Assembly: GCF_947495705.1 (NCBI RefSeq)
Contig: NZ_CANLZR010000015.1
Span: 1-53,016 of the forward strand
Direction: 5' to 3'
From: an uncultured Phycicoccus sp.
GTDB lineage: Bacteria > Actinomycetota > Actinomycetes > Actinomycetales > Dermatophilaceae
DNA: 53,016 bases
In this document: positions 1 to 53,016 of the stretch, in pieces
How positions within the stretch are numbered: position 1 is the stretch's first letter
Layout of the letters: each line of letters begins with the position of its first letter
Translations under genes and position numbers: made by a program
The notes under the pieces: model-generated
Database searches by the model: none
What the model was told of the DNA's origin: nothing
Seen by the model: the letters and a program-made list of their open reading frames with translations, nothing else

Positions 1-1
1 C

Positions 2-166
2 GAGGTCACCACCCCGACCGGGCACACCTACCACTCCCACGCCCCGCCCCTGCTCGGCTGGGGCACCGACCCACCCGACCCCGAACCCGACCCCGCGTCA
101 GACCCCGCGCCTGACCCAGACTCTCCCCTGGAACGACACCTCCAGGCACTCCTCCACGCCGCTTGA
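2..166 (+). CDS. C-terminal tail of a DUF222/HNH endonuclease-family protein (partial, 5' end outside window)
   Basis: Only the last 54 codons are present; the frame is open from base 2 to the TGA at 164-166. The tail starts with EVTTPTGHTYHSH, a pattern common near the C-terminus of actinobacterial DUF222-HNH proteins, and continues into a proline/aspartate-rich repeat-like stretch (PDPEPDPASDPAPD) and a closing LERHLQALLHAA helix. DUF222-HNH genes are the REP13E12-type repeat genes of mycobacteria and are often multicopy and mobile; their function is not settled. A second, frameshifted copy of this same tail lies at about 1884-2020. The family call rests on the tail only, because the HNH domain is outside the window. 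Confidence 0.6.
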   Translation, partial: EVTTPTGHTYHSHAPPLLGWGTDPPDPEPDPASDPAPDPDSPLERHLQALLHAA

Positions 167-217
167 CGGCAGCCCGGTGAACGGCAGTCGTCTGGAGCAG
201 AAGACGTAGGTCAGCCG

Positions 218-269
218 CGGCGGTGTGCAGAAAGTCCCGGCGACCCATATCCGTCCGGATCTGCCGATG
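218..269 (+). repeat. Direct repeat copy 1 upstream of the 104-aa gene
   Basis: About 52 bp beginning CGGCGGTGTGCAG and ending TCCGGATCTGCCGATG. It is matched at about 80 per cent by 634-686, with TCCGGATCTGCCGATG identical in both. It sits immediately upstream of the small gene starting at 283. Confidence 0.5.
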
Positions 270-282
270 AGCGGACGTCACA

Positions 283-597
283 GTGAGCGACACTTTCACC
301 GTGGATGAGGACCTGACGAAAGCTGTTGCGCTGTGGACTGGTCGTGGCATCCGCTCGTGGCCGCACCGCGACGACGCAGCACTGACCCGAGAGTTCGGTG
401 AGGCCCGCGGGCTCGACCTGCTCGTGGCGCTCCGGTCACTAGAGACCGAGTTCTACCGTTCAGACGCCCACCTGAACGAACCGGACCTTCAAGCCATGAC
501 TCATCGGGCCTCCGAGGAGTTTCGGTCCCTGCACCCGGAGGCGCCCTCGGCACTCGTTGACGCACTGGCGTGGTGCTACTCGTTTGACCATAGGTAG
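283..597 (+). CDS. Small hypothetical protein (104 aa)
   Basis: A GTG-started frame of 104 codons with no domain I recognise. It looks soluble and acidic, with no signal peptide or membrane helix; residues such as TREFGEARGLDLLVALRSLETEFY suggest a mostly helical fold. The reading frame uses less G/C in third positions than neighbouring core genes, consistent with foreign origin. It is bracketed by two copies of a roughly 52-bp sequence (about 218-269 and 634-686), the first ending just upstream of the start codon. No clear Shine-Dalgarno sequence is visible. The real start could be an internal codon. Coding status is probable, not certain. Confidence 0.45.
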   Translation: MSDTFTVDEDLTKAVALWTGRGIRSWPHRDDAALTREFGEARGLDLLVALRSLETEFYRSDAHLNEPDLQAMTHRASEEFRSLHPEAPSALVDALAWCYSFDHR

Positions 598-633
598 AGA
601 CCGCTCATGCTTGTCATGCGCATGATCGACAGG

Positions 634-686
634 CGGCGGTATGCACCAACTCCCGGCGACACCAGATCCATCCGGATCTGCCGATG
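634..686 (+). repeat. Direct repeat copy 2 downstream of the 104-aa gene
   Basis: Second copy of the 52-bp sequence, ending with the same TCCGGATCTGCCGATG and including the shared CCCGGCGAC. The pair encloses the 283-597 gene like a cassette. Whether this reflects a duplication of a promoter region or a recombination event cannot be told from one sequence. Confidence 0.5.
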
Positions 687-744
687 GGAGCGCGGCGATG
701 TCGGCCGCGTGTACGCCGCTTCTGGATATGAAGCGGTCGACTAC

Positions 745-1536
745 TCATCGGCGGCTTGCCGTGGCCTCGAGATAGGGCACCGGCATCACCATGGAGTCGT
801 CGCCGGAGCGGTTGAACGGGCCGAGTGCCGCGACCAGCTCGCTGCGGAGTCGCGCGCGGTGCTCCACCGAGAGGCTCTCGACCAGCCGCATGAACGGCCC
901 GAAAAGGGTCATCGCGGTGTCCACGAAATGCCCGATGGAGTCGAACCGGTAGACGACTTCCCGTTCCGTCACGACCAGGTCTTGGACGCCGTCCCCGAAC
1001 AGTGCGCGGATGCCTGACTCCGATTCCCAGGGGCTGGGTGGGCCGGGCTCGCTGAACCGGGCAAGGACCTCCGCTTCGGCGTGGTTCGCGCCGCCGGGTG
1101 CCCAATGCGTCAGCGCCAGGCGACCGCCGGGACGCAGGACGCGCATCGCCTCCCGTGCCACGTCCTCGGGTGAGGGGGTGAACCCGATCCCGAACGTCGA
1201 CATCACGGCGTCGAACGTGCCCGCGTCATAGGGCAGGTTCTCAGCGTCCTCGTGGGCGAAGGTGACCTGAAGGCCCTCGGCCGCGGCGCGCGCCCGCGCG
1301 CGTTCCAGGAGCACCTCGGAGATGTCGACCCCGGTGACGCGGCAACCTCGCCGAGCGGCCGCCAGTGCTGTTGTTCCTGGGCCGGTGGCGAGATCGAGCA
1401 CTGTCCAAGGGGCTCTCAGGTCAGCCGTTTCGCACAGCTGCTCGCTCACCACCGACAGCCGCGACCCGATGCTGGAGTAGTCGCCCAGGGACCAGGTGTG
1501 ACTCTGCTGAAGCTTCACATCGTCCAGCGCCGCCAT
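745..1536 (-). CDS. Class I SAM-dependent methyltransferase (UbiE/Coq5-like)
   Basis: A 263-aa soluble methyltransferase. Motif I VLDLATGPG is at residues 46-54, the acidic ribose-binding strand VTGVDIS at 67-73, motif II-like FDAVMSTFGIGF at 108-119 and the post-motif VLRPGG at 133-138. The substrate cannot be inferred; small-molecule or menaquinone-type methylation are both possible. The frame is open much further upstream, but MAALDDV at 1536 is chosen because a good -10 hexamer (TACCGT on the minus strand, 1543-1548) lies 6 nt before it, the leaderless arrangement seen repeatedly in this window. It lies alone between two DUF222 tail fragments. Confidence 0.8.
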   Translation of the reverse strand: MAALDDVKLQQSHTWSLGDYSSIGSRLSVVSEQLCETADLRAPWTVLDLATGPGTTALAAARRGCRVTGVDISEVLLERARARAAAEGLQVTFAHEDAENLPYDAGTFDAVMSTFGIGFTPSPEDVAREAMRVLRPGGRLALTHWAPGGANHAEAEVLARFSEPGPPSPWESESGIRALFGDGVQDLVVTEREVVYRFDSIGHFVDTAMTLFGPFMRLVESLSVEHRARLRSELVAALGPFNRSGDDSMVMPVPYLEATASRR

Positions 1537-1883
1537 GCGTGCACGGTAGTGCTTCGCCGCTCGCCCGAGCGAGGGCGTCGTATGCGTCGACGATGACCGC
1601 CCGTGGCGCACGGACCCGATGCACGCGCATACGCGAGCCACCCACACCCGGATCTGACGAGACGGAGGCTGCAGAAGCCAGGGAGGGAGTGGCCGCTTCG
1701 GGGCGCTGCGACGCGCAACCCGAACGGGGGGACGTGCCACCGTTGGGATCGGTTCGGTGCGCGGCCGCCCAGCGCGACTCTGTGGCAGGCGGCCCTGGAG
1801 CCAGCCCTACGACAATCCCGCGACGACGCCGTCCGGCTTCTGACAGCACCACGAGGAGCTGGCCGGTCGGCCTGGTTTCGGGA
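1537..1883. other. Intergenic region with no supportable gene
   Basis: Between the methyltransferase start and the DUF222 tail remnant. Several frames stay open because of GC bias, but none has a convincing start, codon use or family resemblance. The minus-strand promoter of the methyltransferase (1543-1548) is the only element I can point to. The rest may be decayed DUF222-associated DNA. Confidence 0.5.
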
Positions 1884-2020
1884 ATGCCCCGGGAGGTCGA
1901 GGTGATCACCCCGGCCGGGCCCACCTCCGCTCGCACGCCCCACCCCTGATCGGCTGGGGTACCGACCCACCCGACTCTCCCGTCGAACGACACCTCCAGG
2001 CACTCCTCGACGCCGCCTGA
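1884..2020 (+). pseudogene. Frameshifted remnant of the DUF222/HNH protein tail
   Basis: Translating from 1884 gives MPREVEVITPAG, matching EVTTPTG of the copy at 2-166. The match then breaks: 41 bases here replace 42 there, so one base is missing between the GGG at about 1917 and CGGCTGG at about 1951. After the shift the other frame resumes as IGWGTDPPD, SPVERHLQALLDAA and stop (2018-2020), matching the end of the first copy. The internal PDPEPDP stretch of copy 1 is absent. The two copies share long near-identical DNA, so this is a decayed paralogue and not chance similarity. Confidence 0.7.
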
Positions 2021-2054
2021 CCCGCGGCGCCCGACCACGGCAGCGGCCTCGCCG

Positions 2055-2060
2055 TACAGT
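2055..2060 (+). promoter_or_regulatory. -10 element for leaderless acyl-CoA-binding gene
   Basis: TACAGT, six bases before the ATG at 2067. Too close for a ribosome-binding site, so transcription probably starts at or next to the start codon. The same spacing recurs at many genes here (see findings). Confidence 0.5.
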
Positions 2061-2066
2061 GACGGC

Positions 2067-2317
2067 ATGGCTACCGAGGACGAGTTCCGTGCAGCGGTCG
2101 AGTCGGTCTCCGGGCTCACCAAGGACCCGGGCAACGACACCAAGCTGCGCCTGTACGCGCTGTACAAGCAGGCCACCGAGGGCGACGTCGCGGGCAGCCG
2201 TCCGGGCTTCACCAATCCCGTGGGTCGGGCCAAGTACGACGCGTGGGCGTCGGTGGTGGGGATGTCTGAGGACGACGCGCGCCAGGAGTACGTCGACACC
2301 GTCGCCGGACTGACCGC

Positions 2318-2321
<4 letters not shown>
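2067..2321 (+). CDS. Acyl-CoA-binding protein (ACBP family)
   Basis: Complete 84-aa protein of the family's usual size (about 85-90 aa). The diagnostic ACBP segment YALYKQATEGD is at residues 30-40 and KYDAW at 56-60; these tyrosines and lysines bind the CoA phosphate and adenine in characterised members. The expected role is a cytosolic carrier for medium- to long-chain acyl-CoA. The start is supported by a -10 hexamer 6 nt upstream. Its TAG stop overlaps by two bases with the stop of the convergent acetyltransferase gene, leaving no room for a terminator between them. Confidence 0.92.
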
Positions 2322-5246
<2,925 letters not shown>

Positions 5247-5252
5247 GGGCCG

Positions 5253-6119
5253 GTGGGCGCGGCACTGGCGTGCGGGCTGGCGACGGTCGACGTCGTCCAG
5301 GTCGTCGACGCCGTGCCCGGGCCGAACGAGAAGGTCGTCGCGCTCTCCACCACCGTCGCCGCCGGGGGCCCGGCCTGCAACGCTGCGATGGCGTGCTCCC
5401 GGCTCGGGGTGGAGACGCGGTTCGTCGGGGCCGTCGGCAGCGGGGCCTTCTCTGCCGTCGTCCTCGGCGACCTCGCGCGGCACGCGATCTCGGTCACCGA
5501 CCTCGCCCCGCCGTCGTTCGAGCCGCCGCTGTCGACCGTCCTCGTCGCCCGGGGGTCGGGGGAGCGGGCCGTCGTGTCGCGCAACGCCGTTGGGGTCGAG
5601 GGCTACGAGGAGGTCTCGCCGTCGCGGGCGGAGGCGCTGCTCTCCGGAGTCGGTGCACTGCTCGTCGATGGCCACCACCTGCCCGTGGCGCTGGCCCTGG
5701 CGCAGGAGGCGCGCAGGCGTGAGGTGCCGGTCGTGCTCGACGGCGGGTCCTGGAAGCCGGGGCTCGAGGCGCTGCTCGCCCTGGTCGACGTCGCCGTCGT
5801 GTCGGCGGACTTCCACGCGCCCGGCGTGGCCGACCTCGACGGGCTGCGCGCGCTCGGCCCCTGGTGGGTCGCCCGCACCGACGGCCCCCGCCCCGTCACC
5901 TGGCAGGCCGCCGACGGGGGCTCCGGCGAGGTCGCCGTCCCCGAGGTGGAGGTCGTCGACACCCTGGGCGCCGGTGACGTGCTGCACGGGGCGCTGCTCG
6001 CAGCGGTCGCGCGCGACGGGCTCGGCGACCTGCCGGGCGCCCTCGAGCAGGCCGTCGCCATCGCGGCGCGCTCGGTCGGCGCGCCCGGAGCCCTGGGCTG
6101 GGACGCGCCCGAGCGCTAG
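5253..6119 (+). CDS. PfkB/ribokinase-family carbohydrate kinase
   Basis: A 288-aa cytosolic sugar or nucleoside kinase. The N-terminal GGPACNAA glycine motif (38-45) and the C-terminal ATP-binding signature DTLGAGD (236-242) are intact; the aspartate of the latter is the catalytic base in the family. The substrate is not evident: ribokinase, adenosine kinase and sulfofructose kinases all share these motifs. It starts with GTG only six bases after the leuA stop, so it is probably co-transcribed with leuA. Its stop codon TAG forms part of the -10 of the next gene. Confidence 0.85.
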   Translation: MGAALACGLATVDVVQVVDAVPGPNEKVVALSTTVAAGGPACNAAMACSRLGVETRFVGAVGSGAFSAVVLGDLARHAISVTDLAPPSFEPPLSTVLVARGSGERAVVSRNAVGVEGYEEVSPSRAEALLSGVGALLVDGHHLPVALALAQEARRREVPVVLDGGSWKPGLEALLALVDVAVVSADFHAPGVADLDGLRALGPWWVARTDGPRPVTWQAADGGSGEVAVPEVEVVDTLGAGDVLHGALLAAVARDGLGDLPGALEQAVAIAARSVGAPGALGWDAPER

Positions 6120-6129
6120 GTTGCCGGGC

Positions 6130-6474
6130 ATGGCCGAGACCGTTGACGAGTACCTCGCGGGGTTCGACGGCGAGGTCCGCACCCGGCTGGACACGATGCG
6201 CGAGCTGATCCGGGCGGCCGCGCCGGAGGCCACGGAGGCCATCGCGTACGGCATGCCGGCCTACCGGCTCGACGGGAAGCCGCTCGTGTACTTCGCCGGG
6301 TACGACCGCCACGTCGGCTTCTACGCCACCCCGAACGGGCACGAGGCCTTCGCGGCGGAGTTCGCCCGGTACCGGCAGGGCAAGGGCTCGGTGCAGTTCC
6401 CGCACGACGAGCCGATCCCCGCCGACCTCGTGCGCCGGGTCGTCGCCTTCCGTGCCCAGACGATCCGTGGCTGA
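6130..6474 (+). CDS. DUF1801-family small protein
   Basis: 114 aa. The pattern TVDEYLAGF..EVRTRLDTMRELI followed by PEATEAIAYGMPAYRLDGKPLVYFAGYDRHVGFYA is characteristic of DUF1801 (YdhG-like) proteins, small alpha/beta proteins of unknown function sometimes called iron-chaperone-like. The ATG at 6130 is preceded by a -10 hexamer TAGGTT (6117-6122), 7 nt upstream, which overlaps the PfkB stop codon. Its last 8 bases overlap the start of the following methyltransferase, suggesting translational coupling. Confidence 0.8.
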   Translation: MAETVDEYLAGFDGEVRTRLDTMRELIRAAAPEATEAIAYGMPAYRLDGKPLVYFAGYDRHVGFYATPNGHEAFAAEFARYRQGKGSVQFPHDEPIPADLVRRVVAFRAQTIRG

Positions 6475-7267
6475 CGTCGTCGAGCCCGCCAGCTGGCACG
6501 AGGGCATCGTCGCCCGGTGGTGGGCCTACTTCCGGACCTCCGGGCCGGAGGTCGAGTACTTCCGCCGCTTCGTCGAGGCAGGGCAGCCGGCCCTGGACGT
6601 GGCGTGCGGTGCGGGCCGCCTGCTCGTCCCCTACGTCCGCGACGGGCTGGACGTCGACGGCGTGGACGTCTCGCCCGACATGGTGGCCTGGTGCGCCGAG
6701 GCCGCGGCGGGCGTCGGCGCGGCCCCGGGCCTGCACTGCCAGCCGATGCACGCGCTCGACCTGCCGCGTCGCTACCGGACCGTGTACGTGTGCGGCGGCC
6801 TGGGGCTCGGCTCCACCCGGGCCCAGGACCAGGAGGCCCTGCGCCGCATCTACGAGCACCTGGAGCCCGGCGGCCGGATCGTCCTCGACAACGAGGTGCC
6901 GTACTCCGACGAGGCGACCTGGGCGCGCTGGGCGCAGCGACCGCCGGCGCTGCCCGAGCCCGAGGCCGAGCCGGGGGCGCGCAGACCCGGCCCCGACGGC
7001 CGCGAGTACGCGCTCTCGGCCCGGATGCTGGCCCTGGACCCGGTGGCCCAGCAGGAGGCCTGGGAGATCCACGCGACGCAGTGGCGCGACGGGAACCTGG
7101 AGGCCGAGGAGCGGCGCCGGCTCACGGTGAACCGCTACTTCGCCGGGGAGCTGGTGCTCATGCTCGAGCGGGCCGGCTTCCGCGACGTCGAGGTCCGGGG
7201 CCAGTACAACGACGCCGAGCCCGGGCCGGCGGACGACTTCCTCGTCGTCGTCGCGACCCGCGCCTGA
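6467..7267 (+). CDS. Class I SAM-dependent methyltransferase
   Basis: 266 aa beginning at GTG 6467 (MADVVEPASWHEG), overlapping the end of the DUF1801 gene. SAM motif I is LDVACGAGRLLVPY, followed by VDGVDVSPDMVAWC and the beta-4 region YVCGGLGLGST; the C-terminus ends with FRDVEVRGQYN and FLVVVATRA strands of the Rossmann-like fold. An earlier in-frame GTG at 6452 is possible but would lengthen the overlap without adding conserved residues. The substrate is unknown. Confidence 0.8.
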   Translation: MADVVEPASWHEGIVARWWAYFRTSGPEVEYFRRFVEAGQPALDVACGAGRLLVPYVRDGLDVDGVDVSPDMVAWCAEAAAGVGAAPGLHCQPMHALDLPRRYRTVYVCGGLGLGSTRAQDQEALRRIYEHLEPGGRIVLDNEVPYSDEATWARWAQRPPALPEPEAEPGARRPGPDGREYALSARMLALDPVAQQEAWEIHATQWRDGNLEAEERRRLTVNRYFAGELVLMLERAGFRDVEVRGQYNDAEPGPADDFLVVVATRA

Positions 7268-7289
7268 GGGTCGCAGGCGGGGCCGCCGG

Positions 7290-7916
7290 TCACCGCACCC
7301 CGCGGACCCGGAACTGGATGCTGATCCGCGGCCCGACGGGCCGGGCGGTCTTCGGCACGCAGTGGTCCCAGGTGCGCTGGCAGGACCCACCCATGACGAC
7401 GAGGTCGCCGTGCCCGGCCGACACCCGGACCGACGACCCGCCGTCCCGAGGCCGGAGCAGGAGGTCGCGGGGGGACCCCACGGAGAGGATCGCGACCATC
7501 GTGTCCTGGTCGCGGCTGCGCCCGATGCGGTCGCCGTGCCAGGCCACCGAGTCCTGGCCGTCGCGGTACAGGCACAGTCCGGCCGTGACGAAGGGCTCGC
7601 CCAGCTCGTCGGCGTAGTGGGCCGAGAGGGCGTCGCGGCACTCCTCGAGGGCCAGGTGGGGCAGGGGGTCGCCCTCGCCGTAGAAGCTGAGGAGCCGGGG
7701 GACGTCGACGACCGAGTCGTACATCTGGCGGCGCTCGGCGAACCACGGCACGTCGCGCCGGAGCGCCGAATAGAGCTCGTCGGCACCCCCGACCCAGGCC
7801 GTGCGCTCGTCGACCCACGCCGCCTGGCTCAGCGGGCGCCGCCGCACGGTCTCGCCGAGCGGGCGCACCTCGACGCCGTCGGCGAGGTCGAGCAGTGACC
7901 CCTGGATCACGGGCAT
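7290..7916 (-). CDS. AlkB-like 2-oxoglutarate/Fe(II) dioxygenase (nucleic-acid alkylation repair)
   Basis: 208 aa. The Fe(II)-binding triad is visible as H127 and D129 in WHGDRIG and H185 in WDHCVPK; R197 and R203 in RISIQFR match the 2-oxoglutarate-binding and substrate arginines of AlkB. The family oxidatively removes methyl groups from 1-methyladenine and 3-methylcytosine. The start at 7916 is supported by a TACCGT hexamer (7923-7928, minus strand) 6 nt upstream. An AlkA-like glycosylase lies 2 kb away on the other strand, but the two are not an operon. Confidence 0.88.
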   Translation of the reverse strand: MPVIQGSLLDLADGVEVRPLGETVRRRPLSQAAWVDERTAWVGGADELYSALRRDVPWFAERRQMYDSVVDVPRLLSFYGEGDPLPHLALEECRDALSAHYADELGEPFVTAGLCLYRDGQDSVAWHGDRIGRSRDQDTMVAILSVGSPRDLLLRPRDGGSSVRVSAGHGDLVVMGGSCQRTWDHCVPKTARPVGPRISIQFRVRGVR

Positions 7917-8026
7917 GGGCCCACGGTAGCCCGCAATCGAACGGGTGTCCAGAACTGCGGGGCGCCGTGTCGAAGGTCGGGCCCCGGCAGTTGCGCACCC
8001 GGGCGGGAATGCCGTGAGGTGGGGGG

Positions 8027-8713
8027 ATGGGAGCACATCCGCTGGCCGGGGCCGTCGTCGCCGTCGTCGGGGCCTCGGGTGCGCTCGGCGCGCTCCTGGC
8101 GCGCAGCGCCGCGGCGCGGGGTGCCACGGTCGTCCTCGTCGGCCGGGACGAGCAGCGGCTGCGGTCGGTGCTCGACGGCGCCGAGGTCGTCGTCGGCGAC
8201 CTGGCCGACGCCACGCTCGGCGACCGGCTCGTCGAGACCGCGCGCGGTTCCCACGGGCGGCTCGACGGCGTGGTGAACGCCGCGGGCGTCGTGGCCTTCG
8301 GCCCGCTCGTCGACACCGACGACGCCGTGCTCGAGGAGCTCTTCTTCACCAACGTCGTCGGGCCGCTGTTCCTCCTGCGCCGGGTGCTGCCGGCGCTCAC
8401 CGAGAGCAAGGGCTTCCTCGTCAACCTCAGTGCGGTCGTGGCGGAGCAGCCGATGGCCGGGATGGCGGCCTACTCGGCGTCCAAGGCGGCCCTCACCGCG
8501 GCCGACCGCGCCCTGACCCGCGAGCTGCGGCGGGTCGGGGTCGACGTGCTGGACGTCCGGCCCCCGCACACCGAGACCGGTCTGGCCGGCCGTGCGCTGG
8601 CGGGGGAGGCGCCACGCCTGGCCGAGGGGCTCGACCCGCAGGTGGTCGCCGACGCCGTCCTCGACGCCGTGGAGGCCGGGCGGGGCGAGCTGTCCTCCTC
8701 CGACTTCGGGTGA
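8027..8713 (+). CDS. Short-chain dehydrogenase/reductase (SDR)
   Basis: 228 aa. The dinucleotide-binding GASGALG loop is at residues 15-21, NAAG in VVNAAGVV at 83-89, and the catalytic set S135, Y149 and K153 lies in LSAVV and YSASK. It is a classical cytosolic NAD(P)-dependent oxidoreductase of unknown substrate. The protein ends shortly after the substrate-loop region (ADAVLDAVEAGRGELSSSDFG), as in other short SDRs. ATG 8027 follows a purine-rich run (GAGGTGGGGGG) that could serve as ribosome-binding site. Confidence 0.85.
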   Translation: MGAHPLAGAVVAVVGASGALGALLARSAAARGATVVLVGRDEQRLRSVLDGAEVVVGDLADATLGDRLVETARGSHGRLDGVVNAAGVVAFGPLVDTDDAVLEELFFTNVVGPLFLLRRVLPALTESKGFLVNLSAVVAEQPMAGMAAYSASKAALTAADRALTRELRRVGVDVLDVRPPHTETGLAGRALAGEAPRLAEGLDPQVVADAVLDAVEAGRGELSSSDFG

Positions 8714-8813
8714 GCCGCCCGGCGCCGCGCCGGTGTCCCGTGGGCGACGATTTCGGCACCGGGCCGGGCTGTCCCTACGCTGGGGCAGCCCACCCCGAGG
8801 AAGGAGGCGCGCC

Positions 8814-9779
8814 ATGAGCGTGCAGGCCCCCTCCGCGGTCGTCATGATCCGACCGCGGCATTTCACGCCCAACCCCGAGACCGCCGGCGACAACGCGTTC
8901 CAGACCGTGCCCCACCCGGAGCGCGCCCTCGACGAGGTCGCGGCCGCCGCCTACGACGAGGTGACCCGGGTCGCCGACCGGCTGTCGGAGGAGGGCGTCA
9001 CCGTCCACCTCTTCGACGACGACGACCCGACGCGCGCCGACAGCGTCTTCCCGAACAACTGGTTCTCCACGCACGCCGGCGGGCGGATCGCGGTGTACCC
9101 CATGTACGCCCCCAGCCGCCGCACCGAGCGCCGAGCCGACATCGTCGAGATGCTCAAGACCCAGTACCGCGTCCAGGACGTCGTCGACTACTCGGGTCTC
9201 GAGCACGACGGCCAGTACCTCGAGGGAACCGGAGCGATGGTCCTCGACCACGTCATCCGGGTCGCGTACACGGTGCGCTCCAACCGGGCGGACCCCATCG
9301 TCCTCGAGCGGTTCTGCTCGCAGTTCGGGTACGAGCCGATGGTCTTCGACGCGACCGAGGACGACGGCACCGCGATCTACCACACCAACGTCCTCATGTG
9401 CATCGGCACGTCCTTCGCCCTGGTGGGCCTGGAGATGATCCGGGACGCGCGCCGGCGGGCGGAGGTCGCCGAGTCCCTCGCCGAGCCCGGCCGGGAGATC
9501 ATCGAGCTGACGAGCCAGCAGATCCGCGACTTCGCGGGGAACGCCATCGAGCTGCGGACCACCAGCGGCCGGATCCTCGCGCTCTCGACGCGGGCGGCCG
9601 CCAGCCTGACCCCCGAGCAGCGCGCGGTGATCGAGGAGTCGTGCCGGATCGTCCCGCTCGATGTGCCGACGATCGAGCACGCCGGCGGCTCGCTCCGGTG
9701 CATGGTGGCGGGCATCCACCTCACCCGCCGGCCGGTCGTCGCACCGGTCGAGTCCGAGGAGGCGGTGCTCTCGGGGTGA
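8814..9779 (+). CDS. ctlX: CtlX-type citrulline/arginine deiminase-related hydrolase
   Basis: 321-aa member of the guanidino-group-modifying (pentein) fold related to arginine deiminase and named CtlX, a citrulline-utilisation hydrolase. Visible signatures are PRHFTPNPET at 14-23, FPNNWFSTH at 79-87, LEGTGAMVLD near 138, HTNVLMCIG near 190, and the C-terminal catalytic cysteine C296 in GGSLRCMVAGIHL. It is a cytosolic enzyme releasing ammonia from a guanidino or ureido group; the exact substrate here is inferred from the family. AAGGAGG at 8801-8807 is an unusually strong ribosome-binding site, and TACGCT at 8776-8781 is a likely -10, so this gene is leadered unlike many neighbours. Confidence 0.88.
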   Translation: MSVQAPSAVVMIRPRHFTPNPETAGDNAFQTVPHPERALDEVAAAAYDEVTRVADRLSEEGVTVHLFDDDDPTRADSVFPNNWFSTHAGGRIAVYPMYAPSRRTERRADIVEMLKTQYRVQDVVDYSGLEHDGQYLEGTGAMVLDHVIRVAYTVRSNRADPIVLERFCSQFGYEPMVFDATEDDGTAIYHTNVLMCIGTSFALVGLEMIRDARRRAEVAESLAEPGREIIELTSQQIRDFAGNAIELRTTSGRILALSTRAAASLTPEQRAVIEESCRIVPLDVPTIEHAGGSLRCMVAGIHLTRRPVVAPVESEEAVLSG

Positions 9780-10672
9780 CCGGCGCGGTGGCCGCCGCGG
9801 AGCGGGCCGACGAGACGGTCCTCGTGCCCGTCGACGTGGCGGCGCTGCGAGCGTGGCTGCTGGCCCATGCCGTGCCCGGGGTCGACACGGTGTCGACGGG
9901 GCCGGACGGCTCGACGGCGCACACCCGCACCGTCCGGACGGCGGCGGGCCCCGTCCCGCTCACCGTGGTTCTCCCGGCGACGGCGCCCCCGCGCCTGCAG
10001 GCCCACGGGCCGGGTGCCGCCGAGGCGGTGGACGTGGGTCGCTCGTGGCTGGGCCTCGACCTCGACCCCGAGCCCGCCGTGGCGTCCCTGGCGGCCGACC
10101 CCGTCCTCGGCGCGATGGTCGCCGCGCGGCCCGCCGTCCGGGTCCCGGGCGCGCCCGACCCTTTCGAAGCGGCCGTGAACGTCGTTCTCGGTCAGCACGT
10201 CTCGGTCGCCGCCGGCCGGGTCTTCGCCGGGCGCCTCACAGCCGCCTGCGGCACCGGCACGCTGCCCCCGGGCCCGGAGGCCCTGGCGGGCCTCGACCCG
10301 GACGACCTGCAACAAGCGGTCGGGGTCACGGGAGGGCGCGCGCGCACCGTCGTCGCCCTGGCCCGGGCCGTGGCCGCCGGGCTCCACCTCGGCCCGGAGC
10401 CCGACCCCTCCGCGCGGGCCGCGACCCGCGCCGCGCTCCTCGCGCTGCCGGGCATCGGGCCGTGGACCGCCGACCTCGTCGCGCTGCGCTGCCTGCGGGA
10501 CCCGGACGTGTTCCTTCCGGGCGACCTCGTCCTGCGCAGGGCGCTCGGCGGCGTCACGGCGCGCGAGGCCGAACGGCTCGCGGAGGCGTGGCGCCCGCAC
10601 CGCTCGCTCGCCGTCGTCCACCTGTGGATCCAGCACGCGCTCGACCCCACACCTCTTCCCGAACGTGGGTGA
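9776..10672 (+). CDS. AlkA-like DNA-3-methyladenine glycosylase (HhH-GPD)
   Basis: 298 aa. An N-terminal AlkA-type domain (to about 110) precedes the helix-hairpin-helix/GPD domain: LPGIGPWTAD at 224-233 is the DNA-binding hairpin, and D250 in FLPGDLVLRRALG matches the catalytic aspartate of AlkA. PFEAAVNVVLGQHVS is also a typical AlkA segment. It excises alkylated bases from DNA. The GTG start overlaps the ctlX stop (GTGA at 9776-9779), implying translational coupling. There is no Ada domain. A perfect hairpin overlaps its 3' end. Confidence 0.87.
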   Translation: MTGAVAAAERADETVLVPVDVAALRAWLLAHAVPGVDTVSTGPDGSTAHTRTVRTAAGPVPLTVVLPATAPPRLQAHGPGAAEAVDVGRSWLGLDLDPEPAVASLAADPVLGAMVAARPAVRVPGAPDPFEAAVNVVLGQHVSVAAGRVFAGRLTAACGTGTLPPGPEALAGLDPDDLQQAVGVTGGRARTVVALARAVAAGLHLGPEPDPSARAATRAALLALPGIGPWTADLVALRCLRDPDVFLPGDLVLRRALGGVTAREAERLAEAWRPHRSLAVVHLWIQHALDPTPLPERG

Positions 10673-10708
10673 AGACCGTCGGCATGACGACGGTCTTCAC
10701 CCACGTTC
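10661..10708 (+). terminator. 20-bp perfect inverted repeat at the end of the alkA-like gene
   Basis: Left arm 10661-10680 and right arm 10689-10708 are perfect complements (core GTGGGTGAAGACCGTC) with an 8-nt loop. It overlaps the last codons of the glycosylase. There is no following T run, so it may be an RNA-stability or bidirectional termination hairpin. A diverged copy lies at 52876-52914. Confidence 0.6.
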
Positions 10709-10777
10709 CGGGTGGTTCGGGGGCCGGGGGCGGCGGGGCGGCGCACGGATGTCACCGCGAGCGCGGACAATGGGGGA

Positions 10778-11503
10778 GTGCCGCTCTACCGTGACGAGGC
10801 GATCGTCCTGCGCACCCACAAGCTGGGTGAGGCCGACCGCATCGTCACCGTGCTCTCGCGGCGGCTCGGCAAGCTCCGCGTCGTCGGCAAGGGGGTACGC
10901 CGCACCAAGTCCCGGTTCGGGGCGCGGCTCGAGCCCGGCATGCGCATCGACGTCCAGTGCTACGAGGGCCGCACCCTCGACACGGTGACGCAGGTCGAGA
11001 CCCTCGACTCGTGGGGCGAGGCCATCGCCCGCGACTACCACTCGTGGACGGCCGCCACCGCCGTCCTCGAGACGTGCGACCGGCTCACCGAGGAGCGCGA
11101 GCCCGCCCTCCAGCAGTACCTGCTGCTCGCCGGGGCGCTGCGCTCGATGGCCCTGCGCGAGCACGAGGCGGGGCTCGTCCTCGACGCCTACCTCCTGCGG
11201 GCGATGGCCATCGGCGGGTACGCCCCCTCGTTCCACGACTGCGCCAAGTGCGGCCTCACCGGCCCGCACCGCGCGTTCCACGTCGCCGCCGGCGGGGTGG
11301 TCTGCCCCGCGTGCCGGCCGCCCGGGTCGGCCGCCCCGGCGCCCGACACGCTGCGCCTCCTCGCCTCGCTCCTCGCGGGCGACTGGGTCCTCGCCGACGC
11401 CTCCGACGACCGGCACCGCCGCGAGGGCAGCGGCCTGACCGCCGCGTTCCTCCAGTGGCACCTCGAACGGGGCATCCGCAGCCTCCGTATGGTGGAGCGG
11501 TGA
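10778..11503 (+). CDS. recO: DNA repair/recombination mediator RecO
   Basis: 241 aa. The N-terminal OB-fold starts [25 protein letters not shown], a classical RecO beginning, and a zinc site is formed by C155/C158 (CAKC) and C176/C179 (CPAC). RecO loads RecA with RecR at single-stranded gaps. GTG at 10778 is chosen because it begins [11 protein letters not shown], matching the family N-terminus, and because GACAAT (10766-10771) lies 6 nt upstream. It overlaps the uppS start by 4 nt, the usual recO-uppS arrangement in actinobacteria. Confidence 0.94.
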
Positions 11504-12294
11504 GCGCGCCGACCCGGTACGAGCAGCCGTTCCCGCACCCCAGTGGCGCCCGGCCCCCGTCCATCCCGGCGGCCAAGCTGCCCCGCCACGTCGCCGTCGT
11601 CATGGACGGCAACGGCCGCTGGGCCAACCAGCGGGGGCTGCCGCGCACCAAGGGCCACGAGGCGGGTGAGGCGGCCCTGCTCGACGTCGTCGCGGGCGCC
11701 ATCGAGGTCGGGGTCACGCACCTGTCGGCGTACGCCTTCTCGACCGAGAACTGGAAGCGCAGCCCCGACGAGGTCCGCTTCCTCATGGGCTTCAACCGCG
11801 ACGTCATCCGCCGCCGGCGCGACCAGCTGCACTCGTGGGGGGTGCGGATGCGCTGGGTCGGGCGCCGGCCCCGGCTGTGGGGCTCGGTCATCCGCGAGCT
11901 CGAGACCGCCCAGGAGCTGACCCGCCACAACACCGGGCTCACGCTGTACTTCTGCGTCAACTACGGCGGCCGCGCCGAGATCGGCGACGCGGTGGGGCGA
12001 CTCGCCGAGGACGTCGCCCGCGGCCGGCTCAAGGCCTCCGCCGTCGACGAGCGCACCGTCGCGCGCTACCTGCCCGAGCCGGACATGCCCGACGTCGACC
12101 TCTTCGTGCGGTCCTCGGGCGAGCAGCGGACGAGCAACTTCCTGCTGTGGCAGAGCGCCTACGCCGAGATGGTGTTCCAGAACCGGTTGTGGCCCGACTA
12201 CGACCGCCGCGACCTCTGGGCCGCGATCGAGTCCTACGTCGACCGCGAGCGCCGGTACGGCGGGGCCGTCGACACCCCCACGCCCGGCGCCTGA
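11500..12294 (+). CDS. uppS: Isoprenyl transferase / polyprenyl diphosphate synthase (UppS family)
   Basis: 264 aa. The cis-prenyltransferase signature [13 protein letters not shown] places the catalytic aspartate at about residue 36, and the C-terminal [16 protein letters not shown] region (about 203-218) holds the isopentenyl diphosphate-binding arginines and serine. In actinobacteria such enzymes make the long-chain polyprenyl phosphate carrier for cell-wall precursors at the membrane surface. The GTG start lies within the recO stop (GTGA). It ends 3 nt from the convergent zur gene with no terminator between. Confidence 0.93.
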
Positions 12295-12297
12295 CCG

Positions 12298-12714
12298 TCA
12301 GCGGCGCGCGGCGCAGTCGGCGCAGAGGCCGTCGATCTCCAGGGTGTGCCGGACGTCGCTGAACCCGTGCTGGGCGGCGACGGCCTCGGCCCAGCGCTCC
12401 ACCGCGTCCCCGGTCACCTCGACGGTGAGCCCGCACGCCCGGCACACGACGTGGTGGTGGTGCTGGTCGGTGGCGCACGCCCGGTAGATCGCCTCACCGT
12501 CGGCGGTGCGGATGACGTCGACCTCGCCGTCGCCTGCCATGGCCTGGAGGTTGCGGTACACCGTCGCGAGCCCGACCCGGGCGCCCGACGCGGTGAGCGA
12601 GGCGTGGATGTCCTGGGCGGACCGGAACTCCGCGGCTCCCGCGAGCTCGTCGGCGAGGGCCGCGCGCTGGCGGGTCGGGCGGCGCTCCGCCTTGGCCTGG
12701 GGGTGCTCGCTCAT
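12298..12714 (-). CDS. zur: Fur-family zinc uptake regulator
   Basis: 138 aa. The winged-helix DNA-reading segment RVGLATVYRNL is at 46-56, the metal-sensing HHHH run at 85-88, and two CxxC pairs at 91-94 (CRAC) and 131-134 (CADC) form the structural zinc site. Context makes it the zinc regulator: it is the last gene of the znuA-znuC-znuB operon, overlapping znuB by 4 nt, and the operon promoter carries two Zur-like boxes. Repression of znuACB and itself when zinc-bound is expected. Confidence 0.9.
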   Translation of the reverse strand: MSEHPQAKAERRPTRQRAALADELAGAAEFRSAQDIHASLTASGARVGLATVYRNLQAMAGDGEVDVIRTADGEAIYRACATDQHHHHVVCRACGLTVEVTGDAVERWAEAVAAQHGFSDVRHTLEIDGLCADCAARR

Positions 12715-13697
12715 CGGCTCTCGGCCTCCGCAGGGTGCCCGTGCTCGTCGTAGTGGCCCTCGTGGGCCGCGTGCCGGTGGCCGTCGTGCAGGTAGTCGAC
12801 GTGGTCGCCGTGCTCGACCGCCGGGTGGCCGCAGTCGGGGCCGTGCTCGTGGTCGTGCCGTTCGGCGCGGCTGTGCGCGGCGAGCCGGACCCGGCGCAGC
12901 ACTGCCGCGCCCGCGCTGACGAGCAGGAAGGTCGCGATGGCGAGGAGCACGATGGTCCCGCCGGACGGGGTCTCGGCCGCGTAGGACACGACGACGCCGC
13001 CGACGCTGCACAGCACCCCGATGAGGACGGCCCAGCGGACGCTGGCGCCGAAGCTGCGGGCCAGCAGCTGGGCCGTGGCGTTGGGGATGATCATCAGCGC
13101 GCTGATGAGGAGCAGGCCGACGACGCGCATCGACACCACGACCGTCACGGCGGTGAGCACCGCGAGGACGAGGTTGTACGCCATCACGGGCATGCCGGCC
13201 GACCGCGCGTACTCCTCGTCGTTGGCGACGGCGAAGAAGCGGGGCCGCAGCGCCACGGTCGTCACGAGGACGACGACCGCGAGCAGCGCGAGGACGACCA
13301 GGTCGCCGGGGCTCGTCGTGAGGATCGCGCCGAACAGGTAGGCCGTGAGGTTGGCCGGGCTGCCCGCGGTGGAGCGCGCGATGAGGACGACGCCGAGCGC
13401 GATCCCGCCGTAGAACATCACGGCGAGCGCGACGTCGCCGCTCGTGTGGCCCGAGGCCCGGATCAGCTCGATGGCGACCCCGGCCGCGACGGCCGCGACG
13501 AGCGCGGTGACGACCGGCTGCTGACCGGTGAGGATCCCGACCGCGACACCCGCGAGCGCCACGTGCCCCATCCCGTCGCCGATGAGGGACATCCGGCGCT
13601 GGACGAGGAAGGTGCCGACGAGGGGCGCGGCGATGCCGGCGAGCAGTGCGGCCAGCAGGGCCTGGCGCATGAAGTCGAGGGCGAGCAGGTCAGTCAC
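12711..13697 (-). CDS. znuB: Zinc ABC transporter permease
   Basis: 328 aa with eight to nine membrane helices of the ABC-3 family (FMRQALLAALLAGIAAPLVGTFLVQRRMSLIGDG near the start; the conserved loop AGMPVMAYNLVLAVLTA later). Together with ZnuC and ZnuA it imports zinc. Its C-terminal ~45 residues are exceptionally rich in histidine and acids (HDHEHGPDCGH, DGHRHAAHEGHYDEHGH), a cytosolic tail able to bind several metal ions; most ABC-3 permeases lack this. GTG start at 13697 overlaps the end of znuC by 8 nt. Confidence 0.9.
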   Translation of the reverse strand: MTDLLALDFMRQALLAALLAGIAAPLVGTFLVQRRMSLIGDGMGHVALAGVAVGILTGQQPVVTALVAAVAAGVAIELIRASGHTSGDVALAVMFYGGIALGVVLIARSTAGSPANLTAYLFGAILTTSPGDLVVLALLAVVVLVTTVALRPRFFAVANDEEYARSAGMPVMAYNLVLAVLTAVTVVVSMRVVGLLLISALMIIPNATAQLLARSFGASVRWAVLIGVLCSVGGVVVSYAAETPSGGTIVLLAIATFLLVSAGAAVLRRVRLAAHSRAERHDHEHGPDCGHPAVEHGDHVDYLHDGHRHAAHEGHYDEHGHPAEAESR

Positions 13698-14520
13698 GGG
13701 CGGCCTCCTGCGTCGGGTCGAGGGGGCCGCCGCCGAGGACGCGCCGCACCCCCGGGAGGTCGACCGGGTCGTCGTCGTGGTGGTGGCCCGAGCCGGGCCC
13801 GTGGCCCCGCGCCGCCAGGTGAGCGCCGTACTCGGCGGGCGTGCCGTCGAAGTCGACGTGGCCGGCATCCATGCACACGATCCGGGTGACGACGTCGGCC
13901 AGGGCGTCGAGCTCGTGCGTCACGACTAGCATCGAGGTCCCGTCCGCGGCGAGGCGCCGCAGGACGTCCGCGAGGGCGAGCTGGCTGGCGTGGTCGACCC
14001 CGGCGGTCGGCTCGTCCATGACGAGGAGGTCGGGCCGCCCGGCGAGTGCCCGGGCGATGAGGACGCGGCGCTGCTGCCCGCCCGAGAGGGAGGCAACCTC
14101 CTCGTCGGCGCGGTCGGCGAGGCCGACGGCCTCGATGGACTGGGCGACGACGGCGCGGTCCTCGCGACCGGTGGGGCGCCACCAGGGCCGGTGCGGGAGG
14201 CGGCCGACGGCGACGATCTCGGCCACCGTGGCCCGCACTGCAGCAGAGAGCGAGTGCCGCTGCGGGACGTAGCCGAGCCGGGTGTGCTCGCGGAAGCGGT
14301 CGCGGGGGGTGCCGAGGAGCAGCACCTCGCCGCCGTGCTGCTCGGTGAGGCCGAGCAGCCCCCGGACGAGGGTCGACTTGCCCGAGCCGTTGGGGCCGAG
14401 CAGCGCGACGACCTCACCGGGGTGCACGGTGAGGTCGACCCCGGACACCACCGTCCGGTCGGCGTACCCGAAGGCCGCCGACCGGAGGTCGATGAGCGGG
14501 GTCGCGGCGCTCACCGGCAT
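13690..14520 (-). CDS. znuC: Zinc ABC transporter ATP-binding protein
   Basis: 276 aa. Walker A GPNGSGKST at 42-50, Q-loop VPQRHS near 85, ABC signature LSGGQQ at 145-150 and Walker B LLVMDEP at 165-171 with the catalytic glutamate, then the H-loop in VVTHELD. The C-terminal extension contains GHGPGSGHHHDDD, again histidine-rich. Its start overlaps the znuA stop by 10 nt, so translation is coupled. Confidence 0.92.
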   Translation of the reverse strand: MPVSAATPLIDLRSAAFGYADRTVVSGVDLTVHPGEVVALLGPNGSGKSTLVRGLLGLTEQHGGEVLLLGTPRDRFREHTRLGYVPQRHSLSAAVRATVAEIVAVGRLPHRPWWRPTGREDRAVVAQSIEAVGLADRADEEVASLSGGQQRRVLIARALAGRPDLLVMDEPTAGVDHASQLALADVLRRLAADGTSMLVVTHELDALADVVTRIVCMDAGHVDFDGTPAEYGAHLAARGHGPGSGHHHDDDPVDLPGVRRVLGGGPLDPTQEAARD

Positions 14521-15440
14521 CCCTGGCCCTCGCGGAGGACCTCGAGGTTGCTGCGCATGACCTCGAGGTAGTCCGAGCCCTGCGAGGCGTCGGTGAGGCC
14601 CTCGACGGGGTCGAGGACCGCGACGGTGGCGCCGGTCTCGCGGGCGAGGGTCTCGGCGAGGGCGGGGGAGACGAGGGTCTCGCTGTAGACGGTCGTCACG
14701 CCGTACTGCTCGACGCGGGCGGCGAGGTCACGCAGGGCCGCGGCGTCCGGCTCGGCGTCGGGGCTGATGCCGGTGATCCCCTCCTGGCTGAGGCCGTACT
14801 GCTCGGCGAGGTAGGCGAAGGCCGTGTGGGCCGTCACGAGCTCGGTGCTCTCACACGACGCCAGCCCCGCCTCGAACTCGGCGTCGAGGGTGCGGAGGTC
14901 GGCGACGACGGCCTCGGTGTTGGCCCGGTAGCCGGCGGCGTTGGCCGGGTCCTCGGCGGCGAAGCGCTCGCCGATGGCGGTCGCGACCTGCTGGAAGCGC
15001 ACCGGGTCGAGCCAGAAGTGCGGGTCCTGGCCGGAGGCGTGCTCGGCGTGCTCCTCGGGGGACTCGTCGGCGTGGTCGTCGTCCGTGGCGTCGAGGCCGA
15101 GGTCTGCGGCGGCGGCGACGTCGAGCCCGGCGTCGGCGGCCTCGTTGGCCACGGCGTCGTCGACGGCGGGCTGGAACCCGCTGAGGTACACGACGACGTC
15201 GCTGCCGGTCATCCGGGCGACGTCCTTGGGGGTCAGCTCGAGGTCGTGGGGCTCGGCGCCGGGCTTGGTCAGGGCGGTGACCTCGACGAGGTCGCCACCG
15301 ATGCGCTCGGACGCCCACTGGAGGGGGTAGAAGGAGGCGGTCACCTGGAGCCGGCCGTCGTCACCGGCTGCGGCGCCCGACCCGCACGCCGTGAGGGCGA
15401 GCAGGGCGGTCGAGGCGAGGGCCGGCACGAGACGCTTCAT
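14511..15440 (-). CDS. znuA: Zinc ABC transporter substrate-binding lipoprotein
   Basis: 309 aa, exported. A signal peptide ends in the lipobox LTAC with lipidated C19. The cluster A-I fold is clear: VTASFYPLQWASERIGGDLVEV, PHDLELTPKD (first metal histidine), the acidic/histidine-rich loop DDDHADESPEEHAEH near 120-135, DPHFWLDP and a later VTAHTAFAYLAEQYGL. The histidine-rich loop marks zinc-type members. First gene of the operon; the start MKRLVPAL is preceded directly by the double Zur box, so repressor binding would cover the start region. Confidence 0.92.
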   Translation of the reverse strand: MKRLVPALASTALLALTACGSGAAAGDDGRLQVTASFYPLQWASERIGGDLVEVTALTKPGAEPHDLELTPKDVARMTGSDVVVYLSGFQPAVDDAVANEAADAGLDVAAAADLGLDATDDDHADESPEEHAEHASGQDPHFWLDPVRFQQVATAIGERFAAEDPANAAGYRANTEAVVADLRTLDAEFEAGLASCESTELVTAHTAFAYLAEQYGLSQEGITGISPDAEPDAAALRDLAARVEQYGVTTVYSETLVSPALAETLARETGATVAVLDPVEGLTDASQGSDYLEVMRSNLEVLREGQGCR

Positions 15441-15476
15441 GACAACCATTCTCATCTGTAATGAGAACCGTTGTCA
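15440..15476 (-). promoter_or_regulatory. Double Zur-type operator upstream of znuA
   Basis: Two near-palindromic boxes, TGACAACCATTCTCAT (15440-15455) and ATGAGAACCGTTGTCA (15461-15476), are themselves inverted copies of each other around 15458. Each fits the Fur/Zur-like pattern TGAnAACnnTTnTCA. They abut the znuA start codon, so both could bind Zur dimers and block the promoter. The assignment rests on pattern and context. Confidence 0.75.
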
Positions 15477-15486
15477 AACGAGCAGG

Positions 15487-15771
15487 TCAGCCGCGAGGGG
15501 CCATCTGGGTCACGAGGATCGCGAACAGCAGGGCGATGACGGCCACCCGCATCAGCTTCTCGGCGCCGGACAGCCGCGGCCACGCGAGAGCGAGGATCCA
15601 GGAGAGCAGCAGCAGGACGACGACGAGGAGCAGCCATCCCGGCGGCGGCAGGAGCACCCCGGCGACCGCGAGGGCGAGGACGAGGAGGAACGGGACGAGG
15701 CGGGGCAGCCCGTTCAGCCACGAGATCGCGGGCAGGCTGGCTCGTTCGAAGGACTCACGCAGGGTCGACAC
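15487..15771 (-). CDS. Small membrane protein (DUF6703-like)
   Basis: 94 aa from a GTG at 15771 ([12 protein letters not shown]); a TTG three codons upstream is an alternative. After a short cytosolic N-terminus there are three hydrophobic segments: [35 protein letters not shown] and [17 protein letters not shown]. The LPRLVPFLL start, a proline-rich turn (LPPPGW) and [14 protein letters not shown] match my recollection of the actinobacterial DUF6703 family, of unknown function. It lies between znuA and glyQS and may share nothing with either. Confidence 0.65.
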
Positions 15772-15865
15772 GAGAACCAAGCCTACGGGCGCCGTGGATC
15801 GCCGCCGCGGGCCCCGCCCGTCGGGCCCGCACCAAACCGGTTCGGAGCGGCGACCGGCCGCCGGT

Positions 15866-15871
15866 TAGCCT
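15866..15871 (+). promoter_or_regulatory. -10 element for leaderless glycyl-tRNA synthetase
   Basis: TAGCCT seven bases before the ATG at 15879, with no ribosome-binding site in between. One of the recurring leaderless arrangements. Confidence 0.5.
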
Positions 15872-15878
15872 TGCGCGC

Positions 15879-17285
<1,407 letters not shown>

Positions 17286-17292
17286 CGCGGGT

Positions 17293-19623
17293 TCACCCCT
17301 CGGGGCCGAACTCGTCCCACACGCTCTGGGCCGCCTCGGGCATGCCCGCCCGGTCCAGCGCGCCGGCCAGGGCCTGCGCCGCTTCCACCTGCTCGCGGCG
17401 CAGCCCGGCCCGGCGCAGCGCAGCGAGGCTGGCCCGTAGCTGCGGCTCGCCCTCCTCCAGGCGGTCCGCGTCCGCGAGGACGATGCCGCGCTCGGCGCCC
17501 AGGACGAGGGCGAAGTCGCCGCCGACCAGGTCCACGGCCCGCCCGAGCCGGTCGACCGCCTCGTCGACCCGCCCGGCGGCGGCCAGCAGATGGGCGCCCT
17601 GGCGCAGGATGTCCGGCTCGAGCACCTCGGCGTCGAACTCCTCGGCCTCCGCGGTGTCGAGCCCGGCCGTGAAGCGCTCGACCGACTCGAGCACGGCGTC
17701 GAGGTCGGCGACGCCGGCGTCGAGGTCCCCGGTCGTGGCCCGCAGGGCCGCCCGGGACCGGGAGGCCGCCAGGACGACGTCGACCGCCCCGCTCGCGTGG
17801 GCTGCGTCGAGGGCGTGCTCGAGGTGGGCCGCCGCCGCCTCGTGGTCGGCGTCGTCCCAGGCGCTCATCCCGGCCCGGTACTCCGCGTGGCCGACCTCGC
17901 GCAGGCGCTGCTCGGCGGTGAAGGCGGCCGAGGCCGTCGTGAACGCCCGCCGGGCGTCGGCCCACGCGCCGAGGGCGGTCGAGGCGTTGCCGAGCGCCCA
18001 CGCCGTGGGACCGACGAGGGTGGGGATGTGCTGCTGGATGACCGGCAGGGCCGCCTCGAGCAGCTCGGCGGCCTCGGCGGGCCGGCCGGCCTCGACCCAG
18101 GCCACGCCGAGGTGGCGTTGGGCGACGGCGAGCGCGACCGGGTCCCGGAGCCGGACGGCGCTGGCGAGCGCGTCCGCGGCGTAGCGCTCGAGCCGGTCCC
18201 AGTCGCCCAGCTCGACGAGGAGGTCGCAGAACGCGAACAGGGTCGTCATCCGCGGCGCGTCCGCGGTGCCCGACGCCGCGACGGCCTGCTCGTGGAGCGC
18301 GACCGCGGTCTCGACGTCGCCGACGGCGCGGGCGGTGCGGGCGCGCAGGTCCAGCGCCTGCGCCCGGATGACGGGGTTGTCGGCGGCCGTGCGTTCGGCC
18401 TCGTCGACGAGCGCCTGCACGGCCCCCGGCCCCGCCGAGGCGGCGAACGGCGCGGCGTCGAGCAGGCACAGGGCCCGGCGCGTCGGCCGGCCCGCGGCGG
18501 CGTACAGCGCGGCCGCCCGCTCCAGCACGGCGACGGCGTCGCCGGGGCGTGTCGAGAGGGCGTACCAGCGCCACACGGCGGCCGCCGCCTCGGTGTGCCC
18601 GGCGGCCTCCAGGTCGGCGGCCGACCGGTGCACGGCGGCTCGGGCGTCCGCGGTCCGGGGTGAGCCCGGTCCGTGGTCGCGCAGGGTGGTGCGCACCTCG
18701 AGCACGGCGAGGTCGGCGCGGGCATGGGCGGCGCCCTCGGCGTCCCCGGCCCGCTCGGCTGCGGCCTCGGCGTCCTCCAGCCGGGCGCGCTCGCGGGCAG
18801 GGTCGCGCAGCAGGTACGACGACGAACGGTCCAGCGACGCGGCGGCGGCCCACTCGGCGGGGGAGCGGAGCAGGGGGCGGACCGTGTCGCGGGCCGCCAT
18901 CCAGCCGCGCAGGGCCCTCTCGAGCCCGGGCTCGAGCTCGCGGCGCGCCGCGGCGACCCGGCGGGCCAGTGCGACGACGTCGTCGCCGGACCTCGGGTCG
19001 GGCGCCGTCGGCCCCGGATGCGGGTCGATGCCGGGGAGCCGGGTCGGCGGCAGCGTCGGCTCGGGGGCCACGAGGTCGTCGTCGAGGGCCGCGGCCAGTC
19101 GCGCGTCCGCTCCCTCGACAGCGCGGGCCGTGGCGGCGAGGTCGCGCTGGAGGTCCGCCACCGCCCGCCCGTCGACGAGGTCCGGGGCCAGCCCGAGCCG
19201 CTGCCCGTGGCGGAGCACCCAGGCGGCGGTCCCCGCGAACCACATCCGCTGCGTCTCGTCCTGCGCGGTACCGAGCCACGCGAGGCGGGGGAGGAGGAGG
19301 TCGACCGCGCGGTCGGTGTTGCCGAGGCGGACGAGGACCCGCAGGCAGCAGGCGACGGCCTCGCTGCGCGAGGGGTCGTCGCGTACGAGGGGCCAGGCGC
19401 CCCGGAAGGAGGCGACGGCCCCGTCGAGGTCGTGGAGGCGTGAGCGCAGGTCGGCGTCGTGCGCGAGGGCCGCCCCGGGGGCGTGGGAGCAGGCGAGGCG
19501 TCCGCTGACGACCGGCTCCAGCAGCTGCAGGCCGCGGCGCGGGTCGTCGACGCCCACGCGCACCGCCTGGCGGTCGGCCTCGCAGGCGGGACACGGCGCG
19601 GAGGGGACGGGGTCCCGGTGCAT
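17293..19623 (-). CDS. Large TPR-like repeat protein of unknown function
   Basis: 776 aa, cytosolic, made almost entirely of helical repeats rich in alanine (for example RAQALDLRARTARAVGDVETAVALHEQA, AVAQRHLGVAWVEAGRPAEAAELLEAALPV), typical of tetratricopeptide-type scaffolds. The first residues contain PCPACEAD with C11 and C14, suggesting a small metal- or redox-binding N-terminus. ATG 19623 is chosen: GGAGG lies 9 nt upstream on the coding strand; the much longer open frame above it overlaps the divergent sigma-fusion gene and is a shadow. It is transcribed divergently from that gene (169 bp between starts) and may act in the same pathway. Confidence 0.65.
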   Translation of the reverse strand: MHRDPVPSAPCPACEADRQAVRVGVDDPRRGLQLLEPVVSGRLACSHAPGAALAHDADLRSRLHDLDGAVASFRGAWPLVRDDPSRSEAVACCLRVLVRLGNTDRAVDLLLPRLAWLGTAQDETQRMWFAGTAAWVLRHGQRLGLAPDLVDGRAVADLQRDLAATARAVEGADARLAAALDDDLVAPEPTLPPTRLPGIDPHPGPTAPDPRSGDDVVALARRVAAARRELEPGLERALRGWMAARDTVRPLLRSPAEWAAAASLDRSSSYLLRDPARERARLEDAEAAAERAGDAEGAAHARADLAVLEVRTTLRDHGPGSPRTADARAAVHRSAADLEAAGHTEAAAAVWRWYALSTRPGDAVAVLERAAALYAAAGRPTRRALCLLDAAPFAASAGPGAVQALVDEAERTAADNPVIRAQALDLRARTARAVGDVETAVALHEQAVAASGTADAPRMTTLFAFCDLLVELGDWDRLERYAADALASAVRLRDPVALAVAQRHLGVAWVEAGRPAEAAELLEAALPVIQQHIPTLVGPTAWALGNASTALGAWADARRAFTTASAAFTAEQRLREVGHAEYRAGMSAWDDADHEAAAAHLEHALDAAHASGAVDVVLAASRSRAALRATTGDLDAGVADLDAVLESVERFTAGLDTAEAEEFDAEVLEPDILRQGAHLLAAAGRVDEAVDRLGRAVDLVGGDFALVLGAERGIVLADADRLEEGEPQLRASLAALRRAGLRREQVEAAQALAGALDRAGMPEAAQSVWDEFGPEG

Positions 19624-19791
19624 CAGGATGTACCTCCGGTGGCGGCGGGCGACGAGGACGTCAGCCCCGACCAGTGTCTCGATCGAACCACGTCGGGCGC
19701 GGTGCGGACACCGCGGGGTGGCTCTGGGAGGCCGGGTGACGGGTCCGGTCCGCATCCCGTGGTGCCACGATGGCGAGGAGGAGGTGACGGG

Positions 19792-21582
19792 ATGACCGGC
19801 CAGCGGCCCCGGCGGCCCGACGAGGCTGCCGACTTCGGGGAGTTCGCCGCGGCTCGGCAGGGGCCGGCCCTGCGTGCGGCCGTCCTCGTGACCGGGGACC
19901 GGCCGGCCGGGGAGCGCGTGGCGCTCGGGGCCCTCGTGGCGGTGGCGGCGCACTGGGCGGCGGCGCGTGAGGACGGCCCCGACCGTTGGCTGCGGCGGGT
20001 GCTCTACCGCGACGCCGTGTCCGCCGCGACCGCCGCCCGGGTCGACGAAGCCGCCACCGACGGCGCCCTTCACGCCGATCCCGACACCGACCCCGACGAC
20101 ATCGGCGAGCGCCGGGACGCGGTGCGAGCGGCGCTCGCGGGGCTGGAGCCCCGCCGCCGCGCGGTCGCCGTCCTGCGCTGGCTCGACGAGCGCACCGAGG
20201 CCGAGACGGCCGAGGCCCTCGCGGTGCCGGCGGAGGAGGTGGCCGCCGACCTCGAGGTGGCCCGCGAGGCCCTGACCGCCCACGGCGCGCTCCACCTCGG
20301 CGGGCGGGCGCCGTCGGACGGCGAGGCGCGCGACCTGCTCGAGCTGGTGGCGGACGAGGTGCCCGACCTCGCGCTCGCCGCACCGGCGTGGGCCGCCGCG
20401 GACGAGCGGCACCGGACCGTCCGGCGCAGGGTCGTCGTCGGCGGGGGAGTGGCCGTCGCCGGCGCGGTGGCGGCGATGGCGCTCACCGGGGGGGACGAGC
20501 CGCTCCCGCTCCCACGCCCCTCGACCGGCCCGAGCACTGCCGACGGGCGGCTGCCGGAGGTCTCGGTGGCGGGCGTCCGCATCCTCCTCGCCCCCGACCC
20601 GCAGGGCGAGCCGCTGCTCCCGCTGTACCCCGACGCCCCGCGGCTCGCGCTGTCGCCGCGGCTGGGTCCGGGGGTCGACCGCCCCCTGCAGATCCTGTCC
20701 CCGGCCGGCAGCACGGCCTCGGTGCGGGCGGTGTACCTCATCCAGACCGGTGCCGACGCGTACCGGCCTGCGCTGTCCCTGCCGCGCCAGACCGCGCAGG
20801 TGCAGCTCGTCGCGATGGCGCCGTTGCGCCCCACCGTGCTGGGTGACGGGACCTCCGTGCCGAGGCTCGGACCGCGCACCATCGACGCGGACCGGCACCG
20901 GCTCGTCTTCCCCCAGCCCGGTGCCGTCGTCGTCCTCGAGGTGCGCTCGGCCCGCACCCGTCGCATCCCGGTCGACGACGACGGGCTCGTCGAGGCCGGG
21001 TGGGCGACCGACGGCCTGACCGTGGTCGCCCGCAGCGCCGAGAACGGGTGGCTCGTCGACTCCCGGTCCGGCGAGGTCACCCGGGCGAGCACGGAGGTCC
21101 ACGCGGGCTGGGCCGACATCGCCGTGGCGCCCGGCCGGGCCACGGTCCGGACGTTCTCCGGCTCGGGGCGCATCACCGGGGCGCGGGAGCTGACCGGCCC
21201 CGACCTCGACGTGTACGGCCCCTCGATCTCGAACATCGAGGGCTGGGCCTGCCGCGCGACGTACTTCGGGGCGATGCCCGCCACCCGCTCGCGGATGCAG
21301 GGGCTCGTCGCGGTGCAGGGCGACCTGCGGCCCAGCCCGCGGATCCTCGCTGCGGCGCCCACGTCGGACGTGCCGCTCGGGGCCTACCGTCCGCTGGCCT
21401 GGGGGCCCCGCGACACGGTCCTCCTCGAGTCCCGGTCCGTGGGCGGGGTCTTCCCGGACCCGGCCACCCGGGTGCTGGCGTGGGACGTCATCACCGACCG
21501 GCTCTACCGGGTGGGCGAGGTGGACCGCCCGCACCGCGACGCGCCGGACGAGCAGGGGTTCACCGGCGTGTGGGCTCTCTGA
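19792..21582 (+). CDS. Membrane-anchored SigE-family sigma-like / beta-propeller fusion protein, copy 1
   Basis: 596 aa. Residues 14-73 (FGEFAAARQGPALRAAVLVTGD through GPDRWLRRVLYRD) resemble region 2 of SigE-family ECF sigma factors, and 111-162 (LAGLEPRRRAVAVLRWLDERTEAETAEAL) resemble region 4 with its helix-turn-helix. After a linker, 180-201 (DLLELVADEVPDLALAAPAW) matches the juxtamembrane start of membrane proteins usually encoded next to SigE-type genes. One helix (about 214-231, VVVGGGVAVAGAVAAMAL) follows basic residues, and 240-596 is a beta-rich domain with repeating strands (GAVVVLEVRSARTRRI, GWLVDSRSGEV), probably a propeller on the outside. GAGGAGGAGG at 19775-19783 is a strong ribosome-binding site. 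Confidence 0.7.
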   Translation: MTGQRPRRPDEAADFGEFAAARQGPALRAAVLVTGDRPAGERVALGALVAVAAHWAAAREDGPDRWLRRVLYRDAVSAATAARVDEAATDGALHADPDTDPDDIGERRDAVRAALAGLEPRRRAVAVLRWLDERTEAETAEALAVPAEEVAADLEVAREALTAHGALHLGGRAPSDGEARDLLELVADEVPDLALAAPAWAAADERHRTVRRRVVVGGGVAVAGAVAAMALTGGDEPLPLPRPSTGPSTADGRLPEVSVAGVRILLAPDPQGEPLLPLYPDAPRLALSPRLGPGVDRPLQILSPAGSTASVRAVYLIQTGADAYRPALSLPRQTAQVQLVAMAPLRPTVLGDGTSVPRLGPRTIDADRHRLVFPQPGAVVVLEVRSARTRRIPVDDDGLVEAGWATDGLTVVARSAENGWLVDSRSGEVTRASTEVHAGWADIAVAPGRATVRTFSGSGRITGARELTGPDLDVYGPSISNIEGWACRATYFGAMPATRSRMQGLVAVQGDLRPSPRILAAAPTSDVPLGAYRPLAWGPRDTVLLESRSVGGVFPDPATRVLAWDVITDRLYRVGEVDRPHRDAPDEQGFTGVWAL

Positions 21583-21650
21583 CCTGCGCCCCAGCCGGGC
21601 CCGGGGTCGCCGCGCGGAACGGTGGGACGATGGTGCCGAGGTGGTGCGCG

Positions 21651-23423
21651 ATGACGGACAAGGGGTCCGCGCGGACGGAGGAGGCAGCGGACTTCCTCGA
21701 CTTCGCCGCGGCCCGGCAGGGGCCCGCCCTGCGCGCGGCGGTCCTCGTCACGGGGGAGCGCACCGTCGGCGAGCAGGTGGTGCTCGGCGCTCTGGGCGCG
21801 GTGGCCGCCCACTGGACGTCGGCCCGCGAGGAGGGCCCCGACCGCTGGCTGCGGCGGGCGCTCTACCGCGACGCGCTGATCGTGGTGAGCGGCCCGAGCG
21901 AAGACGCGGGCTCCACGGACGTGACCCGGGAGGCCGCGTGGGGGGCCGACGTCGACGAGCTCCGGGAGGCTGTCCGCGCAGTGCTCCACAGGCTCGAACC
22001 CCGGGTCCGGGCGGTGGCGGTCCTGCGGTGGCTCGAGGAGCGCAGTGCTGCCGAGGCGGCGGAGTCGCTCGGGGTCACCGCGGACGTCGTGGCGGCCGAC
22101 CTCGCGGTGGCCCGGACCGCCCTGTCCGTCGCCGTCGACGCCCCCGCCGGCACGCCGCCGCCGACGGGTGACGCGGCTCGTCAGCTGCTGGAGCTCGTCG
22201 CCGACGAGGTGCCCGAGGTCGACCTGGCCCGCGCCGCGTGGGAGGGCGCCCGAGCCCGACGCCGGACCGTCCGACGCAGGGTGGCGCTCGCCGGCGGTGG
22301 CGTCGTCGTCGGCGGCGTGGCAGCAGGAATCCTCGCCGGCGAGGCGGAGCCGGTGCGGCGGGCGCGGCCCTCGACCGGGCCCACGGTGGGTGCGGCCGAC
22401 GGCAGGCTCAGTGGGGTCCAGGTCGCCGGGGGCACGGTCCTGTTCGCGCCGGACCCGCTCGCCGAACCTCTGCTGCCGCGGTACCCGGACGCGGCGAGCC
22501 TCGCGCTGCCCGAGCGGCTGGGGCCCGGGCCCGAGCGCCCGCTGGAGGTCCTCTCCCCGGTCGGGAGCCCAGCCCCGGTCCGCGCCGTCTACCTCGTCCG
22601 CGTCGGTGAGGACGCCTACCAGACCGCGCTGCTCCTCACACGCCAGAGCGCCGTCGCCCGGCTCGTCGCGATGGCGCCGCTGCGTCGCGTCACGGCGGGC
22701 GGGACGTTCTCGCCCCCGATGCTCGGGCCGCGCACCATCGACGCGGACCGGCACCGGCTCGTCTTCGCCCAGCCCGGTGCCGTCGTCGTCCTCGAGGTCC
22801 GCAGCGCGCGCACCCGTCGGTTCCCGGTCCGGGACGACGCCCTCCGGACCGCGGGATGGGCGGCCGACGGGCGGACGGTGGTCGCATCCAACGGGTCCAC
22901 CGGGTGGCTCGTCGACACCCGCTCCGGCCAGGTGACCCGGGCGGCGGGCCAGGTGAAGGCCGGGTCGGCGGACATCGCCGTCTCCGGCGGACGGGCGACC
23001 ATCCGCTCGTACTCCGACGGGGGCAGGCTGGTCTCGCTGAAGACCATGGAGGGGCCGGCCCTCGACGTCTACGGGGAGTCGGTCTCGACCACCGAGGGAT
23101 GGGCCTGCCGCGGTGCCTACTTCGGCGCCGCTGCGGCGACGAGCGGTCGCATGCAGGGTCTCGTGGCGGTCCGGAACGACCTCCGCCCGACGCCGCGGAT
23201 CCTCGCCGCGCCGGCCCGCGGACCGCACACCACGTACCGGCCGCTCGGGTGGGGACCGCGCGACACCGTGCTCCTGGAGTCGTGGTCGACCGACGAGGCC
23301 GGCGCCCCGGTGCTGCGCGTCCTCGCGTGGGCCGTCCTCGCCGACCGCCTGTACCGGGTCGCCGCCGTCGACCCTCCGGAGCCGGGCATCGAGGAGGCGT
23401 TCACGGGGGTCTGGGCGCTCTGA
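21651..23423 (+). CDS. Membrane-anchored SigE-family sigma-like / beta-propeller fusion protein, copy 2
   Basis: 590-aa tandem paralogue of the preceding gene, 68 bp downstream and same strand. All modules are kept: region 2-like 14-73, region 4-like 103-157 (LHRLEPRVRAVAVLRWLEERSAAEAAESLGVT), anti-sigma-like segment 178-198 (QLLELVADEVPEVDLARAAW), one helix 211-229 after RRRTVRRR, then the propeller-like domain ending GVWAL as in copy 1. Identity is highest in the propeller core (GPRTIDADRHRLVF is shared) and at the sigma N-terminus, lower in the linker. An in-frame ATG at 21630 is an alternative start. Confidence 0.7.
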   Translation: MTDKGSARTEEAADFLDFAAARQGPALRAAVLVTGERTVGEQVVLGALGAVAAHWTSAREEGPDRWLRRALYRDALIVVSGPSEDAGSTDVTREAAWGADVDELREAVRAVLHRLEPRVRAVAVLRWLEERSAAEAAESLGVTADVVAADLAVARTALSVAVDAPAGTPPPTGDAARQLLELVADEVPEVDLARAAWEGARARRRTVRRRVALAGGGVVVGGVAAGILAGEAEPVRRARPSTGPTVGAADGRLSGVQVAGGTVLFAPDPLAEPLLPRYPDAASLALPERLGPGPERPLEVLSPVGSPAPVRAVYLVRVGEDAYQTALLLTRQSAVARLVAMAPLRRVTAGGTFSPPMLGPRTIDADRHRLVFAQPGAVVVLEVRSARTRRFPVRDDALRTAGWAADGRTVVASNGSTGWLVDTRSGQVTRAAGQVKAGSADIAVSGGRATIRSYSDGGRLVSLKTMEGPALDVYGESVSTTEGWACRGAYFGAAAATSGRMQGLVAVRNDLRPTPRILAAPARGPHTTYRPLGWGPRDTVLLESWSTDEAGAPVLRVLAWAVLADRLYRVAAVDPPEPGIEEAFTGVWAL

Positions 23424-23430
23424 AGGCCCG

Positions 23431-24264
23431 TCACCCGGGCTCGGCGCCCGTCGCCCGCGGTCGCCCGGGGTCCGCGATCCACTCGCTCCACGAGCCGACG
23501 TACGGGATGGCGTCGATGCGCAGTGCGTGCAGCGCCAGGGCCATCTGGGCCGCGGTGACGCCCGACCCGCAGGTGGTGCCGACCGGGGTGTCGCGGTGGA
23601 CCCCCACCTGTCGCAGGCGTGCCCGGACCTGGTCGGGCGGCAGGAAGGTGCCGTCGGCGTCGAGCAGGTCGGTCATCGGGAGGTTGCGGGAGCCGGGGAT
23701 GTGGCCGGCCTCGCGGTCGATGGGCTCGGCCTCGCCCCGGTACCGCTCGGCTGCGCGGACGTCCAGGAGGACGCCCGAGCGAGCCATCGTCGCGGCCCCG
23801 TCCGCGTCGAGGACGGGGACCGAGCCGGGCCGCACGGTGATCGTGCCCGGCTCCAGGGTGGGGACGTCGCCGGTCACCGGGTGGCCGGCGCGCCGCCAGG
23901 CGGCCAGCCCGCCGTCGAGGACCCGCACCTGCGGGTGCCCCGCCCAGCGCAGGACCCACCAGGCCCGGGCGGCGGACAGCGACGTGCGCTGGTCGTAGAC
24001 GACGACCTCGTCCTCGTCGGAGATCCCGCACCGGCGCAGGGCGTCCTCGAGGACCCGTGGGTCCGGCAGCGGGTGGCGGCCCCGCGGCCCGGGCGGCCCG
24101 GCGAGGGCGGCGTCGAGGTCGAGGAAGGGGGCGCCGGGCACATGCGCGTCCGCGTACAGCTCACGCCCGGGGGTGCCGGTCAGGTTGTACTGGACGTCGA
24201 CGACCCTGACCTCGCCCCGGTCGAGGGCGGTTGCGAGGTCGTCGGCGGACAGGAGGGCACCCAC
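23431..24264 (-). CDS. Thiosulfate sulfurtransferase (two-domain rhodanese)
   Basis: 277 aa with two rhodanese domains. The N-terminal domain has VRVVDVQYNL and the interdomain segment YDQRTSLSAARAWWVLRWAGH; the C-terminal, catalytic domain has VLLDVRAAERYRG, GHIPGSRNLP and the active-site loop GTTCGSGVTAAQ with C232. CGSGVTA is the loop of mercaptopyruvate/thiosulfate sulfurtransferases. It transfers sulfane sulfur to cyanide or thiols. GTG 24264 (MGALLSADDL) is chosen as the nearest start to the conserved fold. Confidence 0.88.
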   Translation of the reverse strand: MGALLSADDLATALDRGEVRVVDVQYNLTGTPGRELYADAHVPGAPFLDLDAALAGPPGPRGRHPLPDPRVLEDALRRCGISDEDEVVVYDQRTSLSAARAWWVLRWAGHPQVRVLDGGLAAWRRAGHPVTGDVPTLEPGTITVRPGSVPVLDADGAATMARSGVLLDVRAAERYRGEAEPIDREAGHIPGSRNLPMTDLLDADGTFLPPDQVRARLRQVGVHRDTPVGTTCGSGVTAAQMALALHALRIDAIPYVGSWSEWIADPGRPRATGAEPG

Positions 24265-24310
24265 CGGGCCATCCAACCATCGGGCGGCACCGGTGCGAGA
24301 GAATGGCGGC

Positions 24311-25078
24311 GTGCCGCGTCCTGTCCGTCTCGTGCTCGTCCACGGCTCGCAGGTGAGCGGCGCCATGTGGTCGCGCTACCCCGCCCTCGTCGGGCGCGAC
24401 GTGGACCTCGTCACCCCCGACCTGCCCGGGCACGGAGCCCGGCGCGGCGAGCCCTTCACGTGGCCGGCGGCGCTCGAGACCCTGGACGCCGCGGTCGGCC
24501 CTCGGGACGGGGCGCCGGTCGTCCTTGCGGGGCACAGCCTCGGCGGGTACCTGGCGCTGGCCTGGGCGTCGCGCAACCCGCACCGGCTGAGCGGGCTCGG
24601 CCTGCTCGGTGCGACAGCGGTGCCGACCGGGCTGGGCGCTCTCGCCTACCGCGGGCTCGCCCGGTTCGAGCAGCGGCTCGGCGCGGACCGGATGGCCCGG
24701 GCCCTGGACCGCGAGTTCGACGCGCTGCTGCCGCCGTCCCTCGCGGCGGCGCTCAAGGAGGCCGGCTACGGCTTCGACGGGCTCCCGGACGCCTGGGCCG
24801 CCGTCATGGCCGAGTGCCGCCCCGAGATGCTCGCCCCCGTCACGGCCCCGGTCCTGCTCCTCAACGGCCAGCTCGACCAGCTGAGGGTCGACGCACGGCG
24901 CTTCCGGAAGGCCGCCGCCTCGGCGCCGTGGACGCGGGTGGTGACCGTGCCCCGGGGCCTGCACGTCTTCCCGTTGACCCATCCGGCCGAGACGGTGGCG
25001 GCCCTCTGGGAGCTCGTCGCCTGGTCCCGGCGCGACCGCCCGCCGGGCGGCGACGTCAGCGGGCGTCCAGGGCCCTGA
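24311..25078 (+). CDS. Alpha/beta hydrolase
   Basis: 255 aa. The fold starts LVLVHGSQVSGAMW (oxyanion hole HG), the nucleophile elbow is GHSLGG with S76, the acid lies in the LLNGQLDQL strand region and the histidine in GLHVFPLTHP. Substrate unknown; esterase or peptidase-like. GTG 24311 is preceded by the -10-like GAGAAT 6 nt upstream. Its last 23 bases overlap the convergent YjbR gene. Confidence 0.83.
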   Translation: MPRPVRLVLVHGSQVSGAMWSRYPALVGRDVDLVTPDLPGHGARRGEPFTWPAALETLDAAVGPRDGAPVVLAGHSLGGYLALAWASRNPHRLSGLGLLGATAVPTGLGALAYRGLARFEQRLGADRMARALDREFDALLPPSLAAALKEAGYGFDGLPDAWAAVMAECRPEMLAPVTAPVLLLNGQLDQLRVDARRFRKAAASAPWTRVVTVPRGLHVFPLTHPAETVAALWELVAWSRRDRPPGGDVSGRPGP

Positions 25079-25448
25079 CCCGGCGCGGCCCGGCGGTGTT
25101 GCGGTACGAGGACTCGACGAGCTCCTCGACCTCGGCCCAGTCGTCGACGTCGGCCAGGTCGAGCCCCACCCACCCGGACGGCCCGAGGTAGGCGGGAACG
25201 AAGCACCGAGGGTCCTGCACGAGCGCCTCCCGCTCGCCGGCGTCGGGCAGGACCATGACCGCACCGGGGTGCCGGACCCACTCGCCGTCGACCTTGACCG
25301 AGCCGCCGAAGTAGGCGAAGACCTTGGTCGTGTAGAACGCGGGGATGCCGTGGCTGACCTTCTCGGCGGCGTCGGGCAGGGCGAGCGCCACCGACCGGAG
25401 CCGCTGCAGCAGCGGGTCGTCGTCGTCGAACATCCGCGGGTGGGCCAC
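25056..25448 (-). CDS. MmcQ/YjbR-family protein
   Basis: 130 aa. The sequence ALALPDAAEKVSHGIPAFYTTKVFAYFGG followed by PGAVMVLPDAGEREALVQDPRCFVPAYLGPSGWVGLDL is characteristic of the YjbR (CyaY-like) family, small proteins of uncertain role sometimes said to bind DNA. GTG 25448 is supported by TACCGT (25455-25460, minus strand) 6 nt upstream. Confidence 0.82.
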   Translation of the reverse strand: MAHPRMFDDDDPLLQRLRSVALALPDAAEKVSHGIPAFYTTKVFAYFGGSVKVDGEWVRHPGAVMVLPDAGEREALVQDPRCFVPAYLGPSGWVGLDLADVDDWAEVEELVESSYRNTAGPRRVRALDAR

Positions 25449-25531
25449 CCCGCCACGGTAGCCCCGCGAGCCGACGCCCCGCGGCTCCGATTCACACCCA
25501 CGGCCCCGGCCGGGCGAGAATGGGCGGCGCC

Positions 25532-26746
25532 ATGTCTGTCACCACCGCCCCGACCTCCACCCCGGTGCTGCCGCCGCTGCACATCGGGCGCCACGTCATC
25601 GACTCGCCCGTCGTCCTCGCGCCGATGGCCGGCATCACGAACCGGGCGTTCCGGCGGCTGTGCCGCGAGTACGGCACCGCCGGGCTCGAGATGGGCGGCG
25701 CGTCGGGTGCCAGCAGCCTGTACGTCGCCGAGATGGTCACGTCGCGGGCGCTCGTCGAGCGGACCCCCGAGACGATGCGGCTCATCTCGCACGACCCGGG
25801 GGAGCACCCCCGGTCGGTCCAGCTGTACTCGGTGGACCCCGCGACCGCCGGGCTGGCGGCCCGGATGCTCGTCACCGAGGACCGGGCCGACCACATCGAC
25901 CTGAACTTCGGCTGCCCGGTCCCCAAGGTGACGCGCAAGGGCGGGGGCGCCGCGCTGCCGTGGAAGACCGACCTGTTCCGGGGCATCGTGCGGGCCGTGG
26001 TCCGCGAGGCGGCGCCCTACGACGTCCCGGTCACCGTCAAGATGCGGGTCGGGATCGACGACGAGCACGTCACGTACCTCGACGCCGGGCGGGTCGCCGA
26101 GGCCGAGGGGGCCGCGGCCGTCGCGCTGCACGCGCGCACCGCCGCGCAGGCGTACTCGGGGCAGGCCGACTGGTCGGCCATCGCCCGGCTCAAGGAGGCC
26201 GTCACGACCGTCCCCGTGCTCGGCAACGGCGACATCTGGTCGGCCGAGGACGCACTCGAGATGGTGCGGCGCACCGGCTGCGACGGGGTCGTCGTCGGGC
26301 GCGGGTGCCTCGGGCGGCCGTGGCTGTTCACCGACCTCGCGGCCGCGTTCGCCGGGTCGGCGGCCCGGGTCCGACCGGGGCTGCGGGAGGTCACGGCGGT
26401 GCTGCGGCGGCATGCCGAGTACCTCGTGGAGTTCTACGACGGTGACGAGCTGCGCGCCTGCCGCGACATCCGCAAGCACATCGCCTGGTACCTCAAGGGG
26501 TTCCCGGCCGGCTCGACCGTGCGCAACCAGCTGGCTCTCGTCGACTCGCTCGCCGCGCTCGACGACCTCATCGCGTCGATGGACCTCGACGCCCCCTGGC
26601 CGGGGGAGCCGTCCGAGGGCCCGCGCGGACGGGCGGGCTCGCCGCGGGTCGTCGCGCTCCCCGAGAACTGGCTCGCGGGCCGTGAGCTCGACGACGCCCA
26701 GCGCGAGCAGGTGGCCCAGGCCGAGCTGAGCGTCTCCGGCGGCTGA
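25532..26746 (+). CDS. dusB: tRNA-dihydrouridine synthase (DusB-like)
   Basis: 404-aa flavoenzyme that reduces uridines in tRNA D-loops. FMN-binding PMAGITN is at 31-37, catalytic C128 in LNFGCPVPKVTRKGGG, VTVKMRVGID carries the FMN-binding lysine, HARTAAQAYSG the phosphate contact and GNGDIW/VVVGRGCLGRPWLF the C-terminal barrel strands. The C-terminus (about 320-404) is the helical tRNA-binding domain. An ATG at 25520 is also in frame, but it overlaps a GAGAAT -10-like hexamer (25516-25521); 25532 is preferred. Confidence 0.92.
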   Translation: MSVTTAPTSTPVLPPLHIGRHVIDSPVVLAPMAGITNRAFRRLCREYGTAGLEMGGASGASSLYVAEMVTSRALVERTPETMRLISHDPGEHPRSVQLYSVDPATAGLAARMLVTEDRADHIDLNFGCPVPKVTRKGGGAALPWKTDLFRGIVRAVVREAAPYDVPVTVKMRVGIDDEHVTYLDAGRVAEAEGAAAVALHARTAAQAYSGQADWSAIARLKEAVTTVPVLGNGDIWSAEDALEMVRRTGCDGVVVGRGCLGRPWLFTDLAAAFAGSAARVRPGLREVTAVLRRHAEYLVEFYDGDELRACRDIRKHIAWYLKGFPAGSTVRNQLALVDSLAALDDLIASMDLDAPWPGEPSEGPRGRAGSPRVVALPENWLAGRELDDAQREQVAQAELSVSGG

Positions 26747-26765
26747 CGCCCGCCACGGGCCGGAG

Positions 26766-26803
26766 GTGCGGTCGAGCGGGGTCATGACCCCGGTTCACCG
26801 CAC
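26766..26803. repeat. 38-bp palindromic repeat, copy 1
   Basis: Begins GTGCGGTCGAGCGGGGTCA and is symmetric about 26784/26785, ending CCGGTTCACCGCAC, so it folds into a long hairpin. It lies 4 nt beyond the stop codon of the AbiEi/DUF559 gene. The matching copy is at 27828-27865. Confidence 0.8.
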
Positions 26804-26806
26804 CGC

Positions 26807-27766
26807 TCACGGTGGCGCCGTCCGGGCCAGCGCGTGCCGCACCGCGCAGCGGGGTCCACAGGCCCGGCCGCGCCCGACCCAGCCGCGGCTCCGCAGGGTC
26901 TCGTGGACGTCGAGCGCGAGCCCGCACGCGTCAGCCTCGACGTCGACCCACCCGGCCCGCAGGGTGAGCCGGCCCTCGCGCGCCGCGCCCCGGTCGCGGC
27001 GCCGGTCGACAGCGAGAAACTCGCCCTCGTGGCCGAGCCGGCCGTCGAGCTCGACGACGACGCGCCACTGCTCGTACTCCGCGTCACGCCGGAGTCGGGA
27101 CGCCGGCCCGCCGGCGGGCACCTGGAGCCGGGCCCGTGGGAGCCCATGGCGTCGCTCGACCCGCTGCACGTACCCGATCTCGAGCAGGCTCTCGGCGCCC
27201 TCCGCCACCACGCCCAGAGCCAGTCCCAGGATCCGACGGTGCCGGTGCCGGGGCCGGGCGTCCAGCGCCGCGACGATCTCCGCGGAGCTGACCCGCCGGC
27301 GCTGCACCCAACAGGCCGCCGTCGCCACCGCGTCGCGCCAGTCGGTGCCCGGCGCGTCGGCGAGGTCGAGCACGGTGGTGGCGGCGGTGGTCACGGGCAG
27401 CCCTCGCCGCATGACGACGTCGATGCTGCTGCGTTGACGCACCCTCGTCCCGGGGAGCCGCGTCATCCTCCGGCCGCGGGGAACCCACAGCGTGACCATC
27501 GCCGGAGGCCCTGACCGGACGCCGTGGAGGTACGCGGCGGAGTCGAGGGCCAGGCCGACACCGTCGCCGCCCCGGAGGACCGTCGCGTGGGCTCGCCCGA
27601 GCCAGCCGAGCGGCCCGGTCTGCGCGACGTACAGTCCGCGGCCCAGCCGGCTCCACCGGCCGGACTCGACCCGCCACCGCAGCATGTCCTCGGTGAGACC
27701 GTGCTCCCGTGCCTGGTCCACCGACAGGACGCCGTGCTGCAGCCGCACGAGCAGATCCAGATCCAT
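26807..27766 (-). CDS. AbiEi-type N-terminal domain / DUF559 (Vsr-like) protein
   Basis: 319 aa. The N-terminus (1-60: RLQHGVLSVDQAREHGLTEDMLRWRVESGRWSRLGRGLY) is the winged-helix found in AbiEi antitoxins and many actinobacterial orphans. The C-terminal half carries a DUF559/Vsr-type nuclease-like core: E192/E196 (AESLLEIGYV), ELDG at 239-242, H246 and the basic RRRDR around 255-259. Such proteins are abundant in actinobacteria and functionally unassigned; no toxin gene sits next to it, so a toxin-antitoxin role is not supported. The gene is enclosed by two 38-bp palindromes, suggesting mobilisation as a unit. Confidence 0.78.
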   Translation of the reverse strand: MDLDLLVRLQHGVLSVDQAREHGLTEDMLRWRVESGRWSRLGRGLYVAQTGPLGWLGRAHATVLRGGDGVGLALDSAAYLHGVRSGPPAMVTLWVPRGRRMTRLPGTRVRQRSSIDVVMRRGLPVTTAATTVLDLADAPGTDWRDAVATAACWVQRRRVSSAEIVAALDARPRHRHRRILGLALGVVAEGAESLLEIGYVQRVERRHGLPRARLQVPAGGPASRLRRDAEYEQWRVVVELDGRLGHEGEFLAVDRRRDRGAAREGRLTLRAGWVDVEADACGLALDVHETLRSRGWVGRGRACGPRCAVRHALARTAPP

Positions 27767-27827
27767 CGGCCGAGCATCGCCGATGGCGCAGGGAGCGCCG
27801 TCGAGTTCTCCACAACCTGCACCGACG

Positions 27828-27865
27828 GTGCGGTCGAGCGGGGTCATGGCACCGCTTCACCGCAC
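27828..27865. repeat. 38-bp palindromic repeat, copy 2
   Basis: Starts GTGCGGTCGAGCGGGGTCA like copy 1 and ends CCGCTTCACCGCAC; 34 of 38 bases agree with copy 1. It lies 61 bp upstream of the AbiEi/DUF559 start and 31 bp upstream of the YdeI-like gene. The central symmetry is slightly broken here (TCATGGCACCG instead of TCATGACCCCG). Confidence 0.8.
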
Positions 27866-27896
27866 CGCTGTCGGTGGGGGGCGGCAGGATGGGACC

Positions 27897-28565
27897 GTGA
27901 GCGAAACGATCGGCACGCCCGGCGGCACGCCCGAGAAGCCGGCGGTGTTCTTCGCCGACGCCGCCGAGTTCGGGCGGTGGCTTGCGGCCCACCACGACAC
28001 CGCCACCGAGCTGTGGATGGGCCTGTACAAGAAGGCCTCGGGCCGGGGCGGCATCACGTGGGCCGAGGCCGTCCGCGAGGCGCTGTGCTGGGGCTGGATC
28101 GACTCCCGGTCCGAGCGCATCGACGACGAGGCCCGACGCCAGCGGTGGACCCCACGCAAGCCGTCGAGCATGTGGTCGCCGACCAACCTCGACGCCGTCG
28201 CCGAGCTCACCGCCCAGGGGCGCATGCAGCCGAGCGGCCTCGCGGCCTTCGAGCGGCGCCGCCCCGACCGCTCCGGCATCTACGCCTACGAGACCCGCAC
28301 GCTCGAGCTGCCGCCCGCCTATGCCCGCCTCCTCGCCGACGACCCCGCGGCCGCCGCGTTCTGGGAGGTCGCGACCCCGGGCTACCGCAAGCTCGTCGTC
28401 AACTGGGTGCTCACCGCCAAGCAGGAGAAGACCCGCGACGCACGGATGGCCCAGCTCGTCGCCGACTCCGCCGCCGGGCTGCTCGTCAAGCCGCAGCGGT
28501 ACGGCACCCCGCCCACCTGGGTCGCGCGGGCGGCCGCGGCGGCCCGGGAGGCCTGCGGGTCGTAG
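27897..28565 (+). CDS. YdeI/OmpD-associated-family protein
   Basis: 222 aa. The pattern FADAAEFGRWLAAHHDTATELWMGLYKKASGRGGITWAEAVREALCWGWIDSRSERID is the hallmark N-terminus of this family, and TPRKPSSMWSPTNL and the C-terminal AKQEKTRDARM segments agree. The family is widespread, soluble and without a settled biochemical role. GTG 27897 is preceded by CAGGAT 6 nt upstream. It ends only 10 nt before dgt. Confidence 0.85.
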   Translation: MSETIGTPGGTPEKPAVFFADAAEFGRWLAAHHDTATELWMGLYKKASGRGGITWAEAVREALCWGWIDSRSERIDDEARRQRWTPRKPSSMWSPTNLDAVAELTAQGRMQPSGLAAFERRRPDRSGIYAYETRTLELPPAYARLLADDPAAAAFWEVATPGYRKLVVNWVLTAKQEKTRDARMAQLVADSAAGLLVKPQRYGTPPTWVARAAAAAREACGS

Positions 28566-28568
28566 GCT
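28563..28568 (+). promoter_or_regulatory. -10 element for leaderless dgt
   Basis: TAGGCT seven bases before the GTG at 28576, overlapping the end of the preceding gene (stop TAG 28563-28565). No ribosome-binding site fits in the gap. Confidence 0.45.
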
Positions 28569-28575
28569 CGCCCGC

Positions 28576-29817
28576 GTGACGTATGCCGCGCGGGACCGGG
28601 AGCGCTGGGTCGCCGAGGACCCCGCCCAGAAGCGGTCCGACCGCGACGACTTCGCCCGCGACCGGGCCCGGCTCCTGCACTCCGCCGCGCTGCGTCGCCT
28701 GTCGGCCAAGACCCAGGTCGTCGCCCCCTCGTCCGATGACTTCGTCCGCAACCGGCTCACCCACTCCCTCGAGGTCGCCCAGATCGGCCGCGAGCTCGGC
28801 GGGGCGCTCGGGTGCAGCGCCGACGTCGTCGACACCGCCTGCCTCGCCCACGACCTGGGGCACCCGCCGTTCGGGCACAACGGGGAGTCGGCCCTGGACA
28901 CGCTGGCGGCGCGCATCGGCGGGTTCGAGGGCAACGCCCAGACGCTGCGCATCCTCACCCGGCTCGAGGCCAAGCGCACCCACGCCGACGGCCGCCCGGC
29001 GGGCCTCAACCTCACCCGCGCGAGCCTCGACGCCGCCACCAAGTACCCGTGGCGGCGCGGGGAGGCCCCGACCCCGACGACGAAGTTCGGGGTGTACGAA
29101 GACGACCTCGACGTCTTCGCGTGGATCCGCGACGGCGCGCCGCCCGGACGTCGGTCCTTCGAGGCCGAGGTCATGGACTGGTCCGACGACGTCGCCTACT
29201 CGGTGCACGACGTCGAGGACGCGATCGCCTCCGGGTGGCTCGACCCGCGGATGCTGCGGGACACCACCGACGTCGAGGCCGTCCTCGCCGTGGCCGCCCG
29301 GGTGTACGACCCGGACCTCGAGGCCGACGCCCTCGGCGCCGCGCTCGAGCGGGTCCTCGCCTCCGGGGCCGTCCCGACCGGCCACGACGGCAGCCGCCGG
29401 GCGCTCGCGGCCCTCAAGGACATGACCTCGCGGCTCATCGGCCGGTTCGCCGTCGCCGTCGAGTCCGCCACCCGGGAGGCCTGCGGCGACGGCCCGCTCG
29501 TCCGCCACGAGGCGACCCTCGTCGTCCCTGCGGAGGCCCGCGCCGAGACCGTCGTCCTCAAGGCGGTGGCGGCGCACTACGTCATGCACGCCGCCGAGCG
29601 GGTGGCGCTGTACGAGGCGCAGCGCGAGGTGGTCGCCGAGCTCGTCGCGGCCTTCGACAGCGACCCGACCCGGCTCGACCCCGACCTGCGGGCCGACCAC
29701 GCCGCGGCCCCCGACGCCGACGCCGCGCTGCGGGTCGTCATCGACCAGGTGGCCTCGCTCACCGACGTGCGCGCCCTCGAGCTGCACCGCCGCTGGTGCC
29801 GCCGCGCGACGCGCTGA
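28576..29817 (+). CDS. dgt: Deoxyguanosinetriphosphate triphosphohydrolase-like protein
   Basis: 413 aa HD-superfamily enzyme. It hydrolyses dGTP (or other dNTPs) to the nucleoside and triphosphate. H63 in LTHSLEVAQI, H92/D93 in CLAHDLGHPPFGHNGE and a later aspartate in MDWSDDVAYSVHDVED form the metal site. FEGNAQTLRILTRLE and YGVYED-like KFGVYEDDLDVF are family segments. It sits directly upstream of dnaG, the common actinobacterial order. Start GTG 28576 (MTYAARDRERW) is used; conserved residues begin within ten codons. Confidence 0.92.
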   Translation: MTYAARDRERWVAEDPAQKRSDRDDFARDRARLLHSAALRRLSAKTQVVAPSSDDFVRNRLTHSLEVAQIGRELGGALGCSADVVDTACLAHDLGHPPFGHNGESALDTLAARIGGFEGNAQTLRILTRLEAKRTHADGRPAGLNLTRASLDAATKYPWRRGEAPTPTTKFGVYEDDLDVFAWIRDGAPPGRRSFEAEVMDWSDDVAYSVHDVEDAIASGWLDPRMLRDTTDVEAVLAVAARVYDPDLEADALGAALERVLASGAVPTGHDGSRRALAALKDMTSRLIGRFAVAVESATREACGDGPLVRHEATLVVPAEARAETVVLKAVAAHYVMHAAERVALYEAQREVVAELVAAFDSDPTRLDPDLRADHAAAPDADAALRVVIDQVASLTDVRALELHRRWCRRATR

Positions 29818-29863
29818 CGTCGGCACGACCTAGACTCGGGCACACACGAGAGGGAGAGGTCGG

Positions 29864-31813
29864 GTGGCGGGTCGGATCAAGGCCGAGGACATCACGTCGG
29901 TCAAGGAGCGCTCCTCCATCGAGGACGTCGTGCGCGACCACGTGACGCTGCGCCCGGCGGGGGTGGGCTCCCTCAAGGGGCTGTGCCCGTTCCACGACGA
30001 GAAGACCCCGAGCTTCACCATCCGCCCGTCCGTCGGCACCTACCACTGCTTCGGCTGCGGCGAGGGCGGCGACGTCCTCGACTTCGTCCAGAAGGTCGAG
30101 CACCTGACGTTCACCGAGTCCGTCGAGCGGCTCGCCGCCAAGGTGGGCATGGAGCTGCGGTACGAGGAGGGTGGCGGCCCGCGCGAGGGCGGCGCGTCGC
30201 TCGGCAAGCGGTCGCGGCTGCTGGAGGCCCACCGGGTCGCCGAGGAGTTCTACACCGGCCTCCTCCTCGACCGCGCCCGCGGCGACGCGCGGGTCGGGCG
30301 CGACTTCCTGCGCGAACGCGGCTTCGACGCCGCGGCCGCCGAGCGCTTCGGGGTGGGCTTCGCGCCGGCTGACGGCGACGCCCTGACCCGGCACCTCCTG
30401 CAGCGCGGCTTCACCGAGGACGAGGTCACCACCGGCGGCCTCACCGGCCGCGGTAGCCGGGGGCTCTACGACCGGTTCCGTGGCCGGCTCGTGTGGCCGA
30501 TCCGCGACACCACCGGCGACACGGTCGGGTTCGGCGCGCGTCGGCTCTTCGAGGAGGACCGGATCGCCGCGAAGTACCTCAACACCTCCGAGACCCCCAT
30601 CTACAAGAAGTCCCAGGTCCTCTACGGCCTCGACCTCGCGAAGAAGGCCATCGCGGTCGACCGCCGGGCCGTCGTCGTCGAGGGCTACACCGACGTGATG
30701 GCCGCCCACCTGTCCGGCGTCGAGGGCGCGGTCGCCACCTGCGGCACGGCGTTCGGGGTCGACCACATCAAGATCCTGCGGCGCATCATGCGCGACGAGG
30801 CCGACCATGCCCCCGCCCGCGTCGTCTTCACCTTCGACGGCGACGCCGCCGGCCAGAAGGCTGCGATGAAGGCCTTCGGCGAGGACCAGCGCTGGGCGGC
30901 ACAGTCGTTCGTCGCGGTCGCCCCCGACGGCATGGACCCGTGCGAGCTGCGGCTGGCCAAGGGCGACGCGGAGGTCGCGGCCCTCGTCGACAACGCCGTC
31001 CCGATGTTCGAGTTCGCGGTCCGTACGACGATCCGCCGCTTCGACCTCGAGACCGCCGAGGGCCGGGTGCAGGCGATGAAGGCCGTCGCCCCGATCATCG
31101 GCTCCATCCGCGACACGAGCCTGCGCCCCGAGTACACCCGCACCGTCTCCGGGTGGCTCGGCATCGAGGTCGAGCAGATGGCCGCCGAGGTGAAGAAGGC
31201 CGGCCGGCTCGCGAGCACCGACGACGCGGGCCCCGACCGCCGCCCGAGCCCTGCGGGGACCGACGAGGTGCCGGAGCCCGGCCCCGGGGAGGGCTCCGTC
31301 TCGCTGCCGCCGCCCGACCTGCGCGACCCCGTCGTCGCCGTCGAGCGCCAGCTGCTCCAGGCGCTCGTGCAGTACCCGACGCAGTTCCCCGAGGCCGACC
31401 TCGAGGCGCTCGACCCCGAGGCGCTCACGGCGCCCGCGCACCGGGCCGTCCTCGACGGCATCCGCATCGCCGCCGCGAACGGACGCCGCACGGGGTCCAC
31501 GGCGGCCTGGGTGGCGGCCATCGGTGAGGCGGCACCGGTCCCCGTCCGGGGCCTGGTCGCCGAGCTGTCGGTGGCGCCGCTGCCGGTCCGGTACGACTCG
31601 TCCACCGGGCTGCCGCCGCGTCGCTACCTCGACAGCCTGCTCATGGGCGTCCGCGACGCCCACCTCGGGCGGCGGATCGCCGACGCGATGGCCACGCTGC
31701 GCCGCATCCAGAACGACCCCGCCGCCGACCAGTCCTCGCTGCGCGAGCGGACGACGGCCCTGCACGCCCTCGAGCTCGAGCGCGTCCGGCTCCGGGAGGC
31801 CGCCACCTCATGA
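29864..31813 (+). CDS. dnaG: DNA primase
   Basis: 649 aa. The N-terminal zinc ribbon has C41/H44 (CPFHDEKTPSF) and C62/C65 (CFGCGEGGDVLDF); the catalytic core carries the TOPRIM motif VVVEGYTDVMAAH with E273, followed by FTFDGDAAGQKAAMKAF, the metal-binding aspartates. The C-terminal third (from about 480) is the helicase-binding domain. It synthesises RNA primers at the replication fork. A good ribosome-binding site (GAGAGGGAGAGG) precedes GTG 29864, and TAGACT at 29831-29836 is a plausible -10, so this mRNA has a leader of about 25 nt. Confidence 0.96.
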   Translation: MAGRIKAEDITSVKERSSIEDVVRDHVTLRPAGVGSLKGLCPFHDEKTPSFTIRPSVGTYHCFGCGEGGDVLDFVQKVEHLTFTESVERLAAKVGMELRYEEGGGPREGGASLGKRSRLLEAHRVAEEFYTGLLLDRARGDARVGRDFLRERGFDAAAAERFGVGFAPADGDALTRHLLQRGFTEDEVTTGGLTGRGSRGLYDRFRGRLVWPIRDTTGDTVGFGARRLFEEDRIAAKYLNTSETPIYKKSQVLYGLDLAKKAIAVDRRAVVVEGYTDVMAAHLSGVEGAVATCGTAFGVDHIKILRRIMRDEADHAPARVVFTFDGDAAGQKAAMKAFGEDQRWAAQSFVAVAPDGMDPCELRLAKGDAEVAALVDNAVPMFEFAVRTTIRRFDLETAEGRVQAMKAVAPIIGSIRDTSLRPEYTRTVSGWLGIEVEQMAAEVKKAGRLASTDDAGPDRRPSPAGTDEVPEPGPGEGSVSLPPPDLRDPVVAVERQLLQALVQYPTQFPEADLEALDPEALTAPAHRAVLDGIRIAAANGRRTGSTAAWVAAIGEAAPVPVRGLVAELSVAPLPVRYDSSTGLPPRRYLDSLLMGVRDAHLGRRIADAMATLRRIQNDPAADQSSLRERTTALHALELERVRLREAATS

Positions 31814-32340
31814 GACTCCACTGGACCGGCCTGCGCAGGCCGCAGGTCCCCGACGACGTCGCGGCGGTCATCCCGCTCGCGGCCGGCGAGAAGCTGCTCG
31901 CCTGGGCCACGGGCGAGCAGGGCCTCACCGTCGTTGCCGGGCGGCACCGCCTGTACGTCGTCACCGCGGCTCCCGGGTCCGACCCCACCCTCGTTCTCGA
32001 CCGGCCGTGGCACCTCGTCGATGCCGGCACCTGGTCCGAGGAGGGTGTCCTGCGCGTCGTGTGGGTCGACGGCCGGCCACCGCTGCGGGTCGTGCTCACA
32101 GAGCCCGGCATGCTGCCCGAGACGCTGCGCGAGCGGGTCCAGGCCTCGGTGGTACTCGCCGAGACCCTCGACCTCGGCGGGCGACGCACCGCGAAGGTGG
32201 TCGTCCGGCGCGACCTCGCGACCCGTCGGCTGCTGTCCCAGGCCGTGCTCGGCACGGGCGTCCGCTCGAGCGACCCCGGGGTGGACGAGCAGGTGCGGGC
32301 CGGTCTCGCGCGGGTCCGCGAGCAGGTCGGGCTGGACTGA
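31810..32340 (+). CDS. Conserved hypothetical protein coupled to dnaG
   Basis: 176 aa with no family name I can assign. It looks like an all-beta domain in the first 100 residues (GEKLLAWATGEQGLTVVAGRHRLYVV, LDRPWHLVDAGTWSEEGVLRVVW), followed by a helical C-terminus containing RVQASVVLAETLDLGGRRTAKVVVRRDLATRRLL. No signal peptide or membrane helix. Its ATG overlaps the dnaG stop (ATGA at 31810-31813), so translation is coupled to primase. The strand pattern recalls lipid-binding or PH-like domains, but that is a guess. Confidence 0.75.
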   Translation: MRLHWTGLRRPQVPDDVAAVIPLAAGEKLLAWATGEQGLTVVAGRHRLYVVTAAPGSDPTLVLDRPWHLVDAGTWSEEGVLRVVWVDGRPPLRVVLTEPGMLPETLRERVQASVVLAETLDLGGRRTAKVVVRRDLATRRLLSQAVLGTGVRSSDPGVDEQVRAGLARVREQVGLD

Positions 32341-32425
32341 GGGGCGCCCGGTGGGGCCGATTTCGTGCCGCGCGTCCGGGGTTGCTATCGTGGCGTCGCT
32401 GCCGCGGCGATCCCGTGGTGGCCCT

Positions 32426-32498
32426 TCCCCTGTAGCTCAACTGGCAGAGCATTCGGCTGTTAACCGGAGGGTTGTTGGTTCGAGTCCAACCGGGGGAG
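32426..32498 (+). tRNA. tRNA-Asn (anticodon GTT)
   Basis: 73 nt folding as a full cloverleaf: acceptor TCCCCTG (32426-32432) with CGGGGGA (32491-32497), D-arm AGCTCAACTGGCAGAGC, anticodon stem TTCGG/CCGGA with loop CTGTTAA and anticodon GTT at 32459-32461, T-arm GTTGG/CCAAC with loop TTCGAGT, discriminator G. CCA is not encoded. TATCGT at about 32385-32390 is a likely promoter -10. Confidence 0.95.
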
Positions 32499-32510
32499 CA
32501 TCACGAGAGG

Positions 32511-32541
32511 CCCCTGACCTGCGGAGACGCAAGGTCAGGGG
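32511..32541 (+). terminator. Terminator after tRNA-Asn
   Basis: CCCCTGACCT (32511-32520) pairs with AGGTCAGGGG (32532-32541), followed by TTTCTT: a classic intrinsic terminator 12 nt after the tRNA. Confidence 0.8.
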
Positions 32542-32765
32542 TTTCTTGCATTCCGGGGCATCGGCTATGCATCGTTGAGTGTTGGCGTCGACCATTGAAT
32601 CCCTTTCATGGCGGGAGCAGGTCACCGCTTGCCATGGCTCGGTCCTTGGCAGGACAGCGGATGGCTGTGCGTGACCTGATCGGGCGACCGGCTGCCCGCG
32701 GGCGGGGGTCCCGCGCAGCGGCTGCGCGCCCGTCGTCGGCGCCGGACGGGGCGACGTCGAGGAGG

Positions 32766-35513
32766 TCAGCTGAAGTCGAGGTGCGCGAGTTCGGTCCGCG
32801 AACTGACGCCCACCTTGGTGAACACGTTGCGCAGGTGGAACGCGACAGTGCGCGGTGACACCCAGCACTGGGCCGCGACGTCCTTGTTCGACAGGCCGGT
32901 GCTGACCAGCTCGGCGACCTTGAGCTCCATCGGGGTCAGGGCGAGCAGGGTGGATGGGTCGCGTTTGCGGGCCGTTTCGCCGGATGCCCGTAGCTCTTGG
33001 GTGGCGCGCTCCGCCAGGGGTTTCGCGCCCAGGTCGGCGAAGGCGTCCAGCGCCGACCTCAGGTGGGTGCGGGCATCCACGCGACGGTTGGTGCGGCGCA
33101 GGAACTCCCCATAGGCGAGCTGGGTGCGTGCCAGGTCGTAGGGCCGTGACGCGTGCCGGTAGTGACCGACCGCACGCTCGAACCCCGCCGTTGCGTCCGC
33201 GTGATCGCGCGAGGTCAGGGCACGGCCCAGATCGACGGCGCCGAGCGCCCAGCCGTGCTGACTCTTGGTCGCGAACGGGGTCAGCTCGTCCACCCACGCC
33301 AGAGCCTGCTCTGTGTTGCCGGCGCGGACGGCCGCCTCGAGCCGATCGACGGCGGCCAGCCGGTGCAGGGCCGGCACGCGCATCCCCGACAGGTAGTGGA
33401 GTGCCCCCGGCGCGTCACCGTGCGCGGTGGCGTGGGCGCCCTTGGCCCACCGGGTGACGTCGTGCGTGGGGCCGGCCATGATGCCCAACGGGTACGTGGA
33501 CGCAACATCCTCGAACGCCGCGAGCTGGTGGTCGAAGTCGTCAGTACCGGTGAGCGCGGCCAGCAGGGTCAACACGGCCAATGGCGCGGCGGTCAGGGTC
33601 GGCTGTCCAACGCTGCCCGCCAACCTGAGGGCTTCGTCGGCGGAACTGCGCACTGATGTCCACGCGCCGGTGGGAAGCTGGCCGAACATGAGGCGCTCGA
33701 GGGCGTAGATGACGACCATGCCGGCACCAGCCTCGCGGGCGGTGGACACCATGGCGGAGTAGTAGAAGCGGGCTCCTTCGTCGTGGCCCAGGTGCAGAGC
33801 GGTGTTGCCGAGGTTGCCCATCACGTCCAGGTCCTCAACCTCGCGTCCAGCCTCCAAAGCCCGCGCCAGAGCGGTAGTGGCGCGGCCCCAGTCCTGCTCC
33901 CCGGAGGCGGTGAGGGTGCGCAGCAGCAGCCGCAGGCACCGTGTCCGAGGTGTGTCCTGATCGGTCGTGCCCAGCAGATGCGTCAGCTGGGACTCCCCGA
34001 GGGTTGCGCCGCTGTCGGCGCCGTACGTGCGGTTCAGGGCCGCGGCACAGGCCATCTCCAAAGCGCGCCCGCTGTCGTGGTCCGCGACCGTGCGAGCCGC
34101 GACCGTGAAGATGCGGTGTGCGTCCACGGCGGAGCCGACATTGACCTCGATCCGTGCCCGGAGACGGTCGATGTCGGCTCGCTGAAGGGGGTCGACCGTG
34201 AGCTCACGCGCTGAGGAGGCCAGCGCGCGGGCGCGGACCGCGTGCCCGGCCGCCCACGCGGTGCGCCCGGCTCCGAACAGTCGAGTGGCCCGATCCTTCT
34301 CGTTCACCGTCAGTGCGGCCGCCCGCTCGAATGCGTCGGCCGCAGCGAGGTGGCCGCCGCGTTGCTCGGCGCGAACAGCGACGTCGGCCAGGGCGTGGGC
34401 GACGTCCCCGTCAGGTCCGTCGGCTGCTGCGGCACGGTGCCATGTCGCACGGTCCGGGTCGTCGCGGCCGACCGCCTGGGCGAGGGCGCGGTGGGCTTGG
34501 CGCTGCTCGAAACTGGTCGCCGCCTGGTACACGGCTGACCGGACCAACGGGTGCCGCACCGCCACAGTGTCACCGCTGATCGTCAGCAGGTTTGACCGCT
34601 CAGCGTCCTCCCACGCGGTGGCGTCGGCGCCGAGCGTTGCGGCGGCTTGCCGGACGGTGGCGACCCGCCCGGTGGCGTCGGCCGCCGCGACCAGGAGCAG
34701 CGTCTGCACCTCCTGCGACAGGAGGCGGCACCGGTCCAGGAACGCGCGTTCGACGCCTGCGGTCAACGTGAGCTGTCGCGGCAGGGGCTCTTCGCCGTGC
34801 AGCTGGGCCGAGCTCAGCCCGGTGGGCAGTTCCATCAGGGCGAGGGGGTTTCCGCCCGTTTCGCGCAGCAGACGCTCCGCGACCTCACCCGGCAGCGGGT
34901 CCCCGCCGCGTTCGTCGAGGAGCTGGCGGGCCGCGTCGTCGTCGAGGCCGTGGATCTCGAGGACGGGCAGTCCCGGTGGGGCGAACGGTTGTCGGGTCGT
35001 GTCGCCGGTCCTGGCCGCGAAGACCATGGCCACCGGGTCCGCAGCCAGCTGCCGAGCCGCGAACAGCAAGGCGTCCGCCGATGCTGAGTCGAGCCAGTGC
35101 GCGTCGTCGACGACGCACAGCAGCGGCTGGTCGGGTTCCGCTGCGTCGGTCAGGGCGGACAGGGTGGCCACGCCGACGAGAAAGGGCTCGACCGTGGGTC
35201 CGTCCTCGACGCCGAACGCGAGACGCAGCGCGCGCGCCTGAGGGGGAGGGAGCCGGTCGAAGTCCAGGACGGGACGCAGCAGCCGGTGCAGCGCCGAGTA
35301 TGGCAGAGGTGACTCCGACTCGACCCCGGCGGTGCGAACCACCCGAAAGGTGCCGTCTTCACCGGCCTTCCGGGGGGTGGTCAGGTCCCGCAACAAGGCG
35401 GTCTTGCCAACACCGGGCTCTCCGAGCACAACCAGGACGGCACCGCGTCCGGTGCGTGCCTGGTCCAGCAACGCAGCAAGGCGCGCTTGCTCGGGCTCGC
35501 GGCCGTGTAGCAC
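32766..35513 (-). CDS. Large ATP-binding LuxR-type (LAL/MalT-like) transcriptional regulator
   Basis: 915 aa. LHGREPEQARLAALLDQARTG precedes Walker A GEPGVGKT at 31-38; Walker B is LLCVVDDAHWLD around 131-142; the middle is helical repeat sequence; the C-terminal LuxR helix-turn-helix reads LALTPMELKVAELVSTGLSNKDVAAQCWVSPRTVAFHLRNVFTKV. GTG 35513 is chosen over a longer ATG frame at 35585 because LAL proteins typically begin LHGRE, and the extra 24 codons would cover the conserved promoter box at 35555-35578. First island gene after tRNA-Asn; it is the best candidate to regulate the five boxed promoters. Confidence 0.88.
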   Translation of the reverse strand: MLHGREPEQARLAALLDQARTGRGAVLVVLGEPGVGKTALLRDLTTPRKAGEDGTFRVVRTAGVESESPLPYSALHRLLRPVLDFDRLPPPQARALRLAFGVEDGPTVEPFLVGVATLSALTDAAEPDQPLLCVVDDAHWLDSASADALLFAARQLAADPVAMVFAARTGDTTRQPFAPPGLPVLEIHGLDDDAARQLLDERGGDPLPGEVAERLLRETGGNPLALMELPTGLSSAQLHGEEPLPRQLTLTAGVERAFLDRCRLLSQEVQTLLLVAAADATGRVATVRQAAATLGADATAWEDAERSNLLTISGDTVAVRHPLVRSAVYQAATSFEQRQAHRALAQAVGRDDPDRATWHRAAAADGPDGDVAHALADVAVRAEQRGGHLAAADAFERAAALTVNEKDRATRLFGAGRTAWAAGHAVRARALASSARELTVDPLQRADIDRLRARIEVNVGSAVDAHRIFTVAARTVADHDSGRALEMACAAALNRTYGADSGATLGESQLTHLLGTTDQDTPRTRCLRLLLRTLTASGEQDWGRATTALARALEAGREVEDLDVMGNLGNTALHLGHDEGARFYYSAMVSTAREAGAGMVVIYALERLMFGQLPTGAWTSVRSSADEALRLAGSVGQPTLTAAPLAVLTLLAALTGTDDFDHQLAAFEDVASTYPLGIMAGPTHDVTRWAKGAHATAHGDAPGALHYLSGMRVPALHRLAAVDRLEAAVRAGNTEQALAWVDELTPFATKSQHGWALGAVDLGRALTSRDHADATAGFERAVGHYRHASRPYDLARTQLAYGEFLRRTNRRVDARTHLRSALDAFADLGAKPLAERATQELRASGETARKRDPSTLLALTPMELKVAELVSTGLSNKDVAAQCWVSPRTVAFHLRNVFTKVGVSSRTELAHLDFS

Positions 35514-35554
35514 CAGCCGACGGTACCGCTGATCGGGGCCACTCCCAGAGGCAT

Positions 35555-35578
35555 CCCGGCACATTGACCGGGGCGAGC
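35555..35578 (+). promoter_or_regulatory. Island promoter box A (upstream of DJ-1-like gene)
   Basis: CCCGGC-ACATTGA-CCGGGGCGAGC, oriented toward the DJ-1-like gene; 65 nt separate it from the ATG at 35644. GACCGTGG follows at 35594-35601, 15 nt after the box. It also lies 41 nt upstream of the divergent LuxR start, so it could serve both. Confidence 0.7.
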
Positions 35579-35643
35579 CCTGCATCGAAGCGCGACCGTG
35601 GATTCACCGAGAGAACCCCACGCCGTTACCGAAGGATTCCGCC

Positions 35644-36276
35644 ATGACCTCGCTCACCGTCCCCGTGGGCCCCATCGCGCCCGCTACCACGAAGCACATC
35701 GGCATCCTGCTGTTCGACGACGTCGAAGAGCTCGACGCAGTCGGTCCGTGGGAGATCCTGTCCAACTGGACCCTCACCTACCCGCAGGACGGCTGGGCGG
35801 TCACCCTCGTCTCCAAGGACGGCCGTCCGGTACGCGCGGCCAAGGGCATGGTGATCGGCGCCCACCACTCGTTCGACGAGGTGCCACCGATGAGCGTGCT
35901 GATCCACCCGGGCGGGCCGGGTTCACGGGTCCTCATGCGCGACGAAGACCACCTCGCCTGGGTCCGCGGGCAGCGCGCGACCGTTCCGCTGATGACCAGC
36001 GTCTGCAGCGGCGCACTGGTGTACGCCAACGCCGGTGTGCTGGCAGGACGGCCCGCGGCCACACACTGGCAGTCCCTTGAGCTGCTGCACGAGCTCGATC
36101 CGTCGATCAACGTGGACTCGAAGGCCCGCTTCGTCGACGACGGGGACGTCATCACCAGCGCCGGGGTCAGCGCTGGCATCGACATGGCCCTGCACCTGGT
36201 CTTCCGGCTCGCCACTGCCGACCGGGCTCGTGCGGTGCGCAGTGACGTGCAGTACGACCCTCAGCCGCCGGTCTGA
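35644..36276 (+). CDS. DJ-1/PfpI family protein, isonitrile-hydratase-like
   Basis: 210 aa. The GATase1-like fold shows IGILLFDDVEELDAVGPWEIL at 19-39, HPGGPGSR at 88-95 and the nucleophile C121 in TSVCSGALVYANAGVLAGRPAATHW. The cysteine elbow followed by an A(A/T)THW segment is typical of isonitrile hydratases (InhA) and of the sensor domains of GlxA-type regulators; there is no AraC helix-turn-helix here, so a free enzyme is more likely. Hydration of isonitriles to N-formamides is therefore possible but not proven. GAAGGA precedes the ATG. Divergent from the LuxR regulator, with box A between. Confidence 0.82.
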   Translation: MTSLTVPVGPIAPATTKHIGILLFDDVEELDAVGPWEILSNWTLTYPQDGWAVTLVSKDGRPVRAAKGMVIGAHHSFDEVPPMSVLIHPGGPGSRVLMRDEDHLAWVRGQRATVPLMTSVCSGALVYANAGVLAGRPAATHWQSLELLHELDPSINVDSKARFVDDGDVITSAGVSAGIDMALHLVFRLATADRARAVRSDVQYDPQPPV

Positions 36277-36471
36277 TCATGCAGACGAGCGATCGCGGTC
36301 GGTGGCCTCGAGCGGCAGGCCGACCATGGTCTGGAGAGGGGGGCGAGGGGTTGGGCCCTGCGTTCAGCGGCGCCCCCCGTGAAGGGAGCTGCGTGGTGAC
36401 CAGGACTTCGAGGTTCTGGATGGCCCATCCGACTATTGCCTCGTCCGTCGCTGTTGGGCCACAGTCCTGCC

Positions 36472-37404
36472 ATGGAGTCGTGCGAGGTCCTGGTTGTGGG
36501 GGGCGGGGCTGCCGGCCTGTCGGCTGCCTTGGTGCTGGGCCGGGCTCGTCGAAGAGTGGTGGTGGTTGACGTTGGCGCCCCGCGCAATGCCCCAGCGGCG
36601 CACATGCAGGGGTTCTTGTCCCGAGACGGCATGCCGCCGGCCGGCCTCCTCCATGTCGGTCGCGATGAGGTCCGCGGGTATGGGGTGACCATCACCACGG
36701 GTTCCGTCAGCGAACTCGTCAAGACTGCTGCCGGGTTCGAAGCCCGCCTGGAGTGTGGTCAGCGGGTCGGCGCGCGCAAGGTCCTGGTCGCGACTGGCCT
36801 GCGTGACGAGCTGCCTGACATCACCGGTCTGCGCCAACGTTGGGGGACAGACGTGCTGCACTGCCCGTACTGCCACGGGTGGGAGGTGCGCGACAAGGCG
36901 CTCGGTGTTCTCTGGAACGGGCCGGACACCGCCCGGTTCGCCAACATCGTGCGGCAATGGACGAGTGACCTGGTTCTGTTTGCTCCTGACGACGTACTCG
37001 CTGAGGCGGACCGCCCGCTCTTGGCGGCCCGCTCGGTTCGCGTCGTCGAAGGTGGTGTCGACCGCGTCGTCGTCGAGAGCGACCACCTGACCGGGGTCCT
37101 GATGCGCGATGGTCGCACGGTAGCAAGGGATGCCCTCTTCGTGCCGCCGCGCCTTGTCCCCAATGACACTTTGCTCACCGGGCTCGGGTGCCTGACGGAC
37201 GACCTGGGTTGGGTGGTGGTGGGGGTCAACGGAACCACCAGCATTCCTGGGGTATGGGCCGTGGGCAACGTGAGCAACCCGCGGGCTCAGGTCATCACCG
37301 CTGCTGGCGAGGGGTCCGCTGCGGCCATCTCCATCAACGCGGACCTCGTCGACGACGACGTTCGTGAAGCCGTCCACGAGGTCACCCAGGTCGCCCCTCC
37401 CTGA
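36472..37404 (+). CDS. Thioredoxin-reductase-like FAD/NAD(P) oxidoreductase
   Basis: 310 aa, length of TrxB-type flavoproteins. FAD-binding VLVVGGGAAGLSAALVLGRA at 7-26, redox-like CPYCHG with C131/C134 and an IPGVWAVGNVSNPRAQV segment near the end that binds the flavin. Unlike true thioredoxin reductases (CATC motif) it has CPYC, found in a TrxR-like subgroup of uncertain partner, and the second dinucleotide fold lacks a clear GxGxxA. ATG 36472 is chosen because the conserved fold begins at residue 5. No island box precedes it, so it may be controlled separately. Confidence 0.83.
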   Translation: MESCEVLVVGGGAAGLSAALVLGRARRRVVVVDVGAPRNAPAAHMQGFLSRDGMPPAGLLHVGRDEVRGYGVTITTGSVSELVKTAAGFEARLECGQRVGARKVLVATGLRDELPDITGLRQRWGTDVLHCPYCHGWEVRDKALGVLWNGPDTARFANIVRQWTSDLVLFAPDDVLAEADRPLLAARSVRVVEGGVDRVVVESDHLTGVLMRDGRTVARDALFVPPRLVPNDTLLTGLGCLTDDLGWVVVGVNGTTSIPGVWAVGNVSNPRAQVITAAGEGSAAAISINADLVDDDVREAVHEVTQVAPP

Positions 37405-37500
37405 GCGGGAGACCCTGGTAGCCCTGCCGGCGTCGTTCTGTCACGGCGGGTTCGGCAGGGCGGGCGGGCGTTGAGATGCGGCTGGTGACGCCGACACCCA

Positions 37501-38472
37501 TCAGTCCTTAGGAATGATCACCACCTTGCCGCGAACCCTGCCGGCCTCGAGGAGGCGCATCGCATCCTTCGCGTGGGACAGCGGGTAGCTCTCCGCGATG
37601 CTCGGCGTCAGCTGCCCGGCCTGGAGGTGTTCGGCGAGGACCTGCAGGTCGCTGGCGCGTTCCTTGGCCATGAGCAGGGCGAGGCGCTGACGGACGAACA
37701 GCGACATCATCGCCCCGCGCAGCTGCCTGCCCATTCCGGTGATGTTGCCGGTGTTCTCGCTGCCGACGAAGACAACGGTGCCGCGAGGCGTGAGGGCGCG
37801 GCGCAGTCGCCGGAGGGAGGAGCCACCGCCGATGTCCAGGATGAGGTCGTAGTGGCGGGTGCCGTCGGCGAAGTCGTCGCGGTCGTAGTCCAGGACGTCG
37901 TCGGCGCCGAGGCTGCGGACGAAGTCGGCCTTGGCGGCGCTGGCGACCCCGGTGACCCGAGCTCCCAGGATCTTGGCGAGCTGGACGGCGTAGCTGCCGA
38001 CGCCACCAGACGCTCCGATGATGAGGACCTCCTGGCCGGCCCGGAGCTTGCCGACGTCTCGGAGTGCCTGCAGGGCGGTGCCGGCAGAGATGGGGACCAC
38101 GGCGGCTTGGGCGAACGTGAGGTTCTCAGGCTTGTGGGCGAGTTTGTTCTCGGGGCCGACCGCGTACTCGGCGAATGAGCCTGGGGCAACGCCGTAGACC
38201 TGGTCTCCGGCAGCGAACTGGGTGACGGCTGAGCCGACCCTGACCACGGTGCCGGCGACGTCCCGTCCGGAGATGGGCATCTTGGGTCGCCGCAGCCCCG
38301 TCGCCATCCGCATCGCGTAGGGCTTACCGGTCATGAGGTGTTCGGTACCGCGGTCTAGCCCGGCGGCGTGCACCTTGATGAGCACGTCGTGGTCGCCGGG
38401 CTCGGGGACGGCCACGTCGTCGACGCGCAGGACCTCGGAGCTGCCGTACCTGTCTTGGATGACTGCCTTCAT
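37501..38472 (-). CDS. Zinc-independent quinone oxidoreductase / MDR-family dehydrogenase
   Basis: 323 aa. MKAVIQDRYGSSEVLRVDDVAVPEPGDHDVLIKV is a standard medium-chain reductase start; VLIIGASGGVGSYAVQLAK is the NADPH-binding Rossmann loop and IGGGSSLRRLRRAL follows it. Structural zinc cysteines are missing, as expected for quinone or enone reductases. ATG 38472 has AGGAAG 8 nt upstream. It follows the MFS gene on the same strand (107 bp gap) and is probably read from the promoter at box B. Confidence 0.85.
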   Translation of the reverse strand: MKAVIQDRYGSSEVLRVDDVAVPEPGDHDVLIKVHAAGLDRGTEHLMTGKPYAMRMATGLRRPKMPISGRDVAGTVVRVGSAVTQFAAGDQVYGVAPGSFAEYAVGPENKLAHKPENLTFAQAAVVPISAGTALQALRDVGKLRAGQEVLIIGASGGVGSYAVQLAKILGARVTGVASAAKADFVRSLGADDVLDYDRDDFADGTRHYDLILDIGGGSSLRRLRRALTPRGTVVFVGSENTGNITGMGRQLRGAMMSLFVRQRLALLMAKERASDLQVLAEHLQAGQLTPSIAESYPLSHAKDAMRLLEAGRVRGKVVIIPKD

Positions 38473-38579
38473 GGTGACTTCCTGGTTGAGGAGGGAGGTG
38501 GTTGCGCTGCTGTTTCTCATGGTGTTCCTGTCTTTCACTGGTGGGTATGGCCTACCCGGATGGTCGGGTTGGGTAGGGG

Positions 38580-40004
38580 TCAGTGCCGCGCTCGGGCGAT
38601 GGTGGAGCCGAGGACAGCGGCGGTAAGGGCCACGGCGGCCGCGGCGGTGAACGCGGCAGCGAAGCCGGTCGTGCCGAGGGTTTGGCCGAGGGGACCGCTT
38701 GCGGAGATGCCGATGGCGGTGAAAGTGGCGGTGCCGAGGGCCGCGCCCACCTGGGTGGCTGACCCGGCGAGGCCGGACGCGAGGCCGGTGTGAGTGTCGG
38801 GCACTGCGCCGGCGATGACCATGGTCGTGGGGGTGAAGCTGAGGGCCACTCCGACGGCGACGAGGAGCAGGCCGGGCAGGACGGCGGTGAGGTAGCCGCT
38901 CGCGGTGGGTGCGTTGGCGAGCCACAGATGGCCGACGGCAAGGACGACGAGCCCGGCGACCAGACTGTGCTGCGGGCCAAGGGCGCGCACGATGCGCGGC
39001 AGCAGGCTGAGGGAGAACGCGAATCCGGCCAGGGAGGTGGGGACCATGGCCAGGCCCGCCTGTGCTGGCGCCATGGTGAGGGCCTGCTGCAGGTAGAGCG
39101 CGACGAGGATGAAAGTGGAGGCTCTTGCAGCGCCGCCCAGCACGGCGAGGCCGACGCCGGTGGTCAGGGTACGGGAATGGAACAGGTCGAGCGGCAGCAG
39201 CGGGTCGGCGGTGCGGCGCTCGATGCTGACGAACAGGGCGGCGAGTGAGGCGGACGTGGTGAAGGCGGCGATGACGGTCGGAGACGCCCAACCGTGGTCG
39301 GCGATGCCGAGGGCGCCGTGGACGAGGGCGACGACGGCGCCGGTGATGGTGGCGGCGCCGCGCCAGTCGAATCGGCGCCGGGTGCCGCCTCGGGCGCCTT
39401 CGGGCAGGAGGCGTCCGGCAAGGGCGACGGCGGCTACGGAGACGGGGACGGTGACGAGGAAGACGGAGGCCCAGCCGAACGCGCCGACGAGTAGGCCGCC
39501 GGCCATGACGCCGGCTGCGCCGCCGAGCGCCGACGCTGCGCCCCAGATGCTCATGGCGCGGGCTCGCGACTGGCCGCCGAACGTGAGCAGGAGCAGGGAC
39601 ATGGCGGCGGGGCTGAGTGCGGCGGCGCCGACGCCCTGGACGACGCGACCACCGACGAGCTGGGGCGCGCTGGACGCGGACGCCGCGAGGAGTGTGCCGG
39701 CTGCGAAGAGGATGGAGCCGCCCACGAGCAGGCGTCGGCTGCCGAACAGGTCCGCGGCCCGCCCGGCCAGGAGCAAGAGCCCACCGAAGGACAGGACGTA
39801 GGCGTTGACGACCCAGGTGATGGCAGTGGGCCGCAGGTCGAGGTCTGCCTGGATGGATGGCAGTGCCACGTTGACGATGGACGTGTCCAGCATGACCACG
39901 AACTGCGCGGACACGAGCAGGGCCAGGGCGGCCCAGCGGCCACCAGCGGTGTGTGCCCTTCCGGCGGTGCCGCTGCCGGTGGAGGCGGTGAGGGTGGTAG
40001 TCAT
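38580..40004 (-). CDS. MFS drug exporter (DHA2 family, about 14 helices)
   Basis: 474 aa integral membrane protein. The first helix is followed by LDTSIVNVALPSIQADL, the DHA2 motif; WVVNAYVLSFGGLLLLAGRAADLFGSRRLL gives motif A, and GRVVQGVGAAALSPAAMSLLL gives motif C-like glycines typical of antiporters. Long hydrophobic stretches indicate about fourteen helices. It probably exports a toxic small molecule by proton antiport. ATG 40004 has AAAGGA upstream, and box B lies 59 nt further up. Confidence 0.88.
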   Translation of the reverse strand: MTTTLTASTGSGTAGRAHTAGGRWAALALLVSAQFVVMLDTSIVNVALPSIQADLDLRPTAITWVVNAYVLSFGGLLLLAGRAADLFGSRRLLVGGSILFAAGTLLAASASSAPQLVGGRVVQGVGAAALSPAAMSLLLLTFGGQSRARAMSIWGAASALGGAAGVMAGGLLVGAFGWASVFLVTVPVSVAAVALAGRLLPEGARGGTRRRFDWRGAATITGAVVALVHGALGIADHGWASPTVIAAFTTSASLAALFVSIERRTADPLLPLDLFHSRTLTTGVGLAVLGGAARASTFILVALYLQQALTMAPAQAGLAMVPTSLAGFAFSLSLLPRIVRALGPQHSLVAGLVVLAVGHLWLANAPTASGYLTAVLPGLLLVAVGVALSFTPTTMVIAGAVPDTHTGLASGLAGSATQVGAALGTATFTAIGISASGPLGQTLGTTGFAAAFTAAAAVALTAAVLGSTIARARH

Positions 40005-40063
40005 GCGGGTTCCTTTGCTGGTGCTGGCGTCTGCGTGTTCCCACGGTCGTCGAGTGGGCGGTT

Positions 40064-40087
40064 GCTCGCCCCGGCGCAATGGCCGGG
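40064..40087 (-). promoter_or_regulatory. Island promoter box B (upstream of MFS gene)
   Basis: On the minus strand: CCCGGC-CATTGCG-CCGGGGCGAGC, pointing toward the MFS gene; 59 nt separate it from the ATG. GACCGTGGGAACACG follows 15 nt after the box (40048-40034). Here the outer halves form a perfect CCCGGC-N6-GCCGGG palindrome. Confidence 0.7.
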
Positions 40088-40348
40088 ATTGGCCGGCTGA
40101 CGGGCTGGAGGTTGACGGCGTGCGCCCGTGGCGTCGCTGACGGAGGTCACCTTCGGGGCACGGCCGCGGGGGCGCTCGTAGCCGGAGAATCGGCGGCAGT
40201 GAGGGATGTGCGGGCGCCGGCGACGCCAAGGGTCAGCAGGCAAGTGCGGCAGAGGCGACGGACAGGATCCGGTGAGGGAGGGGTCATCCATTCGAGTGCG
40301 CGGGTGCGCAGGCCCAGGGAGGCGGCGCGGGGGAGGAAGTAGTGGTCC

Positions 40349-40379
40349 GGAGCGGCCCGCCTCTGGGGCGGGCCGCTCC
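40349..40379. terminator. GC-rich hairpin beyond the membrane hydrolase gene
   Basis: GGAGCGGCCCGCC (40349-40361) and GGCGGGCCGCTCC (40367-40379) are perfect complements with a 5-nt loop. It lies about 115 nt after the stop of the minus-strand hydrolase. No T run follows on either strand, so termination is plausible, not certain. Confidence 0.5.
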
Positions 40380-40494
40380 CCGGGCCGCCGGCGCCGGTGC
40401 AGGATTGGGCGTCGCGAGCCTCGGCGGTCACCTGGAGGGGTGAGATGACCGGGAGCGGAGCTTCGAGACAGGTCTCGAAGGGGCGTGGCGGTGG

Positions 40495-41868
40495 TCATCG
40501 CGCGGTGACGGAGCCCTGGGTGCGGGTGGCGGTGACGACGTCGGCGATGGCGGTCACGGACTGAGCGGCACCGGTCGGGTTGTGGAGGAACCCGACGTGG
40601 TCCATCTCGGCGACGGTATGCCGGCTGTTGGTGGACAGGGCGGCCATCTGCTCCTGTGCTGTGGCCCACCCGGGCTTGGAGTCGACGTTGGCCTTGGCGG
40701 TGAGGACGACGAGCGGTCGGTCCCCCAAGCCGGTCATGGCCTGCGACTGAGCGAACGCCGTGGGCAGCTCGGCCTGCTCGGCGCGCTCGCCGGCCCAGCC
40801 GCGGGGGCTGTCCGCGAACGCTGCCGCCTGCCGGCCGGCGTTCCCGGGCAGGTCCGGGGCGCCCAGGGCCTGCATCAGGAGGCCGACACCGAAGCGGAAC
40901 AGGGTCGGCACGGCCGCGAGGCCCCGGCGCATGACCTGGTACTCGCCGTTGAACGACGTGACGACCTTGGCCTGGTTCGGGCTGGCGCTGTCGAGCAGGA
41001 CGAGCCCAGCCACCTGGGAGGGGTACAGGTGTGTGTAGGTCATGGCGTGGACACCCCCGGAGGAGTGTCCGACCAGGACGAACGGGCCGCTCTCACCGGC
41101 GACGGTGAGGAGCTCGTGCAGGTCGGTGGCGGCGGTGGTCGCGTCGCTCGGCTTCGACGAGTCTTCGCTCCAGCCCTGGCCTGCACGGTCGTACGCGCAC
41201 ACGCGGGTCTTGTCGCCGACAGGCGGAAGGACGCGCGCCCACTGGGGCGACGTCTCTCCGAGCCCGTTGAGCAGGACGACGGTGGGGGCGCCGGTGCCGA
41301 CGCAGTGCAGGTGCAGGCGGTACCCGCCCACGTCGACGAGCCGACCCGGCGCCGGACCCGTAGCGGTCTGGGGGTCACCGACAGCGACTTGGGCCACGCC
41401 ACCAAGCCCAGCCGCGACCACGAGGGCGGCGACGGAGTAGACCATGAGCCGGGCCACGCGGCGTGGCAGGTCACGACGGGTGCGCCACACGCTCCACAGG
41501 CCGAGCGCGACGAGCGCGGGCGCCCAGACCCACGGTAGGCGGCTCATCGCGGGCTCACCGGGGTCGAGCAGCGCCATGGCGGCGCCGCTGACGGCGAGAG
41601 CTGCCGCAGGCAGGTATGCCCACGTCTGTGGACGGTTGGTGTACCGGGTGGTGAGCGAGGCGAACAGGACCCAACCGGCGGCGAACGCAACGAGCGCCCC
41701 GCCGACGACTCGGGCCTCCGACGCCGACGGCAGCACGACGAACGTGCTGGCGGCGCCCGCGAGGGCGCCAGCGGACATGGACGCGAGGGTGATGCGGGCG
41801 AACGGGCCCGTCGGCGGTGCGGGCGGGCGGGTCGAGACCGGCATCGTGCTGGCTGTGAAGGTGCGCAT
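40495..41868 (-). CDS. Membrane-anchored alpha/beta hydrolase, paralogue 1
   Basis: 457 aa. Four to five hydrophobic segments occupy residues about 20-170 (ITLASMSAGALAGAASTFVVL, VVGGALVAFAAGWVLFASL, TWAYLPAAALAVSGAAMALL, LMVYSVAALVVAAGLGGVAQVAV), then a soluble hydrolase domain: VDVGGYRLHLHCVGTGAPTVVLLNGLG, YDRAGQGWSE and the nucleophile elbow GHSSGG with S269; the histidine is probably in MDHVGFLHNP. The catalytic domain is expected outside the membrane. It shares layout and many segments with 43971-45389. Box C precedes it by 70 nt. Confidence 0.82.
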   Translation of the reverse strand: MRTFTASTMPVSTRPPAPPTGPFARITLASMSAGALAGAASTFVVLPSASEARVVGGALVAFAAGWVLFASLTTRYTNRPQTWAYLPAAALAVSGAAMALLDPGEPAMSRLPWVWAPALVALGLWSVWRTRRDLPRRVARLMVYSVAALVVAAGLGGVAQVAVGDPQTATGPAPGRLVDVGGYRLHLHCVGTGAPTVVLLNGLGETSPQWARVLPPVGDKTRVCAYDRAGQGWSEDSSKPSDATTAATDLHELLTVAGESGPFVLVGHSSGGVHAMTYTHLYPSQVAGLVLLDSASPNQAKVVTSFNGEYQVMRRGLAAVPTLFRFGVGLLMQALGAPDLPGNAGRQAAAFADSPRGWAGERAEQAELPTAFAQSQAMTGLGDRPLVVLTAKANVDSKPGWATAQEQMAALSTNSRHTVAEMDHVGFLHNPTGAAQSVTAIADVVTATRTQGSVTAR

Positions 41869-41938
41869 GGTGGTCTTCCGGTTCCTGGCCGTCCGGTGCG
41901 GTCGGCCACACACCCCACGGTCGCGGTGGACGCTGGTC

Positions 41939-41962
41939 GCTCGCCCCGGTCACATGGCCGGG
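41939..41962 (-). promoter_or_regulatory. Island promoter box C (upstream of membrane hydrolase 1)
   Basis: Minus strand: CCCGGC-CATGTGA-CCGGGGCGAGC, pointing at the hydrolase; 70 nt to its ATG (41868). GACCGTGG follows after 16 nt (41922-41915). Divergent from box D, 74 bp away. Confidence 0.7.
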
Positions 41963-42036
41963 ATTGCGCGCCCGTTTCCGGCGACTGCTCCCGCTCGGGT
42001 CGGCGCGCAGGAGAGGGTCTGTTACGCGGACTCGAA

Positions 42037-42060
42037 CCCGGCCACTTGACCGGGGCGAGC
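42037..42060 (+). promoter_or_regulatory. Island promoter box D (upstream of HD protein)
   Basis: CCCGGC-CACTTGA-CCGGGGCGAGC, pointing at the HD gene; 70 nt to the ATG at 42131. The downstream element is poorly conserved here (GACACAGT at the comparable position). Confidence 0.68.
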
Positions 42061-42130
42061 CCGTGCGTCGCGTGACACAGTCGAAGTCTGACAACGACAT
42101 TGCGGGCCCGTGCCCAGGACCGGATGAGAG

Positions 42131-42901
42131 ATGACGATGAACGTCGAACCGACGCTGGGAACCATCGACTGGAGTCGCCGCACCGGCGGCCGACTGGAGC
42201 GCGGGCAGCGACGAGGGCTGCTGGCCGACGTCGTCCGGGTCCATGCGGCCAACGCGGTCGGGCGAGTGCGCCTGGCCGTGCACCTGCACCCGGGACGCAA
42301 CGCCCACCTCGCGCCGTCGCGCCTGCTTGCGCCCGACTCGGCCCTGACCCGAGCGGCGACGCACGCCGCCACCCGCGTCCTCCCATCGGTTCTGCTGGGG
42401 CACAGCCATCGCACGTACACGTTCGGACGCGCACTCGGCGAGCTCGAGGGCATCGACGTCGACACCGAGTTGCTGTACGCCGCCGCGCTGCTGCACGACA
42501 CGGGCCTTGTCCTCGCTGCGGGTACCGACGACTTCACCCTGGCGTCCGCGCGGGTGGCATGGGACGTCGCAGAAGAGGTCGGCCTGTCCACAGCAGCCAC
42601 CGAGACGCTGCAGACGGCCATCACCATGCACCACAGCCCCCACGTCACCCCTGACGCAGGCCCCGTCGCGTACCTGCTGTCCGCAGGCGCTGGGGTCGAC
42701 GTTGTTGGTATCCGTTCCTGGGATTTGCCCACAAGCGTCCTCGATAGCGCGGTGACCGACCACCCGCGCGAGGGGTTCAAGAAGTACTTCGCCCGGGCGT
42801 GGGCGGACGAAGCCGCCCGGGTGCCTGAAGGCCGGGCTCGCCTGCTTCGCCAGTACGGGGCTTTCACCACCGCCGTCAGGTTGGCCCCGTTCGACGAGTG
42901 A
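42131..42901 (+). CDS. HD-domain protein, cyanamide-hydratase-like
   Basis: 256 aa. HSHRTYTFGRALGELEGIDVDTELLYAAALLHDTGL (H91/H93 and H122/D123) is the HD metal site in the spacing and wording found in cyanamide hydratase-type proteins; TAITMHHSPHVTP supplies further histidines and AYLLSAGAGVDVVG completes the helical core. The family includes enzymes adding water to cyanamide to give urea, but also uncharacterised HD proteins. The N-terminal 70 residues are less conserved and may hold an extra domain. Preceded by box D; a second in-frame ATG lies two codons downstream. Confidence 0.72.
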   Translation: MTMNVEPTLGTIDWSRRTGGRLERGQRRGLLADVVRVHAANAVGRVRLAVHLHPGRNAHLAPSRLLAPDSALTRAATHAATRVLPSVLLGHSHRTYTFGRALGELEGIDVDTELLYAAALLHDTGLVLAAGTDDFTLASARVAWDVAEEVGLSTAATETLQTAITMHHSPHVTPDAGPVAYLLSAGAGVDVVGIRSWDLPTSVLDSAVTDHPREGFKKYFARAWADEAARVPEGRARLLRQYGAFTTAVRLAPFDE

Positions 42902-42926
42902 CCGGACCCGTTCAACCTGACTGGAT

Positions 42927-42950
42927 CCCGGCCGTTGTGCCGGGGCGAGC
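42927..42950 (+). promoter_or_regulatory. Island promoter box E (upstream of CPBP protease)
   Basis: CCCGGC-CGTTGTG-CCGGGGCGAGC, pointing at the CPBP gene; 68 nt to the ATG at 43019. CAGGGTTGGGAACACG follows after 15 nt (42966 onward) and shares TGGGAACACG with the element after box B. Confidence 0.7.
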
Positions 42951-43018
42951 GGTCTGCCGGACGAGCAGGGTTGGGAACACGAGAAGGCGGACTCAGCTCT
43001 CTCGCATCCTGAACGGAG

Positions 43019-43900
43019 ATGACGGCCATGACCCTTCTGGACAGCCTGCAGCCCGCGACCACGACGAACACCACGCGTCTGCAGGGCCGCGACAGCTGCC
43101 GCCGGAGGCGGCTGGTCGAAGCAGTCGCCTTTGTGGCGGTGTGGATGACGATCGGCTACCTGTTCCGGCTGAGTGCCAACGGCTACCTCTTGCTGGGTGT
43201 CCCGCTCACCGCCGTGTTCCAGCTCGCGGTGCGGCGCCGCCCGCTGCGCGAGCTGTTCGCGGGTGACACCAGTCGGTTCGCCCTGAGCCGTCGTGGCGTG
43301 GCCATGGCGATGGTGCTGGCCGTCGTCCCGGTGTTCTACGCGATCCAGGCGGCGGCCGCCGCCGACTGGACCTTGTTCGGTTGGAACATGGCCGCTGTCG
43401 CCGGCGCGGTTGCAGCAGCCTTCTCGCTGCGGGCCGGCACCGTCCTCGGCGCGCTGCGCTCGGCAGCCTTGCCGATCGCCATCGGGGCGAGCGGATTTGC
43501 GATCGTGTTCGGCATCGTGCACGTGGTGACCGGGACGCCGCTGCCGGCGCTGGCGGCGTTGGGCGCCCTGGTCAAGTACACCGCCTTGTACTTCCCTGCC
43601 ACGTTCCTGCTGGAGGAGGTCGCGTTCCGTGGAGCGCTGGATGCGCACCTGCATCACAGCGGCGACTCACGTGGCTGGCAGTCCGCGGTCTTCGTCTCGG
43701 CGCTGTGGGGGCTGTGGCACCTGCCCGTCTCATTGGTGAACCTGCCCCTGCCGCTGGTGGTCGCCGAGCTCGTCGTCGTCCATGTCCTGCTCGGCGTTCC
43801 GCTGTCGTTTGCCTGGCGGAGCAGCCGGAACCTGGCCGGACCGGCTCTGGCGCACGCAGTGAACGACGCCGTCCGCAACGCCGTCATGATCGGGCTGTAG
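43019..43900 (+). CDS. CPBP-family intramembrane glutamic endopeptidase
   Basis: 293 aa, about eight membrane helices. The three conserved motifs of CPBP (ABI, Rce1-like) proteases are present: EEVAFRG at 199-205 (catalytic glutamates and arginine), the histidine in SALWGLWHLP near 235, and AHAVNDAVRN near 279-288. Members cleave membrane proteins or act in bacteriocin self-protection. ATG 43019 follows GGAG; a second ATG is three codons on. Preceded by box E, so it belongs to the island regulon. Confidence 0.88.
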   Translation: MTAMTLLDSLQPATTTNTTRLQGRDSCRRRRLVEAVAFVAVWMTIGYLFRLSANGYLLLGVPLTAVFQLAVRRRPLRELFAGDTSRFALSRRGVAMAMVLAVVPVFYAIQAAAAADWTLFGWNMAAVAGAVAAAFSLRAGTVLGALRSAALPIAIGASGFAIVFGIVHVVTGTPLPALAALGALVKYTALYFPATFLLEEVAFRGALDAHLHHSGDSRGWQSAVFVSALWGLWHLPVSLVNLPLPLVVAELVVVHVLLGVPLSFAWRSSRNLAGPALAHAVNDAVRNAVMIGL

Positions 43901-43970
43901 GACCAAGCGCAGTCGCTGTCGCGAGGCCGACGGACGCGCGGTGTCCACGATCCCGGTGGACACCCGTGCG

Positions 43971-45389
43971 TTACCGAGCCAGCGGTTGGTTGCTCCGAAC
44001 GGCTGCGACCACGTCAAGGATCGCCTGGGTCGTATTGGCTGCGTCGGCCTCGTTCGCGACCAGCTCCGCGTGGGCGGCCCCTTCCACGGTGCGGTGCGAG
44101 GTGTTGGTCGACAACGTGGCCAGCCGGTCCTGCTTGGTGGACCAGTCGGGGGCACTGCCGACGCCGGCCGTCAGCACCACGAGTGGCGTCGCGGCCAGGT
44201 CCGTGAGTGACGCGGCCTCCCGAGCCGAGGCGCCGGCCTGGATGTACTCATCGATCGTGCTGCGCACACCCTCTGGCGTTGCCATGCTGGCTCGGACCTG
44301 GCCGCGCGAACGCGGTGGCAGTGTGCCGGCCTCGGTCGTCGCGTACAGGCGGCTCAGTCCCACGCGGGCACTGCCCGAGAGCAACGCCGAGGCCCGGCCC
44401 AGCACGTCATACGAGCTCGCGGAGCGGGGCGCGGTCGGGGTCGCACCCGGGGTCGGTGCCGTTGAGTCGACGAGCACCATCCCGGCGACGTCGTCGGGGT
44501 AGCGGGCGGCGAAGGTCAGCGTGTAGAGCCCTCCGAAGGAATGCCCGGCCACCACGTACGGCCCTGGCACGTTCGCGCGTTGCAGCAGGGTGTGCAGGTC
44601 GGCCGATATCTGCTCGGCGTCCTGGGCGGTGTCCGCCGGCTCGCTCCACCCTCGACCTGCCCGGTCGTACACGCACACCCGGGTGGTGCGGGCCACGGCT
44701 GGTGCGATCCAGGCCCAGTTCGAGGACATCTCACCACCGCCGGGTTGGACCACGACCGTGGGACTGCCTGACCCGGTGCACTGTAGGTGCAGTCGGTGCC
44801 CGTCAACCGCGAGCAGCTGGCCGGGCATCGGGTAGGCCCTGGCATCGGCAGCGGCGCCCAGGGCCTGGTAGACGCCCCCGACGGCAGCGAGAGCCAGCAC
44901 GACCAGCACCGGGTACAGCAGCACCCTCCCGCTGCGACTGTGCAGGTCTCGACGCACTCGGACCACCATCCACGCCACCATGGCCAATAACACCGGCGGC
45001 CACACCCAGCTGAGCACGCCGGTGGTCCAGGAGCCGAAGGCCAGAAGAAGCAGGCCACCCACCCCCATGAACACCGACGGGACGAGGGCCCACCGCTGCG
45101 GTTGATCGGTGAAGCGCACCGAGAACACCGCCAGCATCGCCCAGCCCAGAGCAAACCCACACAGCAGCGCGCCGGTCATGCGGGGTTCCTGGGCGGGGAC
45201 CACCGGGATGAACGCCAACAGCAGACCGCCGAGAAGGCCGGCGACCAATGAGCCCGCAGTGACCCGGCCGATGTGGCCTCGAGGGTCCCCGCCATCGGCC
45301 GCCAGCTCCGACCCGCTCTTCCCGTGCATCGGTGCGGGGGTCGTGGGGCTACCAGGTGCGGTCGGGACAGTGGCCACAGCGGACTCCAT
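43971..45389 (-). CDS. Membrane-anchored alpha/beta hydrolase, paralogue 2
   Basis: 472 aa with the same plan as 40495-41868: four to five N-terminal helices (VTAGSLVAGLLGGLLLAFIPVV, ALLCGFALGWAMLAVFSV, WALVPSVFMGVGGLLLLAFG, LLYPVLVVLALAAVGGVYQAL) and a hydrolase domain with LLAVDGHRLHLQCTGSGSPTVVVQPGGGEMSSNWAW, YDRAGRGWSEP and elbow GHSFGG; MVLVDSTAPTPGA follows. The substrate is unknown. No copy of the island box lies in front of it, unlike paralogue 1. Start ATG 45389 (MESAVATVPTAPG); the first 30 residues are disordered. Confidence 0.82.
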   Translation of the reverse strand: MESAVATVPTAPGSPTTPAPMHGKSGSELAADGGDPRGHIGRVTAGSLVAGLLGGLLLAFIPVVPAQEPRMTGALLCGFALGWAMLAVFSVRFTDQPQRWALVPSVFMGVGGLLLLAFGSWTTGVLSWVWPPVLLAMVAWMVVRVRRDLHSRSGRVLLYPVLVVLALAAVGGVYQALGAAADARAYPMPGQLLAVDGHRLHLQCTGSGSPTVVVQPGGGEMSSNWAWIAPAVARTTRVCVYDRAGRGWSEPADTAQDAEQISADLHTLLQRANVPGPYVVAGHSFGGLYTLTFAARYPDDVAGMVLVDSTAPTPGATPTAPRSASSYDVLGRASALLSGSARVGLSRLYATTEAGTLPPRSRGQVRASMATPEGVRSTIDEYIQAGASAREAASLTDLAATPLVVLTAGVGSAPDWSTKQDRLATLSTNTSHRTVEGAAHAELVANEADAANTTQAILDVVAAVRSNQPLAR

Positions 45390-45490
45390 TCCGTGGACCG
45401 TCGGCGACGCGTGAGCGCGCTGTCCGCACCTGAGGCGCGCGCCGTCATCCTGACGTTAGGGCCCTGCCGCGGACGGCTGAAACCCCCCAG

Positions 45491-45520
45491 GTGGACTATG
45501 CGTCGGACTGATCAGTCCAC
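45491..45520. promoter_or_regulatory. Palindromic operator-like site upstream of membrane hydrolase 2
   Basis: GGACTGATCAGTCC (45505-45518) is a perfect 14-bp palindrome, and GTGGACT (45491-45497) pairs with AGTCCAC (45514-45520). It lies about 100 bp upstream of hydrolase 2. It could be an operator for a dimeric repressor; no regulator gene is adjacent. Confidence 0.4.
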
Positions 45521-45685
45521 ATCATCGAAGGTGTCGTCGAGGTGATGGAGGTCGGCGGTCGGCCGTTGCGAACACCGCCGCGGTGAGGTCATCCATCCGG
45601 CTCTGTGTCGGGGAACGACTCATTTGTGCAGCTGAGAGGCATGCTCAGTCCCATTGAGTCCACGTGAGGCCAACTGGAGGGAACG

Positions 45686-45706
45686 TCGGTTCGAGTCCAA
45701 CCGACC
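45686..45706 (+). other. tRNA T-arm-like remnant, candidate island attachment site
   Basis: TCGGTTCGAGTCCAACCGACC contains GGTTCGAGTCCAACCG (45688-45703), identical to the T-arm of tRNA-Asn at 32477-32492. No D-arm, anticodon arm or acceptor partner is present, so this is not a working tRNA. Together with tRNA-Asn it brackets the 13-kb accessory region. Confidence 0.4.
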
Positions 45707-45742
45707 AGAAGGGCCCGGACCGCATGCGGTCCCGGCCCTTCT
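45707..45742 (-). terminator. Terminator of the glu transporter operon
   Basis: A 36-bp inverted repeat (AGAAGGGCCCGGACCGCA and its complement, one mismatch), 20 nt past the gluD stop on the minus strand. Likely to terminate the transporter mRNA and to insulate the island. Confidence 0.75.
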
Positions 45743-45762
45743 GCGTGGGGTCGTCCTCGTGC

Positions 45763-46632
45763 TCAGGCGGGTCCCGCGGCGGACGCGGCTGCCATCGGCG
45801 TGCCGGCCGAGCGCTTCTTGCGCTGCATGAAGCCCTCGACGTAGCTCGCGAGCCGGGTGAGGAGGTAGTTGATGACGATGAACAGGAACGCGGCGACGAG
45901 GTAGGCGGGCACGGTGTTGGCGTACGCCGAGCCCAGGGTCTTTGCGGAAGTGAGCAGCTCGGGGTAGAGCACCACGGTGCCGAGCGCGGTGTCCTTGAGC
46001 ACGACGACGAGCTGGCCCACGAGCGCCGGCAGCATGGCGCGCAGGGCCTGCGGGAGCTGGACGATGCGCAGCGTCTGGAAGTCGGTGAGCCCGATCGACA
46101 TGCCGGCCTCTGACTGGCCCTTCGGCAGGGAGTGCACGCCCGAGCGGACGAGTTCGGCGATGACCGAGCCGTTGTAGAGCGTCAGCGCGAGGACGACCGC
46201 CGCGAACGGGGCGTACTGGTTGGGCAGCCACGACGCCGTGGCGAAGTAGCCGAAGAAGAAGAACACCATCATGAGCAGGACCGGCACCGAGCGGAAGAAC
46301 TCGACGACGACGCTGCTGACCCAGCGCACCGACCGGAAGGGCGAGAGCCGCCCCATGCCGAAGATGATGCCGAAGGCGCCGGCCAGGACCACGGAGGCGG
46401 CCGCGGCCTTCGCCGTCTCCCAGAGGCCGGGAAGGAGGTACGCGGTCCAGACGGCCTTGTCGGTGACGAAGGGCTCCCACATGAAGCCCTGCAGCTGGTT
46501 GGCGGAGTCCATCTTGCGGTAGACGACCCACAGGGCGAGGAGGACGAGGAGGGCCCCGACCCCGGTGAGAATGCGGTGCCGCAGCCGGGCCTTGGGCCCG
46601 GGCGCGTCGAAGAGGACGGTCTCGGCGCTCAT
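45763..46632 (-). CDS. gluD: Amino-acid (glutamate-type) ABC transporter permease 2
   Basis: 289 aa. After a cytosolic N-terminus and a first helix (TGVGALLVLLALWVVY) come the conserved HisM-type permease segments LWETAKAAAASVVLAGAFGIIFG, VVEFFRSVPVLLMMVFFFFG and the ATPase-coupling EAA loop SGVHSLPKGQSEAGMSIGLTDFQTLRIVQLPQALR. It forms the channel with the preceding permease. Its start overlaps the previous gene's stop by 4 nt. The gluD name follows the gluABCD order; the substrate could be another polar amino acid. Confidence 0.88.
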   Translation of the reverse strand: MSAETVLFDAPGPKARLRHRILTGVGALLVLLALWVVYRKMDSANQLQGFMWEPFVTDKAVWTAYLLPGLWETAKAAAASVVLAGAFGIIFGMGRLSPFRSVRWVSSVVVEFFRSVPVLLMMVFFFFGYFATASWLPNQYAPFAAVVLALTLYNGSVIAELVRSGVHSLPKGQSEAGMSIGLTDFQTLRIVQLPQALRAMLPALVGQLVVVLKDTALGTVVLYPELLTSAKTLGSAYANTVPAYLVAAFLFIVINYLLTRLASYVEGFMQRKKRSAGTPMAAASAAGPA

Positions 46633-47294
46633 CGCTTCACCGACAGACGTCGCGACAGGTTGGTCGTCGCGATCCCGATCGGGAGGGTGAGGATGACGAA
46701 GCCGAGCGCGAAGATGAAGAACGTCGGCAGGCTCGCGCCCTCGTTCTCGGTGATCTCCGCCAGCAGCCCGGCGGACTCCGCGGTGCCGAGGATGACGGCG
46801 GCGACCGTGGTGTTCTTGATGAGCGCGATGAGGACGGACCCGAGCGGGGCGATGGACCCGCGGAACGCCTGAGGGAGGAGCACCTCGCGCATCGACTGCG
46901 CGAAGGTGAGCCCGATGGAGCGGGCCGCCTCGGCCTGCCCGGCCGGGATCGTGTTGACACCGCTGCGCAGCGCCTCGCAGACGAAGGCCGCGTGGTACAC
47001 GGCGAGCATGATGACGGCCCACCAGTAGGCGTTGCGCGTCGCCTGCTCGTCGAGCTGCAGCCCGAGGATGAAGGTCATCCCGAGGATGCTGAACGCCATG
47101 AGGAGGGTCAGCGGGGTGTTGCGGATGAGGTTGACGTAGAGCGAGCCGATGGTTCGGAGGATGCCCACGGGGGAGACCCGCAGAACGGCGATGACCGTGC
47201 CGATCACGAGCGCGCCGACTGCGGAGAGGACCGACAGCTGGATGGTCACCCAGAAGGCGCCCAGGATGTCGTAGTTACGGAGGATGTCGCCCAT
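46629..47294 (-). CDS. gluC: Amino-acid (glutamate-type) ABC transporter permease 1
   Basis: 221 aa, five helices. YDILGAFWVTIQLSVLSAVGALVIGTVIAVLRVSP begins the permease domain, NLIRNTPLTLLM is the family signature and SGVNTIPAGQAEAARSIGLTFAQSMREVLLPQAFR is the EAA loop that contacts the ATPase. Second membrane subunit of the system. Follows gluB after an 84-bp gap that holds a strong hairpin. Confidence 0.9.
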   Translation of the reverse strand: MGDILRNYDILGAFWVTIQLSVLSAVGALVIGTVIAVLRVSPVGILRTIGSLYVNLIRNTPLTLLMAFSILGMTFILGLQLDEQATRNAYWWAVIMLAVYHAAFVCEALRSGVNTIPAGQAEAARSIGLTFAQSMREVLLPQAFRGSIAPLGSVLIALIKNTTVAAVILGTAESAGLLAEITENEGASLPTFFIFALGFVILTLPIGIATTNLSRRLSVKR

Positions 47295-47329
47295 CGCTCA
47301 CCTTTCGGCCGGGGCTCGTGCTCTGCGCG

Positions 47330-47362
47330 GTGACACCGCCCGCTCGGGGCGGGCGGTGTCAC
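47330..47362 (-). terminator. Intercistronic hairpin between gluB and gluC
   Basis: GTGACACCGCCCGC (47330-47343) pairs perfectly with GCGGGCGGTGTCAC (47349-47362), 5-nt loop. Placed just after gluB, it probably causes partial termination or protects the gluB message, giving more binding protein than permease. Confidence 0.65.
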
Positions 47363-47378
47363 GCGCGGCGAGCGTCGG

Positions 47379-48230
47379 TCAGGAACAGGCGTCCGGGGTG
47401 GGCGGGTTGCCCGCACCCGGGGTGTAGCCCGCCTTGCCGAGGTTGTCGTCGACGGCCTTCTGCCACGAGCCGTCCTCGATCATCTTGTTGATGGCGTCGG
47501 TGACCTGCTGGCACAGCTCGGTGTCGTCCTTCTTGAGGCCGACGCCGTAGCGCTCCTCGGAGAAGGTCTGGCCGACGACCTTGAGCTTGCCCTCGTACTG
47601 CGGCTGCGAGGCGTAGCCCGCGAGGATGGTGTCGTCGGTGGTCAGCGCGTCGACGCCGTTGGACACCAGGGCCGCGACGCACTCGGAGTACGTGCCGAAC
47701 TCCTGGAGGTTGACGCCCGGGACCTGGTCCTTGACCTTCTGCGCCGACGTGGAGCCCGTGACCGAGCACAGCTTCTTGCCGTCGAGGGTGTCGGGGCCGG
47801 TGATCGAGCTGTCGTCGGCGCGGACCAGGAGGTCCTGGCCGGCGACGAAGTACGGGCCGGCGAAGGAGACCTTCTCCTTGCGCTCGTCGGTGATGGAGTA
47901 CGTCGCGAAGATCAGCTGGACCTGGCCGGTCGAGATGAGGTTCTCGCGCTGGGCGCTGGGGGCCTGGACCCACTCGATGGCGTCCTCTTCGTAGCCGAGC
48001 TCGCCGGCGACGTACTTCGCCATGTCGACGTCCATGCCGGTGTAGTCGTTGCCCTGCTTGAGGCCGAGGCCCGGCTGGTCGAACTTGATGCCGATCTTGA
48101 TGCTGTCGCCGCCGCCGTTGCCGCCGCCGGTGTCGCCACCACCGGAGCCTCCGTCGTCGGAACCGCAGGCACTCGCCGTGAGCGCGAGGACCGCCGCCGC
48201 GGCGACGAGTCCGATCCGGTTGGTCTTCAT
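47379..48230 (-). CDS. gluB: Glutamate-type ABC transporter substrate-binding lipoprotein
   Basis: 283 aa. A signal peptide (MKTNRIGLVAAAAVLALTAS) ends at a lipobox with C22, then a glycine-rich linker (GGSGGGDTGGGNGGGD). The bacterial SBP_bac_3 fold follows: IKIGIKFDQPGLGLKQGNDYTGMDVDMAKYVAGELG with the ligand-binding aspartates, LISTGQVQLIFATYSITDER and VGVGLKKDD. It captures the amino acid outside the membrane. Position between gluA and gluC fits gluABCD. Confidence 0.9.
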   Translation of the reverse strand: MKTNRIGLVAAAAVLALTASACGSDDGGSGGGDTGGGNGGGDSIKIGIKFDQPGLGLKQGNDYTGMDVDMAKYVAGELGYEEDAIEWVQAPSAQRENLISTGQVQLIFATYSITDERKEKVSFAGPYFVAGQDLLVRADDSSITGPDTLDGKKLCSVTGSTSAQKVKDQVPGVNLQEFGTYSECVAALVSNGVDALTTDDTILAGYASQPQYEGKLKVVGQTFSEERYGVGLKKDDTELCQQVTDAINKMIEDGSWQKAVDDNLGKAGYTPGAGNPPTPDACS

Positions 48231-48291
48231 CAGGTTCCTCCTGTGTTGGGCGACTCGTGGTCGCTCGGGCGGCCGGTCGGCCGTTGGGGGG

Positions 48292-49032
48292 TCAGTGGCT
48301 GAGGATCTTGCCGAGGAAGTCCTTGGCGCGATCGCTCTTGGGGTTGGTGAAGAACTCCTCGGGGGTGGCCTCCTCGACGATCTTGCCGTCGGACAGGAAG
48401 ACGACCCGGTTGGCGACCTTGCGCGCGAAGCCCATCTCGTGGGTGACGACGACCATGGTCATCCCGCTCTGCGCCAGCTCGACCATGACGTCGAGCACCT
48501 CGTTGATCATCTCGGGGTCGAGTGCCGACGTGGGCTCGTCGAAGAGCATGACCTTGGGGTCCATGGCGAGTGAGCGGGCGATCGCGACGCGCTGCTGCTG
48601 CCCGCCGGACAGCTGCGCGGGGTACTTCTCGGCCTGGTGGCCGATGCCGACCCGCTCGAGCAGCTCCATGGCGCGCTTCTCGGCCTCTGCCTTCTTCATC
48701 CCGCGCACCTTGATCGGGCCGAGGGTGACGTTCTCGAGGATCGTCTTGTGGGCGAAGAGGTTGAAGGACTGGAAGACCATGCCGACGTCGGCGCGCAGCG
48801 CGGCCAGCTGCTTGCCCTCCTCGGGCAGCTCGGTCCCGTCGATCGTGATCGAGCCCGACTCGAAGGTCTCGAGCCGGTTGATCGTGCGGCAGAGCGTCGA
48901 CTTCCCGGAGCCCGAGGGGCCGATGAGGATGATGACCTCGCCCTTGTCCACGGTGAGGTTGATGTCCTGCAGCACGTGGAGGTCACCGAAGTGCTTGTTG
49001 ACGCCCGACAGGACGACCAGGGGCTCGCTCAT
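48292..49032 (-). CDS. gluA: Glutamate-type ABC transporter ATP-binding protein
   Basis: 246 aa. Walker [10 protein letters not shown] at 38-46, Q-loop MVFQSFNLF, signature [17 protein letters not shown], Walker [14 protein letters not shown] and H-loop [18 protein letters not shown]. This is the polar amino-acid uptake ATPase type (GlnQ/GluA). First gene of the operon; AGGAG lies just before the ATG, and TAGGTT 7 nt upstream could be its -10. Confidence 0.93.
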
Positions 49033-49143
49033 ACTCCTGAACCTAGTTGCGCGAGGCCCCCGCTGGGAAACAGCACCCGACGATCGGGTCCTGATCGTGA
49101 CCGTTCCGAGACCTGCCGGATGCGGTGGTGGATGATGCCTGTC

Positions 49144-50553
49144 ATGCCTTCGTCCGCCCCCGCTGCCGTGCGCGCGGCCCTCGCCGACGCCGTCCCGGAC
49201 GTGTACTGGACCGACCGCCCCGCGCTGCGGCCGACGCCGCGCCCCGCGCTCACGGGGAGCGGGCACCGCGCCGACCTCGTGGTCGTCGGCGGCGGCTTCA
49301 CCGGCCTGTGGGCCGCGATCCAGGCCAAGGAGGACGACCCGACGCGCGACGTCGTCGTGCTCGAGCGCGGCCGGCTCGGGGTGGCCGCCTCGGGCCGCAA
49401 CGGCGGGTTCGTGTCGCCGTCGCTCACCCACGGCCTTGCGCAGGGCCTGGCGTGCTGGCCCGACGAGGTCGGGACGCTGGAGCGCCTCGGGGCCGAGAAC
49501 TTCGCCGGGCTCGTGGAGTCCGTGAAGACGTACGGCATCGACGCCGACCTCCACGTGCCGGGGGAGCTGACGATGGCGCTCGACGAGCGCCAGGTCGGCA
49601 CCGTCCGCGAGGCGTACGACCTGCATCGGGCCCACGGCGTGCCGGTGTCGCTCCTCGACGCCGGCGAGGCCCGGGCGCGGGTGGACTCGCCCCGCTACCT
49701 CGGCGGCATGCTCGACCCCACCGTCGGCCTCGTCGACCCGGCCCGCCTCGTCTGGGGGCTCGCGGCGGCGGCCGAGGGGCTCGGCGTCCGGATCCACGAG
49801 GACACCGCGGTCACGGGCTTCGACGAGGAGACCTCGAGGGTGCGCGTCCGCACCGAGTGGGGGAGCGTGCGCGGGCGCCGGGTCGTCGTCGGCACCGGCG
49901 CCTTCCGCGGCGTTCTCAAGCGGCTGGCGTGGTACACCCTGCCCGTCTACGACCACGTCCTCATGACCGAACCGCTGACCGCCGAGCAGCTGGCGTCGGT
50001 CGGCTGGGAGGGGCGTGAGGGGCTGACCGACGCGGGCAACCAGTTCCACTACTACCGCCGCACCCTCGACGACCGGGTGCTGTTCGGCGGGTACGACGCG
50101 AACTACCACTTCCCGGGCCGGATCGACGCGCGCTACGAGCAGTCGGCCTCGCACGACCTCCTGGCCGCGCACTTCCTGGCGATCTTCCCGCAGCTCGAGG
50201 GCATCCGAATCACGCACCGGTGGGCCGGGGTCATCGACACGACGTCTCGCTTCACCCCGGTCTTCGGCACGGCGCTCGCCGGGCGGCTCGCGTACGCCGT
50301 CGGCTACACCGGGCTCGGGGTGGCCTCGACCCGGTTCGGGGCGCGGGTGGCCCTCGACCTCGTCGACCGCCGCGACACCGAGGTGACCCGCCTCGGGATG
50401 GTCCGGCGCAAGCCGTTGCCGTTCCCCCCGGAGCCGCTGCGCGGACTCGGCGTCAAGGTCACTCGGGCGAGCCTGGCGGCCGAGGACCGCACTGGGCGGC
50501 GCAACCTGTGGCTCAAGGCGATGGACGCCGTGGGGATCGGCTTCGACAGCTAG
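49144..50553 (+). CDS. FAD-dependent amine/amino-acid oxidoreductase (DadA-like)
   Basis: 469 aa. FAD-binding [18 protein letters not shown] begins at about residue 47, [16 protein letters not shown] is the second conserved segment, and the C-terminal [18 protein letters not shown] and [19 protein letters not shown] close the FAD site. It resembles gamma-glutamylputrescine oxidases and related DAO-fold enzymes; the substrate is unknown. Several in-frame ATGs exist; 49144 is preferred because GATGAT lies 7 nt upstream, the leaderless spacing. Divergent from gluA. Its stop overlaps the end of the convergent channel gene. Confidence 0.85.
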
Positions 50554-51287
50554 GTCGCGCGGTCGGCGCGCAGGTCGTCGACGGTGGCCTGGAGCCGGGC
50601 GATCTGCTCGGACAGGGCCCGGACGTCCTGCTCGGTGGCGGTCCGCGCGGTCTCCTCGATCTCCTCGACCCGTTCGATGAGCCAGCTGGCGAGGGTGGCG
50701 GTGACGACGCCGATGAGCGCGATGCCCGCGAGCATCAGGCCCGCCGCGACGAACCGGCCCGCGGTGGTCACGGGGTACTGGTCGCCGTACCCGACGGTCG
50801 TCACGGTGGTGGCCGCCCACCAGATGGCGTCGCCGAAGCCCTCGATGTTCGAGCCTGCACGGTCGCGTTCTGCATCGAGGATGGCCAGGCTCGCGACGAA
50901 CATCGTCATGACGGCGGCGCCCGCGACGTACACCGACACCCGGCCGCGCAGCGACCCGCCGGCCTTGCGCTGCAGCACCGCGAGGAGCGTGACGAGCCGT
51001 AGGAGCCGCAACGGCCGCAGCAGGGGGAGGAGCACGACGAGGAGGTCGAGCCAGTTCTTGCGGACGAAGGTGGCGCGGTGTGAGGCGAGCCGCAGCCGGA
51101 CCGCGTAGTCGACGGCGAACATCGCCCAGGCCACCCACGACACGACCTCGGTGGTCGTGACCCAGGTCGTCGAGAGGCTGGGGTCGAGGATCGGCCAGGC
51201 GTAGGCGAGGAGGAAGACGAGGGCGGCGAAGGTCAGGGGCCACTCGCCGGCCTTCTCCCAGCGCTGTCTGCGGGCGTCGTCGCTCAT
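50550..51287 (-). CDS. Voltage-gated-like potassium channel
   Basis: 245 aa. Six membrane segments: helices from about 20, an arginine-bearing S4-like stretch [12 protein letters not shown] (91-102), a pore helix and the selectivity filter TVGYGD (164-169), then a final helix ([21 protein letters not shown]). The tail ([32 protein letters not shown]) is a coiled coil for tetramer assembly. Only a few arginines mark S4, so voltage dependence is uncertain. ATG 51287 has CAGCAT 6 nt upstream. Confidence 0.9.
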
Positions 51288-51426
51288 CCGGCCATGCTGT
51301 CACGCGGGATGTCCGGGCCCGAGGACGTCGGCCGGGGGTGGCGGGCCGGGGCCCAAGGTCCCTTGCCCGACCGGTCGGGGAGGCGCACGCTGGATGCGGG
51401 GGTGACGGCAGGACCGAGGTGGTTGC

Positions 51427-52854
51427 GTGGCCTGGGACGAGAACCAGCAGCGGCTGGCCGCCGCCCTGCGTGCCCACCGGCCGGGGTCGGGGGTCCCGCA
51501 CGTCGTCGTCTCGCTGCCCTCGCTGAGCATCGCGGCGTCACTGCTGGCGCACTACGGCGCCCGCCTGCCGGTGCTCGAGCACCGCTACCTGCTCGGTCTG
51601 ACGCGCCTGGCCCGGGTCCGCGACTGCGAGCTGGTCTTCGTGTGCTCGGTCGCCCCCTCAGCCGACGTCGTCGACGACTACCTCGACCTGCTGCCGGCCC
51701 GGGACCGTGCCGACTGCCGCCGCCGGTTCCGGGTGCTCGCCGTGGGCGACCCGTCACCGCGGGCCCTGTCGGCCAAGCTGCTCGCACGTCCCGACCTCGT
51801 GGAGCGGCTGCGGCAGTGGGTGGGGGACCGGCCGGCGTTCCTGGACCCGTGGAACGTCACCGGCGACGAGGTGCGGATCGCCGACGCGCTGGGGATGCCG
51901 GTCAACGGCACGGCGCCGCACCTGGAGGTGCTGGCGCGCAAGAGCGCCGGGCGCCGGTTGCTGCGGGACGCCGGGGTGCCGGTCCCCGTCGGGGTCGAGG
52001 ACGTCCGCAGCCCCGAGGCGGTGCTGGCGGCGGTCGCGGACCTGCGCGGGTCGTTGCCGGGCTGCCACGGGGTGGTGGTCAAGACCGACGACAGCGGGGC
52101 CGGCGACGGGAACCGGGTGCTGCGGTGGGACGAGGAGGACCGGCCCTGCGACAGCGTCGCGGCCTTCCCCGACTGGTACGTGGCCGACCTCGCCGAGGGT
52201 GGCATCGTCGAGGAGCTCGTCGAAGGGGTGCGCTTCGCGAGCCCGAGCGTCCAGGTCGACCTCGTCCCGGACGGGCCGCCGCAGGTCCTCGCCACCCACG
52301 AGCAGGTCCTCGGCGGGGAGGGTGGCCAGGTGTACCAGGGGTGCACGTTCCCGGCGGCGGACGAGTACGCCGCCCGCCTCGGGGAGTACGGGCTCGCGGC
52401 GGCCCGCACCCTGGCACGGCGGGGAGCACTGGGCCGGCTCAGCGTCGACTTCGCGGTCTCGTCCGCGCCGGGCGAGCCGTGGCGCATCGCGGCCCTCGAG
52501 ATGAACCTGCGCAAGGGTGGCACGACCCATCCGCTCGACGCGCTGAGCTCCCTGGTGCCCGGCCGGTACGACGTGGCGGCGGCCCGCTGGGTGACGCGGG
52601 ACGGGTCGAGCCGCTTCTACGAGGCGACCGACAACCTGGTCGACCCCGCCTGGCGCGGCCGGGAGGCCCGCGACGTGCTGGACGCTGTCCGCGCCGCGGG
52701 GCTGCGTTTCGACCCCGTCACGGGGGTCGGGGTGGTCATGCACATGCTGCTGGGGCTCGAGGTGGACGGCCGAATCGGGCTGACGGCCATCGGGCGGTCC
52801 CGCGAGCACGCCGCCGACCTGTTCCTGCGGACGGGCGAGGTCCTGCGGGCCTGA
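51427..52854 (+). CDS. ATP-grasp, peptide ligase PGM1-related protein
   Basis: 475 aa. The N-terminus (1-150: [52 protein letters not shown]) is the preATP-grasp region seen in pheganomycin ligase PGM1-like proteins; an ATP-grasp core follows with [15 protein letters not shown] (nucleotide lysine), [19 protein letters not shown] and [15 protein letters not shown] (metal-binding glutamate and asparagine). Such enzymes join carboxylates to amines; the product here is unknown. GTG start at 51427. No biosynthetic partners are visible before the window ends. Confidence 0.75.
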
Positions 52855-52875
52855 GCGACCGGACAAGCGTGGGAT

Positions 52876-52914
52876 GTGGGTGAGAACCGTCGGCCGGGCG
52901 CCGTTCTTCACCCA
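52876..52914. terminator. Imperfect hairpin, second copy of the 10661-10708 palindrome
   Basis: GTGGGTGAGAACCGTCGG on the left and GTTCTTCACCCAC on the right pair with one bulge. It follows the ligase stop by 22 nt and shares the GTGGGTGA-A-ACCGTCGGC core with the alkA-like gene's hairpin. Confidence 0.55.
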
Positions 52915-52953
52915 CGATCGCCCGGGTGTCCGGTGGGGCTGTAGGACTTCGGG

Positions 52954-53003
52954 TGATTCTTGACGGTTCTAGGTCGGTTGATCCTTGACGCTCTTGGGTC
53001 AGT
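52954..53003. repeat. Two tandem 25-bp repeats at the window edge
   Basis: 52954-52978 and 52979-53003 agree at 19 of 25 positions (both start TGATnCTTGACG and contain GGTC). They may be the border of an insertion sequence lying outside the window. Confidence 0.4.
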
Positions 53004-53016
53004 CTGTCGGGTTCTT

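Follow-up and report, generated by a model that had tools for sequence, protein, structure and literature searches.

The box CCCGGC-N7-CCGGGGCGAGC, which occurs five times in the window (the whole stretch of 53,016 nt analysed here), is very probably the operator of a LAL-type LuxR activator predicted to be encoded at 32766-35513. All five copies are exact matches and point toward their genes. Box 1 (35555-35578, plus strand) precedes a DJ-1/PfpI gene, box 2 (40064-40087, minus strand) an MFS gene, box 3 (41939-41962, minus strand) a hydrolase gene, box 4 (42037-42060, plus strand, divergent from box 3) an HD gene, and box 5 (42927-42950, plus strand) a CPBP gene. With the start codons of the first-pass annotation, the distances from box end to start codon are 65, 59, 70, 70 and 68 nt for boxes 1-5. 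In the whole genome (3,536,935 bases), the exact pattern matched five times and its reversed control not at all. The five exact, correctly oriented boxes described in that annotation are thus the sole exact copies in 3.54 Mb, and the random or intragenic copies that it had named as counter-evidence were not found. A relaxed pattern with the -10 letters included returned the same five only (reversed control 0). When the box was shortened and the -10 letters left out, one extra match appeared, C8:97513, which has no -10 element since it is absent from the scan requiring these letters. When a shortened box was allowed at most one mismatch, the window held five copies against a shuffled mean of 0.51, and none of 100 shuffles reached five; the full box with up to three mismatches was uninformative (nine in the window against a mean of 6.66). 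The boxed hydrolase has a paralogue, ABH2 (43971-45389), upstream of which no box was seen.

Each of the five boxes is followed, at a distance of 17 or 18 nt to the A, by a -10-like element with the key letters A-N3-T. The element reads GACCGT in promoter 1 (35594-35599, plus strand, 17 nt past the box), promoter 2 (40043-40048, minus strand) and promoter 3 (41917-41922, minus strand), CACAGT in promoter 4 (42076-42081, plus strand) and CAGGGT in promoter 5 (42966-42971, plus strand). A second element had been proposed here in the form of two alternative words. A downstream element does exist, but the two words do not form a single element with a set spacing, because their offsets differ: GACCGTGG lies 15 nt beyond boxes 1 and 2 and 16 nt beyond box 3, and TGGGAACACG is found 20 nt beyond box 2 and 21 nt beyond box 5. 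What stays constant is A-N3-T. The scan of related genomes that had been suggested as a check, with at most one mismatch and no -10 requirement, gave 37 matches in 18 stretches, 35 of them distinct, with none for the reversed control. A-N3-T was present in all 35 distinct sites (offset 17 in 18 sites, offset 18 in 17); no other two adjacent offsets out to 53 gave more than 3 of 35, and beyond 53, within or near coding sequence, such pairs reached up to 6 of 35. At its core the box has a palindrome, CCGG-N8-CCGG, whose four pairs are each intact in 33-35 of the 35 sites. The GCGAGC tail of the box falls at the -35 position, where the sites read GSGYGA with an invariant G-x-GA, a poor -35 at a spacer of 17-18 bp. 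The -10 is likewise a poor match, and T(-12), present in just 2 of 35 sites, is oddly scarce for a main-sigma promoter. Positions relative to the start were derived from the A-N3-T element: with transcription assumed to start 7 nt beyond the -10, the palindrome would be centred near -42.5 or -43.5, so that a bound protein would overlap the -35 region.

The proposed activator, on the minus strand, is a protein of 915 residues with an N-terminal AAA/STAND-like ATPase domain (AAA_16, E 1.1e-20) that contains a Walker A motif (GEPGVGKT), helical repeats, and a C-terminal GerE (LuxR) helix-turn-helix (HTH; E 4.5e-15) at residues 858-911. The Walker A ATPase, the C-terminal GerE HTH and the large size are those of a LAL regulator, and orthologues and a structure model accord with the assignment. 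A GTG start is favoured because the start VLHGR is common to the six closest LALs. The structure model (pLDDT 85.9, pTM 0.61) has a predicted STAND/TPR architecture like that of MalT; Foldseek ranked the STAND-TPR protein 6mfv first (E 1.3e-10) and the maltose-system entry 8bob chain C, which we take to be MalT, third (E 3.8e-7), with low whole-chain TM-scores of 0.19-0.37. The protein scored 28.8 bits against the NCBIfam MalT model NF003420 (cut-off 537) and so does not match that equivalog model. We read it best as a probable MalT-like class II activator. LAL regulators have been called a poorly studied family in the accessible part of one report (PMC3282765).

In other genera, boxes precede orthologous genes, and they accompany relatives of this LAL. 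A matrix built from the box only (site threshold 19) found 46 sites in 20 stretches, 46/46 with a -10, and none in reversed sequence, most of these tests being on loci that supplied the matrix and L214-L216 having been found by a pattern that already included the -10. Within the family, box plus -10 was found in 10 of 184 genomes (reversed control 1 of 184); eight of the ten were among the 17 genomes with a LAL at E<=1e-100, four LAL candidates being scored per genome (Fisher p 3.6e-8). Among the 22 LAL matches listed, all 13 with at least 44% identity to the window's LAL had a site with a -10 in the fetched stretch, and none of the nine with 36-41% identity reached the site threshold, seven of the nine having been scanned over about 1.5 kb of flank. 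Weak sites lay just under the threshold in G051 (17.2) and G179 (18.1), and G117 has one of 16.2. Two LALs from outside the family that were identified through their protein sequence alone, in G606 (58% identity) and G702 (56%, partial), both had sites with a -10. Since the same promoter design accompanies LAL relatives in other species, the box is very probably the docking site of the LAL. A single promoter/activator class, as proposed in the first-pass annotation, is strongly supported by the orthologous boxes, the -10 in 35/35 sites, the genome-wide specificity and the co-occurrence with LALs.

Single matches in wider scans need their neighbours. The pattern occurred in 5 of 394 genomes of the class including the source genome (4 of 393 others), and the reversed pattern also in 5 of 394, so a single class-level match is meaningless without its neighbours. 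The matches in G219 and G548 adjoin orthologous genes. In G548 the start of a LAL (54%) lies on the same contig; in G219, which was found by the box, a 56% LAL turned up afterwards on another contig, where it adjoins two further sites with a -10. The matches in G480 and G534 had no related genes within 3 kb. G154 is an exception: it has box and -10, but its LALs are only 30-40% identical and carry other recognition helices, with no site beside them. The LAL of G219 favours the operator reading; G154 and the reversed control at class level count against it. The single family match in G043 may be due to chance, because that genome has no LAL at E<=1e-20 and the match no related gene within 3 kb; the matches at its locus L159, one palindromic repeat without a match to the regulon proteins, were dropped. 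Two genomes of the genus, G002 and G006, have single exact boxes and gave no match once the -10 was required. A shorter pattern matched 62 of 186 family genomes with a reversed control of 29, too frequent for single matches to be used. In the part of the genome collection covered, the exact pattern was found in at least 117 stretches from many phyla, nearly all with one match; among the loci up to L089 without a clear coding frame over the match, one was recognised as real (L060, Humibacillus xanthopallidus). No other regulator family appeared among the nine gene clusters common to at least 4 of 15 LAL loci, where two clusters at first unidentified were transporters, and a small regulator could be missed because this screen lost the LAL itself in 3 of the 15 loci.

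The LALs fall into two groups that differ in the recognition helix and in the box. The helix reads TVAFHLR in group A and T[VI]DFHLR in group B, an Ala/Asp difference. At box base 7, 21 of 22 group-A sites have C and 14 of 16 group-B sites have G; at base 12, G occurs in 16 of the 22 sites of group A and C in 10 of the 16 of group B. The group-B sites include the G117 site below the threshold, and the counts leave out L185:6196 and L183:6970 (two mismatches each), L230:112 and 10167. Statistics on the Ala/Asp and base changes are not independent, because such changes happen once on the tree, and three genomes outside the family are mixed for this pattern. G155 keeps both the Ala and the Asp type. 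We tentatively suggest, at somewhat less than even confidence, that STAND-type LAL activators have diverged into regulator/operator pairs that are naturally insulated from one another through a simple code, in which an Ala helix would go with the half-site CCGGYCA and an Asp helix with CCGGYGA, the half-sites tending to change together. Each pair would drive a common core, a DHA2-type efflux pump, together with a detoxification set of its own (either quinone reductase, DJ-1 and hydrolase, or HMA chaperone-like proteins with a heavy-metal P-type ATPase) from promoters whose -10 lacks T(-12) and which would for that reason depend on the activator.

It is very unlikely that the box is instead the operator of a repressor, either the LAL or an unlinked dimeric protein, that acts by covering the -35 region. 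A palindrome in this position would also be compatible with repression, and SCO6993 is a LAL described, in the accessible part of its source, as a negative regulator. The poor -35 and -10, however, fit a promoter in need of help, and the MalT-type LAL at the matching position in Actinoplanes is an activator according to the available portion of PMC7567727. An alternative sigma factor of the ECF type, for which box and downstream letters would be -35 and -10 and the palindrome incidental, would explain the fixed spacing, the invariant G-x-GA at -35 and the -10 mostly without T(-12). We consider it highly improbable: the CCGG-N8-CCGG core reaches about 15 bp upstream of any -35, the co-occurrence of the box is with the LAL, none of the 12 listed of 15 sigma matches in the source genome lies on contig C15, and no sigma factor is a shared neighbour in eight genomes among the matches listed. 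We find it barely credible that the shared sequence is a repeat element or structured 5' leader: CCCGG and CCGGG could pair in RNA, but the downstream -10-like element would place the box outside the transcript, the inner box bases vary with the LAL group, and the genome has no further box plus -10. As a separate observation, G176 has a sigma gene some 4.6 kb away from its nearest box, and G134 has one at roughly 8 kb from a box.

The preferred reading, a LAL operator, resembles several known systems. NarL/DevR-type class II activators, which have a GerE HTH of the same family, bind as a dimer to a palindrome near -42/-43; they are two-component receivers, whereas the protein here is a large ATPase. 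A Streptomyces SARP-LAL has a LAL-type part in a large regulator but, in the accessible part of PMC5930380, binds heptameric direct repeats, unlike the inverted repeat here. The E. coli/Klebsiella MalT, an activator with an ATPase and a LuxR-type HTH, has a box, GGGGA(T/G)GAGG as cited in the available part of PMC7567727, that lies over the -35, as is predicted here. GGGCGA in the right half of our box shares 4/6 letters with GGA(T/G)GA, but the window's boxes do not contain that hexamer and have inverted CCGG halves with a GSGYGA right flank. The closest precedent, by which this kind of system is already known, is MalT (ACSP50_3915) of Actinoplanes sp. SE50/110. As far as the accessible part of PMC7567727 describes it, its operator TCATCC-N5-GGATGA is palindromic, 17 bp long and found ahead of 17 start sites, overlapping the -35 with its 3' end 34.4 +/- 1.0 nt before the start, and the role of MalT was tested by deletion and overexpression. 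There too a MalT-like LAL activator lies within the region under its control (as proposed here), with a species-dependent gene order. In contrast to what that part reports, the operator here is CCGG-N8-CCGG with a GCGA tail and other spacing, read from sequence alone, and the genes encode efflux, redox and membrane proteins.

The five units look like a defence regulon against a toxic, perhaps redox-active, small molecule. The DJ-1/PfpI-family gene (35644-36276, plus strand; Pfam 4.1e-23) possibly shares its unit with a thioredoxin-reductase-like FAD/NAD(P) oxidoreductase gene (36436-37404, plus strand; Pyr_redox_2 8e-19; TIGR01292 77 bits, below the cut-off of 343). The second unit comprises a DHA2-type MFS efflux transporter (38580-40004, minus strand; MFS_1 1e-43; LmrA and EmrB-type models below cut-off) and, as second gene, a PIG3-like protein resembling quinone oxidoreductases (37501-38553, minus strand; ADH_zinc_N_2 8.9e-26; TIGR02824 183 bits, below 297). 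An MFS/quinone-reductase fusion (an 847-aa ORF, 37501-40044) was rejected in favour of these two separate frames with clean Pfam matches. The other units encode an alpha/beta-hydrolase (40495-41868, minus strand; Abhydrolase_1 1.8e-17, residues 195-304 of 457), an HD-domain protein (42131-42901, plus strand; Pfam HD 1.5e-7) weakly like the cyanamide hydratase family (TIGR03401 40.9 bits, below 109.85), and a CPBP (Rce1-like) membrane protease (43019-43900, plus strand; Pfam 7.6e-12).

What the sequences themselves show is that box and -10 keep a fixed geometry, that this geometry is conserved and that it co-occurs with the LAL; we infer the sigma type, activation rather than repression, and the inducer. 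By analogy with MalT, activation would start with an ATP-bound, ligand-triggered LAL, whose GerE HTH would bind the palindrome, presumably as a dimer. The bound LAL would then recruit RNA polymerase with the main sigma factor to a -10 in which A(-11) and T(-7) are conserved and T(-12) is mostly missing. The MFS transporter and quinone reductase, DJ-1 (perhaps with the flavin reductase), the hydrolase, the HD protein and the CPBP protease would thus be turned on together.

Few LALs with a defined operator were found in the literature searched, most subscription papers lying outside that search, and the operator, the regulon and the paired protein/DNA change appear to be new. The operator, the promoter geometry, the regulon and the protein/DNA difference were predicted from the DNA, and genomes beyond the family bear the prediction out. 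With operator, geometry and regulon predicted, this regulator class becomes directly testable, and it may offer a candidate orthogonal, GC-rich promoter/activator pair.

The five copies of the 24-bp box described by the first-pass annotation were all found to be exact in the window, with the position and orientation claimed for them, and they lie 59-70 nt upstream of start codons. A scan of the whole 3.54-Mb genome with the strict pattern returned these five as the only matches, and the reversed control returned none. The same was true of a looser pattern that included the letters of the downstream -10 element (A-N3-T), with 0 matches in the reversed control. When the box was shortened and the -10 letters were left out, one extra genome match appeared, at C8:97513.

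To define the promoter geometry, we searched 18 stretches around LAL genes (encoding the large ATP-binding LuxR regulator) or earlier box matches with the pattern CCCGGY-N7-CCGGSGYGARC, allowing at most one mismatch. The search gave 37 matches representing 35 distinct boxes, and the control gave 0. All 35 boxes were followed by A-N3-T, with its A 17 or 18 nt beyond the box. At other non-overlapping offset pairs up to 53, A-N3-T was found in at most 3 of the 35 sites, and at pairs beyond 53, which are near or inside coding sequence, in up to 6. The two letters correspond to A(-11) and T(-7) of the bacterial -10; T(-12) was present in only two sites. The four pairs of the core palindrome CCGG-N8-CCGG were intact in 33, 34, 35 and 35 of the 35 sites. 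If transcription starts 7 nt past the T, the palindrome would be centred at -42.5 or -43.5, and GSGYGA would occupy the place of a -35 element, 17-18 bp from the -10.

The window LAL (32766-35513, minus strand), which has AAA_16 and GerE domains, is the proposed activator. Among 184 genomes of the family (four candidates scored per genome), a LAL at E<=1e-100 was found in 17, and the box plus -10 in 10, eight of them within the 17 (Fisher p 3.6e-8; one match in the reversed control). Among the 22 LAL matches listed, all 13 that were at least 44% identical had at least one matrix site (score at or above 19) followed by a -10 within the retrieved sequence, and none of the nine at 36-41% identity reached the threshold, with short flanks read for seven of these nine. 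Searching the order by protein alone found the LAL in 3 of 297 genomes, including the window's own; the other two lie outside the family, and both have sites with a -10. Two genomes were picked up by the box in the class scan: G548 has the first 136 LAL residues at a contig end, and G219 has a full-length LAL (56%) on a contig other than that of its first box, adjoined by two further sites (23.9 and 23.4), each with a -10. A close LAL was searched for and not found in G154 and G043. The boxes that flank the LAL gene in several loci are directed outwards, and this gene is therefore not obviously under the control of a box. The window's genome has a second LAL (G000:C5:203374-206076; 36% identical), with no matrix site in the surrounding 5.7 kb. 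The LALs of G154 share only 30-40% identity with that of the window, and no box adjoins them; the same genome has a box with a -10 (L214, 9034-9057, minus strand) before a heavy-metal P-type ATPase, adjacent to a DJ-1 orthologue (69% identical).

Of the 11 other genomes of the genus, G002 and G006 each had a single match to the strict pattern, and neither match recurred when the -10 was required. The shorter pattern matched 62 of 186 family genomes, with reversed-control matches also numerous. In G155, G176 and G050, it matched letters similar to those of the window, in loci with orthologues of window genes (hydrolase, HD, CPBP, MFS or quinone reductase); a box precedes many of these orthologues. 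Because the gene order in these loci is unlike that of the window, conservation of the box is not a mere lack of divergence. Since the 11 other genomes of the genus lack a LAL at E<=1e-100, the island was probably acquired by the window's genome.

The genes of the proposed window regulon encode DJ-1, a TrxR-like reductase, a DHA2-type MFS transporter, a PIG3-like quinone reductase, a hydrolase, an HD protein and a CPBP protease; the NCBIfam matches cited for some of these are below cut-off. A paralogue of the boxed hydrolase (43971-45389, minus strand) has no box upstream, and its closest match (66%) is in L158 of G050. Nine gene clusters were common to at least 4 of 15 LAL loci; two are ABC and FtsX/MacB transporters, and no second regulator was seen among the nine. 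Clustering placed an MFS family in 14 of the 15 loci, and the window's MFS, filtered out there, was seen by Pfam. Export and detoxification would be the common theme of the regulon.

The LALs split into two groups by a residue of the recognition helix. Group A LALs carry Ala (TVAFHLR); of their 22 sites, 21 have C at base 7 of the box and 16 have G at base 12. Group B LALs carry Asp (T[VI]DFHLR), and among their 16 sites 14 have G at base 7 and 10 have C at base 12. In an alignment with the related proteins ChrA and EL222, this residue falls opposite the Lys of their TVK, a base-contacting position in NarL. Of the genomes outside the family, G606 and G702 have Ala, with C7 in 4/4 sites and G12 in 3/4. 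G219 also has Ala; its three sites read C, C and A at base 7, and the order at base 12 is G, C and G. The G548 contig lacks the helix; one of its two sites has C7 and the other G7, and G12 is present in each. Because group A and G606 form a single clade (100/99), the Ala/Asp difference and the base shift count as one change and not as repeated evidence. Group B boxes sit before HMA-domain proteins, a heavy-metal P-type ATPase, MFS, GNAT, flavin and unknown proteins. The group B LAL is predicted to drive small HMA-like proteins in L190 (G155), L187 (G160), L186 (G029), L189 (G125), L191 (G134) and L192 (G117). In the last three, A(V)CGHC stands in place of the metal-binding motif GMTCxxC and the context of the first Cys is missing, which suggests a changed ligand.

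An AlphaFold model of the LAL (pLDDT 85.9, pTM 0.61) had a STAND-TPR protein as its best Foldseek match in the PDB and the maltose-system complex 8bob as its third, with low whole-chain TM-scores. For Actinoplanes MalT, a palindrome with its 3' end 34.4 nt before the start, overlapping the -35, is reported to precede 17 starts in the malT region (PMC7567727). The genetic layout here is the same, and so is the geometry as predicted from sequence, but the operator letters of the window boxes differ. Thus the kind of system is known and the proposed operator appears to be new; the portions of the literature searched for its sequence contained no operator of the box type. If the code at bases 7 and 12 holds, it would be a clear specificity switch.
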